DNA of 64,000 nucleotides from Berberis thunbergii (lineage: Eukaryota > Streptophyta > Magnoliopsida > Ranunculales > Berberidaceae): assembly GCA_003290165.1 (NCBI GenBank), contig QNQO01002048.1, positions 101,017 through 165,016 on the forward strand. The letters are read 5' to 3'. The position numbers and the translations under genes are program-made. The notes beneath the pieces are model-generated. The model saw only the letters and a list, made by a program, of their open reading frames with translations. It did not search any database and was not told the DNA's origin. Positions 1-64,000 of this stretch are shown piece by piece. The first letter of the stretch is position 1; every line of letters begins with the position of its first letter.

Positions 1-184
1 CCCCTTCCCTCTTCTTTACTCTGTTTGAAATCATTCATCATCACTGACCCTCGTTCTCCCCACCTCCCCCCCAATCTTTCCCTCCTCATATTAGTTCACC
101 ACACTGTAGTCGCCCACAACCACATGTACCAAATCACACCACCCTAAAACCCTCAAACTTCTTTTAAAAAAAATCAGACTCACT

Positions 185-398
185 CATCATCTTCAATTCA
201 ATCAAACGACACTACCAACTTCACTCAGATCAAACCCCACCACCAAAAGAAGTTCAGACTCATCATCTTCAATTCAATCAAACGACACTACCAACTTCAC
301 TCAGATCAAACCCCACCACCAAAAGAAGTTCAGACTCATCATCTTCAATTCAATCAAACGACACTACCAACTTGATTCAGATCAAACCCACCACCAAC
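185..398. repeat. 76-bp tandem repeat, about 2.8 copies
   Basis: Copies begin at 185, 261 and 337, giving a 76-bp period. The first two are nearly identical and the third ends early with a few changes. The unit is rich in C and A, as is the flanking 1-180 stretch. It could be a duplicated plant leader or promoter segment, but no adjoining reading frame supports that. Confidence 0.9.
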
Positions 399-1255
399 AA
401 TTTCACATCTCTTTATCGTCAGTCTTATCATTGAAGTAATAGGTACCGAGTTTGGAAGGTGGTCTATTGGATCTAGTTTGACCCGATATGTTTTGGATTT
501 TTTTAGCTCGATCTATTTGGTTTGGTTGTATTTGGGTCATGACCAAGTTTTTTTTTTTTTTTTTTGATAATTAGCATTAAAGAATTCGTACCGTAGACCA
601 TATATATATATATATATGGGATGTCATTGAGAAAAACAAGGAAAATGAGATAAAATAGTAGTGGGTGAGAAAAAATAGGAATTATCTTTAGATTTAATTA
701 ATAAAACTCATTATTTTTGTTGATCCTTGGATCTATTTAGGTGTTTTCAAATGACTAGTTGTCACCTGATCTCATCTATATATATAATTTAGAATTCTTC
801 CTCCATTTACATGGATCTCATTAGAAAAAACAGCAATAAAATGTTTTTTTAGAATCTTATACATTTTTTAAATATTTTAGTACAAATCATTAGCCAAATT
901 TCCTAACATTTTAAATTACATTTATTAACTTATTGAATTATTAGAAGAAAAAAAACTTATTAACATATTGAATTATTAAAAAAAAAAAAACACCCACAAC
1001 TGAATTTACACACATAGAGCGCGTTGATACACTAGTTGAATATTAACTAATGATGGATATTAAGAATTAACTAATGAGGGTAAAAGTACAAGGGACAAAA
1101 AAAAAACATAACTACGAGTTACAAATGATTATATATGTGATCTTATTTTATTGGCATGATGATAAATGCAGATATATAATTATAATTTGTAAATTATAAT
1201 CTATAATCTTGCTTTATTAAAATGATCAATGCAAATATATATTTATAACTTATAA
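399..1255. other. AT-rich intergenic stretch
   Basis: No coding signal seen. It contains a poly-T run near 549-565, a TA microsatellite near 600-618, and AT-rich sequence with a short TATA repeat near 775-785. Confidence 0.6.
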
Positions 1256-1891
1256 GCGGTTTTAGATTTTGTATTATAACTTTAATAATTTACAAAAGTT
1301 AAGCATAATACTTTATCAATTACATCCAATTTAATGTCAAGATACATATGTAAAATTTATAAACGTGAAAAATTAACAATCATGAACAAAATTTATTAAA
1401 ACTCAAATGACTAAAGTTTGTCATGATAGTTACTTTATACAAAGTTGAATTTATGGACAAGTATCCAAACCTACTCTTTTATTTTTCTTCAAATTGTATG
1501 AATGATCTTAGTCATGTTTGATAAAATTTACATTATTAAGATTGGTACCTGCAGATCCTTTGAGAATTCCATTAAATAATTATCATTTGCTACATTCAGA
1601 CATACACTGAATAAAAAACAATTAAATTGTTTCTTTTCAAAAAAGGGGAAAGAAAAATAAAATAAGAACACAATCAACCTTATTCAAATTAGTCTCAGCA
1701 TCCTCTTTCGTCTGTTTGAGAACAACCAATCTCAACTCCTTGTTCACATAAATTTTTGCGACCAGGAAAAAAAAACCCGCTCAGACCACCTAGACCCCGC
1801 CCAGACTGCTCATACCTGCCTAGGCGCCTACCCGATTTTCACCCCGCCCAGCCATTAATCTGGGCGCCTAGGTTGTTTTTTAGAACACTGC
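1256..1891 (-). mobile_element. TIR element, GCCTAGGC-rich family, truncated copy A
   Basis: This is the reverse orientation of the element at 33137-33830. Its right end (1790-1891) has the CCGCCCAGCC and GGCGCCTAGG motifs and ends in TTAGAACACTGC. Its body (1260-1520) matches the reverse complement of the AT-rich half of the 33-kb copy. The left GCCTAGGC-rich end is missing, so this copy is truncated. It has no coding capacity. Confidence 0.8.
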
Positions 1892-3893
1892 TTATACATA
1901 TATGAAATCTTATTTATTTAAGAAAATCTCGGATCAGAACACTTTCGGCAAATTTCGATTATTCGGATCGGAAGTGGAAATCGGATATTTCATAGACATT
2001 CCAATTCCATTCCAAAATGTACGAAATTATCGAAAATCAGCATTTTTCGGATTCAGATAGTTTTGAAATGAAACTTTTTGGAAAGTTTTGAAATGAAACT
2101 TTTTGAAAAATTTCAGCTTGGAATTGGTCAGTATCAGATTTTCCTATCCAACTTGTAGCCCAATTTGTGCCTATTTCATAAATTATTTGCTTCCCTGACT
2201 GACTTGCTTAAAAAATATCACCACATAATTCTCTATTGAAGTTTGCTTTGTTTTTATTGTATATATTATCAATCTTATTAACTTCTGTGTATTTGATTGT
2301 TAAAAAAGGAAGAAAAAAACTTATCAAAACCAATTTAGTACGAAGTTTTCCATATCATCGCACAGTGCTGTTGTTTGCTGACATGGCCATAGAAGCTCAA
2401 CTATGAGCGCTAGATAAGCTTTGCTTTGTAAGTTGCTGAACCATGACAATTATAGGAAGCTTTTTGTTTTTTTGACTGAATGGAGATTTCTTTTTATGAG
2501 CCTGTTATTTTGATGTTGTTTCATTTCAGTTTTGCTGTTATCATCTTTGGTGGCTCTCTTAATCAAGTTCAACAGTCCAGCAACTTGTTCAATGAGGTGT
2601 ACTTCAACACTCGACATTGTGTTTACTGAGGTGTACTTGTTGGTGATTAGTGTACCCTGGAGGACGAGTCTTAATTGTTTATTTTTTGATATATTTGTGT
2701 CCTCTATCAATTGAATGGTTTTTCACTGCTACCTGAACTGCTTTGTTTAGTTGTGTTCTTGCATTTACAAATTCTGTTGGTTGTTTTGTGAATCGTATTT
2801 AATTATCGTTCTGCAATGCAGTTGAATAACAGCTGAAGTTCATCAGCCTACTGACTCGCGATGAGATTAAAAAACAAGAGATCCTTGAGAAGTTTATGGC
2901 TGAGGTGAGTTGTCTATTTACTTATCCATACAATATTATGAATTTTTTGTTTACTTTATTGATGCGACATTGGGAAATGCTGAAATGGGCTTTGTAAAAG
3001 CGATATCATAAAGTTTAGACAATTTACTCATGATTCTTTGGTCATCCAGTGAATCATGCTAGAGGATGGGATTTTATTGTGGCTCAAAATACTAGAATAC
3101 GACTATCAAGAACAGTATCGTAAGGTTGGATGAGTTACTCTTGCTTGTTCATCCAATGAGTCCTGTTGGGGATGGGGTATTAATTGTAGTCCGAAGTAGG
3201 ACTCAAGGGATTATGTTTTTGATAATTTAGATATCTTGATTATGTTTACAATGCCTTAGTTTCATATGCTAACGACACGTGGACTTTTATTTTTTCTTGC
3301 AAAACTAGCTCACTTGGATGTTTTCACAAAGGCAGCCCTTTAGTGTTTAGTACTACATCTGCTACCTAGCTTTTAGTTATGATAATTTAGGGTTTAGTTA
3401 TAGTATTTAGTTTCGGTGTCTATATTTGCACTAACGTGTGAGTAATTTTAGATAGGCTTTAGAGATACTTCCTTGAAGATCTTGAAGGTGTATTGGAATT
3501 GTTAGAACTAATATCAACTTACCTTTGCATTTCCTGTGTAGCTTCACAATATGCTTTTGTTTCTCCAAGTAAGAATAACTTTGAAGATGCTGTGTCTCTC
3601 TCTCTGTGGTATGCAGATGTCTCTCTCTTTCTTTGTGCCTTTGTGGTATGCGGACAGTGGATTGGGATATTGTTACTCCAATATGGTTCTTTTTGTTTAC
3701 TGTGTTATTGTGGTTATTCTTTTGTTGTGGTCATCCTTATTGGTTTCATCAATCCATGATTACCTTTATAAAATATGTTAGTAGATATGATATGGTAGTC
3801 TAATACTTAAGAAGCGCATTAGTTCACATGTTCCTTCTACTACTTTCCAAGGTTGTAATTTCTGGAATAATTTTGTGAGTTCTTATCATGCAG
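1892..3893. other. Intergenic or pseudogene flank, no firm gene
   Basis: Mostly AT-rich. The part at 1920-2140 is rich in TTTCGG and AAATTTC words, recalling the repeats at 26.2-26.8 kb and 55.9-56.3 kb. The segment 2834-2904 reads as an open, charged peptide ending LEKFMAE just before a GTGAGT donor. It may be another decayed exon of the ligase-like pseudogene downstream, but I could not match it to that family. The CTCT-rich open frames at 3.5-3.8 kb look like chance. Confidence 0.5.
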
Positions 3894-4477
3894 GTTGATA
3901 TTTGTGTGTTCATCTTTGACATCATGTTTGCTAATGGAGAGAGGTAACTATCTTTATCCTCTTTTGATTAATTATGATATTCATGCAGGATAGTATTTTG
4001 ATCAAAATGTTTTTAGTATTTTGTTTTTCTGTTTATTTGTTTGTTTTTTTATTCCTTTTCTAAAAGTTAGCTCTTATCCTTTGTAATTATTTGAAAGTTG
4101 AAACCTGTATTCTCTAGCTTTTAATGATCTCCAAATGCTTATTCTAAAGTTTCAAAATGCTCATTATAAAGTTCTTGGTTTTCTTGGGAGATAAAATCTG
4201 CAGGTAAATAAGAGATTTATTGGTTTTCTTATTTTTAAAGTTTGCAATCTATTTAAAGAGCTCATGTTAGTGATTCTTTGTTTCAGAGTTGACAATTTCA
4301 CTTGTCCACCATGCTGTTATTGGATTAGTTCATCCCTCACGTGGTGTCTCAATGAGATTTCCAAGACTTATTCGTTCTTTATCCAATAGAGAACCAGAAG
4401 AATGTAGCACAACTGCAAATTTAGCTGACGTGTTTCAGCTTCAGACCCGAAAGATGAATGTGAAACCCCAAGGTTGA
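3894..4477 (+). pseudogene. DNA ligase 6-like pseudogene, two exons left
   Basis: Two exon remnants read as plant ATP-dependent DNA ligase, closest in memory to DNA ligase 6, which acts in DNA repair in the nucleus. Exon 3894-3943 encodes VDICVFIFDIMFANGE, the adenylation-domain segment around ligase motif IIIa, between a CAG acceptor and a GTAACT donor. Exon 4287-4477 encodes the OB-fold C-terminus (GLVHPSRGVSMRFPRLIR, then PEECSTTANLADVF) and ends at a TGA. The exons that should lie between them, holding motifs IV-VI, are absent from the 343-bp gap. The exon phases do not join either (two leftover bases against two leading bases). The copy therefore lost its core and cannot encode a working ligase. 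LIG1 is less likely, because FANGE and GLVHPSRG fit LIG6 better. Confidence 0.8.
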
Positions 4478-4857
4478 TCTTTATTTCAAGCGGAGCTGAA
4501 TGTTTCAGTTTTTTTGAGCTGGGGTCAAAGAGGAATATGGAAGAAATAATTTTGTTGTATAGGTCACAATTTTGTACACTTTCAGGTTATTCGCCATGTA
4601 TATATGACAAACAATTTTTTGAAAATATATACGCACTCTGGAAGATGGAAATAATTGGCAGATTAGTGGTTGTATACTGTGTCATTCAAAATTCAATTCA
4701 CTTGTCATTGTAGTGTTGTATGTTATTTTTTGAATGGGTTTGGCATAAAGCAACTATATAAACATGTGATTACCAGTTGGAAAATGTGGTTATATATGCA
4801 TACTAGAATAGGTATGATACTGATGACTGGCATTAACAGCATATTATCAAAGGGAAT
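4478..4857. other. Downstream flank of ligase pseudogene
   Basis: AT-rich, probably the 3' untranslated and downstream sequence of the ligase-like gene. Short open frames here show no recognisable protein. Confidence 0.5.
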
Positions 4858-5161
4858 TTAGCAACGGTTGAGAATTGTCGCTAAAAAGCAAAAATTCATT
4901 GTTCATTAGGTTTTCCGACAGTTGAAACCGTCGCAGATTGTTATTAACTGCCCGGATTGCCCCATATTTGGCGACGGTTGCTCTTACCATTGCTTAAAAC
5001 GTCGCTAAATAATAATAGCGACGGTTATGAAAGCGTTGCTGAAACTGTCGCTGAATGCCCTAGTGAACCTTTGTTAGCGGTGTTTTTGCAAATGTTGTTG
5101 TATTTTAACCGTCGCAATATACCTTTAGTAACCGTCACTAAAATATTGTTTTCTTGTAGTG
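4858..5161. mobile_element. CACTA transposon right end, subterminal repeats
   Basis: Repeated short words in both orientations (GCGACGGTT, ACCGTCGC, GTCGCTAAA) run from 4858 and stop at TTGTAGTG, ending at 5161. Subterminal inverted motifs followed by a terminus reading TAGTG (CACTA on the other strand) are the signature of En/Spm-CACTA transposons. No matching left end was found upstream, so this is one end or a solo remnant. It uses the same repeat vocabulary as the clusters at 58.4-59.3, 60.8-61.4 and 62.0-62.8 kb. Confidence 0.8.
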
Positions 5162-5584
5162 AGGTTACATTTGACTTCTTTAGTCACCAAGTAGAAACTT
5201 GAATGGTAAAAATTGGTTGACTTGTAATTTGTGGATGCATTGGAACAAAAGGGAGTATCTACAAATCCACTCGACGCTCAAGTCAATGAAAGCTCAAAGT
5301 GCGGATGTACTAGAATGAAAATTTGCATATATACCTGAAAGTGTGTAATGATACTCCATGTTAAACATGCTTCTTGTAACTGTCAATAATTGGATTAAAG
5401 GGAAATAAATGATTTTCTTTAATTTGATAAGGTAATGGGCACAAGTCAAGCCCACCTTCCCCAAATCACGACAATGGTAACAAATAGTTAAGGATAGCCA
5501 ACAATCGTTGCAAGTTAATATTTAGACCATAAGTCAGTTGATAGTGGCTTTTGACTTCGGAGTGTGCATATGATCACATGAAGT
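5162..5584. other. Intergenic, nothing recognised
   Basis: No coding, RNA or repeat signal recognised between the CACTA end and the foldback MITE. Confidence 0.5.
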
Positions 5585-5593
5585 ATTAATGAG

Positions 5594-5707
5594 CAGAAAT
5601 TCTAGGGAGCGAACCACCCATCCTTCTCGAGATAAGTGAAATTGCCTTGAGATGCGCAATGTCGCTTATTTCAAGGGGGATGGGTGGTTCGCTCCCTAGA
5701 AGGGTTC
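5594..5707. mobile_element. Foldback MITE, 114 bp, with 9-bp target duplication
   Basis: The arms fold into a long hairpin (left from TTCTAGGGAGCGAACC, right ending GGTTCGCTCCCTAGAA). The direct repeat ATTAATGAG flanks it at 5585-5593 and 5708-5716. A 9-bp duplication fits Mutator-like elements. The outer ends read CAGAAATTCT and AGAAGGGTTC. The same family occurs near 22.9, 26.0, 33.8 and 56.3 kb. Confidence 0.9.
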
Positions 5708-5716
5708 ATTAATGAG

Positions 5717-7808
5717 ATTTCCTCTTGAACAATGAGGAGAAACATGCTTCTATTGTTGCTAGATCTGATGCTCTTGAATAAATGTCACAAAATTTTCTAG
5801 ATCTCCCAGAGTTTATGAATATAGATGAGGATGTAACTATTTATATACTGATCCTGAAGGGTGAAGTTGATTTCGCTGAGTTTATTTTCTGTTTTTTAGT
5901 ACGACTATAATTATAACGTCTCTTTGATTTATCAAAACGGTTTTCTGTTGATTGTTATAGATTAAGGGTGGAATCCATTTTGCTATGCTCATAAACCTTT
6001 TTTAAAACAAAAGATTATCTTTTGTCACATGTACAAGGTACTTTGGCACATCTCCATGTATCTTAACATGGAAATGTCCTTTAAACACATGGGCATGTCT
6101 CTCAAGGAGTATTTATCTTATGAGAGAATATTCATTCTCATGGGGATGTCTCTCAGGGACTATTTATCCTTATGAGAGAATATTTTTGGCTAGATTTCAT
6201 TTGCTTCATAACTTTGTTCACCTTCTTGAATTTCAATCATCTTGAACTTGTCTTCTTGAAGGTTTAACAATGTCTGATCAGTTTACATATCTTTAACTTA
6301 GGTTTCTTGAATTGACTTCATCCTTGGTTGACTTTGACTTTGATTGTGATATGACGTATGACTTGATTTGATCTTCTTGCATTGACACCTTTGGTTGAAC
6401 CTTCATGGTCGCATTTGAATTATCTTATTTCATCAACCACTTAATCGAATATGCACGACTTTAAAATTTAGTCATACATTTTACAATACCGCCTCACTCA
6501 ACCTATATTGGTTTTACAAGCTTAACCAATATTTGTTTTTATTATAATTCACAAATAACATTTTTGCTAGTAGCACCCACTATTTGAATTAAAGCCACCA
6601 CCTATTAGAACACCCATTGTTCCCAGCCTAAGAGCACCCTCAATAAATTGAGGTCAATCACCATTCATTTGACTCTACCCCCACCAACCCATCATCTTTA
6701 TAGTTACTCATAAGCCTCATCACAACTACAATCAAGCCACCAATTTTCTCTATAACTTTTTCCTAACTTTCTCTTCCATTATCCTTGCCATTTTCTTCTT
6801 ACTTTCTTCATCTCTTCAATTTCTCTTCTCACTATGCCCCGTCATCACCAAGTCGTCGCCTCCACCACCACCACCACTTCCATTCCCTTTTTTCTATGTA
6901 ATCTCGTTTTTACCATCTTCTTTATGCATCATCGTCAAACATGTTAATGATGGCCTGACTTGGCCAATCAATTTGACTGGCTGAATCTCATTAAGGACAT
7001 TCAGTTGGGACGATTGAATCTCGTTAAGGAGATTTAGGTTGGTTGGTCGGATCTCCTTAATGAGACTATGGATCAAAATTGAATCCATTGTTTTGGGACC
7101 CAAGCCGTCCCCAACCCTAATGGGTGGATTTGTAGAGCATGACAAATTTAATTTCAATGATTGATCTCCCACGACGAATCTAGGGCTACGATAAGGACAA
7201 TGACTCCTTTAGGAAGACTTAGATCGGAGCGGGGACATATTTGACAAAATTCGTTGTGTTTCCATTTCTTTGAGACTAGATGGATTTAGATTAGTGACTT
7301 TCTTGAGAAGTACTCAAAAAATTACTTCACTAGGAAAATGATTTTTCAGTGTTTGATTGCACCAAATTTTTTTTTTGGAAAATGTTTGTTGTCATGGGTA
7401 TATTGGTAACTTCATTGTTCCAAGCCTAGTCTTAAATCAGGTTTAGTTGTAACCAAGTTTGATATTTTTTCTAACAAATTTTTTAATATAATATTTTTCA
7501 TGCTTACCAAAAATAGTTTTCTTACTAGGGGATGTCGGGAAAAATAATCAGGAAAACCAAATGGACTAGGAGGACTGTTTTCGTACTTATGTGGTTAATC
7601 AAACACTGGAAAACAAAATTTTATCTGGAAAATGATTTTTCACCCAAAATTTTCAGCTATTAAAGAGACCCTACTCAATTGCTCGACGTACTCGTCGAAC
7701 AAAATATGTGCGTTGAACAAAATATGCGTGTTGGACCTTGTCAGGAGCTTGGTCTTGACTTAGAGATTTGGCATGACTGCGTCAATGCCGACTCATGAGC
7801 ATATAATG
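5717..7808. other. Intergenic, local duplications
   Basis: No gene seen. At 6040-6190 an imperfect tandem repeat includes two TTATGAGAGAATATT copies. At 6960-7065 a roughly 33-50-bp unit with AATCTC(A/G)TTAAGGA is repeated, which creates a spurious antisense frame. The rest is AT-rich. Confidence 0.5.
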
Positions 7809-7816
7809 GATGCACT

Positions 7817-8408
7817 TAGAGGTGACAATAAGTGACTCGACACGACACAACTCACTAGTTAACAAGTTTGGGTTTGAAAAAATATAACATGATTGCTAAT
7901 CGTGTCATGTCGACCCAACCGGCGAAATCAACTGGTCGTGTTTGGGTTGGGAGTCAAACCTGTTTGACATGGAATATTACACATCTAATCGTGTCAAGGT
8001 TGACCTGCCTAACCGATATGACATGTGTGAACCCTATGTTTAGAATAATTTAAATTAATTATTATCCTAAATTTATCTATAAATTCTAAATTACTTAATT
8101 AATGACTTCTCAACCGTAGTACATATAAGCATAAAACATTCACAATAAGTTATGCATGTCAAAATTAACTAAATGGGTTAGTCAGACGGGTCAAAATTGT
8201 GTTGGTGACCCATTATGACACGATCGGCTAAACGTGTCATAATGAGATACTCATGTAGGGTTGACCCGTCCTAGGATGGGTCGTGTTTTGAGTTTCAATT
8301 TTTTGACATGTTTAGTAAAAGAGTCAGGCTTTGGGCTTAGAGTTTGACACGGAATTGTGACATGACACGACCCTATTAGTGACACTACACGACCCATTGT
8401 TATCCCTA
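7817..8408. mobile_element. Non-autonomous hAT element, 592 bp
   Basis: The left end TAGAGGTGACAATA is matched by the inverted right end (TAGGGATAACAATG on the minus strand). A perfect 8-bp direct repeat, GATGCACT, flanks it at 7809-7816 and 8409-8416, as expected for hAT transposition. Inside are repeated TGACCCG, ACACGAC and TCGTGTCA motifs in both orientations, typical subterminal sites. No transposase is present. Confidence 0.9.
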
Positions 8409-8425
8409 GATGCACTCGTGCATAC

Positions 8426-8600
8426 TAGGGCTGAAAATGGTTTGGTTCGGCTCGGGTCGATTTTGGCTAAAACTGCCAATTGAGCCATTATAGTCGGTTT
8501 TATATATTCTAAACTGAAACCGATAGGGTTGTTATACTAACCGAGCCGAAAATGAACCGAATGATTTGGTCGGTTCATTCGGTTTCAAACAAGCAACATT
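8426..8600. mobile_element. hAT element left-end fragment
   Basis: It begins TAGGGCTGAAAATGG, the same terminus as the complete hAT at 53194-54447, and continues with GGTTCGG and CCGAACC-type subterminal motifs. No right terminus was found, so it is truncated. It starts only 9 bp after the target duplication of the previous element. Confidence 0.7.
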
Positions 8601-8674
8601 TGCCTCCATCTATGATCGACGAGAAGCCAATGAGCAAGATGACAGGAGGTTTGAGATCTGTAGGCGATGTTGAT

Positions 8675-9562
8675 CTACTAAGGAGCGAAGAGGCAACTCC
8701 CCCCCAAACTTTCAAAATATTTTTAGTAAATACTTTGCTTTACAAAAAAGTCAATTATATAATGTTTATTACAATATGAACATTGTTCATTCAAATATTT
8801 CTACATATTTTTGTTGGTGTAGTTGTTGAAAGTTTTAACATTTTTAGTAAACGGCCCAAGTTCGATATTCTTGGAGAGCGCCTAATTGTTTTTTTTTATT
8901 TTCACTGCAATTTTATTGGTAATTGCAAACATTAAATTATTGTTTAGCTTAATAAAAACTTATTTTCAGTCCTCTTGAAGCGTATAATTTATTTATGGTG
9001 ATTGACAATTATTATCTATAATTGTGACCCGCCCCCTAATTTTTTGTTTTCAATGCAATTTTATATGTAATTGCAAACATAAAAAAAATGAATTGTTTGT
9101 TCACAAGTGGTAGAAAACCTCCAACAAAAAAATATTTGATATTAATATCTAAAATAATAATTATATATACCATTTGCCAACTCATACAAAATTTGAGGCT
9201 CGTATAAACCATATTTTTTCTATGAAATTGTAGTAGAATCTTATTATGTTCGCAAATTTCAGATTTTTTAAGCTTCAATTAGATACTTATCGTAATTATT
9301 TTGTGATATTAGTTATATATTCTAGTTATTACGCTTATTTTTCCTTACTAAGGTTATCGATATTGTGACATTATTTTGGCTTAAAATTGGATAACTCTAT
9401 ATTCAATTTGATATATGCAATGTACTTTTGACAGATGTATTTTATTATTAGTTACTAGCTTGGGTAGGAAATTATTTTTGGTTCCGCCCTTGATAACTAC
9501 TGTTATCAACTAATAATTATTTGTCATTTCGCCTCTCTGACTAAAATTCTGGGTCCGCCACT
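8675..9562. repeat. Remnants of a GGCGGACC-type repeat family
   Basis: The stretch 8675-8885 is related to 14418-14640, downstream of the resistance gene. Both run from CTACTAA(A/G)G through TTCATTCAAATATTT to a TTGGTGTAGT segment. At 9536-9562 an inverted end reads TGGGTCCGCCACT, a motif common at ends of plant repeats. Between them, a 50-bp segment with GCAATTTTAT..GTAATTGCAAACAT occurs twice (near 8905 and 9053). The mobile class is uncertain. Confidence 0.5.
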
Positions 9563-10500
9563 CTCTGTAGAAGTAGGCCTGGAAGAAGTGCCGCAGTTTC
9601 CTAGAGCTAGCTTCTCTAGATCCGGGTAGTTTGCCTCAGCTTTCACGAAGGTTTTGCTGGCGTAGTACATTGGTCTTTGTACTCTTTTATCTCTGCACAA
9701 GAGTTGAATTGGCAGCATGTTTTGAGACAGATAAATTCAAGTAAAGTGTCTCTCCTGGCACCTATTTCAAAAGTAGCCCCGTATTTTTCATGTATGCTTT
9801 TAGACACTAGAAGGCCAGTCACACTCTTCATCCTATCTGAAGTTTTTGCTTCATCTCAAAATTTTGAAAAAATGGAGGCATTTGTCGGATGATTTGAAAA
9901 TAAACCTGTTGAGTGTTGTCACCCTCTCAGTCAAGTTTTGAACTTCCCTGATGGTAGTCGGGGACTTCATATCAAGAAGAGCTTGAATCTGCTTTGGATA
10001 AGCTTTTATCCCTATTTGGTTTACTATGTAACCTAGGAATTTACCTTACTCAACCCCAAAGGTGCACTTCTATAGGTTGAATTTCATCTGATACTTGCGA
10101 AGCTAATTGAATGTTTCGACAAGGTCGGTGATGTGATCTGGACTACGGAGGCTTTTGACCAGCATGTCGTCTATATAGACCTTCATGTTCCTTGAACATC
10201 CGATTCACCAGTCATTGATATGTTGTTTCTGCGTTCTTTAGGTAGAACGACATCACTCAATAACAGTATATCCCTCTTTCAGTTATGAAAGGTGTCTTCT
10301 CTTGGTCTGGGGGTGCATCTGTATCTGGTTATATCTAGAATAGGCGTCCATGCAATTCAGAAGGTTGTGTCCAGATGTGGCGTACACGATTGATCAATGC
10401 GAGGAAGTGGAAAATTGTATTTCAGACACGCCTTGTTCAAATCTATGTAATCTACACAGACTCTCTACTTCCCATTTTATTTTACCAGGATGTATTTGTC
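9524..10500 (-). pseudogene. Decayed Ty3/gypsy reverse transcriptase-RNase H
   Basis: On the minus strand the order is that of a gypsy polyprotein. VCVDYIDLNKAC near 10465-10430 is the reverse transcriptase start block, YIDDMLVKSL near 10180 carries the catalytic YxDD motif, and FLGY(I/V) plus KQIQALLDMK lies near 10040-9970. The RNase H entry RPMYYASKTFVKAEANYPDL lies near 9675-9610. These blocks sit in different frames with several stops, so the copy is dead. The layout resembles Tat/Athila-type plant gypsy elements. No LTR could be assigned to it. Confidence 0.85.
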
Positions 10501-10552
10501 AGCTAGTTAGGTAATGGTATTATTCCAGACCCAACTTTCCCTATTCTTGCCA

Positions 10553-10690
10553 ATGAACCCTCATGGGTCTCGGAGAAACTACACACTGGCTCATCAAGTG
10601 GACCGGCCGTCCTGTAAAAGAAGCTACTTGGGAAGACTACGAGCATTTTCGTGTACGTTTTTCAGATTTTCAGGTTTGTGGACAAGCCTT
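10553..10690 (+). pseudogene. Gypsy integrase chromodomain remnant
   Basis: The plus strand reads HWLIKWTGRPVKEATWEDYE followed by FRVRFSDFQ. This is the chromodomain-like tail found at the integrase C-terminus of Ty3/gypsy elements, which in that family helps target integration. It runs opposite to the reverse transcriptase remnant next to it, so it belongs to another element. The rest of that element's pol is missing upstream. The LTR-like sequence starts 20 bp downstream, as expected for the 3' end of such an element. Confidence 0.8.
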
Positions 10691-10781
10691 CTAGTTTCAG
10701 GCGGTGCGGGATGTTAGGATGCCAAATCCTATTTAGTATTTACTTGAGATTAGAATGTCTTAGTTAAAACAATATTTTATT

Positions 10782-10939
10782 TTAGGAAATATTAGCTTGT
10801 TTTAATTAGGAGTTATTATTTGATTAAAATTAGGTTTGAATTCAATTAGGAAGTATTATTTTAGGAAATATTAGCTTATTTTGAATTAGGAGTTATTGTT
10901 TGATTAGAATTAGGTTTGAATTTAATTAGAAAGTATTAT
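10782..10939. repeat. 79-bp tandem duplication inside LTR-like sequence
   Basis: Two copies start at 10782 and 10861, both beginning TTAGGAAATATTAGCTT and differing at only a few bases. The duplication lies just upstream of the TATA box of the resistance gene. Confidence 0.9.
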
Positions 10940-10952
10940 TTTTGCTTTCAAT

Positions 10953-10960
10953 TATAAATA
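10953..10960 (+). promoter_or_regulatory. TATA box, probable promoter of the NLR gene
   Basis: TATAAATA lies 183-190 bp upstream of the ATG at 11143, in a distance range that allows a leader of about 150 bp. It falls inside the LTR-like sequence, so the promoter may have been that of the retrotransposon. Confidence 0.5.
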
Positions 10961-11142
10961 CATACGATTTAACAGGGTTTAGGAAGCAATACAAATTTTT
11001 ATTTCAGTTTATCGGTGACTTTAATCTCCGATCAAAAGGTCTCTATTACCGGGCAGAGTGGGATTTTTAAGGTTTGATTTGCTTTCGTTTTTTTTTTTCT
11101 TTCAGTTTCTAGAGTTTGAAAAGCAAAGAGAGAGGGGAAAAA

Positions 11143-14100
11143 ATGGCAGATCAGCCATTGGTATTGTCTCCGTTACTTGGGTCAGTGGTGGAGAATCTTA
11201 GTTGTTTAATGAAGATGAAGGAATTTTGTGTGTTATTGGGTTTAGAGAAAGATATGAAGAAGCTTTACAGAACCTTGGCTAAAATCAAAGATGTCCTTAT
11301 TGATGCTGAACAGAAACAATTCTCGGATATAGATATTCGAATCTGGCTCAGGGAACTAAGGGATGCCACATATGAGGCTGACGATGTCTTGGATGAATTA
11401 GCCTCGGAGATGAGCAAAGAGGAGGAGGAGGAGGGCGACGAAGATGGCCACAACGACCAAGACTTAGCGAACAAGGTAATTCAAAAGCCTGCTTTCAGCA
11501 AAAACTTTCCTGTTGAGATGGGTAAAAAAATTAAAGATCTGATCGAGAAGTTTGATGATATCGTTTCTGGAAGTTGGAGGTTAAATTTAGAAATGGGAAA
11601 GGCTGGAAATATAGTTGCTGAAAACTGGCGTGCTTATGATTATCTCTCAATTCCTGAACCAAATCAAGTTCATGGGAGGGATGGAGACGTCGAAGACATA
11701 GTCACCCTGCTGCTCAACAATACCATCACCAGTGATATCTCCATTTGTCCCATACTTGGTATGGGTGGATTGGGCAAGACCACTCTTGCCAATTTGGTGT
11801 ACAACGACGAACGCATAGCAAAGCATTTTGAAGTCAGATCTTGGGTTTGTGTCTCTGATAATTTTCGTATTGAAGGCATTTTGAAATCAATGCTAGCCTC
11901 TCTTTCAGGGGGAGGAGGAGGAGATGATGATGATGATGATGATGATCTACAGCGGCGCCTTCAAGTGGAATTGTGTGGGAAAAGATTCTTACTAGTCTTA
12001 GATGATGTATGGGAAAATAACAAAGATGAATGGGACAGACTGAAACAATCACTCTTATGCGGATCAACTAAAGGCAATTTTGTTATTGTCACTACTCGCC
12101 TCGACACAGTAGCATCTGTCTCTGGAACACTTCCCACTTACCCCCTAAAAGCTTTATCCTATGAGGATTGCTGGCTTTTGTTCAAGCAACGTGCTTTCAA
12201 TTTTTTTAGGAAGGAAGATGAACAAGCCTTGGTGGATATTGGCAGGGAGATTGTTAACAATTGTGGAGGCCTACCGCTAGCTGTACTCGCTGTAGGTGGT
12301 CTGCTACACTTCAAGAACAATGTCAAGGAGTGGTTATCTGTCAAAGACAGTGGAATTAGGTATCTCCGTTGCAGCAGCAGTGAAGATAACATCTTATCCA
12401 TCATCAGTTTGAGCTACCACAGGTTGCCATTCTATCTCCGGTCATGTTTTGCATATTGCTCAATCTTTCCAAAAGGCCATACTATCATTAGAAATGAACT
12501 GATTCAGCTGTGGATTGCAAATGGATTTGTGCAAGCCAATGGATCAATGGACTTGGAACTTGTCGGAGATGCTATCTTCAATACATTGCTATGGAGATCC
12601 TTCTTCCAAGACACTGAGAAGGACAAAGATGGCAGGATATTGACATGCAAAATGCATCACCTCGTGCGCGACCTTGCTTATTTTTTTTCTGTAGATGTTG
12701 GAAAAGCAGGGAATATCACCAGAAGTATCCGTCATGTCTCACTGGTTTCCAGCAACAGCAAACGACATTCTGCTTCTGTTGATTCTATCCATAGGTCCAA
12801 TCCAGGTCTACGCTCACTTATCATGTTCAGTGACCAGCCATCCACTTCCAAGAATTCTCAATTCATCTTCTCACTTTTACTGTTAACCAACTTACGTGCA
12901 TTGGATTTGAGCAGTACATCAATCGACATCTTACCAGACTCTATTGGTAAACTGAAGCACCTTCGGTATCTCAACCTGTCTGTCACTCCCATCAGGTCGT
13001 TACCTGTTTCTATTTGTGAACTACGAAATGTGCAGGCACTATACTTCAAGAGGTGTGACAAACTCAAATCCTTGCCCAGAGACATGGGAAAAATAACTAG
13101 CCTCAGGCACCTAGACATACATGGATGTAGCGCGTTAACTGGGATGCCGATCGGGTTAGGGAAGTTAACTTCCCTCCATACCTTAAGTTTCTTCATTGTC
13201 GGATTTGACAGTACTGGATGCAGTATCAAGGAGTTGCAAGGGCTGAACCTCCTAGGAGGAGATTTGGCAATAAAACAGCTCGAGCATGTGAAACATTCAC
13301 CAGAAAGCAAAGCAGCCAACCTGTTGGGTAAGGAAAATCTTCGCTCCCTATCGTTATTATGGTCACAGCCTCCAGATTCGCAAGAAAATGCGGAAGAGGT
13401 AATTGAAGGCCTCCAACCTCACTCTAATTTAAGACGGTTGCATGTTGAAAACTATGAAGGAATAACCTATCCAAGTTGGTTCAGAGATTCATCAGTCCCA
13501 AATTTGGTAGAGATCACACTCTCAAAATGTACAAGATGTGAGCATCTCCCACCAATTGGGAAGCTACCTCGTCTAAAGGTTTTGAAGTTGTCATCAATGG
13601 ATTCTTTGAAATTCATTGATGATGAAGTTTATGGTGAAAACGACGTGAAAGGATTCCCGTTCCTTGAAGAGCTTGAATTGGTTTCAATGCCCTGTTTGGA
13701 AGGATTGTCGCCATGGTATCTAAGAGGTGAAACCGCAGCAACAGAACATCCACCGCGTCTCCCTTGGCTTAAAAAACTGTTTGTTCACGATTGCCCCAAA
13801 CTGACAGAAGTTCCATTGTCATCCTCTCTCTTGTCTGTACAGTTGAAGAAAGCCAATGAAATGGTGCTGGGATCGTTGCAAAACCTCCCTTGCCTTTCGT
13901 CCCTTGAAATTGGTATGTTTGATGAGTTGGAATGTTTTCCACAAGGAACGTTAAGAAACCTCACGGCTCTGCAGCAATTGAAGATTGAATCGTGTGAAAA
14001 CCTTAATGCTCTGCCTTCAGAACTGGAAACTTGCACTGCGCTGACACATTTAAAGATTGAAGGATGCAAGAAGCTGGTTTCATTGCCAAACGGATTGGGA

Positions 14101-14484
14101 AACCACCCCTCCCTCAAATCTCTCAGTATTTTTTTTGGTGACGATTCAGAAGATTTTATGGATTTGCCTGATTGGATAGGTACCTTGACTTCACTGCATA
14201 GTCTTACTATTGATGGGTGCAAGAATCTGAAAGTGTTGCCAAAAGGTATGCAACACCTGAACGCTCTTCAAGAACTGCAGATTGTTGGATGCCACACCGA
14301 ACTAGAGAGACAATGCGAAAAGGACAAGGGAGAAGACTGGTTCAAGATTGCCCATATTCCCGATGTTGTAATCACTGCCAAGCGAATGCAGATTAGCTCT
14401 TCTGGAAACATTGTAAGCAGTGCCGGACCTACTAAAGGGCGAGGGGGCAGCTCAACTTTTAAAATAATTTTATTATATATTTAG
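11143..14484 (+). CDS. CC-NB-ARC-LRR disease resistance protein (RGA-like)
   Basis: An intact, intronless 1113-residue intracellular immune receptor of the coiled-coil NLR class, expected to sense pathogen effectors and trigger defence. The first in-frame ATG, at 11143, has a good context (AAAAAATGGC). Domains: Rx-type coiled coil about 1-170 with the EDVID-like ADDVLDELA at 79-87; NB-ARC from about 176 with P-loop GMGGLGKTT at 206-214, kinase-2 LLVLDDVW (Asp287, Asp288), GLPL at 376-379 and RNBS-D CFAYCSIFPKG from 435; then LRRs from about 540 to 1075. Oddities are MHH in place of MHD (504-506), an eight-Asp run at 261-268 coded by a GAT microsatellite, and a last stretch of about 20 residues that appears to read into repeat DNA. 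The length is typical for the family. Confidence 0.97.
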   Translation: MADQPLVLSPLLGSVVENLSCLMKMKEFCVLLGLEKDMKKLYRTLAKIKDVLIDAEQKQFSDIDIRIWLRELRDATYEADDVLDELASEMSKEEEEEGDEDGHNDQDLANKVIQKPAFSKNFPVEMGKKIKDLIEKFDDIVSGSWRLNLEMGKAGNIVAENWRAYDYLSIPEPNQVHGRDGDVEDIVTLLLNNTITSDISICPILGMGGLGKTTLANLVYNDERIAKHFEVRSWVCVSDNFRIEGILKSMLASLSGGGGGDDDDDDDDLQRRLQVELCGKRFLLVLDDVWENNKDEWDRLKQSLLCGSTKGNFVIVTTRLDTVASVSGTLPTYPLKALSYEDCWLLFKQRAFNFFRKEDEQALVDIGREIVNNCGGLPLAVLAVGGLLHFKNNVKEWLSVKDSGIRYLRCSSSEDNILSIISLSYHRLPFYLRSCFAYCSIFPKGHTIIRNELIQLWIANGFVQANGSMDLELVGDAIFNTLLWRSFFQDTEKDKDGRILTCKMHHLVRDLAYFFSVDVGKAGNITRSIRHVSLVSSNSKRHSASVDSIHRSNPGLRSLIMFSDQPSTSKNSQFIFSLLLLTNLRALDLSSTSIDILPDSIGKLKHLRYLNLSVTPIRSLPVSICELRNVQALYFKRCDKLKSLPRDMGKITSLRHLDIHGCSALTGMPIGLGKLTSLHTLSFFIVGFDSTGCSIKELQGLNLLGGDLAIKQLEHVKHSPESKAANLLGKENLRSLSLLWSQPPDSQENAEEVIEGLQPHSNLRRLHVENYEGITYPSWFRDSSVPNLVEITLSKCTRCEHLPPIGKLPRLKVLKLSSMDSLKFIDDEVYGENDVKGFPFLEELELVSMPCLEGLSPWYLRGETAATEHPPRLPWLKKLFVHDCPKLTEVPLSSSLLSVQLKKANEMVLGSLQNLPCLSSLEIGMFDELECFPQGTLRNLTALQQLKIESCENLNALPSELETCTALTHLKIEGCKKLVSLPNGLGNHPSLKSLSIFFGDDSEDFMDLPDWIGTLTSLHSLTIDGCKNLKVLPKGMQHLNALQELQIVGCHTELERQCEKDKGEDWFKIAHIPDVVITAKRMQISSSGNIVSSAGPTKGRGGSSTFKIILLYI
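11923..11946 (+). repeat. Coding (GAT)8 microsatellite in the NLR
   Basis: Eight perfect GAT codons preceded by GGA repeats give a Gly-rich then poly-Asp stretch between RNBS-A and kinase-2. This region of the nucleotide-binding domain is usually a short linker before a basic or hydrophobic helix. Confidence 0.95.
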
Positions 14485-14640
14485 CTTTTAAAAAATTAAT
14501 TTATAATGTATAATACAATATGAAAATTATTCATTCAAATATTTTTACATCTTTCTATTGGTGTAGTGGTTGGAAGTTTATAATTATTGTAAACAATTCG
14601 AGTTCAATACTTTTTGAGCGCATTTGTTTTATGGCTATTG
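14418..14640 (+). repeat. Repeat joined to the NLR 3' end
   Basis: It begins CAGTGCCGGACC immediately after CATTGTAAG and is related to 8675-8885. The last codons of the NLR frame lie inside it. It contains a TTGGTGTAGTGGTTGG segment near 14560 and AATTCGAGTTCAA near 14597. These look like degenerate Pol III A- and B-box motifs, suggesting a tRNA-like module. Confidence 0.6.
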
Positions 14641-15879
14641 ACTATACATTTTTATGGTTATTGATAAAATCATTACTGCGATCTCAAAATCATTTGGTAT
14701 TTCATTGCTGACTTATTACTGCGATCTCAAAATCATTTGGTATTTCTATTTCAAGTTCGTCAACAATGATTGCCATATTGTGTTGGTTACTTTCTCTCAT
14801 GTTGCTTTTCTTTGTGTGCACAGTTACATCCAAGCCCACAAGTTATTTGTGTGGATAGGAGGATAGGGAGCTAAAAGAGAGTTAATGTGGAAAGGAAGAA
14901 ACAGAAGTGCTTTTAGGCTGGATGCTTCCATATAAGTTCGATGATCTAGGTTTTGTCTGTTTTCTTTCTTCTTTATCTTTATATTTTCTGTTCACATCTT
15001 CTTTACCCTTTGAAAAAGAATTGAGGGTTATCGTAAAACATGACATAGTTTTAGTTAAGAAGATGTCCAATAAGGTCATAATAACTGAAGACACCATTGA
15101 ATGCAATGCTTGATCGGAATCTTATTGTGGGAACTTAATGGGCATGTTGTAAACTTTCAGTTTTGCCAAATACACATTTTGTGGTTAATTTCTTTGCAAT
15201 CCCTACTCAGTGGAGAAACCAGAATGAAGAGCTTGATTTGTTGGGAGAAATATTTGGGTCAATTAAAAGTTGTGCTCCAGTTTTAGTTAATCAGTTCTTT
15301 GCTATGTGAATTTTTTTTTCTTTCAACTGTTGCAGAGTTCAGTTATTTAATTTTGATGATTTCAGCTTATTGTTTTTTTTTTCCAGTTCTTGTCTGATAG
15401 CATTAATCTTCAAATAGATTTTGCAAGTTATTCCAATCAATGTTCAATTCTTGGGATGCTCTGGAACACCGCACTTAAATGGCTTTTCATTCAGCTTATC
15501 TTCTTTTTGCTATATCCAAAGTGTCTTTTTTTGATCTCATGCAGAGAGGTTTATTGCATGTTGCTTTCCACTCTGTATATCCAGAGAGGTTTATCTTGAT
15601 TCTATATCTGTTATTGTGGAATTTCATTCAAGGTTATTAGAGAGGGTTTATGTAGAGTGAAAACAGACGTGTGGTTTTGGGTGCTCACTTGGGGAGTTCT
15701 GAAAGACTCATTTCAGTTCATACATGTGTGAGTGGGCATAACTTTTCTGAATCTCTATGTAAATTGCAAGTATCTTTCATGGAGTTTTTCTCTTGATGAA
15801 GTTCAAACCTTGTTTTGCTGATGAAAAAAAGAGGCTTATGGTTGGTGGATTTGAGAAGAGGGATTCATGACTGGGAAGT
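14641..15879. other. NLR downstream region
   Basis: No gene seen. A 43-bp tandem duplication lies at 14672-14757 (ATTACTGCGATCTC repeated). The sequence from 14870 to 15860 has the T-rich look of plant untranslated regions and introns, and may be the original 3' untranslated region or introns of the NLR or its lost copy. Confidence 0.45.
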
Positions 15880-15972
15880 GGATCAGATGATTAACTTCAA
15901 GATTGACCATATTTCTGAGGTTGTAATCACTGTCAAGCGAATGCAGATTAGCTCTCTGGAATCATTGTAAGA
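15880..15972 (+). pseudogene. Fragment of a second NLR 3' end
   Basis: It encodes NFKIDHISEVVITVKRMQIS, closely matching the NLR C-terminus near 14340-14400 (FKIAHIPDVVITAKRMQIS), followed by the same CATTGTAAG string. The match stops at that GTAAG, after which the sequences diverge. This is the leftover of a duplicated resistance gene. The shared GTAAG may be an old splice donor in the 3' part of the gene. Confidence 0.8.
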
Positions 15973-16399
15973 GCCTACCCCCTCTGCAAACATTATATAA
16001 CATATATTTACCTATAGGATGAGTATGGGGATCTTCCAAGTAGACTATATTTTTACAGCAGTGTCCTTGTTTTGGTGTGGAATAAGCCAGGCCTGACACT
16101 AGGAGAGCGCCAGGGCGTGTTATCCAGCACGTGTTGAGGAGGAGCTCTTCTACGCTGTCTGGTACCATGGGCCAGGCACATGTTAAGGCTAATGTGGCAA
16201 TCCATGTGTTTACTTTCAAAAAACAATAGCTACAAGGACTCGGGGCTAAAAAACGTAACCAAACACTTGGGGCTCAAAACGCATGAGTAAGGGTTCCTCC
16301 ACCTCCACCTCCCGTCGCCGTTGCTGTTGTTCGTCCTCCACGCACCCACCTCCACCTCGCCGTTGCCATCATCTTCTCCACCTCGCCATTGTACCAAAC
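15973..16399. other. Intergenic, upstream of the hybrid-binding-domain gene
   Basis: No gene seen up to about 16260. From 16290 a C-rich CCTCCACCTC run and GTAAGGGTT-type sequence look like the promoter and start of the leader of the next gene. Confidence 0.4.
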
Positions 16400-16753
16400 C
16401 CACAAACAACATAGCTAACGCAGAGAGAAGCCAAGTGAGGCGAAGCGAAAACAGAGGTTTTAGGGTTTTGTTGGGAAAATTTTGAGCGTTTTATTGACTA
16501 CTCCAAGCGGTTGAGGTAATTTCTCTCTTCAATTATAATCTTCTTGATCGGTTTCAGGTTTTTTTTTTTTTTTTTTTTTAAAGATCTTTTTGGGGTTTTT
16601 GAACTGAATAATAGAAGTTTTGATTTTGAGTAACAAAGATATTGTGTTGTTTGTGAAATTTGGTGAATTTTGTGGTGGAAGTTTTGAATTGTGGTGAGCC
16701 AGGGGTTAGAGTAGGTGGCAAATCAATTACTTTGATTGTGTTAAGGATTGTGC

Positions 16754-17276
16754 AGTTAAAACAATGTTATAACACCGATATAACGCCTAACGGGGGTGAG
16801 CCGTTATGTTATGTCATTATCACATTATAGTATCACAACTCCGATATAACGGCGTTAAATGACTATTATTGAGATAACATTTTTTTAATAACGTCGTTTT
16901 AATGTTTTGTTCTAATACATAAAAAAAAATCACCAATTTCATTCTCGATCGAACCACAACCCTATACTCATTGGAAAGGAGTAGAATTCACCGTCGCCAA
17001 TCGACAGAGAACTAGACCTTGTCGTTTGAAAAACGTGAGAAGAAGATAAGAAGACGAATAGTCGATCGCACTCTCATGCGAAGGAAAGATTTTTTTTTAT
17101 TAATGTTTTTTTGTTTTTGAATTTAATGTTATAAACAAGATTTACTTTTTTGACTCTATAATATACGTTAATACATTGTGGGGGTATTAAAAATATATTT
17201 AAAAATTATTCTGTTATATGCCGTTATAACCTATAACGCTCTCGGACCATTATGGGTCCATTATCCATTTTAACTA
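16754..17276. mobile_element. TIR element in intron (TATAACG motif family)
   Basis: The ends read AGTTAAAACAATG and, inverted, GTAGTTAAAATGG. Inside are repeated GATATAACG, CCGTTATA and TAACGGC motifs in both orientations. It lies in the presumed leader intron (16515-17882) of the next gene. I could not define a convincing target duplication. Confidence 0.5.
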
Positions 17277-17904
17277 CATACGTTAAGGGTAGGGTAGACA
17301 GATCTTTTAGGGTTTGGGGTTTGATTTGCATGACAATGGGGCCATTGGTGTGTGATTGGCATAATAAAACCTAAATGATGAATCGTGATTTCTGTGGGTT
17401 TAGTAAAAAAGTTGTGTTTTTTCTTTTTAAATGAGGTGTATCGAGATCGATTTTGGGTTTGAATTGTAGATGAGGGTGTTACTTGATGAGCTAAAACGAG
17501 TTTCTTATGGTTCGAATTAATGATTGTTCTAGTTCCCTAATTTGGATTTTGAGTGTTTGATTTAGAGGGTTTTTTATTCGAGTGTACATAAGCATAAATG
17601 GGTTTTGTTAAAAATAGTTTAGTCTCTTCAATGATTGTTCTGCTTTTGATCATTGCTTCTTATTTGATAATTGTAAAATGGCCATTTCAGATTATCACCC
17701 ATTGCGTGTTTATAATTCTGCGTTGCTTTTAGTGAACTGCCCATCTTGAAATTATTTTTCCTAATCATAGATGACAATGGTTGCAACCCATTCCCCTCAC
17801 TTCCTTGCAATTATTTATTTATTTATTTGTGTGATTGGCATCTGTAGCTTAATAACGTTTTTTTTTTTTTTGTTGAAATAAGGATCATCAATCTTAACCC
17901 AAGA

Positions 17905-18355
17905 ATGACATACAATGCATATGTGGTATATCGCGGTCGTGACCCCGGAGTTTACTTAACATGGGAAGATTGTTCAATCCAAGTAGCAGAGTATATTGGT
18001 AGTTTGTACAAGGGTTTTGCCTCAGTTGCCGAGACTTATACTAGTTACGAATTTTGTGGTTCGCTCAGAAGGAGTGGGAAAGAACTACGAGGCAAACAAA
18101 TCAGATGAAGAGGTGAAAAAAGAGATGGAAAAAAAAGTGAGCAAGAACTGCAAGGCAAACAAATCAGATGAAGAGGTAAAAAAGAACTGAGGCAAGAATC
18201 TCTCCAAAGAGATGAAAAATCAGTATCACGTTTGTGAGGGTGAAGCTCAAGTGAACAATGATCATTGGGCATTGACAAGGGACTTGATCAATGCACTGCT
18301 AGTGGTGGTTATTATGATAATGATAGTTGTTTTGTTTAAACTTGTGGTTTATTGA
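17905..18355 (+). pseudogene. RNase H1-type hybrid-binding-domain protein, frame broken
   Basis: From the ATG at 17905 the protein reads NAYVVYRGRDPGVYLTWEDC and then VAEYIGSLYKGFASVAE. This is the N-terminal domain of RNase H1 (PF01693), which binds RNA:DNA hybrids. The GRxPGxY, W and YKGF positions are kept. No RNase H catalytic domain follows. That frame stops at 18108. One base over, the frame holds two 63-bp direct repeats (ANKSDEEVKK) and a TGA at 18188-18190. It then continues to an internal membrane segment, LINALLVVVIMIMIVVLFK, and a stop at 18355. The simplest view is a hybrid-binding protein with a charged linker and a C-terminal anchor, broken by one frameshift and one stop. Splicing could repair this, but I see no good small intron. 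A non-coding first exon ending near 16514 (GAG then GTAATT) probably precedes it. Confidence 0.6.
18091..18188 (+). repeat. 63-bp in-frame direct repeat
   Basis: GGCAAACAAATCAGATGAAG occurs at 18091 and 18154. The 63-bp spacing equals 21 codons, so the repeat preserves frame in the charged linker of the hybrid-binding-domain protein. Confidence 0.85.
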
Positions 18356-18548
18356 ATATTTTGTAAGTCATATTTCAAACTTGTATTTAGTTATGCTCAT
18401 TATATAAATTTTTTTGTTAATGGGTGCGAAGTTAAGCATATGTTTTTTTTTTAATTTAATACATGATGACTTTGGTTCAATTGATGACTCAAATGCATAT
18501 TTTTTGAGAAATGGTTTTGAAAAATTTCTTTATTGCTTCCTGTAAAAC

Positions 18549-18902
18549 ATGAACAGCAGTTGCTTGAGAGCAACAATTTTGCTTGCATTATTTGGATGGA
18601 ATCCTAGCTGCATAACAATTTTGCCTGGCATTGGCATTGGATTCATGTATTTAAAGGGAATTACTGACAGTGAATTCACTAAGCTCACACAATTAATGGA
18701 AATTTCTACTTGTTTTGCCGCCATGGCTTTGTATGCTACTGAGGTAGGGAATTGTAAGGTCTTCACTATGGTAGTTCAGAAGAAGACGGATATTCATGAA
18801 GCAAAGGAGGATCAGAAAGACATGAAGAGTTCATCATCAGATGTTATGAGAATGTTGAAACAGAAGAAGAATGAACCATTGTTCGCGCAAGTGTACCACT
18901 AG
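18549..18902 (+). CDS. Hypothetical 117-residue ORF
   Basis: An open frame starting at an ATG. Residues 8-36 are hydrophobic (ILLALFGWNP..ITILPGIGIGF), there is a second mildly hydrophobic stretch near 50-65, and the tail is charged and Lys-rich (KEDQKDMKSSSSDVMRMLK). I do not recognise the family. Its composition is plausible for a small membrane protein, and it lies 190 bp after the hybrid-binding-domain gene, of which it could be a later exon or untranslated part. Chance is also possible. Confidence 0.3.
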   Translation: MNSSCLRATILLALFGWNPSCITILPGIGIGFMYLKGITDSEFTKLTQLMEISTCFAAMALYATEVGNCKVFTMVVQKKTDIHEAKEDQKDMKSSSSDVMRMLKQKKNEPLFAQVYH

Positions 18903-20299
18903 ATTGTATATGTTTCTTGCTATCAATCCAGTAGATTCTACATTACTCAAATTTGAGAAACAAGCTAATTTACTGATTGTTCTCAATTCTCTTATGTAAT
19001 CCAAACATCTATTCTTACAATATATATTCCATCACATATTGCTGATATATCAACCTGCCATTTGAGAAATGATACTACACTACTCAGAAAATCTTTCACT
19101 CATATACCAATTTGACCCAAGTTATGGATATGGGGAAGAAGCTGGCTACATTGGTAGGATGCAACTTTGCGAACAAATAATATACACGGAACTAGGATTC
19201 CATCCGACCATATGGGTTCAGGCATGATGAAGCCATTGTTCCTTGTGATTTCAATCTCATTACTGGTAAGTAACTAATAAAACAGCTTAGTAAAATTGTT
19301 GCTCCTTTTTCTTCTGACTGGTAGATAATAGCACTCCAAAAACAAATCATATGCATGGTGTTGTATCAAAATAAGCTGACGATCAAGGACGCGCAAAAAA
19401 AAAAAAAACACATCAAATATTGAATTGAGTTATCAACACAACAACAGCTCTCTCGTTACAACGAGTGTTCATCAATACTGAATTGACAATATTCAATGGC
19501 CTAGTTGAATATGTGGAGCTCCCACAATGGCGTAGTTTTTTAAAGTTGCTCCATTGATATCTTTGACATGTACTCTTGCAAATGAATACTAATAAGCTTC
19601 TGGAGATAACCCATCATGGAGGATGGAAACCTTGACATGATCTTCAACCTTAAAATGCCTGAAATGCCCGACTCCTTTCTCATCTATAATCTGGAGCAAT
19701 TAAATGTTCAGTAAGAGATCAATTTCTTGCATATCCAATTGTCATGTTCTTTAGATTTTCAGTAAGAGATAAAAAATTTGGTCTATACATGGTGTATGCG
19801 TGTCCAATTGTGGATTCTAGCTTTAGTACACAATAATTTTGGGGGCTCCTAATTCATACTAAAAAAGAAATTACATAATGGAACCTCGTACTCTAAAACT
19901 GCCAGAATACTAAGAGAAACTAGTGAACTACTGAAGTATTGTGCTGCAGGACTTGAAGGTTGATCACCATTAAACTCAGTAATTCAATATTAAACTCAGT
20001 AATTCAAAAGGTTTAAAACAAAAACTAAAAACATTGTTTGAGATCCTTACCAGGATAAAAATAATGAGCTATAATCTCTCAACTCCATGTCGTTGCTAGA
20101 AGTTAGTGGCTGCAAAAATAAATGATAAAGTCTTATATTCTTTATGTGATCGTTCAAATTATCTTAAGCAAGTAAATTACATTCATGTGTTAGAAGTGAC
20201 CAAGTCCATCAATTGTAACACTAGCTTGTGAACAATATGACCTCATACTTTCATCATTCAAAATTGTTGTAAATGTTGTAATTCAAATTAAAAGATAGG
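18903..20299. other. Intergenic with a possible decayed minus-strand exon
   Basis: On the minus strand 19693-19490 reads EKGVGHFRHFKVEDHVKVS, ILHDGLSPEAY, a stop, then HVKDINGATLKNYAIVGAPH. This has the look of real coding sequence with one stop, after a possible TTATAG acceptor. I do not recognise it. Nothing else is seen in this stretch. Confidence 0.35.
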
Positions 20300-20960
20300 A
20301 ACGGGGTTACCAATTGTTCTTGGGTTGAGTCGCGGACTAGGTCGCTCTCTTTAAGACGTTTCGCGGCTCTGCCCAAAAGTGTGCAAGCAGTATAGTAGCC
20401 CCGCCGTCCCCAGGATAAAACAACCCAGAATCTTCTCTGTCTTGTTCAAACAATTGCACTGTTGATGAACGGAATACTATCCACCCTTAATCTCTTGTTT
20501 GCTCGGAATCACCAATACAAAGCATATAATTCAATAGAACGAAAAACACTTCTTTGATTGAAATATTAAACGAAATAACTGATTGCAACAAGAAAAAATC
20601 TTGTTCTCTCTGATTGCAAAAACAAATACTCTTGTTTGCAAGATGCTTTGTTATTTTTTCTTATATTTGTAAACTCTGACTTTGTGTTGTATTTATAGGG
20701 AGAAAACACATTCGTTGAAATACGAAAACACAACTAGATACATCGCGTGGAGAACGCAATTAAGAAAAACGTGGAAAACATGTGGGTTTTAAGAAAATGT
20801 CTAGATACATGGACAAAATCCCGTCTAGATGCAATGAAAGAACAATTGCGTGGAAAACGTGAGAGAATACTGTGGCGCAACGTATGGCGAACAGTCTCCC
20901 TTCTCTGATTCAAAAATATTTTCGTTTAAATAAATTTTCAGTAAAATGAATGGGTTGATC
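20300..20960. mobile_element. Possible solo LTR or retrotransposon remnant
   Basis: The segment differs from its AT-rich surroundings, with a GC-rich part at 20330-20420. It has a TATTTATAGGGAGAAA promoter-like motif near 20691, typical of LTRs and plant promoters. I found no paired LTR, target duplication or pol sequence. Confidence 0.3.
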
Positions 20961-21288
20961 TCTAAATGACCCGACCGGACAGTCTTGTTTGGATTTGACA
21001 TTTTTCATTCTCTTTTAGTCTACTGAATTCGTATTGATTGTTAAGTAGCATCCATTGTTACGGCGTTGATGTGTTCTACGCGCTCGAATATTTTTTATTT
21101 TTTATTTTATTACAATCTATCAATAATAAGTAAAATTTATTATTGAAAATCTAAACAAAATAATTATTTATAATTTTAAGAGTTTATATATAGTTTACAA
21201 ATAATTAAAGGTTTTATATTATGGGCTTAGGTATAATTAATAATATTTGAGATAGAGGATTTTGATCGTAAATAATTTGAATTTGGGG
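20961..21288. other. AT-rich spacer
   Basis: No gene or clear repeat seen. The spacer ends at the GGGGGAGGGGG string that marks the start of the repeat shared with 28-34 kb. Confidence 0.4.
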
Positions 21289-21700
21289 GAGGGGGTAAAG
21301 TGGTACATATGTGTAATTTAAAATGAAAAAAAAATACCCCTATCATTATTCACCTAACTTTTTTTTTTTTTTTTGTAAATATGATAGAGTTGGAAGGACA
21401 TTTTGGACATTTAAAAAATAGGACCAAGACGCATATTCATTGTTCCTAAGAGGAATTTGCACTAGATAGTTTAGATAGCGTGTCGACGCTCTCTGCGTGT
21501 GCGTAATTTTTGGGTTTTTAATTTAGAATTCAATGAATCGATAAGTGAAAATAAATAAATAAATAAATAAATGAAATTGATAAGTGCAAATTAAAAATTA
21601 GAGAATTTGGATAGTGATTTTTAATGAAATTAAAAAAAATTATAAGTTTAAAAAAAATTGTACAACACAATAGTGTTTTATAAAACTATTAAGTCGCTCA

Positions 21701-22631
21701 TAGGGGTGGACAAACGGGTTGAGAAACTGCGGATCCAAACCGAACCGGACCATTTTACTCCAAACGATTCGGTTTTTATTTTTAAAATTATGAAACGATT
21801 ATGTTCGGTTCCGGATTCGTTGTTAAACGGTTCGGTTCCGGTTCCTAAATTTTTGTTTAAAACGGTTCGGTTCCGATAATTAAACAGTTAGATAATAAAG
21901 TTAAAACTAGAGCTAGTCTCACAACAATGCCTATATGACCGAGTTGTTAAGGAGACATATTTGAAATCTGTTGGGCTACGCCCGCGCAGGTTTGAACCCA
22001 GCTGGCATTTTAATTTATTACTTTTTTTTTTCTTCATTTAATAGAAGTCATATATTCGTTTTGGTTTTTTGCATCTTCCATTGAAACGGAAAGACACCCT
22101 CACAAGCAATGGATTAGACGCAGCCCAAAGACATCCAACTTGCTCGTCGAATCAGGAGTGAACGTGCTTGATTGTTTGTAAAATGAGCTATGTATTGTTA
22201 AGATATTATTAAGTTTGATTTCACTTTAAGAATTATATATAACTGTATCCTATTGAGATAGATAGATATCTATTAATGAATTGTTGTTTATTGAATTTGA
22301 CATTTTCTATCTTTCACATGTTGTGTGAGATGAATGAGTTGTTGTTTATCAAATTTGACACTTTACTACTTGTGCAGTTATGCTAGGGTGGTCTAATATT
22401 TAAACATTCCACATCTAGTGGAGGAATAGAAATAATTCGCGGTGAGATGCATCTTCAAGATTAATTGCATAATATTATACAGGAACCGTTTGGAACCTAC
22501 AACGGTTCGAGTTAGGTTCGGTTCCAACGTTTAAAATGAAGAAAGCGATCCGAATCGGAGCCGTTAAAATTTAAACGGTTAGAATTAGATTTCTCAAAAT
22601 TTGGAACCGATCCGAACCGTGTTCACCCCTA
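21701..22631. mobile_element. Non-autonomous hAT element, 931 bp
   Basis: The left end TAGGGGTGGACAAACGG and inverted right end (TAGGGGTGAACACGG on the minus strand) form the TIR. The flanks GTCGCTCA (21693-21700) and GTCACTCG (22632-22639) are an aged 8-bp duplication. The related copies at 29381 and 32845 show the uninterrupted AAGTCGCTCGCACAC. Subterminal GGTTCGG and CCGAACC motifs fill both ends. The middle carries a tRNA-Ser-like sequence. Confidence 0.88.
21929..22009 (+). pseudogene. tRNA-Ser(UGA)-like sequence inside the hAT element
   Basis: The order matches plant tRNA-Ser: D arm TGACCGAGTTGTTAAGG, anticodon loop region TTTGAAATC with a TGA anticodon, long variable arm GGGCTACGCCCGCG, and T arm GCAGGTTTGAACCCAGC. 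The T loop is TTTGAAC where TTCGAAC is normal, and the acceptor strands do not pair in the standard register. It is therefore a decayed tRNA gene or a tRNA-derived SINE head, not a working tRNA. A TTTTTTTTT run follows at 22023. Confidence 0.75.
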
Positions 22632-22872
22632 GTCACTCGCACACACCCACAAATGCAATTTGTAAATTTAAAAAAAAATAAAAATATATGGAACAAATAT
22701 AAATAAAAAGGATGCGTAGAATTTTTTTTTCTATACTGGTTTGCTAAACTTAGAGCCTAGGCCTAATGTTAAACTCAACCCAATAGTTATCTTAAGGAGT
22801 ATATTTGGGTTTTCTCTAATTTGAGGGTATATTCGTAAATGATCGAAATAAAATCCAGCAGATTTTTTTTTT

Positions 22873-23057
22873 AAGGAATTCTAAATGTCGAGGGAACCAG
22901 CGAGGAAACCAGCGAGGGACGTGATGTGACGGGGTGGGAGCCGTCCACCCCGCTTGAGATGCGTGCCACCATTTTTTATGCACATATCTCAAGCGGGGTG
23001 GACGGTCCCCACCCCGCCACGTCACATCCCTCGCCCGTTCGACATTAAGAACTGCTC
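22873..23057. mobile_element. Foldback MITE, about 185 bp
   Basis: Long inverted arms (GCGGGGTGGACGG with its complement) around a short loop near 22972. The ends read GGAATTCTAAATGTCGAG and, inverted, GTTCTTAATGTCGA, matching the 5.6-kb and 56-kb family. Flanking T-runs blur the target duplication. The paralog at 31330-31360 shows the uninterrupted site between CAGATTTTGTC and ATAGGTTATATTG. Confidence 0.85.
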
Positions 23058-23560
23058 TTTTTTTTTTAATAGGTTATATTGTAAAATATAGGCTTGGGTA
23101 GGAGCACGATTATAATAAGAAATTAGGTCGAAGACACTGATTATTACTCATTTGAGTGAAGGATCTGAGCCCAATGGAAAACCTTATAGGCTACTTCGTA
23201 TCCCGAGCTTGAGCCTGAGCATAGCCCTCCTTACGCAGAAAAAGACTATGAGACAATGATTCAGGCAGGAATGAACAGGACATAATAGCCAGTTTTGTTT
23301 GAGATACAGATATTCAGGTGTGAGTGTCGCGCAAAGGTGGCTGCCCAAGCCAATCGAGTATGAGTTTTTGGGCTCGGTTTGCCCATATTTCTCAAATGCC
23401 AACTTTGGAGAACACGTCGAGCAGTACTGTTGGTTCAATTTACTCAAGGAGTGGCCCTATTGCTCCGACTCTGCAACTTACACGTCGGAATTCCTCACCT
23501 TCAAGTGGTAGCGGTCTCACTGGTCAAGGTAGTGAAGCTCATAGTTGAACTGAATAAAAC

Positions 23561-24031
23561 TCCAAACCATATCTGATTACACGTCTTGTGAGTCAAAAAA
23601 ATTCATGAACCTAAACATACACATATTCATCATTTTCCTTTTGGTACTAGGCGTCATGGTTCGACTACCAATCCAGCTCTGACTAAATCTATTTACTTAT
23701 GTTCATATAAACTTTTGTCCGGCCATGCTATCTCTTTCATCTTAAATAAGCTGTAGTGCTCCATGAACGTCAACAATGCTGTATAGTTTTCCACTGCTCT
23801 ATAGTAATAACCATGACAAAAAATCCCCATACATGTGAAACTGCATCCACATCTTCATCTCTGAAGTCTGTTGTATCTATTGATGCTCCGATCTTCTTTT
23901 CGAGACCCATGAGCAGCCAGTCCTCAAGCTTTCCTTCATTTTTTCCTTGGTGTGGCTGTCTTTCTTATTTGAATTTAGGAACAAATTTCCAATTTTGTAC
24001 TCAAGCTTAGAAAAAGAAAACATTGGAAGGT
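23561..24031. other. Intergenic, nothing recognised
   Basis: No coding, repeat or RNA signal recognised. Confidence 0.4.
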
Positions 24032-24041
24032 GTTCTTGTTA

Positions 24042-24310
24042 AATAATAAAAGTTTACCTATGTTACAAACTAGGAAAATGTTACAGAATAGAAGTCTACC
24101 TATATTATAAAATAGGAAAGTGTTACAGAATAGGTTAGGAAAGTCAGATTAGAATTATATAGAGCTAACTTTGACATAACCTAATACTTTTATTCTATTC
24201 TGACTTTCCTAACCTATTTTGTAACACTTTCTTATTTTATAATATAGGTAGACTTTTATTCTATAACACTTTTCTAGTTTGTAACATAGGTAGACTTCTA
24301 TTCTTTAACC
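24042..24310. mobile_element. Foldback Mutator-like MITE, 269 bp
   Basis: The two halves are near-perfect inverted copies of about 110 bp each (for example TCTACCTATATTATAAAATA with its complement at 24235-24255) around a loop near 24155-24180. GTTCTTGTTA is directly repeated at 24032-24041 and 24311-24320, a 9-10-bp target duplication. No coding capacity. Transcription would give a long double-stranded hairpin. Confidence 0.92.
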
Positions 24311-24320
24311 GTTCTTGTTA

Positions 24321-25322
24321 CTTGCTCCCCTCTGCCTTTTTTACCAGGGGCATTGTGAAAGTGACATGGTTAAATTAAGACTTTTATTTTTATTTGATAG
24401 TTATGTATTTATCAAATACGAAAAATGTACACTATATGTGAATTCTTCTTCATTTCTTATAAACTTTTTGCATTCTTTGTTTCCATCAACCTTATGTCTG
24501 GCATAGATGTTGCATGGTAGGTAAACCGAAAATAAATTATGATGGATCATATCTTTGTTTGCACAACTTGTCTGAAAATACAGAAACTGATAGCCATTGT
24601 AGGTCAAGGTTAAAAAAAAATTTACTGGGTAGAAATGTGGCCGAGGCACTGCAAACCTCCAATGCGCCATTAGGTTAACCTCCCTAATCTCCCATGAGAT
24701 GGATCATAGTAAATGGTAATGACCAAGTAAGAGAATACTTCTATGTTGCATGGCGGATTGCATTTTGAATTTCTAACCAAAGAAAAAAAATTATTATTTG
24801 GTGGGAGGAATTATTTTAATAAAGGGAATTATTTCTTCTCAGTCACAGGCTTACAAATTTCTTGTGCATTAGGCCAGTAGATGGGGATTACTTGGTTAAT
24901 ACTTTTAAGGTTTCTTGTTCATACCAGAGGCACATCAATACCTCCGAATGGTTGAACCTGAGGTAATAATGTGCAATGAGGGTTAATTACAGATGAATTA
25001 AGAGTACATTAACATATTTCTTTTATCCATAATTAAATAAATAAATTTTATCAAAATGCATTAAAATAGGATGATAAACCAGTACTATATATAGGATGAT
25101 AAAACTAAAATTGATCATGATGATCTCTCTAATCATCAAAACATTCCAAATGAAGCCTTCTTTCAAAAGTAGCTTTGTTGCATCTCGACAAATAAGAACC
25201 AAATCCAGAAATACATTCCATCCCTCTCTCACTTGCATTGTAATTACAATAGAGCAAAAAAAAAACATGAAAATAAGCTTTAATATAACAAAATTAGAGG
25301 TAGTGACCTTAGAACATATAGC
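24321..25322. other. Intergenic, nothing recognised
   Basis: AT-rich with only short frames of no recognisable family. Confidence 0.4.
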
Positions 25323-25559
25323 TCAGAAGAAGAATGTAGGAGGAGAGTAAGAAGTATCTGAGGTAGTACTAGTTTGAGACATGAACCCGTACTCCAACAG
25401 GCTATCGATAAATGGATATAAAGCTCCCATGCATCCATCTTCAACCATTAAGGGATTGTTATTGACTGCTTCAGTGCAACAAGTAGTAAGATCCCAGTTT
25501 TGTTCATTAGCCCATAGTCCATAATTTAACTCATTGAAGTAATCCCAATTAGCAGACAT
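25323..25559 (-). CDS. Hypothetical ORF, acidic and aromatic (78 residues)
   Basis: Begins MSANWDYFNELNYGLWANEQ and ends with a Ser/Thr-rich tail and FFF. The acidic, Trp/Tyr-rich composition resembles the C-terminal activation region of plant transcription factors such as MYB or NAC proteins. No DNA-binding domain is found upstream on that strand. It could be an orphan last exon or chance. I do not recognise it. Confidence 0.3.
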   Translation of the reverse strand: MSANWDYFNELNYGLWANEQNWDLTTCCTEAVNNNPLMVEDGCMGALYPFIDSLLEYGFMSQTSTTSDTSYSPPTFFF

Positions 25560-26006
25560 CCTCCCTTAGTCCAATAATTAATTGAAGTAATCCTCACGCA
25601 ACAAATATATGTACATTACTTGGAAAACGTTGCAGAAGTTCCGAGAAAATCTCAAGACCACCTGCAATCATTCACATAAGAATGTACTATAAAGAACTAA
25701 AACAATAAATTATTACCACAAATGAAAATCTCGAGAACACTTGCAAAATTCACATAAAAATGTACTATAAGGAACTAAAACAATAAATTATTACCAACAA
25801 TTTGTTCTCATATTTTCAAATGTAAAAGCAAAGCAAAATTCACAAGATTAAAAAAGAATTTATAACTAATTAAGACATATTACCAATGCAGAAATGGTTA
25901 GACAGTTATAGTTTTAAGGATTAACAGATTTTAAAAGTGAGGACAAGCTGGTTGGCCTATTTCTAATTTGAGCTTGGCGACCACATAAATTTAGCATTTG
26001 CTTTAA
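25560..26006. other. Intergenic with a short direct repeat
   Basis: An imperfect direct repeat of about 70 bp occurs near 25665-25730 and 25732-25800 (TGTACTATAA(A/G)GAACTAAAAC shared). No gene. Confidence 0.5.
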
Positions 26007-26138
26007 CAGAAATTCTAGGGGGCGAGGGAGGTTACACCCATCACTCTCAAGATGTGCATTGTCGCGCATCTTGAGAGGATTGGCGTACCCATCCCTCGCT
26101 CTCTCCCCTTTGCGCGTTCCTCGCTCCCTGGAAGGGTT
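26007..26138. mobile_element. Foldback MITE, 132 bp
   Basis: The ends CAGAAATTCTAGGGGGCGAG and CTCCCTGGAAGGGTTT match the family at 5594 and 56289. The arms are imperfectly inverted. No clear 9-bp duplication remains, so the copy is older or its flank was rearranged. Confidence 0.75.
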
Positions 26139-26229
26139 TGATGAACTGGCCTTGACACATTATGACATTATTCAAAATCAACAAAGGATCCATCCACACA
26201 TTATGACATTATTCAAAATCAAGGCATAT

Positions 26230-26805
26230 TATTTGGCGAAATCTCGTGAAATTTTCGTTTTTTCTGAAATTACTAAAAGAAAAGGGTGAAAGAAAAAATT
26301 ATATTTTTTTATAATTATTTCAAAAAAATTGAGATTTTTTTCAAAAATATCGGGATTTTTCGTAAATTTCGTTTTTTAGTAGAAATACAAAAATAGCTAT
26401 TAAAAATACATTTTTTCGAGGATTTTTTTAGAATATTTTCGGGATTTTTTTTTGTAAATTTTGTTTTTTTTTCTTCTAATTATCATTTATTCTAATTATC
26501 TATGAATTTTTTTAAACTAATCCCTAATTTCCTAATTATCACTTCTTCTACTTATATATTGATTTTTTAAACAATCCATTGATTTTCTAATTATAGGTAT
26601 TTTGGTTTTAGTTAATGTGTTTAATACATTTATTTACTTGCATATTATTTTTTAACATATTTAATATACACTCGAAATTCATTATATATTTCATTTATCC
26701 TTGAAATTTTTACATTTTTTTATTTACTCACCGAAATAGTTCTTAAAATCAGGGGACTGAAATTAACTTAAAAAACGAAATCACAATCTTTGCCTAAGAC
26801 AGTCA
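26230..26805. repeat. GAAATTTCG-rich repeat, related to 55.9-56.5 kb
   Basis: Shared words with 55885-56470 include GAAATTTTCG, TTAATGTGTTTAATAC, TTTACTTGCAT, AAAATCAG and GAAATTAACT, in the same order. At 26757-26800 it carries the uninterrupted form of the site where the MITE at 56289 sits. Confidence 0.7.
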
Positions 26806-26887
26806 TCATCGTGTGGTTATCATGGTAGAAGAGCCACAAGGATTTCAACTGGTACATTTGTCCTGAACTTCTGGCTTAGGTTGAAAT

Positions 26888-26889
<2 letters not shown>

Positions 26890-26926
<37 letters not shown>

Positions 26927-26935
26927 TATTTAAAA
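26890..26935. repeat. (TA)n microsatellite
   Basis: About 22 TA units, followed by AT-rich sequence with TAATAATAAT tracts to 27000. Confidence 0.95.
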
Positions 26936-27180
26936 AATAGTATAATTGAAAATAATATTATATATTTAAGTTGAAAATAATAATAATAATATTATAATAA
27001 TATAATTAAAAGTAATTAATATAATTATATTAGGTTGAAATTAATAATAGTATAATTAAAATTAAATTGATATAGAAAAGTTGAAGATCTATTAAAATAA
27101 TGATAAAAAGGTTAAAATAGGGGATGTGGTTGGAGTGGTGAAGAAATAGGAGACCCATAAATTTAGCTTTTGGCTAAAAT

Positions 27181-27421
27181 AGGGGACCACTACATTTTAG
27201 GCTAAATTGATATATCACTCCACATCCACCATTTGGTTTTATGAGCAATGGTGGGAATGAAAGTCTCATGAACATGAGAATCACATGCTTTGGGGGGCCA
27301 AGGAGTGGGATTCTCATGTTTATGGAACTTTCATTCCCACCATTGATCACAAAATCAAATGGTGGCCAAATGGTAAATATGAAGTGATATATTAATTTAG
27401 CCTAAAATGTAGTGGTCCCCT
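27181..27421. mobile_element. Foldback MITE, 241 bp
   Basis: The two halves are inverted copies. The left end AGGGGACCACTACATTTTAG pairs with the right end CTAAAATGTAGTGGTCCCCT, and pairing continues through CCACCATTTGGTTTT and the GGTGGGAATGAAAGT block. The loop lies near 27290. No coding capacity. Confidence 0.9.
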
Positions 27422-27623
27422 CATGGATTTCCATGACATAGGATTCCATGCAACCAAACACACCCTAAGAGGAATTGGAGTTGAATAGAATGGGATTGAG
27501 CTCGAATTGAGGGGGGCAGTATAGTGCAAACATTTTCCATCCGTCGATGCAAAGAAAAACAATCCAACGACTCTCTCTCTCTTACTTTTTACAAATTAAA
27601 TATCTTTTTTTTCTCTCTATCTT
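27422..27623. other. Spacer with CT microsatellite
   Basis: A short CTCTCTCTCT run at 27571-27580 and a TTTTTTTTCTCTCT run near 27606. No gene. Confidence 0.5.
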
Positions 27624-27947
27624 TTACTTATTAGAGTGAGCCTGGCATCCATGCCCACGAACATCATCTTTTATTGTTTGAAGAGAAATGTTTTTATTAC
27701 TTTGCATTGTGATAGAGGTTTCAATCACTTTAACTAAATCCACAGATAAACAAGGTGAGAAGGAATCCATAGCGGTAAAAGTATAGAAAATAATTACTTT
27801 TTGTTTATATTTGCTCATTAAATGTTTGGACACATTAATTGTCATGTTAACTTGTTTCATCATTTTTGGCATTAAAAAGTGTCTAAATGGTTTTTTCCTG
27901 CTTAGCGCAGCCTCTATCAACATGTATGCACAATCTACATGTTGCAA
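27624..27947 (-). CDS. Unrecognised repeat-borne ORF, copy 1
   Basis: An open frame of 107 residues, MQHVDCAYMLIEAALSRKKP onward, with a basic middle (RHFLMPKMMKQVNM, SKHLMSKYKQK). It is one of two copies in the tandem array, and the shared part stays open in both. It has no catalytic motif I can identify. It may be a captured exon or a piece of a transposon gene, and the evidence for translation is weak. Confidence 0.3.
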   Translation of the reverse strand: MQHVDCAYMLIEAALSRKKPFRHFLMPKMMKQVNMTINVSKHLMSKYKQKVIIFYTFTAMDSFSPCLSVDLVKVIETSITMQSNKNISLQTIKDDVRGHGCQAHSNK

Positions 27948-28519
27948 AATGGCCGTTGGTTTACAAATTTCAAAACCTTGGCTACAAGAGTACCAGGTAA
28001 ATTGCTCGACTCAGAATATCGATTTTATTGTTGGAGATTTCACACTTTTTTCAACCACTTTACTTACCGTTACAAATGCCATAACTTAGTTGGGCATATA
28101 GTTGTCAATTTTAATCTAGATTTCTCAAACAATTTTGACATGCCATAGCTTTTCAACATTTTTCTAAATTCCGAGTTACATCACTTTCATTGGAGATTGC
28201 ATGAATTAATTTCTTGTACTAGAAGAAACTCAATAACAAATATTATTGCATTATTTTGGAATTTGCAACTAGTTTTTCCAGGTTATCAGATTGAAAATTT
28301 ATTAATTTTTCAGTTATTTCTTTAGGGAACTTTACTGATGCTGCTGGTGTGATGTGTTGAGTTTTGATAGCAGATTCTGTGAATTTTAATTATTGACTTT
28401 GCTTAATGAATTGTTTCTTACATTCACTGTTTGTTTTTTCGTCCCAATGACAACTTTTTTTTCTTTCTATTGATGCAAGTTGAGGTGCCTGGAAATTAAT
28501 TTTTTTTTCCAAGTATGTT

Positions 28520-28977
28520 AACATAACCGACGCTTTCAAAGCTCCGTTACAATTTGTAAGCACAACCGGCGCTTCAAAAGCGTCGCAAAAATAATATTTT
28601 CCGGCGCTTTAAAGCTCCATTAAAAGGTTGTAAATCTATGTTTGTTAACAAAACCAGCGCTTAATAAGCGTCGCAAATAGCTTTACCGACACTTTAAAGC
28701 GCCAGTAAAAGGTTATAAATACGGAGTTTCTGTCCAACAAGGAATTGACGTACCCATGTCTCTTGCGGCGCTTATTTAAGCTTTACCGGCACTTTGGAAA
28801 GCGCCATAAATGCTAATGTTAACCGGCGCTTCTTTTAAAACGTCGTTAATCTTTTAGCGGTACATACTTTTACTAGCGCGTAGCGCTTCTTAAAGTGCCG
28901 TCAATGATCTAAATCGGCACATGTTTACCTATACCGGAGCTTTTCAAAGCGCCGCTTAAAACAAATATGTTGTAGTG
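28520..28977. mobile_element. CACTA right end with CCGGCGCTT repeats (unit 1)
   Basis: CGGCGCTT and AAGCGCCG or AAGCGTCG motifs alternate about every 20-40 bp and end at GTTGTAGTG (28977), followed by GAG. The paralog at 21289 shows GAG without the element, consistent with a 3-bp target duplication of CACTA transposons. Confidence 0.8.
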
Positions 28978-29659
28978 GAGGGGGTAAAATGGTACATATG
29001 TGTAATTTAAAATGAAAAAATACCCTTATCACTATTCACCTTATTTATTATTATTTTTTTTTGTAAATATGATAGAATTGGAAGGACATTTAAAAAATAG
29101 GACCAAGACGCACATTCATTGTTCCTAAGAGGAATTTGCACTAGATAGTTTAGATAGTGTGTCGTCGCTCTCTACGTGTGCGTAATTTTTAGGCTTTTAA
29201 TATAGAATTCAATGAATCGATAAATGAAAATAAATAAATAAAATGAAATTGATAAGTGCAAATAAAAAATTAGAGAATTTGGATAATGATTTTAATGATA
29301 ATGATTTTTAATGAAATTAAAAATAATTTATAAGTTTTAAAAAAATTGTACAACACAATAGTGTTTTATAAAAGTATTAAGTCGCTCGCACACACCCACA
29401 ATGTAATTTGTAAATTTTTAAAAAATAAAAATATATGAAACAAATATAAATAAAAAAGGATATGTAGAATTTTTTTTTCTATAATGATTTGCTTAACTTA
29501 GATCCTAGACCTAATGTTAAACTCAGACCCAATAGTTATCTTTCGAAGTATATTTGGGTTTTACCTAATTTGAGGGTATATTCGTAAATGATCGAAATAA
29601 ACCCCAACAGATTTTGTTATAGGTTATATTGTAAAATATAGGCTTTGGTAGGGGCATGA

Positions 29660-29944
29660 TTATAATAAGAAATTAGGTCGAAGACATTGATTATTACTTT
29701 GCATTGTGATAGAGGTTTCAATCACTTTAACTAAATTCACAGAAAAACAAGGTGAGAAGGCATCCGTAGCGGTAAAAGTATAGAAAATAATTACTTTTTG
29801 TTTATATTTGTTCATTAAATGTTTGGACACATTAATTGTCATGTTAACTTGTTTCATCATTTTTGGCATTAAAAAGTGTCTAAATGGTTTTTTTCTGCCT
29901 AGCGCACCCTCTTGCAACATGTATGCACAATCTACAGGTTGCAA
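29660..29944 (-). CDS. Unrecognised repeat-borne ORF, copy 2
   Basis: The second copy of the frame at 27624, 94 residues, MQPVDCAYMLQEGALGRKKP onward, differing at several residues but still open across the shared block. See copy 1 for the composition. Family unknown. Confidence 0.3.
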   Translation of the reverse strand: MQPVDCAYMLQEGALGRKKPFRHFLMPKMMKQVNMTINVSKHLMNKYKQKVIIFYTFTATDAFSPCFSVNLVKVIETSITMQSNNQCLRPNFLL

Positions 29945-30429
29945 AAATGGCAGTTGGTTTACAAATTTCCGAACCTTGGCAACGAGAGTACCAGGTAAAT
30001 TGCTCGACTCATAATATCGATTTTATTGTTGGAGATTTCACACTTTTTTAACCGCTTTACTTACCGTTACAAATGCCATAACTTAGTTGAGCATATAGTT
30101 GTCAATTTTGATCTAGATTTCTCAAACAATTTTGACTAGAAGAATCTCAATAACAAAGATTATTGCATTATTTTGGAATTTGCAACTAGTTTTTTCAGGT
30201 TATCAGATTGAAAATTTATTAATTTTTCAGTAATTTCTTTAGGGAACTTTACTGTTGCTGCTAGTGTGATGTGTTGAATTTTGATAGCAGATTCTGTGAA
30301 TTTTAATTATCGATTTTGCTTAATGAATTGTTTCTTACATTCACTGTTTGTTTTTCTGTCCTAATGACAAGTTTTTATTTTCTATTGATGCTGGTTGAGG
30401 TGCCTGAAAATTAATTTTTGTTTTCAGGT

Positions 30430-30885
30430 ATGTTAATATAACCGGCGCTTTCAAAGCGCCGTTACAATTTGTAAGCATAACCGGCGCTTCAAAAGCGTCG
30501 CAAAAATAATTTTTTCCGGCGCTTTAAAGCTCCATTAAAATGTTGTAAATCTAGGTTTGTTAACAAAACCAGCGCTTAATAAGCATCGCAAAATAGTTTT
30601 ACCGGTGCTTTATAGCGCCAGTAAAAGGTTATAAATACGGCGCTTCTGTCCAACAGGGAATTGACGTACCCATGTCTCTTGCGGCGCTTATTTAAGCTTT
30701 ACCAGCGCTTTGGAAAGCGCCATAAATGTTAATGTTAACCGGCGCTTCTTTTAAAACGTCGTTAATCTTTTAGCAGTACATACTTTTACTAGCGTGTTTG
30801 CAATGCTTCTTAAAATGCCGTCAATGATCTAAACCGGCACATGTTTACCTATATCGGCGCTTCTTAAAACAAATATGTTGTAGTG
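30430..30885. mobile_element. CACTA right end with CCGGCGCTT repeats (unit 2)
   Basis: Same motif cluster as unit 1, ending GTTGTAGTG at 30885 and followed by GAG. Here the flank has a small deletion (GGGGTACATATG without TAAAATG). Confidence 0.8.
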
Positions 30886-31984
30886 GAGGGGGTACATATG
30901 TGTAATTTAAAATGAAAAAATACCCCTATCACTATTCACTTAACTTTTTTTTTTTTTTTTTTTTGTAAATATGATAGAATTGGAATGACATTTTGGACAT
31001 TTATAAAATAGGACCAAGACGCACATTCCTAAGAGGAATTTGCATTAGATAGTTTAGATAGTGTGTCGACGCTCTCCGCGTGTGCGTAATTTTTGGGTTT
31101 TTAATTTATAATTCAATGAATCGGTGAGTGAAAATAAATAAATAAATGAAATTGATAAGTGCAAATTAAAAATTAGAGAATTTGGATAGTGATTTTTTTT
31201 TCTATAATGATTTGCTAAACTTAGAGCCTAGGCCTAATGTTAAACTGAGACCCAATGATTATTTTTAGGAGTATATTTGGGTTTTCCCTAATTTAAGGGT
31301 ATATTCGTAAATGATCGAAATAAAACCCAACAGATTTTGTCTTTTTTATAGGTTATATTGTAAAATATAGGTTTTGGTAGGGGCATGATTATAATAATAA
31401 ATTAATTGGAAGACACTGATTTCCTCGACAATTAGAATTCCCCTAATTCATTTGAGTGAAGGATCTGAACCCAATGCAAAGCCTTATAGGCTATTTCGTA
31501 TCCCGAGCTTGAGCCTGCATAGCCTTCCTTACGCAGAAAAAGAATATGAGACCAGGAATGAACAGGACATAATAGCCAGTTTTGTTTGAGATACAGATAC
31601 TTGCCAGTTTTGTCGCGCAAAGGTGGCTGCCCAAGCCAATCGAGTATGATGTTTTCATTGGAAATTGAATGAATTAATTTATTGTACTAGAAGAATCTCA
31701 ATAACAAAGATTATTGCATTATTTTGGAATTTGCAACTAGTTTTTCCAGGTTATTAGATTGAAAATTTATTAATTTTTCAATAATTTCTTTAGGGAACTT
31801 TACTAATGCCGCTGGTGTGATGTGTTGAGTTTTGATAGCAGATTCTGTGAATTTTAATTATTGATTTTGCTTAATGAATTGTTTATTACATTCACTGTTT
31901 GTTTTTCTGTCCCAATGACAGGTTTTTATTTTCTATTGATGCAAGTTGAGGTGCCTGAAAATTAATTTTTTTTCCAGATATGTT

Positions 31985-32447
31985 AACATAACCGGCGTTT
32001 TCAAAGCGCTGTTACAATTTGTAAGTACAACCAGCGCTTCAAAAGCGTCGCAAAAATAATCTTTTCCAGCGCTTTAAAGCTCCATTAAAAGGTTGTAAAT
32101 CTAGGTTTGTTAACAAAACCAACGCTTAATAAGCGTCGCAAAATAGCTTAACCGGCCCTTTATAGCGCCTATAAAAGGTAATAAATACGGCGCTTCTGTC
32201 CAACAGGGAATTGACGTACCCATGCCTCTTGCGGCGCTTATTTAAGCTTTATCGGCGCTTTGGAAAGCGTCATAAATGTTAATGTTAACCGGCGCTTCTT
32301 TTAAAACGTCGTTAATCTTTCAGCGGCACATACTTTTACTAGCGCGTTTGCAGTGCTTCTTAAAATGTCGTCAATGATCTAAACCGGCACATGTTTACCT
32401 ATACTGGCGTTTTTCGAAGCGCCGCTTAAAACAAATCTGTTGTAGTG
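31985..32447. mobile_element. CACTA right end with CCGGCGCTT repeats (unit 3)
   Basis: Same motif cluster, ending GTTGTAGTG at 32447 and followed by GAG and GGGGTAAAATGG, as in unit 1. Confidence 0.8.
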
Positions 32448-33136
32448 GAGGGGGTAAAATGGTACATATGTGTAATTTAAAATGAAAAAATACCCCTATC
32501 ACTATTCACCTAATTTAATTTTTTTTGTAAATATAATAGAATTAGAAGGACATTTTGGACATTTAAAAAATAGGACCAAGACGCACATTCATTGTTCCTA
32601 AGAGGAATTTGCATTACATAGTTTAGATAGTGTGTCGACGCTCTCTACGTGTGCGTATTTTTTGGGTTTTTAATTTAGAATTCAATGAATCGATAAGTGA
32701 AAATAAATAAATAAATAAATAAATGAAATTGATAAGTGCAAATTAAAAATTAGAGAATTTGGATAGTGATTTTTAATGAAATTAAAAATAATTTATAAGT
32801 TTAAAAAAAATTGTACAACACAACAGTGTTTTATAAAAGTTTTAAGTCGCTCGCACACACCCACAATGCAATTTGTAAATTTAAAAAAATAAATAAAAAA
32901 TATATAAATAAAAAAGGATATGTAGAATATTTTTTTCTATAATGGTTTGCTAAACTTAGAGCCTAGGCCTAATGTTAAACTCAATATTTGGGTTTTCCCT
33001 AATATGAGGGTATATTCGTAAATGATCGAAATAAAACCCAACAGATTTTGTCTTTTTTATAAGTTATATTGTAAAATATAGGCTTTGGTAGGGGCATGAT
33101 TATAATAAGAAATTAGGTTGAAGACACTGATTATTA

Positions 33137-33830
33137 ATGTTCTAAAAATCGGTATAGGCGGCGCCTAGGCGCTAGAAGGTGGAAAATCGCCCAGATTAAT
33201 GGCTGGGCGGGCTGTCTGGGCGGCTGGGCGGGTCTAGGCGGGTCTGGGCGGGTCTGGGCGGCCTAGGCGGGGTCTAGGCGGCCAAGGCGGACTCTAGGCG
33301 GTCTGGGCGTTTTTTATTTTTTTTAATTTTTTTAAAATTTTTAATATGGCTAATTGTGTTCTTATTTTATTTTATTTCCTACTTTTTAATAATAAACTAT
33401 TTAATTATTTTTTATTCAGTATATGTCTAAATGTAGCAAATGATGATTACTTAATGGAATTCTCGAATGATCTGTCGGTACCAATTTTACTAATGTAGAT
33501 TTTATCAAATATAACTGAGGTTATTTATGCAATTTGAAAAAAAATAAAAGAGTACACATTCAAATTTATATAAAGTACCCATCATGACCAACTTCAGTCA
33601 TTTGAGTTTTAATAAATTTTGTTCACTATTGGTAATTTTTCATGTTTTTAAATTTTGCATATATATACTGGCATTAAATTGGATGTAATTGATAATGTAT
33701 TATGCTTAACTTTTGTAAATTATTAAAGTAATAATACAAAACCTAAGACCGCCTAGGTGCCGCCTAGGCCCCTGGGCGCTAGGCACCAGCTCGTCGCCCG
33801 CCCAGCGCCTAGCGATTTTTAGAACACTGC
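33137..33830 (+). mobile_element. TIR element, GCCTAGGC-rich family, complete copy
   Basis: The ends TGTTCTAAAAATCGG and CGATTTTTAGAACACTGC are inverted copies. TGATTATTA is directly repeated at 33128-33136 and 33831-33839. The related site at 23131-23145 lacks the element, confirming insertion. Both ends are GC-rich, with short tandem words (GGGCGGGTCT, CTAGGCGG), and the middle is AT-rich. It has no coding capacity. Copies also lie at 1256 and 40610. Confidence 0.9.
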
Positions 33831-33842
33831 TGATTATTATTC

Positions 33843-33983
33843 GGAAAACTCTAATTGTCGAGGAAATCAGCTAGGGAGAGAGGGAGAACCCTCTATCTCC
33901 CTCGCAATATGTGCAGGGAATGGAAGGCACGTATTGCCAAGGGGATGGAGGGTCCCGCTGGTTTCCTCACCAGTTAGCCTTAC
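33843..33983. mobile_element. Foldback MITE, 141 bp
   Basis: Ends CTCTAATTGTCGAGGAAA and TTTCCTCACCAGTTAG, arms GGGAGAACCCTC with GAGGGTCCC, flanked by TATTATTC at 33835-33842 and 33984-33991. It inserted 3 bp from the previous element. The site at 23145 shows the uninterrupted form. Confidence 0.85.
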
Positions 33984-34250
33984 TATTATTCATTTGAGTG
34001 AAGGATCTGAGCCCAATGCAAAGCCTTATAGACTATTTCATATCCCGAGCTTGAGCCTGAGCATAGCCCTCCTTACGCAGAAAAAGAATATGAGACAATG
34101 ATTCCAGGCAGGAATGAACCGGACATAATAGCCAGTTTTGTTTGAGATACAGATATTCAGGTGTGAGCGTCGCGCAAAGGTGGCTGCCCAAGCCAATCGA
34201 GTATGATGTTTTTGGGCTCGGTTTGCCCATATTTCTCAAATAGTTGATAA

Positions 34251-34603
34251 ATTTTCAAAAACCTTTCAAATTTGGAGGTCAAAGGAGACATAATAATGTG
34301 CAACATGGTTCAACCACAAGCTAGCAATTGTTCACATGTAAATAGTTATTAAAATTTTTATTGAATATGAATAATTATTTTTTTTATAAAACGTTTGAAT
34401 TCCTTGAGTTTTTTTTTTTAATCGAACTCTGCTCTATTTCAAAATGTCATAGCCCATGGGCCAAAATTTTCAGTTACACTTGGATTGGCCCGCACGAGTT
34501 CATGTCCAAGGTGACCATTGTAACGGGGTGGCTGACAATGGCAGACCCTATTTAGATTCTGGAAGACCCCAAAAGGTCGTTTTTTAAAAATGTTTTATTT
34601 AAA
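34251..34603. other. Spacer, nothing recognised
   Basis: AT-rich, including T-runs near 34380 and 34410. No gene. Confidence 0.4.
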
Positions 34604-35122
34604 CTTTTTTTTTTTTTTTTTTAATTTTATCAACAAAAATTTACAGCGAAAACTAATTTGATTCTACAAAAACATTTCAAGTCCTAAAATTAGCAGCAAT
34701 AGAATGAGCTAGCTAGTTACGAGATCTATTTACATAAACAAAAGAAACTAAATCCAGTATAAGAGAGTTTATGAACTCTAATTCGTTATCCAAAAACACC
34801 ATCTATCTTCAGCTTAGAAGATCATAGTCTCCCCAAGAGCTTTCTCAACATTGAGCGAATCCATAGCAAGATGATACTCCCTTCATCTTTTGTCGTGTTC
34901 CCAACATAAAGCCTTCCATGCTGCTAGTGGTTCCGCATCATAGCTACAATTAACCTTGATTTCCAAAACACATCCCCAAGAGTCCAAAAGTTGATCAACA
35001 TTCACTTCTGCAATGCCAAAAGCACATGTTTGTGTGCAAACATGAAATCCAACATCATATAATATGGTTAACATTGATGCATGTTTTATTGTATCATCAG
35101 TTTGTAAGGTTTCATGTTGCAT
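34604..35122 (-). pseudogene. LINE 3' end with RNase H remnant
   Basis: On the minus strand 35122-34883 reads GCVLEIKVNC and AEPLAAWKAL, followed near 34840 by DSLNVEKALG. This resembles the plant-type RNase H (RVT_3) domain at the end of non-LTR retrotransposon ORF2, including the Asp of the DSLNV block. A T-run at 34605-34622 is a poly-A tail on this strand. Frame breaks show it is dead. Confidence 0.6.
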
Positions 35123-35339
35123 TACTCAATCTGTTTCAGATGTGACCAATTATTCTCCAAAAGCGTGTTGCCGGCTAGAAATGAGCATTCTACAATGGTG
35201 GACTAAAGATTGCATTGAAACATTTTGATCATCATATACTCATCCGCTGCAAGCTTGCCAAAGAACATCAAAACTTACTGCATAAACTAGTATGCTAGAC
35301 TGATCCAAACTAGTGTTATGGTGAAGGGAAGACATATAT

Positions 35340-37014
35340 GGGGGTGTATTGTATATGGATTCTTATGGAATTGATAAATAATTTAAAAAATCTACAGACT
35401 CTTTAAATTGTCCACAGACTCTTTAAATTGTCCACGGACTTCTGCTGATTTCTTAAATCCATAGACTTTTGCTATAGACTTTCTAAAGATTTATGAAAAT
35501 CTACGGACTTTGTATGAACGACTTTTACAGATTTCTAATTATTTGCAAGATAAAAAAGAAGTTGGTAAATAGTGATGAAACAAAAAAAAAAAATCCATAA
35601 AATAGAGATACATGTGCTAAAAAAACTAGAAAAAGAAAATGTCGTTAATTAGCATCTTTAAAATAAGAAGTAAACGTCCATAAAATTGTATTATGATCAT
35701 TCTTCTCCTTCATGGTCACTTTCTTCATTATCATTGTTAGCGACGTTGATGTTTGCTTGAGTTGCTCGTTGATTCTCTCTTCTCCATTATGCCACAAATT
35801 GTTTTAATGATATTTAAGGAGAAAAAGGAACAATACGACATGCAAGGTTGGTTCGTTAAAGAATGAAGCCTAGTTAAATAGAAAATTCAATTTCACAAAA
35901 TTTTAGGTCGAAACCAGTTGGGAAAAGTGGCAAAATTAACAAGAAAATAAAAGGTTTTAAATGGGGAAAAAGGGGCTCCGAATTCCCCTCCCTCGTTGGC
36001 TATGATTTCTTATTTTCCTACCGCTGCGTTTAGGGAGAAAAATCTTTTTTGGTTCTGTGTGAAGAAGATATCATGGCTGTTGTGTGAAGAGATGGAAGAG
36101 CGTGAAGGGGCTGCATTGAGGATCCCGCTGCTCTGTGTTTGAGAGGAGGAATTGCTTCGTTGCTCCTCTCCTTGGCAGCAACTTCTTGCTTGGTTGACTG
36201 TTGTGAAAGTGACGAGGAGTTTGGCTGCTCTGTTTCTATTGGTGAACTGAAGCAGTGAAAAGGAAAAAGAAGGAGACAGAGAGGAGAAGAAGTTTGTGGT
36301 TGTTCGGGAACCCTTTGGATGTGCGTGAACTCAGCTGGTGTGTGTGTGAAGAAGGAGGTGAGAGTGATATCTCTTCTCTCTTCGATGTAGACCTCTTCTT
36401 CCTTGCTTGCTGATTCGTGAAAGAGGTATTTGTTGCTCAGTCAAAACTCTTTGTTGTTGTGAACTGAAGACTCGAAGATCAACTTGTAAGTAGAGGTCTT
36501 ATCATCCCTAACAGATGCATCCTGTGTGGGAAGAAAAAGAGGATATTTGGGAACACTATGCTCATAAATCTTTACATCCCTAACAGATTTATGAACACTA
36601 TGCAAAGATAGAAAAAAATTGAGAAAACAAGAGGATGGGAACCAACCTCTTCGTGGCTGGCACAAGGAAAAATTTTGGGAGACTTTTTTTTACGTTGAAA
36701 TCTTTAATAGGAGGCTGACAAACTATTGAACTTTGTTATTTATACCTAACACTACAAAGTCCATGAGAATCCATGATTTTCCAAATCCATAAATATGAAT
36801 GATATTTTGAATACCCTAAAACTTTTGTGGATTTTCTGAAATCCATATTGAATACCCCTAGACTTTGTGGATTTCAGAAAGACTTTTTAAGATTCTGATT
36901 GAATACCCCTAGACTTTTGTGAATTTTTTAAAATTCAAATTGAATACACTTGAATTTTCAGAATCCATAAAATTTATTAAATTGCCCACAAAATCCATAT
37001 ACAATACACCCCCC
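35340..37014. mobile_element. TIR element of about 1.7 kb
   Basis: The left end GGGGGTGTATTGTATATGG is matched by its exact inverse at the right end (to 37014). Subterminal words are repeated on both sides (AGACTCTTTAAATTGTCCAC, AATACCCCTAGACTTTTGTG). The centre (35.7-36.7 kb) is not AT-rich like the ends and may be captured gene sequence, with a promoter or leader look at 36050-36430, but I recognise no protein. The target duplication is unclear. Confidence 0.75.
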
Positions 37015-37295
37015 ATAAGCTATAAATTCTTTGGCATTACTGAATGGAGTACTCTCCCTTCGAATAGGCAAATCGACCACCATCCAAAAATTGCTAGCAA
37101 CATGACATTTAAAAATATAAATGTTCAATTGTTTCTTCTTCTTGTTGGCAAAAAGGATAAATTGGGTCCAACGATATGTGGCGTTGGTGAAGAATGACAC
37201 TAATAGAAAGATAGTTAAAAAAGATCTTCCATGATAAGAATCTAACTCTAAAAGGAGTTTTTTTATGCCCTATAATGTATAAATAATCTTTTTAT

Positions 37296-37809
37296 TAGGG
37301 GTGGGCAATGTCGGTTCGGTTCGGTTTTGAGTCCAGAACTGATTTCATTCGATTTGCCCAAAACTCAAAATGAAACCGAATTTTGTATTTGTAAACCGAT
37401 GAAATTGGTTGAACCGAATTTTCAGTTCGGTTCGGTTTGGTTCGGTAGGGCCAAATTTTCGAGCTCAAGCACTTGAAAGGTTTTCATTAAAACATGCCCA
37501 ATTTTTTACAGGATTAATTTTTTGGCAAATCCAATTTTAACCCAAAATTGAAAACTAAGAGAGAATGGCGTGATTCAGTGCAACAGGGTGCACTGCAGTG
37601 CATTTGTTGCACTAATCTAGTATTGACACCTACCTCTTTATTTATTTATATATATTTAATTAATCGGTAGGTTCGGTTATTATTCGATCGGTTTAAAATC
37701 ATAGACCAATTTCAAATTGTTTATAATTGGTTCGGTTCGATTACCAAACCAAATTTAAAAACCAATTCGACCGATTAACCGAATTTAAATCGATTTTTGG
37801 CTGCCTCTA
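37296..37809. mobile_element. Non-autonomous hAT element, 514 bp
   Basis: The left end TAGGGGTGGGCAATG and right end, inverted, TAGAGGCAGCC form short TIRs. The flanks CTTTTTAT and CTTTTATG resemble an aged 8-bp duplication. Both ends are packed with GGTTCGGTTCGG and CCGAA motifs. Confidence 0.75.
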
Positions 37810-37989
37810 CTTTTATGACCAATAGATATGGAGATTGAGCTTGGGGGTGGTCCAATGCAATTGAAAAAATTTATAAGCTGACTCAACACTATGTAAACCT
37901 TTCTTACTTGGTTTTCGCACAAGATGGTCATTACTAACTCTTTGAATGATCCTATTGTTAAGTATAGCTTGTTGAATGGGTTTAGGAAA

Positions 37990-38760
37990 AAGTTTTTTTT
38001 TTTTTTTGGTTCAAACACGAAGAGGTTTATTAATGAAAGAAAGGGAAACAAATTACAAAGAGAGACATTCTTATATCAAGGAATGCCAAGACCCTATGAA
38101 AGTGTCAAAACTCAACTCCCTAAACAAATTACATGCAGTACCCATCCTCCACAGCAATTCTCTAATCTCGATAAAGATAGAGTGCTCTGATCTGTTGAGT
38201 CATTCAAATACCCTTTTGTTTGTTTCTTTCCACACGCACCACATGAGAACGTGAGGGACCCTACGCCATAACCACTCCCCCCGACGGAAAGGATTAGCTT
38301 GAGACCACCAACTTAGCCAATCTAAAATGGAGCCTTCAAACATCAAACTCAAACCGAATTCCGCCAAGAAACTGCTCCAAATGGATTTGGAAAAAACTGC
38401 AGTGAAGCATCAAATGGTCCAGTGTCTCATCAAATTCATTGCAAAGCACACAAAGAATAGAATTTTATTTATTTATGGGTTTTGTAGAATTTTCAAATTC
38501 ATGTCGTTTATCGCCTTTAAAATTAGGAAAAAAGTTTTCAATGATGAAAGAGTTCCATGTCGTTTATCGCCTTTAATTTCTATCAAATCAGTTAAATCAT
38601 CAATAAGCATGGTGGTGTTATGGTCTACGTGATCTTTCAAAAGGTGATTGTGTTCTAGCCATTTATCTTTGCAAATATTAATGATATTCCCATCCCCTCC
38701 ACCAGCCATATGCAACCCTTCAAGAAATACTCGGCAATCCTACACAACCCTCTACGGTAA
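37990..38760 (-). pseudogene. LINE ORF2 C-terminus, zf-RVT remnant
   Basis: On the minus strand 38715-38473 reads GDGNIINICKDKWLEHN, the block that follows the reverse transcriptase of plant LINE ORF2. Near 38455-38400 it reads CVFCNEFDETLDHLMLHC, the zinc-binding zf-RVT motif with its C-x2-C...H-x4-C spacing. A T-run at 37992-38007 marks the poly-A tail. Stops after the zinc motif show decay. A second copy of this 3' end lies at 60713. Confidence 0.8.
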
Positions 38761-40049
38761 AAAGATAAACATTTCTTAGTAAAATTAGCAGCCATCAAAG
38801 AATAGTTTTTTGAGATACAAACTCGCATCCTTAGCTACGAGGTCGAAAAGGAAAAGAGAAAATGAAGGAGCGGGGTGGAGCATTGGCGGCGGGAAGCGGA
38901 GCAGTTGCTAGTGTGCGTTGCTCTTGCTATTTTTTTTTCTATTGTTGTTCTTCATGTTGATGTTGTTGTTCTTGAGTTGAAAAAAAAGAAGGAAAAATGA
39001 GAAAGAATATAGGAGATAAACGATAGTGTGAGAGCAACATTTTGTCTTCCTCAAAAAATAAGTGATGGTTTAGATAAGCTTAATATAAAAAAGAGAAGGA
39101 TAATGGGTGGGATCTGAGATGTCTTCCTCTCCCTTTGCCAAAATGAACTTAATTTGCTGCCATAATGGAAGATACAATTTTGTCTGGCAAAGTTGTTTTC
39201 ACTGTTTTGCTTTTCCTACAAAATGGCAAGGATCCAGATTAAAAGTTACTCTAAATTTAAAGTTGGATAAACAGATTTGGTGGAGCTGTTGGTGATTATG
39301 TATGCTTGTTACCAGCTCATAGTGATTGTTTCTTAGGGTCTTAACCATGGTGATTCTTCTTCCTGAACAAATTTTGTGTTTTTTTACATGTTTAATACAT
39401 ACAGTAGTCTAAGTAAAGCTCCAAATGACTCAACATTTTGAGTGATCTAGCCACTTGAATCAACATGTGGTACCATTGTACTGCCTGTAAAATGTTTTGA
39501 AGATGCAAATTATGCAATGCTACTCAACATGGTCCCTCTAAAATTGAGTGGGAAACTATCAGGTTTTATTTTTATTGATTTGTCGCCCGTGGTTGCGAGT
39601 GCGACCGATGCTATTGTCTGGAATTGGACCCGCGCTGATATTTCAGTGCTAATTTTAAGATTTTTGAATGAGACGGCATATACATATGGTATTAAGTTTT
39701 GTACATACAAACTATTATAAAAAAAAATTTAAACAGTTTTGTAGAACTTTTATTTTTCAATTAAAACACTCCGTTGGGAAGGGGATTAGGCAGACCTCAT
39801 AGTATAATAACAAATTGAGTGAAAACTTAGGGGTATATTTATTTTTTATTTAAGGGCAGGTTTCCAATGAATCTTGAACCATTTAAAATGCCTTTGGCGA
39901 GTTTGAAATCTTGGAGTATTGATACCATTAGCCACAAGTCTTGCTTCTACTATTCTACTGAAACCAATAACTTTAAATGTAAAGCACACCCTACCCACTA
40001 TTCTGTACACTTGAATAAGCTCCCTCTAGTTTGGCGAATAAGTTCCTTG
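38761..40049. other. Intergenic with a duplicated segment
   Basis: GATGTCTTCCTCTC...CAAAATGAACTTAA occurs near 39118 and again near 40288, a direct repeat about 1.17 kb apart. No gene recognised. Confidence 0.4.
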
Positions 40050-40140
40050 TTTTATGAGATTTCAACTGACAACCGTTGTCTGTGAGCTTGTCTAGCACCG
40101 CATTAGCTTCTCTGAAAACTTGTCCACTACAAGACTTGCT
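40050..40140 (-). pseudogene. LINE RNase H fragment
   Basis: The minus strand reads VFREANAVLDKLTDNGCQL, matching the FREAN-x-VADxLA block near the end of RNase H domains in plant LINEs. The preceding and following sequence is broken. Confidence 0.5.
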
Positions 40141-40609
40141 CGAAACCGAAAGTTCTAGTACAGAGTAGTGGTATTAAAAGTATATAACGAAATAATAATA
40201 ATAAGGATTTTTATGAGCTTATCCACTCAGGTTAGATAAACCAATGAAAGCAAACAAACAACAAATGATGATGGAGTAGGATGTGAGATGTCTTCCTCTC
40301 TTTACCAAAATGAACTTAACTTTGATAGTGGAAGATAAAAGTTAGATTTGCAAGACTTCACAAATGGCCAATAACTTGAACTTCCCTATCAAGGTTTTGT
40401 TTGGTAAATGTTGTTTTCAGCTTTCATCATGTCCTATACAAATACGGAAATTGTTTCAAATTTAATTTGATGTGAATTGATTCTGCCATTTCCGACTGTT
40501 TGTGACATTATTCAATTGGGTGTTAAATTTGAGTTTTAGTACTCTCTAATATCTTGGAAACATGGTCATGTTTAAAAATGATAATTCTTTATATATGGAG
40601 ACATCATAT

Positions 40610-40955
40610 GATAATTCATTTTATCAAATATGATTGAGGTCATTCATGCAATTTGAAGAAAAATAAAAGAGTAGGTTTGAATATTTGTCGACAAATTCAA
40701 CTTTGTATAAAGTACATCATGACCAATTTCAGTTATTTGAGTTTTAATAAATTTTGTTCGTGATTGTTAATTTTTCATATTTATAAATTTTGCATATGTA
40801 TCTTGACATTAAATTAGATGTAATTGATAAGGTATTATGCTTAACTTTTGTAAATTATTAAAGTTATAATATAAAACTTAAAACCGCCTAGGTGCTTGCC
40901 TAAGCCCCTGAGAGCTAGGCACTTGCTCCCACCGCTTAGCGTTTTTTAGAACACT
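40610..40955 (+). mobile_element. TIR element, GCCTAGGC-rich family, 3' fragment
   Basis: It matches the AT-rich half and right end of 33137-33830, through ACCGCCTAGGTGC to GTTTTTTAGAACACTG at 40954. The left end is missing. Confidence 0.8.
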
Positions 40956-43338
40956 GATTAAAACATCATTTATTAATATTTTATTGTAAAAATTCAATAA
41001 TAAATAAAAAAATTTGATATTTATTAATATTTATAGTTTTAATTTAATTAATTTAAATTAAAAAGTTTAAAAGAATATTATGGTGTAAACTATTGTAACC
41101 AATGATCACACTCTCTTACTTTAACAAAAAAACAAAACGAGTACACTCTCATTATTGTAAGGGCATATTTATTGTTTTTAGATAATTCGGAAACTGAGGT
41201 ATAATTAATCAATGTTTGCGAGGGATCAGTTTTGATTGTAAAAAATATGAAATGTAGAAGACAAAATGGAAATTACAAAAATTAGATGTAAGGGTATATT
41301 TATAATTTATAGATAATTGGAGACTTCAAATAAATAGTGTTAGAAACTTAAGTATAATTAATCAATATTTGAGAATGATTGATTTTGATTGTAAAAATAT
41401 GAAATGTAGAAGCAAAATAAAAAATCCAAAAATTAAAATTGTAAGGGTTCATTTATAGTTAATTGAAAACATAAAAAAACTAATTTTAATTGTAAATAGC
41501 ATAAATTTGGAAGCAACAATTGAAAATCCAAAATTAGAGTTGAAGTATTTATTCCCCTCTCACCCTAAATGCTACCAACAAGGTTCAAGTCTTCCACATG
41601 TAATTTCATCCGTCACAAACCTAACACTGACACTGAGCTGATGCCCATTGGCAATCCCACCCTTTTGTCCATATGATAGCACAGACAGATTTGCTCTGTT
41701 GCTCATTTGTTGGCAAATGAGTAGTGCATGTTGAACCTTATCATTTTGCATTTTAGCATGCTTGTGTGTCTCCACTCTGTTACCATGTTATTTGTATCTG
41801 AGTCACTATCCAACCTATAAACTAGAATATGGAAACTCATCAAAACCTAGCTTGGAAAAGCAATCAACCACTTTCCTTTCTTTGAATGTCATATCACAGC
41901 ATATGGAAGACATTTTATTCCATATCAATCTTATATTTTCGAAAGATTACTCATATCTTGTTTGTACTAAAATGAATCTGACCTCAAATAAGGATTCCCT
42001 CAATCCATACTCCCAGCTGGATACACAATCTCAAAAGAAAAACAAAACAACTAAACCTTTCAAAGTTTATCTTAAAAAAACCTTGTTTACCAAATTCATC
42101 TCAAGTCAGGGACCTCCTTAAAGTAGCAAAACTTATCCAAACCTCCACAAGGGTTAGGTATGAGGTGAGATGGATCCCCTCTCTATTCTATTTCATTTAT
42201 TTGGGTCGGGATGAGATAGATTTCATTCTAACTCTTTTGTATTCCGACCGAATTTAAAAAGTGATGAATATGTATTAAATAGTCTCCAGTAAAAAATAAC
42301 AAAAGAATTCATCTCTTATGATTCTCATCCAAGACACTTATTACAAGTTTCCATGTTTTCTTCTACTTCATCTAAATTCTTATACTTGCAAGTTTCAATT
42401 TTTATTTTTGTTGGAAGTTGAAAATTTTTCAAAATACCTGGCTTCAACTCTCGTGTGTGATAAAGACGAATATCGTTAATTACAAAGGTAGCAAGTGTGA
42501 GGAGTTGGTTGACATTGTACTCTGCCAAGTGTCCAAGCCTTAAAAGAGTTGTTAATGCAAGAGATGCAAATCCCCAACTCTGAAATGAGTCCCCTTTTCT
42601 CCAAAGAGCTACTTCTACCTTCGATTGATTCAAATATATAATATAATCTGCTGCTTTCTTTATCACCTGAAAGATTCACGCACTCGAGATAGAAACCATT
42701 AAGCATCAGCTTGCAAACTTGCAACTTTAAGGCTATCTCTGAAAGGTTTTGGTGTTGCCCAACTGAGTTTTCAGTTAGCTAAGGGCATACAGGAAATATA
42801 TTGGCAACAACTTTCCTCTCCTTCAGAAGAAGATGATCTAAACTCGGTCGAGGATAGAGTATGAAAGCGTTTTGGAACCCACAGTCCGACAAATAGGAAG
42901 ACATAATTAATAGACATCATGGGCACAGGGAGTGTGAGAGACAATGAATGATGGAAAATTCTACGGTGCCTGGCTATATGTTTGGTTATAGTGTCCGGTG
43001 CACTGTAACATTGTCGATATACATCAAGATAACTGTAGCATTAAAATGAGGAAATTTTGATACAGCCGGGCACATGTAAAATGAGGAAATTTTGATTAAA
43101 ATTAATAGACATGAAATAATAAGTTTTATTAAAATTAATAATATTATTAAATAATAAATTTGAGATAAGAAGAGATTGACGAGATTGAAAATCTGTATTC
43201 CGACCTCAGCTCACACCAGATCGAGAAATGACTAAATCATAATAACTTTGATCATGACGATCGAGATCGCGTGATATGGCACCTCTACTCCATAATAAAC
43301 GCAAGGTCATTTCCGTAATTTCACCACACTTTCTCCGT
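40956..43338. other. Intergenic, upstream of the methyltransferase gene
   Basis: An imperfect repeat of about 120 bp (TATAATTAATCAATPu..TTTGATTGTAAAAA) occurs near 41200 and 41350. The minus-strand frame at 42666-42325 (113 codons) resembles nothing I know. The last part, 43150-43338, is the probable promoter region of the next gene. Confidence 0.4.
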
Positions 43339-43345
43339 TATAAAA
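43339..43345 (+). promoter_or_regulatory. TATA box of the methyltransferase gene
   Basis: TATAAAA lies 145 bp upstream of the ATG. It is followed by a leader that starts with five AACACC hexamer repeats (43348-43376). Confidence 0.65.
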
Positions 43346-43483
43346 GCAACACCAACACCAACACCAACACCAACAAAGAAAGCAATTCCGTGGCGACAGT
43401 TCATAGTTTCAGTACTTCAAGCAAACGACACGAACACACGTTTCTCCCTTTCTGAGTTAACTCACTGAGCTCACCGAATCAAA

Positions 43484-46400
43484 ATGGGCTTCACTGCCAT
43501 TGAAGAACCTTCATCTCTACTGTCGAATCTCCTCCAACAACGCGGCGGGTATGCTGTGATTGATGGAGGTTTGGCTACAGAGCTTGAGAGACATGGAGCT
43601 GACCTAAATGACCCGCTTTGGAGTGCTAAGTGTCTCATCAACTCTCCTCAACTCATTAGAAGGGTAACTCACTTAACTCTCTGATTGTTTATCTTAAAGT
43701 TATAATCTTTGTGTTGTTTTGTTGAAATTTTTATTTATTTATGGGTTTTGTAGAATTTGCTTGTTTATGAGTTTCTTTGGTATTTGCTTTGGTGGTTGAT
43801 AGATTGAAATGGTTTCTTGTTTGGTGGATTTTTGAGGAAATTTTAGTTTCTGGGTTTTTGATGTTTGATTGGAAATGTGGGGGTGGAGGCCTAATGCATG
43901 CTATTCATGGTCTTTGAGATTTATGTAACTTAGTTTTTTGGGTTGTGGGAGTGAGAAATGTTATAGCTTATAGTTCATGATATCGAGGCTTGTAACATTA
44001 AATATTCCAGGAAGTACCAAGCTTGCGGGTTCAAAACTCACTAGGGGAGTGGTCATTAATTCTTAGAGGCAATGATGTATACCTTGGTTGATGGCTCCAC
44101 GGCTCATGAGAGTAAGCCTTGAGCCTAGTTGTAATAATCGAACTAATCATCAGAGTGATGATGCCAATTGGTATGTAAAATTGTTAGGTGCATTTGACAA
44201 CACAGATTTCTTTGGAGTTGTACAAGTGAAAAATTATGATGGTAAAAGTGCATGTAGTGTATAAGTTTTTTGTTTTTAAAGGCCATTTATTAGTACAGAA
44301 CAATTGGGAACTTCATATGCAAAGGCCACAGGGTAAATCATTATAATATTGATCTTATCTAGAGTGATTTATGAGGTAGCAAGGTTAGCAAACTTAGAGG
44401 GGATGTAAATATTTGCTTGTCTTATGGAGATTTATCAGTCTCAGTTGGACAGTTGGTTCAATTTCTTGTTGTAAAATTTTGTTTTCTGCCTAGGTCATCT
44501 TGTGAATTTTCTTAATAAGGTTGTGTGGGCGTGCGTGGGTTGAATTGTTTTCTATATTCTTCTATATGCACATATTAAACTTTCTATGCATGGGATTTGG
44601 TATTTTTTATTTATTCTTTCTCATGTGTCAATGCAACAGGTCCACCTAGATTACCTTGAAGCAGGGGCAAATATAATAATTACTGCATCTTATCAGGTAA
44701 TTTAGGTTTATTGCTTCTCGTTGTATTTATGGTGAGATCTAGGAGAACTTTGAATTTTGAACTGTGATTACTTCATCTGTGAGGCAGGCTACCATTCAAG
44801 GTTTTGAGGCTAGAGGCTTCTCCAGAGAAGAAAGTGAAGCTTTGTTGAAGAAGAGTGTTCAAATTGCACTTGAGGCACGTGATATCTATTATGAGAATTC
44901 TAGAAAACGCTCTTATGATGACACCGGAAGCCGAAATACTTATGAACAATCTCCAGTCTTAGTTGCAGCATCGGTAGGGAGTTATGGAGCTTATTTAGCT
45001 GATGGATCTGAGTACAGGTAGTTTGATTCAAGATATTTTAAGCTAGTTGTCTAAGATGCTTCATTTTGAACCGCATAATGGCATGTCCTTGATCATACAT
45101 GGATTGATTGGTTAGTTCATTTTCAATTTGCTCTGTTGTCCATTTCCAAACTTTAGAGTAATTAATTTGGGTGCCATCTGATCAATTTCAGCTTCATGAA
45201 AAATATGATCTTTGAGAGTGTTTGTTTCTTACATCGTAATTCAGTTAAGAGGTCTGAGTTTCTTGAAAAAGAATGTGATATGTTTCACAAAGTCAATCCT
45301 CAAATTAGATCAAGAAGCAAAAATAATCACCCCTTAAAAGGTCTTAAAAAAGCATGTCTAGAATTCAGCTGGGGAGGTCTTAGTCAATTAGCCTTCTTCT
45401 TATTTATTTATTTTCCTTTTTTTCTTTATGGGTTTGTATTGGAACGAAGCATCCAGTATATCTCTTCAATATGTCGACTTTAACAAATATCTAGATTATT
45501 CCCTTCTGTTGTCATTTTGCAGTGGGGACTATGGTGAAGCAGTTACACTATCAACTTTGAAAGAATTCCACAGAAGAAGGGTTCAAGTTCTAGCAGCATC
45601 AGGTGCTGACCTGATTGCGTTTGAAACAACACCAAATAAACTAGAAGCTCAGGTACCTATTAAGCTGTATCGATAGTAGACGTGGTAGATTTTTTTGTTA
45701 CTTCTTACTGACGATAGAAATGCGATATATAGTTGAATGGAGTTTTTACCCAAATGAGTAAAAGCTTAATTTAAAGAAAGAGTAGATGTGCATGGCACAT
45801 GGGTGTTTACCAACTAAAGGGGGGGAGGGTGAGTCTGATAGATCTATTTATCTTTTTTATTAACTTGTGATTCGTGACTTGTTAATTCGTGCTCTTAGGC
45901 TTATGCTCAACTCCTCGAGGAAGACAACATTAAAATTCCGGCATGGTTTTCGTTCAACTCAAAGGATGGTGCCAATGTGGTTAGTGGAGATCCTTTGTCT
46001 GAGTGTGTCTCAGTTGCTGATTCATGCAAGAAGGTTATTGCTGTCGGAATCAACTGTACCCCACCTAGATTCATTCATGGTTTGGTTAAAACCATTCAGA
46101 AGGTATGATTCTTCAAGGGGCTATTTGTATATCAGAAATTCTTTTGCAGAAAATGGTCTTTTTTAATCTTCTCGGTTGCACATTATTATAGCAACTCGTA
46201 TCTTTCTCAGGAGAGAGTTAGAAATTTATCATTGGTGTGTCAAAACGATTCATTATAATACTAGTCAAGGATAACAGAAGATCATAACTCCACCACCAAC
46301 CTTGAAAGCAAGCAAAAGGGACAGAACATTATAAAAAATATCTTTCATTAACCTGTCCAATGGAATTTGGAAGTGCAGTCAACCATACTGCTATACGTAA

Positions 46401-46961
46401 ATTGTTTTTAAAATACTAAATTTGATACGCACTGAAGTATAGTCATCGGTGAATCGAAGAACATGGTTGTGAGTTTTCTTTGTAAGCAGTAGTGTATAAA
46501 ACATTCAAGCGCAGGTAGCTTGAAGCATCTCGGATGTTACGAGTTTTCTAATGGTCACCCCTGCCTGCAGGTGACTACCAAACCAATTCTTATATATCCA
46601 AACAGTGGTGAAACTTATGATCCTGATCGAAAGCAGTGGGTGGTGAGTTTCCTTTTGTACTCTCTTCTTTACATTCCAAAGCTGAGTCGCGTTCCACTGT
46701 TATTCTCATGTTAAAAGATCAAAATGGTCAAGTATCCTTGGAAAGAGTTTTAACTCTCTATAATCCCTCATGAGCTAACGTAAGAATACTATCTTGCAGA
46801 AATCTACTGGAGTCCAAGATGAAGACTTTGTCTCATATGTTAGCAAATGGCGCGAGGCTGGAGCTTCCCTCATCGGAGGCTGCTGCCGAACAACTCCAAA
46901 TACCATAAGAGCCATAAGCAAGACCCTCACCAATGGATCTGCTGTTCTGTCTCAAGCCTAA
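43484..46961 (+). CDS. HMT: Homocysteine S-methyltransferase, seven exons
   Basis: Transfers a methyl group from S-methylmethionine (or S-adenosylmethionine) to homocysteine to make methionine, as part of the plant S-methylmethionine cycle in the cytosol. Exons: 43484-43663, 44640-44696, 44788-45017, 45523-45652, 45899-46102, 46571-46642, 46800-46961. All join in frame with GT-AG borders to give 344 residues, the family's usual size. The N-terminal barrel start [11 protein letters not shown] is kept. The zinc ligands are Cys252 (GINCTPP) and Cys319-Cys320 (GGCCRTTP). IIITASYQA and FETTPN are further family signatures. It looks closest to plant HMT-2/HMT-3 isoforms, but I cannot decide the isoform. 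Nothing suggests damage. Confidence 0.97.
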
Positions 46962-48095
46962 CTGCTGTAACTGATCCTTCGAGTCAGAGAGCACTGTAAA
47001 TTTGGTATCGCAGTTTGTTGTAGACTTGTAATCTTTTGAATAAAGTCTTTTAAGTTGTAGTATTTTTGTACTTTTCTCTACTTACAAATTAGAACCTTGT
47101 AAGCAGCCTGATAATCTATGCTCATTTTACAAGCCGAATAATTGTAAAGATGGAAATTTGTTTAGCTGAGCCAAACTAAATCTGCACTATGATCTATTGA
47201 ATTGGTGTAGCTTACCCCAAATGAAGAACCGTTGGAACATCTAAGATCGGTTTTTCACCTAAAAAATTGAGCATCATTTTGGCATTGAGATGCCAGAAAG
47301 TTTTGGTTCAGACATTAAAGGATTATATCCTTGTTGCACTCCTCCAAATAAAACTGGTTCTGGTAAAATGATTTCCAAGCTTGTAAGGCATGAGGAACAT
47401 GTCAGAGATCGATCGAATATTCAGACTTGATAGGTATGGATGGCTATTCTCCCTGGATGCATGAATATCATTAAAAAAAAAAAAGATGGTGGCTTGTTCA
47501 AACCTCTGTCTATATCAACTAATTTGAACATAGGAGTTCAGTGTAAGCTAAGAATTGATGTTTGAGTAAGTGCATAATATTTGACCTCAACACATACTAC
47601 CTATGTTATTGCCTCCCTTGTTTCCATGCTTTCCTTCCGTGTTTTGTCAGAAAATCAGTGCGTATGCATTCAAAAATAAACTATATAAATCGCTTTTTTG
47701 TTAGAAGTGGTTGTAATCACTCCTTAATTTGAATTAAGAAAGCACTACTGCAGAGATCAGGCAAACTCCTGACTTGTCTATTAAAAGCCAAAAGGAAAGA
47801 AATGAGGAGGCTGAGAACATAATGAACCTTAAGCCATTCAAAAACGATAGATACACTTCAGAAGCTAGAATAAATGTGATAGGTTATACTTTATCAATTG
47901 TACAATCTCTGATAAAACGATAGATGTGGTACAGACTGAATTATAGCTAGTCTCATAAAGTCATTCAAGCACGAGTCAGTAAATCATTCATATAAACTTT
48001 CTGTTTCCCTTTTCTACAACAATAATAACACAGATCCGAAACAGGATATCACGACTTGCAGCTTTCCATGATACGATACATGAAAGCATGGAAGA
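46962..48095. other. 3' flanks between two convergent genes
   Basis: The methyltransferase 3' untranslated region probably ends near 47050-47160 (AATAAA at 47039). The rest up to 48095 is intergenic or the 3' untranslated region of the minus-strand gene. No other feature seen. Confidence 0.5.
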
Positions 48096-51000
48096 TCAAG
48101 CATCAAAGCCAGAATAGATTCCGCTCTCCCTTAGAAGCCTCTTCTCTTCCTCGACATAATTCTTCCCCCTACTTGCCTGACCAAGATCTCTCTTCCTCTT
48201 CTCCTTTTGCGAGAAAGAAAGATTCTTCTCCCTCTCTTGCTCGTTTTCGAGCTCCCTTTTCCTTCTCTTCTCTCTCTCTTTCTCCTTTTCTAGCTCCTTT
48301 TCCCTTCTCGTTTGCACGTTCATCAGTTGCTCACCGGCAGTTAATGCAGCTTTAGTTCTCTGTTGCTCTTCAACAGATTCTTCAATCTCCTTCCCTGCAT
48401 TATCCTTGCCAGTGGACCATGACCAGTCTCGCTCCTTCTCATCTTCCTTTGGTGGAGGCACTTTCAACACTGAGAGACCACCTCTGTATCCATGTTTGTT
48501 CAAGGCGTGAAAGTCTATAGCTCCACCCTTTTGCTTTGCTACCTTGACTGAACTCATACATACCACAGAATTTTTAGACAAGATATTGTTCAATATTGAC
48601 ACAATTAACATAAAATATAACAATTATAGTCATAACTAAATGCATTTCATCTTCATTCAAATACACTCTAAAATTCTTAATTCAGAACGTATATTTCAAT
48701 CAGTGATGAAGAAGACTAATAAATAATAAACCATCAAAACACTCACAAGCTAGGTTCCTCTGGCTCATATGCAACCCCATGCCCTTTTCTCAGAATGAAT
48801 TTAGTGCTACAAGCAACCCCCTCTCAGACCTTAGCATATAACATACTACATATCCAGAATGAACTGAGGTTTATTTGGTTGTACAGACATACTGGGAATA
48901 CAAATAAAAGATAAACTAAATCATCATTGAAACAGTTTCAACGTTTATGATTATCAATTGAAATTTAATGAATACTGGAAATTCAATTATATGAACAAAA
49001 GAAAAGAAATGAATGACCTATATCAGGAATAGTAAAAAAATCATTAAGCCCATTATCAGGAAACATGATTATCATTCAAACCATCTCAAAGACAAAGTTC
49101 ACCCAATCAATAAACAGACTAGAAATTCAATCAGGAACAAAGAAAAGTTTGATTAAACCATATTTGAAATAAATCATATTGTATGCTGGAATTTTTTGGT
49201 GCACATCCATCACATGTATCGATTTCACACAATCGTATCATATCAGGTGTATTCTATTTACCAATCTTGTATCTCCTCCAAGCTTTTAGGCTTAAACAAA
49301 GACCAACTTGAAAGGGGTTTCGAGGAGTTTTTACAGAACAAAAAAATTCCTCTCTAAGATGATCAAACTGAACAAAAATCAACATATATAATTTAGTGGC
49401 ACTGAAATAACAAAACCCCAAACCAAATAAAATTTTAGAACCACTTCTAAGGTAATCCATATCAAACTCATACAAATTATAATCTTGTATGAAATAATCC
49501 AACCAAACTAAATCAAATGTAAGTACGCTAAAAGCGTATCTCCTAGAGAATTGTCAACTTCATAAGAAGAGAAATTTTTTAGCAATACTTTGGCAAAAAC
49601 CTCAAACATATTGAGCTTTGGCCTATCTGAGGAGCATAAAAACTGCTCCATGAAATTTGGCTTTTGAGCTTGTCCATCGGAAATGCTCTTAAATCAAGCT
49701 AATAAAATAAACCAAATTTGAAGCGATAACATACAGTACGACAATCTTTATTTATTAAGAAAAGCATAAACAAGAAAAACAATCTACATTAGAACTTGAG
49801 ATCGGAACCCTGAAACTCAAGTTCATTCATCTCATCTAAACTTGTGTCTCTTTTATCAAATAAATTTTCCCAATCACCAACCTTACCTTTCCTGAAGTAA
49901 GTACTATATTCAAGGCCAAAAGTAATTAAGCCAGTCTTATTCGCCTCAAGATTAGCCATGTTTTCAAAGCTACACAACTTCAAAATCTCCTCCACAATTC
50001 CATTCCTCACCTCATCTTCATCAAAAGGACACCCAATAAATTTTAGCCAACTTAACCACCTCTGCAAATGGCTCTTCCTGCATTTGTTTGCACTTTGAGA
50101 AATAGTATTGTTTGTACCACAATTCTGCAGCAGGTGACGGACACACGGGGGAGGAACCTCAGGCTCTACACGTAGGGGGAATGGCACGTGCTGAGCACGA
50201 GGAACTAAAGGCGGGAACTTGTCTTGGGAGGGAGTATGTTTGAAGGAAGGTTCCCATCACGTGCTCGGCATGTGATCTCCCCTTCCTTCAAAACTGAGGA
50301 AAGCCAGCTAGGTGGTAATTGGTATGATGTCTTCGACAGAGTGATGTAAGCAGCCACCTGTAATGGGTCAAAGCAAATAAGAAGCAAGCACAGTGGAGGA
50401 ACTTGAGGATGAATCACCCAATGAGGAACGGGCACGAGGTTACTTCCGATACCGAGTAGTCGGTCAACTATGTTGGATAGCGATTGAAAACCACTTCCAA
50501 CGGGATCCAAGGAGAGCAGCAGCCAAACCCATCTGTGCTATTAATGCGGCCGAAAATCGATCAAAAGCGCTATGCGGAGTTGGACCGAAACGCACAGGGT
50601 CAACTCGGTTGGCATTAAGCGGAACCAGTAAAATTGGTCAAAAACGGTCAAAAATCGGCGAGTCAGCGCTTAATCGGCCCAGCTGACTCGCCGATTTGTC
50701 GGTCTGTATATATGAAAGAAAAAAAAGAAAAAAGAAAACCTAATAGATCTCTTGGTTTTTTGCAGCTGACTGAAGAAGGAGCGACAACTGAAGAAGAAGA
50801 AAAAGAAGAGAAGTAGGTCTGAATCATCAACCTCTCTTCCTCCCTTCCTTCAATCGAATCAACAAGTAGCTTGCTGCTGAATCGATCGGTTGCTGCTGAA
50901 TCGATCAATCGAAGACGACGAAAATATTGGCCGCTAAGTTCCCAAATCAGGTACGCCTTCCCTCTCCTCCCAGTCCATTCGTTTCTTCCATTCGCTTCTT

Positions 51001-54000
51001 CCCTCTGCTGAATCGACCAATCGAAGAGATCCCATCCATTCGTTTCTTCCCTCTTCAAACAAGAAGCGAATGGATGGGATCTCTCACTCTCTCACAACTG
51101 TTTCTCTTCAAATTGCTAGCTTACAGACAATACATACAAGTTATACTTGTAAGACCCAACGCAACACAAACAACTGTATAATAAAGCATGGAATGATTAA
51201 AAAAAAAGAAAAGGATCTCATGTTAGTTAGATATAGAGATCTATTTCATTGTGAAACTCCATTTCTCCGAATTTTCCATGTTGAACATTGTTTCTTATCC
51301 TATTATTATACCTAAATTGCATTCATACAGTGAAAAATAAGAGAGTGAAACACTCTCAATAATACAAATAATATGACAGATGAAACACTCTCAATAATAT
51401 GACAGAGATGAAACATCATCCAATTCCCTGATTATGCTTATGATATGAATGTGTTTCATCTCTGTTGGGTGAGGTTACTTGATAGTTGTTGTTCCAACAG
51501 AGATGAAACACTCGCTGATTAGATTATTTTTCATCCCTGATTATTTTACTTATTCTTGTTTCGTATTTGTATTTTGTAGATTATATCGTCGAGAGGTTCA
51601 AATCCTTTTTCCAATTCAACATCGTCAAATTCCTTGAAAAGGGCATCCGAAGATATGACATGGGAATGGCCATCCACGTAACTATAAGTCTATAAGTGTT
51701 CCAACCGGCAGTTGCAAAATTAAATTCATTTGATTAATTAGTAAAATAATACATGAGTCATGACTATGATTACATATTTACATCTTTTTGATTAATTATT
51801 TATTTTGTAATCTATGACTATGATTAAATTTTAAAAATATATACTTTGAAAAAATTGTCCGCATAATTCCGCTTAATCCCACATAATTATGAAAAATCCG
51901 CATTAACGGCATAGAAACCCATGGTGCCATGTGGATTCAGGACAAACATAGAGACTTAGTCAACTAGGTAAGAGGAAGACAAAAGTAAGAGGAACAAAGT
52001 TTAGCCATGTCAAGGGAAAGGGATTGACGCTGCAAGTAGGTTACTCGACAGAAGATCACACATTACATGATTCTCCATCAGATCATCAAATGCAAAGTAC
52101 GTACAGGTAGGTGAGCAAATCAATATATATAGAACTCTTAGACCAACGAGGAAGGGGTTGGATTCTAAGGGAACTATAGAGAGAACTCACCATCTCTTAA
52201 TCCATTTAGATTCATTATTGGATTGGTTTTCTTCTCGGTTTCATTACTCGACTGGTCTATGACTTGAGCTTTGGAAGCTCATAACACGGAGTTAGTCTGT
52301 GTTTGTGCGTGCTTTGCAGGCGTGAGAGAGCGATGAGCAAAGGAGAATGAAATTAGGGTTGTTTCAAAGATCTCAAGAACGTAGTGTGCATCTCGAGGAG
52401 CTTTAGGAGTAACTTAACAAACATTGACGGCGTCCATGGGATAGCCCAGTATACTGTTTAGAAGGTCGGGACTTCGTAATGGTGGTCAACAACAGGAGGT
52501 AGGAGAAAGTAGTGTGAAACCCTCAGCTCGACAAGAGGCTCTACGTATTCAAAAGGATGAGATGATAAAGCTGATGAGGAGGATGAAAGATCAAACAGAT
52601 GCTCTGCAAAAAGAAAACAAGGCTCTGAAGTGTATGTTTTAAACTAGCACGTAAGACAGAGCGAATAACTAATATGGTGATGGTTGAATGCAAACTTTTA
52701 GGTTGCTTGAAGAACGCTCCAATGATGACATGAACAAGTGTAGGGCAAAGGAACATGCTTGTTGAGGTGGAAACTCCATTTACCCTTCGAAAGTCGGTAA
52801 AAGGGGAAGGATGTCGTTTCCATCTCCATGAGATAATAGGCATCATACCATGCTAGTGAATAATTAATATTTAATCCTTTCCTCGCATGCTATAGTTTAC
52901 TCTAAAACTACCCTAAGATCCTCCTATGATACATAGGAGTGGCACCAATTCTAACTGTTTGAGCTTTTAAAGTAGTTGGTTGTGTGAAATGGTATCGGTA
53001 TGAGTGGTCTTCAACTCTTCATTTCAATTCTCTCCAAAGAATCCTTAGAAAGAGAAAGAAGAACTATTACTTACAGGTTGATAATGGGTGGCACCTTGTA
53101 TGTCAGATGCAGCAGAATTGCACACTACCTTGTGTTTATGAATCTATCTAGGGCGCCACTTTGATATATGCAAGTGACACCTTCTCTAATGAGTAGGGCT
53201 GAAAACCAAACCGACGGTTCGGTTTTTCGACCAAACCGAAAACCGAACCGACTAGTATCGGTTTTGTTTTTTCCCAACCGAAACCGAACCGATTATATGT
53301 AAAACCAAACCAAACCGCCTATTGATTTATGTAAACCGAACCAAAACCCAAAATGTGAATTCTTTTGATAATGTATTAGAGACCAATTACCATTCAAGAA
53401 TATCAAGAAGAAGAAAAAAAAAACTAACCCTAATCGAATTGTAAAACTGCAACACCAATTGCACTTGTGTAAGGCCGAGCGGCCATGTAGTATTTGCCCA
53501 GGGGTTGGTCAGCTTCAACTAAGATGTCCATGGTTTGTCCAGAAGTTATCATGATGAAGTTGGTTTTCAGAGATTTTATGTAGGAACCATCTCTTCCAAC
53601 TACAATGAGGTTGTGTTGAGCAATTGAGAAGAAGGTCTCTATGTTCATTTCTGCATTCACCACACAGAGCAGATACCTTTTTCATACAAAACACACACAA
53701 AGAAAGAGAGATTTCGAACCGAGATGGAGAGAAGAAGAAAGGGAAGAGAGGTTAGACAGAGAGACGAAGATGAGCGAACAAATCGAACCCACAGAGTGAG
53801 TGTTTGATGAAAAGCTGAAGAGAAGGCGGAGATTTGGTCGGAAGGATAGACAGAAAGACGGAGATTTCTCCTTGCGTCCTCCCTCTCCCCTGTGTGGTCT
53901 CTCTCCCTCGATCTCTATCTGTATCTCGGTCACCTTTCTAAATACCTTTCTGTATCTCTCTCTGTATTTCGCAGTGTCGGTGACCGAGTGGGAGTGATTG

Positions 54001-55023
54001 TGAGTGGGAGTGATTTCTCCTTCGACCCCAAATCTCTTTATGTATCTCGGTCTCTCCATCATACATCTACACTACCTTCCACTTTCTAGATGAAATTACA
54101 TTGATCTCTTTATGTATCTCGGTCTCTCCATCATACATCTACACTACCTTCCACTTTCTAGATGAAATTACATTGGAACCAAGAAAGAGTTCAGGGAGAG
54201 AGAGAAAATAATGGAAGAGAGAGATTTAAATTAAGAATAATATAAATAAAATTTACTATATATACATAGGTATCGGTTCGGTTCGGTTTTTTCGGTTAAA
54301 ATCACTTACAAACCGAACCGACCCTATCAGTTTCAAAATGTATCAAACCAAACCGATCCGAAACCGATTTTAAAACCGAACCGATCGGTTCGGTTTTGAT
54401 CTGTTCAGTCGGTTTAATCGGTTTTTCGATTTTTTTGTTCAGCCCTACTAATGAGTCATGTTTTAGAGTTAATTATTTACGCAATCCAGTTTTTTTCTGT
54501 TTTCACAAGAAAAAAAAACACTATTCTCTTAAGCCTCTCACACTCTAAATGCAAACTTGCATCAAGAAAAGGAATAAGTACGTAGGCTTGTCAATCAAAA
54601 ACGAAAAGTATCCCTCACTTTGCATGTCATCACCCAACAGACCCCAGAAATAGAGGTGAAGGTGGTAAACAAATTCTCAATAACTTAGATGTACAACCCA
54701 CAGACAATTGCAAGTGGGGAGGCAACACAACCTTCATAAATTTCCACGAATGCACTTGCCCAATTTAGGGAAAAATGTAAATGTTTTGACAGATTATCTA
54801 CAAAGGAAGCAAAACAAAACCCTAAATCCACAAAAAACACAAATTCATTTAATTCAAACTATCTATGCAAAATCAACTAAGATTGAAACAAAATGAGTTA
54901 AATAAAAATCTGACCTTTAGAAATAGAATTAGAATCAGAGTCCGAGCCCGAATCGGAAGAAGAATCATCCGATGATGATGACGATGAAGCTTTCTTGTTC
55001 TTCCAAGGCATCGTCTTCTTCAT
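48096..55023 (-). CDS. Small Ser/Asp-rich, coiled-coil protein of unknown function
   Basis: Two exons on the minus strand: 55023-54915 and 48547-48096. They join in phase (K-G|TC, giving SNSISKVKVAKQ) through a GTCAGA donor and a TTCAG acceptor, for 186 residues. A second in-frame ATG at 55011 gives MPWKNKKASS and may be the true start. The N-terminus is a Ser/Asp-rich acidic tract. The middle (about residues 90-160) is a long Lys/Glu/Arg coiled coil. The C-terminus DLGQASRGKNYVEEEKRLLR followed by ESGIYSGFDA looks like a conserved module. The composition suggests a nuclear protein. I do not recognise the family. The intron is 6.4 kb and full of transposons and gene fragments. Confidence 0.8.
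48548..49788. other. Intron, 3' part
   Basis: AT-rich intron sequence with no recognised element. The minus-strand frames here show no family. Confidence 0.4.
49789..50075 (-). pseudogene. Cytosolic sulfotransferase C-terminal fragment
   Basis: The minus strand reads FIGCPFDEDEVRNGIVEEIL, KLCSFENMANLEANK and YFRKGKVGDWENLF and ends EFQGSDLKF then a stop. This is the last third of a plant cytosolic (flavonoid-type) sulfotransferase, which uses PAPS as sulfate donor. RKGxxGDW is the conserved PAPS-binding region IV. The N-terminal two thirds, with the PAPS loop and catalytic His, are missing. It sits inside the intron in the same orientation as the host gene. It is a fragment, though its frame is intact. 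Confidence 0.85.
50076..50532. other. Intron, middle part
   Basis: More GC-rich than its surroundings, with CACGTG-type words (50188, 50258). Possibly retrotransposon-derived; no family recognised. Confidence 0.35.
50533..51914. mobile_element. TIR element with 8-bp target duplication, 1382 bp
   Basis: The left end CTGTGCTATTAATGCGG and the inverted right end CTATGCCGTTAATGCGG match at 14 of 17 positions. AAACCCAT is repeated at 50525-50532 and 51915-51922. An 8-bp duplication suggests hAT, though the terminus is unusual. Inside are a 14-bp perfect inverted repeat (50653-50696), repeated GCTGAATCGATC words and repeated GATGAAACACTC words. No transposase was seen. Confidence 0.75.
50653..50696. 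repeat. Perfect 14-bp inverted repeat
   Basis: AATCGGCGAGTCAG (50653-50666) and its exact complement (50683-50696) are separated by 16 bp, a strong hairpin inside the TIR element. Confidence 0.9.
51915..53193. other. Intron segment with possible gag remnant
   Basis: At 52518-52640 the plus strand reads RQEALRIQKDEMIKLMRRMK and then QTDALQKENKALK, a coiled-coil peptide of the sort seen at the start of plant gypsy gag proteins. The surrounding 52.2-52.5 kb could be leader or LTR sequence. Evidence is weak; no LTR pair seen. Confidence 0.35.
53430..53676 (-). pseudogene. Laccase fragment captured in the hAT element
   Basis: The minus strand reads YLLCVVNAEMNIETFF, SIAQHNLIVVGRDGSYIKSL and GQTMDILVEADQPLGKYYMA, and ends GVAVLQFD at a stop. 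This is the second cupredoxin domain of a plant laccase, a secreted multicopper oxidase of lignin polymerisation. About 80 of roughly 570 residues remain, without copper ligands. The frame is open, with few changes from the family pattern (INAAMN is VNAEMN here), which suggests a recent capture. Confidence 0.9.
54032..54175. repeat. 72-bp tandem duplication inside the hAT element
   Basis: ATCTCTTTATGTATCTCGG begins at 54032 and again at 54104, and the two 72-bp copies appear identical or nearly so. This is consistent with a recent event. Confidence 0.95.
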
Positions 55024-55884
55024 TGTATCAGATTAATAAAAACGTGGGTGCAATTACAACCTGAAGTAATCAGAAAAGGAGAAAGTGAATTCAATCAATG
55101 TTACCACTAATTTTTATTTTTCTTCAGTTAAAATTTCCCATAACTCTTTATTTTTTTTTAGAGTTCTTGATGGAGCGAGAGCGAGCTAGATAGATTTGTG
55201 AAACAAGAACCAGTGAACAACTTTGTGATGAAACTGAGAGAGTTGAAAGGAAGAGCCAACTTACTTGGAAGAGTGATTCAAGCTTTCGCTCGCTCGCTCG
55301 TCTTCTGTTCTCTCTCTCTCTCGCTCGCTCGAATGCGAGGGTGTTGCTATTCACACCAGCACAACTACTCTGGGCTGCCCAAGACAAGAAGATATTGCAA
55401 AACTTCAGGCTTTCATGTGGGCTGGATAGTTAACCCAATTCGACTGACGAAGAGATCTAGTCTGTTAAAAAAAATATTTACAATACCAAAAAGGAGGAGT
55501 TAATAACATAGCCTTAATATTAGAAACAATAGGCTTTCACATCCATCTAAGGTTGGTACCGCTTTCCATCCTTGTCTCCTATATAATGGAGTTCAGTGTT
55601 CCACAGTATCCTAACACAAACCCTGATTCCCAATTTCTAGCTTGTATGAGTAACAATGTGGCTTCAGCGGCAAAACATTCCGCCATGTACACTGTCCAAA
55701 ACTTATATCCATGTGTCCATGTCTTGTTAAATAAACTACTCCAGGCTTTTTAAGAGACATTAGGAAAATTAGAAATTTTGGCTGAGGGCATTTATACCAC
55801 AAAAACATGAGCATACCATAGGAATTGTTCATGGGATGAGAAATCGTTATGGGTGTAAGATTTATTTATTTTGATTTCTTGGGA
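55024..55884. other. Upstream region of the minus-strand gene
   Basis: Presumed leader and promoter on the minus strand, with a (CTCG)n and (TCTC)n run at 55309-55331. No other gene recognised. Confidence 0.45.
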
Positions 55885-56470
55885 CTAAGGACTATGAATT
55901 CGCGAAATTTTGTTTTCTGAGATCTCGAAATTTAAAGTACTGAAATCAAAAAGACGGAGAAGTACATCCTTTCTATGAGTTATTTCTATTTTTTCGTAAA
56001 TTTCGGCATTTCGTGTAAACCCTAAAAAGTTATGAAGCAAATTACATTTTTCCAAGCCGAAATATTTCGTATTTTTTTGTAGATTCGACATTTTTGTGTA
56101 AAACCCAAAAATTATGAAGAAAATTGCACGTGTATGAATACTTGTGGTACTCAGACTTCATTTAATGTATTTAATGTGTTTATTAAGTTAATTTACTTGT
56201 ATCTTACTAATTAACATATTTATATATGTTTAATGTATTCTTAAAAATTTTACATTTTCTAAAATCAGAGTAACGAAATTAACTCTAACAGAAATTCTAA
56301 ATGACGAGGAAACAGGCGAGGGAGGGGGTGCAACCCTCCATCCCCCTCGAGATGCATGATGGCACACATCTCAAGGGAAATAGAGGGTTGCACCCCCTCC
56401 CTCGCTCGTTTTCTCGACAACAGGAAGGGTTCTAACTCTAAAGACGAAATCATAATCCTTGCTTGGGACA
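55885..56470. repeat. GAAATTTCG-rich repeat, paralog of 26.2-26.8 kb
   Basis: It shares ordered words with 26230-26805 and is interrupted by the foldback MITE at 56289-56432. Confidence 0.7.
56289..56432. mobile_element. Foldback MITE, 144 bp, with 9-bp target duplication
   Basis: Ends CAGAAATTCTAAATGACGAG and, inverted, GAACCCTTCC. The arms GCGAGGGAGGGGGTGCAACC and their complement form a hairpin. TAACTCTAA is repeated at 56280-56288 and 56433-56441. The related site at 26757-26800 reads GAAATTAACTTAAAA then ACGAAATCACAAT with no insert. Confidence 0.93.
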
Positions 56471-56734
56471 TCCAAGGCCCAACAACCATTAAAAAAATAC
56501 CTTTTTTGTTTTGCCACAACATTCAGTGGGTAGCATCCGGTCCTTATCCTTTACCAAAAAAAAATATATATATTGTCCTCATCATTATTTATTTATTTAT
56601 TTTGGAGTCTCTTGACATCCAAGGTCCAATAACCATTAAAAAAGATCTTTTGCTGCAATGTTCAAGTGGGTAGCATCCTGGGATCGAGGGGGCTCATGCG
56701 CACGAAGCACAGGATTCCTCATATGCATCAATTT

Positions 56735-57659
56735 GAGCCGTTAGACATTGTTAGTGACCGTGATGCTCGCTTCACAGGAAAGTTCTGAAAGGAGTTGTTC
56801 AAGCTCTTGGGATCCAAACTTAATATGTCGACAAGCCAACATCCCCAATCTGACAGACAGACTAAGCGCTTTAACTCTATGCTCAAAGAATACATTCGTC
56901 ATTTTGTAAGTGCAAATCGGAAAAATTGGGTGGACTACTTGATGTTGCACAATTCTGTTTCAACTTACAAAAGAGCTCAGCTACTCACTCCAGCCCCTTT
57001 CAGTTAGTCACTGGTCAGCAACCATTGACACCACATACAGTGCTTACCGGATACCAAGGACCAAGCCCATGAGCTCTTGAATTTGTCAAAGCCTGGCAGA
57101 AAAACATTGAAGTTGCTCGAACCTATCTTGAGAAAGCCTCCTGTCACATGAAGAAATGGGCCGACAAAAAACGACGGATTGATCATTTTAAAGTCGGGGA
57201 CTTGGTATTGGTGAAGCTAGATATGTTCAACAAGTATAAACGGACAGCTAGAGCACACAACAATCTGTTTCGCAAGTATGAGGGATCGGTACAGATTATT
57301 GAGAAAGTAGGTAAAGTCTCCTATTGCGTCAAGTTACCACATTGGCTCTATTTCACCCATCATGTCTTCCATGCAAGTAACTTGAAGTCCTACTATGCAG
57401 ATGCCACTGATCCCACAAGAAATGTATCTACCCGAGCATTTGCCTAAGCATCCTACTAAGCCAGATCGAGAAGTGGAAGAAATCTTAGCTGACTGCCTCA
57501 TCAACAACACAGGCCCGGATAGAGAGTATTTGGTCAAGTGGCAGGATGAGCCTCCTTCAGAGATCAGTTGGGAGCCAGTCGAGCATCTGCTGCCGTACCT
57601 TTCAAAACTGGAAGAGTACTTGGAAAAGTTCGCTGCGAGGGCGTCAGCGAATTGAGTGT
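56735..57659 (+). pseudogene. Ty3/gypsy integrase C-terminus with chromodomain, decayed
   Basis: Reads IVSDRDARFTGKF, with the second catalytic Asp of the integrase core, then a TGA where Trp is normal, then LNMSTSQHPQSDRQTKRFN. After a frameshift near 57000 follow KKWADKKRRIDHFKVGDLVL and a GKVSYCVKLP block. A further shift leads to EVEEILADCLINN and REYLVKWQDEPPSEISWEP, a chromodomain, with a stop at 57655. This order is that of chromovirus gypsy elements. At least one stop and two shifts kill it. The upstream reverse transcriptase is absent. Confidence 0.9.
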
Positions 57660-57666
57660 GGGAGAG

Positions 57667-58020
57667 TGTCAGGACTAGTACTGTTGGTCAGGGAATCAAC
57701 GTCAGAGGCCTTTTAAGACTTTCCTAATGGTCTCAAAACTTAATGTTCCCTTTTGAAAGTGCCCAAATGCTTAGCATCTATATTATAGGGGGAAGGTTTG
57801 AGCTCTTGACTATGAGGACGTGTTGTTTCCATTGCATAGTCGACCCAGACTGTACCGCTAGCATTTTATTGTTTTCTTTGCATTGCTTTTCAACTTCAAA
57901 CTTGTATTTCCATCGATCGATAGCATCGAACTAGTCTTGAGCAACGTGCTTTCGAATGTTCCTCCCCATTGTAATCTATTGAATGCTAATGAAAGCTTTT
58001 GTTGACTATTATGCATCGTT
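57667..58020 (+). mobile_element. Probable 3' LTR of the chromovirus remnant
   Basis: A purine-rich GTGTGGGAGAG tract precedes TGTCAGGACTAG, the expected polypurine tract and LTR start just after the chromodomain stop. The right border is uncertain and no 5' LTR was found. Confidence 0.55.
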
Positions 58021-58365
58021 ATATTGTCTACAGATTGATATTGTGCATTCTCAAGTTAATATTTGTGTCCGTCAAAGTAATTACTCATAGGCTTACTAGT
58101 GAATTGGATAGCTAGTGCCGCACGGATTGCTAGTCCATGACAGCAATTACCATAAAGCAGACATTGAAATGCACTAAAGAGTATCACAAAAGCAAGAAAG
58201 AATTATTCTAAACAATTTATCAATTTCTTTACCTATTTATGCATTCAATTCCCTGACTACAATTTCTGAAAATCGTTGCTGTCTTTTTATGCACTAATAT
58301 TTTTTTATCAGTTAAGTTGTTGTTGGCTAAGTTATTGATATAAAAATAATTTTATTTAAAAAAAA

Positions 58366-59280
58366 ATCAATTAGCGATGGCCTAGAACCGTCGCTAAATT
58401 CTTTAGTGTTTAATTTTTTTTTCAAAAAAACCAATTAGCCACGGTTTTTTGCCGTCGTTAATAAAAAATCTAAAACTTAGCCACGGTAAATTTCCGTAGC
58501 TAAATTATTTAGTGTTTAATTTTTTTTTCAAAAAACCAATTAGCCATGGTTTTCGCCGTGACTAATAAAAAAATCTAAAATTTAGCAATGGTAAATTGTT
58601 GTAGCAAAATTCTTTAGTGTTTAATTTTTTTTCAAAAAACCAATTAGCCACGGTTGTTTGCGTTGCTAATAAAAAAAAAACTTAGCCACGGTTTTTTGCT
58701 GTAGCTAAATTATTTAGTGTTTAATTTTTTTTTTCCAAAAAAACCAATTAGCCACGGTTTTTTGCCGTCGCTAATTGTTTTTAATATATATATATTTTTT
58801 TATTTGTAAACCTTAGCGACGGCACTTCTGTAAAAACTTAATTCAAATGCTTTTAGTGTTTAATATTTTTTCCAAAAAAACCAATTAGCCATGATTTTTT
58901 GCCGTCGCTAATTGTTTTTTTATATATTTAAAAAATCCATTAGACCGTAGCTAATGAATTTTATTTGTAAAATCTAGCGACGATTTTTTTGCCGTCGCTA
59001 AATGTTATATATATATATAAATCCATTAGCTATGGTATGCTATCGTAGCTAATTATTTTTATTTGTAAATCTTAGCGACGGCTTAAATTACCGTCGCTAA
59101 TACAAGAATTAGCGATAGTTTAAGCCGTCGCTAAATATTTTGCGATGGATTTTTATAATTATGGGTTGAAATAGTATCGAAAGCAATTAGTGACGGTTTT
59201 TGCCGTCACTATCGTATAATTAGCGTCGTTATCAAAAAACCGTCGCTAGTTTCCGTAGCTATTAAAGTTTTTTTGTAGTG
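58366..59280. mobile_element. CACTA right end, GCGACGG subterminal repeats (copy 1)
   Basis: Dozens of inverted pairs of the type TTAGCCACGG...CCGTCGCTAA, spaced by TTTAGTGTTTAATTTTTT segments, end in TTTTTTTGTAGTG at 59280. It uses the same vocabulary as 4858-5161. The long array of inverted sites is where a CACTA transposase would bind. Confidence 0.85.
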
Positions 59281-59514
59281 AACATAAAAAAGGAAATTAA
59301 ACAAACAATCTAGATCTACCCATATGTTTTTAAAAATTAAGAAGCATAACAATAACATAGGTACACAAAACAAATCATTTTTATCTACCAACAGTCCGAT
59401 CACAAAAAACTTTTGGTGAAAAATTAATTATCATTATGACTTGCATTGAAATAATACTGATATATGAATAGAATATAATAATGAGTAGTGAAATTAAAAT
59501 TAAAATCTACCCTG

Positions 59515-59575
59515 TGACCTGATACCATCCGTCACTGCTCAACCACTGAGTCATCATACCTTTGGCCAAAATGAA
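59515..59575 (-). other. tRNA-like A-box segment, possible SINE head
   Basis: The minus strand reads TGACTCAGTGGTTGAGCA followed by GGTATCAGGTCACAGGG, resembling A-box and approach-to-B-box sequence of tRNA-derived SINEs. Its copy lies at 62990. No clear B box follows. Confidence 0.3.
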
Positions 59576-59766
59576 TACCCTTGTTATTGATAAATGCAAC
59601 AATCTATAATTGCATTCATAAGTTATTTATTGTGTAAGAATTAATTCAAATGTTTTTTATTTCTCTATGCACTCTTCATTCGCATTGATCTAGTGGGAAA
59701 AGATAATTTATTTATTTTTACTTTATGTATAATTGTTACTGTATTTGGTAACAGTTTTTTTTCCAG

Positions 59767-59899
59767 AACACGAGCTTCTTCTTGACATGCTTCTGGAGAA
59801 TGTCTCTGATGATGAGGAACCTGCTTTTATTTTCAAAAAATAGAACCATCAAAGGCAAAAATTTACAGATTCTCAAACATTCTCAACAGACTACTAAAG
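59767..59899 (+). pseudogene. Degenerate RRM exon, CELF/BRUNO-like
   Basis: After a TTCCAG acceptor it reads EHELLLDMLLENVSDDEE, a decayed version of the EYELSVGMLPKDVSDAEV exon found 200 bp downstream. It is a tandemly duplicated exon with stops. The copy at 63240 is similar. Confidence 0.6.
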
Positions 59900-59973
59900 G
59901 TATTCAGGTCTTATTCTTGGATTTTATATTGTTCTAAGAATACCACCTTTATAAGTCCTGCAATGTTTTCCAG

Positions 59974-60574
59974 AATACGAGCTTTCTGTTGGCATGCTTC
60001 CAAAGGATGTCTCTGATGCTGAGGTGTCCTACCTTATTTTCTAAATATGGAACCATCAAAGAGTTGCAGATTCCCAAAGATTCTCAAGAAGACTAGCATA
60101 GGTTCTGTGGTTCAGGTCTTATTCATTGTTACTTGAAGGGACAAAGAAATCTATTAAATATTGTGTAGTTATAGTGTAAAATTGTATTAATTTATTTTAT
60201 TTGAAGGTTAAATGGTTCAAATAACAAAAAGAAAGAAAAAAAGTTCATGGTGAAATAGATATATATATATATATATTTCATTATCTATCTTGAATCATTG
60301 TAAATCCAATAAGCTGCATTGCAGATAATTAATTCGTTACTTAATTAGAGTATTGGACTAATGCTAAGATTTTTATATTGTTCTAAGAATATTGCATCAT
60401 TTACTCATGAATTGGATAACGTAGTATTGAATATTACCATTTTCTATAAAACAGACATATGATTGGTTGTGTTTTGTTTCAATTAATAAGATAGGATGTG
60501 CCTTCTTAAAATATGAAACTGAAAAGCATGCGGCTGCAGCCTTAAAGGCTATCAATGGGAACCATAAGATAAAG
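59974..60574 (+). pseudogene. CELF/BRUNO-like RNA-binding protein RRM fragment, copy 1
   Basis: Exon 59974-60101 encodes EYELSVGMLPKDVSDAEVS and then, after a 1-base insertion, the FSKYGTIKELQIPKDSQE type block, with another inserted base near 60089. Exon 60495-60574 encodes GCAFLKYETEKHAAAALKAI and NGNHKIK up to a GTTCGT donor. These are the two halves of an RRM of plant BRN1/BRN2-like proteins, which bind mRNAs for decay. GCAFLKYE is the RNP1 motif. Two frameshifts make this copy non-functional. Confidence 0.8.
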
Positions 60575-60712
60575 GTTCGTGTGATATATTTTTATTTGTT
60601 TTCAAGATTTCTTGGTTGAAAATTTTATTTCAAATCCTAGCATGTCGTCTTGACTTCTGATAAAATTCATTTACAAATAACAAGCGGAGAGAAATGTATG
60701 GTCTTTTTTATT

Positions 60713-60788
60713 TTTTGAGGAAAGTGAACAAAATACAAAAGGAATCATTCCTATATCAAGGAATGCCAAGATACCATGAAAGTGTCAC
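60713..60788 (-). pseudogene. LINE 3' end fragment
   Basis: CTATATCAAGGAATGCCAAG and the surrounding 70 bp match the LINE tail at 37990-38105, beginning from a T-rich run. This is a second insertion of the same LINE family, severely 5' truncated. Confidence 0.65.
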
Positions 60789-60879
60789 GCGGATCGGTGA
60801 CGTGTTTTTTTTTTAGCTAAATTTTTTGGCCATTATTGACGGTTGAGATGAGGTTTCACGCGGATCGGTGACGTGTTTT

Positions 60880-61375
60880 TTTTTAAACAATTAGCGAAGG
60901 TTTCTTGCCGTAGCTAAATTCTTTAGTGTATAATTAAAAAAAAAAATCAGTTAGCAACGGTTTACTACCGTTGCTAATTAAAAAAAATCTAAAACTTAGC
61001 CACGATTCATCGCCGTAGCTAAATTCTTTAGTGGATAATTTTTTTTTCAAAAAACCAATTAGCAACGGTTTTTTGCCATCGCTAATAAAAAAATCTAAAA
61101 CTTAGCCACGGTTTTTTGCCCTAGCTAAATTCTTTAGTGCATAATTTTTTTTTTCAAAAAAACAATTAGCGACAGTGTTTTGCCGTCGCTAATAAAAAAT
61201 AGTATTATTTTTTAAAAAAAGAATTAGCGACTGTGTTTTGCCGTCGCTAATATAAAAATAAAGTTATTTTTTAAAAAAATATTTAAAATAATGTTATTTT
61301 AAAAAAAATCAATTAGCGACGGTCTTTTACCGTCGCTAATATAAAAATAATGTCAATTTAAAAAAAATTAGCGAG
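60880..61375. mobile_element. CACTA subterminal cluster without a terminus
   Basis: The same inverted GCGACGG, CCGTAGC and CCGTCGCTAA motifs as the neighbouring clusters, but no CACTA or TAGTG end. Just upstream the motif CACGCGGATCGGTGACGTG is duplicated (60788 and 60860). It could be the damaged left end of an element whose right end is at 62756. Confidence 0.65.
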
Positions 61376-61959
61376 TAGCAAATAATTCATATAAATTTGT
61401 ATTTAAAAATAATTAATGACATACTAACCAGGTACCCAACTTTTCTTCTGACATTTTTTCATATAAATTTGTATTTAAAAATAATTCATGTGATGTATCT
61501 GTCCTTTTCTAAGAGCAACCACTGATAATACCAATGAGTGAATGACTTTGTTCAAGAAATCTTGATTGGTTTAACATACATAGATCATCTCAATTATTAC
61601 AAGATTGAAAGTTGATTGAGTGGGGAGTCAGAAGGTGTGCCCATGAATGACTGACCAAGACTAAACTAAAACCAAGCTAGACTCGCCTCAAGATCAAATT
61701 TCGAGTTAAGAGGTTGGTTCAGACTAGGCAATTACCATAAAGCAGACATTGAAATGCATTAAAGAGTATCACAAAAGCAAAAAAGAATTATTCTAAACAA
61801 TTTATCAATTTCTTTACCTATTTATGCATTTGATTCCCCTGACTACAATTTTTGAAAATCGTTGCTGTATTTTTATGCACTAATATCTTTTTATCAGTTA
61901 AGTTGTCGTTGGCTAAGTTATTGATATAAAAATAATGTTATTTAAAAAAAATCAATTAG

Positions 61960-62403
61960 CGACTGTACTAGGCCGTCACTAAATTCTTTAGTGTTTAATT
62001 TTTTTTTTCAAAAAAACCAATTAGCCACGGTGTTTTGCCGTCGCAAATAAAAAAAACTAAATCTTAGCCACAGTAAATTGTCATAGCTAAATTCTTTAGT
62101 GTTTAATTTTTTTTTTCAAAAAAACCAATTAGCCACGGTTTTTCACCGTCGCTAATAAAAAAATATAAAACTTAGGAACGGTAAATTGCCGTAGCTAAAT
62201 TCATTAGTGTTTAATTTTTTTTTCCAAAAAAACCAATTAGCCATGGTTTTTTGTCATCGCTAATTTTTTATTATATATATATATATATTATTTGTAAACC
62301 TTAGCGACGACACTTGTGTAAGAACTTAATTCAATTGCTTTTTAGTGTTTAATTTTTTTATCCAAAAAAACCAATTAGCCACGGTTTTTTGCCGTCTCTA
62401 ATT

Positions 62404-62456
<53 letters not shown>

Positions 62457-62756
62457 TTAAATCCATTAGCTAATGAATTTTATTTGTAAAACCTAGCGAC
62501 GGTTTTTTGCCGTAGCTAAATGTTTATATATATATATTAAATCCATTAGCTACGGTATGTTATCGTTGCTAATTATTTTTATTTGTAAATCTTAGCGACG
62601 GCTAAATTACCGTCGCTAATACAAGAATTAGTGACAGTTTTAAGGCGTGTCTAAATATTTTGCGACGGATTTTTTGCCGTCGCTAATCATATAATTAGCG
62701 ATGGTATCAAAAAACCGTCGCTAGTTTCCGTAGCTATTAAGGTTTTTTTTGTAGTG
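61960..62756. mobile_element. CACTA right end, GCGACGG subterminal repeats (copy 2)
   Basis: A counterpart of 58366-59280, ending TTTTTTTTGTAGTG at 62756 and followed by the same AACATAAAAA flank. The shared flank shows the two ends arose by duplication, not by two insertions. A TA and T-run microsatellite interrupts it at 62406-62459. Confidence 0.85.
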
Positions 62757-63239
62757 AACATAAAAAGGAAATTAAACAAACAATCTAGATCAACCCATAT
62801 GTTTCAAAATTAAGAAGCATAACAATAACATGGGTAGACAAAACAAATCATTTTTATCTACCAACAGTCTGATCACAAATTTTTTTTGATGAAAATTTAA
62901 TTATCATTATGACTTGCATTGAAAATAATACCGATATATGAATAGAATATAATAATGAGTAGTGACATTAAAATTAAAATCTACTCTGTGACCTGATACC
63001 ATCCGTCACTGCTCAACCACTGAGTTATCACACCTTTGGCCAGAATGAATACCCTTGTTATTGATAAAATGCAAAAATCTATAATTGCATTCATAAGTTA
63101 TTTATTGTGTAAGAACTTAAGTCAAATGCTTTTTATTTCTCTTGGCACTCTTCATTGGCATTGATCTAGTGGGAAAAGATAATTACTTTTTTTTTACTTT
63201 ATGTATAATTGTACTGTATTTGGTAACATTTTTTTCCAG

Positions 63240-63362
63240 AACACGAGCTTCTTTTTGACATGCTTCTGGAGAATGTCTCTGATGATGAGGAGCCTTCTTA
63301 TTTTCAAAAAATAGAACCATCAAAGGCAAAGATTTACAGATTCTCAAACATTCTCAGCAGAC
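63240..63362 (+). pseudogene. Degenerate RRM exon, copy 2
   Basis: The counterpart of 59767-59899 (EHELLFDMLLENVSDDEE), with stops. It lies 80 bp before the better preserved exon. Confidence 0.55.
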
Positions 63363-63442
63363 TACTAAGGTTTTAGGTCTTATTCTTGGATTTTATATTG
63401 TTCTAAGAATACCACCTTTATAAGTCCTGCAATGTTTTCCAG

Positions 63443-64000
63443 AATACGAGCTTTCTGTTGGCATGCTTCCAAAGTATGTCTCTGATGCTGAGGTGTCTAC
63501 CTTATTTTCTAAATACGGAACCATCGAAGAGTTGCAGATTCCCAAAGATTCTCAAGAGACTAGCATAGGTTATGTGGTTCAGGTCTTATTCATAGTTACT
63601 TGCAAGGACAAATAAATTTATTAAATATTGTGTAGTTATAGTGTAAATATTGTATTAATTTTATTTTATTTGAAGGTTAAATGGTTCAAATAACTAAAAA
63701 GAAAAAAAAAGTTCATGGTGAAAATAGATATATATTTCATTATCTATCTTGAATCATTGTAAATCTAATAAGTTGCATTGTAGATAATTAATTCGTTACT
63801 TAATTAAAGTATTGACTAATGCTAAGATTTTATATTGTTCTAAAAATATTGCACCATTTACTCATGAATTGGATAATGTAGTATTGAATATTATCATTTT
63901 CTATAAAACAGACACATGATTGGTTGTGTTTTGTCTCAATTAAGGACAGGTTGTGCCTTCTTAAAGTATGAAACTGAAAAGCAGGCGGCTGTAGCCTTAA
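63443..64000 (+). pseudogene. CELF/BRUNO-like RRM fragment, copy 2, frame open, cut by window end
   Basis: Exon 63443-63568 reads YELSVGMLPKYVSDAEVSTL, FSKYGTIEELQIPKDSQE and TSI without any frameshift. It joins in phase (ATA G|GT TGT) to the exon from 63950, GCAFLKYETEKQAAVAL, which continues past 64000. The RNP1 motif and splice borders are intact. This could belong to a live gene further right, or be a better preserved fragment; the duplicated decayed exon just upstream favours a fragment. In plant BRN-like proteins this type of RRM is followed by a linker and a third RRM. Confidence 0.75.

What the first reader, a model, noticed from the sequence alone, without database searches (positions are those of the whole stretch)
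53194..54447. Laccase exon captured by a non-autonomous hAT element (Pack-hAT-like)
The element has matching TAGGGCTGAA ends, dense GGTTCGG subterminal sites and a perfect CTAATGAG duplication, so it moved as a unit. Inside is an open 80-residue piece of a laccase cupredoxin domain. Gene capture is well known for Pack-MULEs and reported less often for plant hAT elements. The intact TSD, open frame and near-identical 72-bp duplication suggest recent activity.
Basis: partly seen in the sequence, partly recalled or inferred. Interest (0 to 1): 0.75.

Follow-up and report, generated by a model that had tools for sequence, protein, structure and literature searches.

The report
Transposon carrying a laccase gene fragment
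A short plant jumping gene of the hAT type carries a scrap of a laccase gene and sits inside the intron of an unrelated conserved gene; it is a well-formed example of a known but uncommon phenomenon.

Summary
Window 53194-54447 is a 1254-bp non-autonomous hAT-type element: 10/10 terminal inverted repeats (TAGGGCTGAA), a perfect 8-bp target-site duplication (CTAATGAG) and GGTTCGG/CCGAACC-type motifs clustered at its two ends. Inside, on the minus strand (53433-53681), is a genuine laccase piece: TIGR03389 laccase, 2.9e-24, profile positions 195-270 of 539, probably reaching 283 across an in-frame loss of about 7 codons. No laccase was found in the flanking frames scanned. It is a stretch of the second cupredoxin domain, not shown to be a whole exon, and too short for an enzyme. 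The 83-codon open frame is uninformative: 72% of shuffled elements have one as long. New: the element lies in a 6367-bp intron of a conserved plant gene (UPF0690/C1orf52-like), with the laccase piece in that gene's sense direction. Parent laccase gene, copies elsewhere in the genome and transcripts could not be tested. Gene capture by plant hATs is in print (grapevine 2008, maize Ds 2011, Pack-hAT 2022). Verdict: real, new member of a known kind, modest interest.

The parts
53186..53193 (.). Left target-site duplication CTAATGAG
53194..53203 (+). Left terminal inverted repeat TAGGGCTGAA
53194..53363 (.). Left subterminal region with GGTTCGG/CCGAACC-type motifs (14 positions in 170 bp)
53433..53681 (-). 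Laccase piece, 83-codon open frame, laccase profile positions 195-270 (probably to 283) of 539; no stop inside
53682..54210 (.). Filler of unknown origin with CT-rich and GA-rich stretches; no Pfam match above a curated cut-off in any of the 12 other open frames of 50 codons or more that lie wholly inside the element (one weak match, QRPTase_C, E 0.29)
54032..54175 (.). Two adjacent identical 72-bp copies
54264..54447 (.). Right subterminal region (19 motif positions in 184 bp)
54438..54447 (-). Right terminal inverted repeat
54448..54455 (.). Right target-site duplication CTAATGAG
54915..55023 (-). Predicted exon 1 of the host gene (MKKTMPWKNKK...SISK), phase 1, donor AAG|GTCAGA
48548..54914 (-). 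Predicted intron (6367 bp) that contains the element, 467 bp after the donor; a small further exon inside it is not excluded
48096..48547 (-). Predicted exon 2 of the host gene (UPF0690/C1orf52-like, conserved in plants)

Best explanation
A non-autonomous hAT (Ac/Ds-like) element, of the Pack-TYPE kind, whose middle was filled with host DNA including about 245 bp of a laccase gene. Shown: element ends, target-site duplication, motif-rich ends, the laccase piece, its absence from the flanks scanned, and the position in a predicted intron of a UPF0690-like gene with the laccase piece in sense. Inferred: it was moved by a hAT transposase supplied from elsewhere that binds the repeated GGTTCGG-type motifs, cut it out and inserted it here with an 8-bp staggered cut; the filler was gained earlier, most likely by template switching during repair of an excision gap; the piece has no enzyme function now and is normally removed with the intron.
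For: TIR 10/10 and TSD 8/8; motif clustering at both ends; laccase homology 2.9e-24 inside the element, nothing laccase-like found in the flanks; no transposase match in any of the 13 internal open frames of 50 codons or more; no internal copy of the terminal repeat with fewer than 3 mismatches, which gap-filling predicts better than fusion of two neighbouring elements; exact 72-bp tandem duplication in the filler, compatible with repair synthesis; host gene exons join in phase and homologues run through the junction; two more hAT-like elements with similar motifs in the window.
Against: No second copy of the element and no parent laccase gene was seen, so capture is read from one locus. The rest of the window was not scanned for a transposase. 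Internal vestiges of a second element could have been lost, so the gap-repair route is only favoured. The in-frame loss within the piece rests on about 3 bits. Four of nine aligned homologues (P0005, P0008, P0012, P0045) carry more residues at the exon junction, so the two-exon model may be incomplete.
Confidence: 0.87

Rival explanations
1. Fusion route: two neighbouring hAT elements flanking a laccase gene or pseudogene were mobilised together by their outer ends (the model proposed for Pack-TYPE elements in PMC8903248), so the filler is one contiguous chromosomal segment.
For: Proposed for Pack-TYPE elements of the DNA superfamilies, with hAT examples (PMC8903248, passages seen).
Against: No internal remnant of the terminal repeat with fewer than 3 mismatches; the laccase piece is only about 245 bp and the other 12 internal open frames show no laccase domain, though non-coding laccase sequence such as an intron would not be seen this way.
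Confidence: 0.25
2. Chance structure: a laccase pseudogene scrap happens to lie between unrelated inverted repeats, with no transposition as a unit.
For: 4 of 300 Markov sequences of window size hold some 10-bp inverted repeat with an exact 8-bp duplication.
Against: These ends also have the TAGGG... hAT form (form recalled) and dense motif clusters just inside both of them with one motif position in between.
Confidence: 0.02
3. Exonisation: the captured piece is spliced into some transcripts of the UPF0690-like gene, giving an in-frame fusion that ends in the laccase piece.
For: Same strand as the host gene; an AG ending at 53651 (GTGAATGCAG|AA) would join exon 1 in the laccase frame and add 73 residues.
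Against: Phase agreement is one in three by chance; at least 8 of 67 AGs in the element, this one included, give extensions of 73 residues or more; the 17 bases before this site hold only 8 pyrimidines. No transcript data.
Confidence: 0.05

Closest known systems
Pack-hAT elements of maize (Pack-TYPE transposons; PMC8903248, passages)
   Same: Non-autonomous elements with hAT ends and a piece of a coding gene inside; one example (Zm00001d013112) is an insertion at a host gene locus
   Different: Here probably a eudicot (closest named host-gene relatives are Ranunculales); different end sequence and cargo; clustering with related copies, required there, is untested here
Gene-bearing Ds2 and Ds-l4 elements of maize (PMC3260210, passages)
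   Same: hAT elements with 8-bp duplications, filler DNA and gene fragments (2 Ds2 and 9 Ds-l4 reported); modal length of Ds-l4 about 1 kb
   Different: 11-bp Ac/Ds ends and AAACGG subterminal repeats instead of TAGGGCTGAA and GGTTCGG
Hatvine-6 elements of grapevine (PMC2528002, passages)
   Same: hAT family whose variable regions often match genic sequences of the host
   Different: They share a transposase coding sequence; none was found here
Pack-MULEs (recalled)
   Same: Capture and carriage of gene pieces
   Different: MULE ends and 9-bp duplication (recalled); here 8 bp and short repeats

Membership tests
hAT superfamily (non-autonomous) | 8-bp target-site duplication | tested here: met
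   CTAATGAG 8/8
hAT superfamily (non-autonomous) | Short terminal inverted repeats of hAT form (T/CA...G) | tested here: met
   TAGGGCTGAA 10/10; the hAT form itself is recalled
hAT superfamily (non-autonomous) | Repeated subterminal motifs at both ends | tested here: met
   14 and 19 positions at the ends, 1 in the middle
hAT superfamily (non-autonomous) | Mobilised by a hAT transposase with matching ends in the same genome | not testable with these tools
   own-genome search not answered (15 calls, last)
Pack-TYPE (Pack-hAT) | Piece of a host protein-coding gene inside the element, no transposase | tested here: met
   TIGR03389 2.9e-24; no transposase match in the 13 internal open frames of 50 codons or more
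Pack-TYPE (Pack-hAT) | Captured piece stops inside the element ends | tested here: met
   (8 flanking frames, window-wide motif scan and tblastn)
Pack-TYPE (Pack-hAT) | Parent gene elsewhere in the genome | not testable with these tools
   protein searches scored nothing; the genome search unanswered
Pack-TYPE (Pack-hAT) | Related copies with the same ends | tested here: inconclusive
   within the window only: one further exact TAGGGCTGAA with similar motifs at 8426, no second end found

The most novel reading that the evidence does not exclude
The element delivered a laccase piece, in sense and in phase, into the intron of a conserved UPF0690-like gene, and some transcripts join exon 1 to it, so that a hAT element is making a new fusion protein in a lineage outside the grasses.
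Probability: 0.05. Interest if true: 0.6.

Novelty: new member of a known kind. Interest (0 to 1): 0.3.

Why it matters
In the papers I saw, gene capture by hAT elements is documented in maize and grapevine. A clean single-locus case, probably in a Ranunculales-like plant, with intact ends and an intronic position in sense with the host gene, extends that record and gives a concrete locus in which to test how hAT elements acquire filler and whether captured pieces enter transcripts.

Tried and rejected
Parent laccase: two padded protein searches gave 7 and 6 word-sharing candidates and no hit at E 0.001; the number of leading X was typed by hand and the region may have been out of register, so one search put the piece first. 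The tool needs shared 5-residue words, so this says little about presence or absence. Viral contigs: the laccase piece (1 pattern match, not a relative) and an end pattern gave nothing; plasmids in protein mode, nothing. Rfam: no match at gathering score in the window. Last exon of the host gene against solved structures: nothing. Open frame as evidence of recency: rejected; in a simulation the frame survives 10% neutral divergence with probability 0.46 without indels and 0.07 with them. Exon limits of laccase genes: no paper found; my recollection that plant laccases have a long exon covering this stretch was not used. Literature search for laccase with Pack-MULE listed one paper, not opened; the literal string TAGGGCTG was swamped by unrelated papers.

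Full report
Anatomy. The element runs from 53194 to 54447 (1254 bp). Its ends are TAGGGCTGAA in inverted orientation, 10 of 10, and diverge soon after. It is bordered by CTAATGAG on both sides, 8 of 8. A search of the whole window for an exact 10-bp inverted repeat flanked by an exact 8-bp duplication, at 80-5000 bp and with low-complexity hits excluded, returns this element alone; 4 of 300 Markov-1 sequences give one or more. Without the complexity filter the window gives 10 hits, the other nine having A-run or AT-run ends. The GGTTCGG/CCGAACC-type motifs occur at 14 positions in the first 170 bp, one in the 900-bp middle and 19 in the last 184 bp. This is the build of a non-autonomous hAT element. 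Of the 13 open frames of 50 codons or more wholly inside it, all were scanned against Pfam: the laccase one matches, the other 12 have no match above a curated cut-off, one giving a weak QRPTase_C at E 0.29. No transposase is among them.

The laccase piece. On the minus strand, 53433-53681 encodes 83 residues without a stop. It matches Pfam Cu-oxidase PF00394 (1.8e-19), NCBIfam TIGR03389 laccase (2.9e-24, positions 195-270 of 539; 85.8 bits, far below the cut-off of 558.9 for a complete laccase, as expected of a piece) and, among solved structures, laccase 6klg best (8.6e-15; that this is the maize enzyme is recalled). After SAIGV the sequence goes to AVLQF, where laccases have several more residues before a similar stretch. 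With 0, 4, 6, 7, 8, 9, 10 and 12 X inserted there the TIGR03389 score is 85.8, 86.1, 87.2, 89.0, 87.2, 86.5, 86.0 and 85.4 bits, and 85.4 and 85.5 for two scrambled tails behind 8 X. With 8 X the solved-structure match rises from 58 to 61.5 bits and runs to the end of the stretch, and the Pfam score from 70.8 to 71.2. The maximum at 7 and the extension to position 283 suggest an in-frame loss of about 21 bp; the gain is only about 3 bits. The piece lies in the second cupredoxin domain, which carries no copper ligand (recalled), and covers about a sixth of the protein, so it is not an enzyme.

Does the piece stop at the ends? tblastn of the piece against the window returns itself (7e-55) and two chance matches (E 2.0 and 7.3). 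In the six-frame motif scan the two domain-2 motifs occur once each, both in the piece; the looser histidine patterns give 7 hits, six elsewhere (one of them in the right flank at 54653) and one overlapping the piece in another frame, none in recognisable laccase context by eye. Eight open frames between 52.0 and 56.7 kb outside the element had no laccase domain; other flanking frames were not scanned.

Recency. Perfect TSD and an exact 72-bp tandem duplication (54032-54175) are compatible with youth. But 0 of 72 differences allows up to about 4% divergence between copies at 95%; an open frame of 83 codons or more occurs in 72% of 500 shuffled versions of the element; and the simulated frame survives 5% divergence with probability 0.69 without and 0.25 with indels. 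Two other hAT-like elements in the window have imperfect duplications, so this one is plausibly younger than they are; no age can be given. The laccase piece is poor in CpG (observed/expected 0.28, against 0.57 and 0.64 in the 1-kb flanks), which I do not interpret.

Position. A gene on the minus strand spans the element. Predicted exon 1 (55023-54915, MKKTMPWKNKK...SISK) ends in phase 1 at AAG|GTCAGA; exon 2 (48547-48096) begins after TTCAG and continues in phase. The joined protein (its first 115 residues scored, start taken four residues late) finds 102 proteins at E up to 0.001 among 580 candidates; every one that carries a source name is from a plant, several called UPF0690 or C1orf52 homologue; the best named are Macleaya cordata, Coptis chinensis and Aquilegia coerulea. 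In an alignment of nine of these 102 with the prediction the homologues run through the junction, the three Ranunculales ones with about the same spacing; P0005, P0008, P0012 and P0045 have extra residues there and P0095 is divergent. A small further exon is therefore not excluded, but the element lies between the two exons found, in a 6367-bp interval, 467 bp after the donor, and the laccase piece has the gene's orientation. The finding as given does not mention the host gene.

Mechanism. Shown: unit structure, cargo, its absence from the flanks scanned, intronic sense position (gene model predicted). Inferred: a hAT transposase in trans, binding the repeated subterminal motifs. For the origin of the filler, repair of an excision gap with template switching fits the short cargo, the tandem duplication and the absence of internal terminal-repeat remnants (best internal match 3 mismatches in 10); the authors of PMC3260210 cite errors in repair of excision breaks as a suggested cause (passage), while PMC8903248 argues for joint mobilisation of neighbouring elements (passages). 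I favour the first at roughly two to one; neither is proved. A join of host exon 1 to an AG just before 53650 would be in the laccase frame and add 73 residues, but at least 8 of 67 AG sites in the element allow extensions that long and the site is weak, so exonisation is only a possibility.

Known or new. The term Pack-hAT occurs in 2 papers of the library: PMC8903248, read in passages, and PMC8277862, seen as a listing only. Maize Ds2 and Ds-l4 elements with gene fragments (2 and 9) are described in PMC3260210 (passages), and hAT Hatvine-6 elements with genic filler in PMC2528002 (passages). A 2026 review of gene capture in plants does not hold the words hAT or laccase in its main text (PMC13317346, term search). 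No paper reporting a laccase piece in a hAT element was listed by the searches made; most listed papers were not opened. This is therefore a new member of a known kind, with an unproven extra in its intronic sense position.

Noticed in passing
21701-22631: Another non-autonomous hAT-like element, 931 bp, ends TAGGGGTGGACAAA / TAGGGGTGAACACG, duplication GTCGCTCA/GTCACTCG with 2 mismatches, with GGTTCGG-type motifs.
   Followed up: partly
37296-37809: A third hAT-like element, 514 bp, ends TAGGGGTGGG / TAGAGGCAGC, flanked by CTTTTTAT and CTTTTATG, with GGTTCGG motifs (read).
   Followed up: partly
8426-8595: Exact TAGGGCTGAA followed by similar motifs (TAGGGCTGAAAATGGTTTGGTTCGG); no partner end found, perhaps a truncated relative of the laccase-bearing element.
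   Followed up: partly
55886-56461: Possible small transposon: CTTGGGAC duplication 8/8 with imperfect inverted ends TAAGGACTATGA / CAAGGATTATGA, just upstream of the UPF0690-like gene.
   Followed up: no
49789-50256 (minus): Sulfotransferase piece (PF00685, 4.4e-10) in the same intron and orientation as the laccase piece: a second gene fragment or pseudogene there. A neighbouring frame at 50024-50158 looked similar by eye but has no Pfam match.
   Followed up: partly
11113-14484 (plus): Open frame of 1123 codons for a disease-resistance protein (Rx_N, NB-ARC, winged helix, LRR).
   Followed up: no
58393-62620: Several tandem arrays (units of 53-137 bp, often 105-108) built on TTAGCCACGG...TTGCCGTCGCTAA-like palindromic cores.
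   Followed up: no
53740-53805 (plus): Inside the filler, a purine-rich stretch leads to ATGAGCGAACAAATCGAACCCACAGAGTGAGTG, which looks like a leader with a start codon and a donor-like GTGAGT; perhaps a piece of a second gene (by eye).
   Followed up: no
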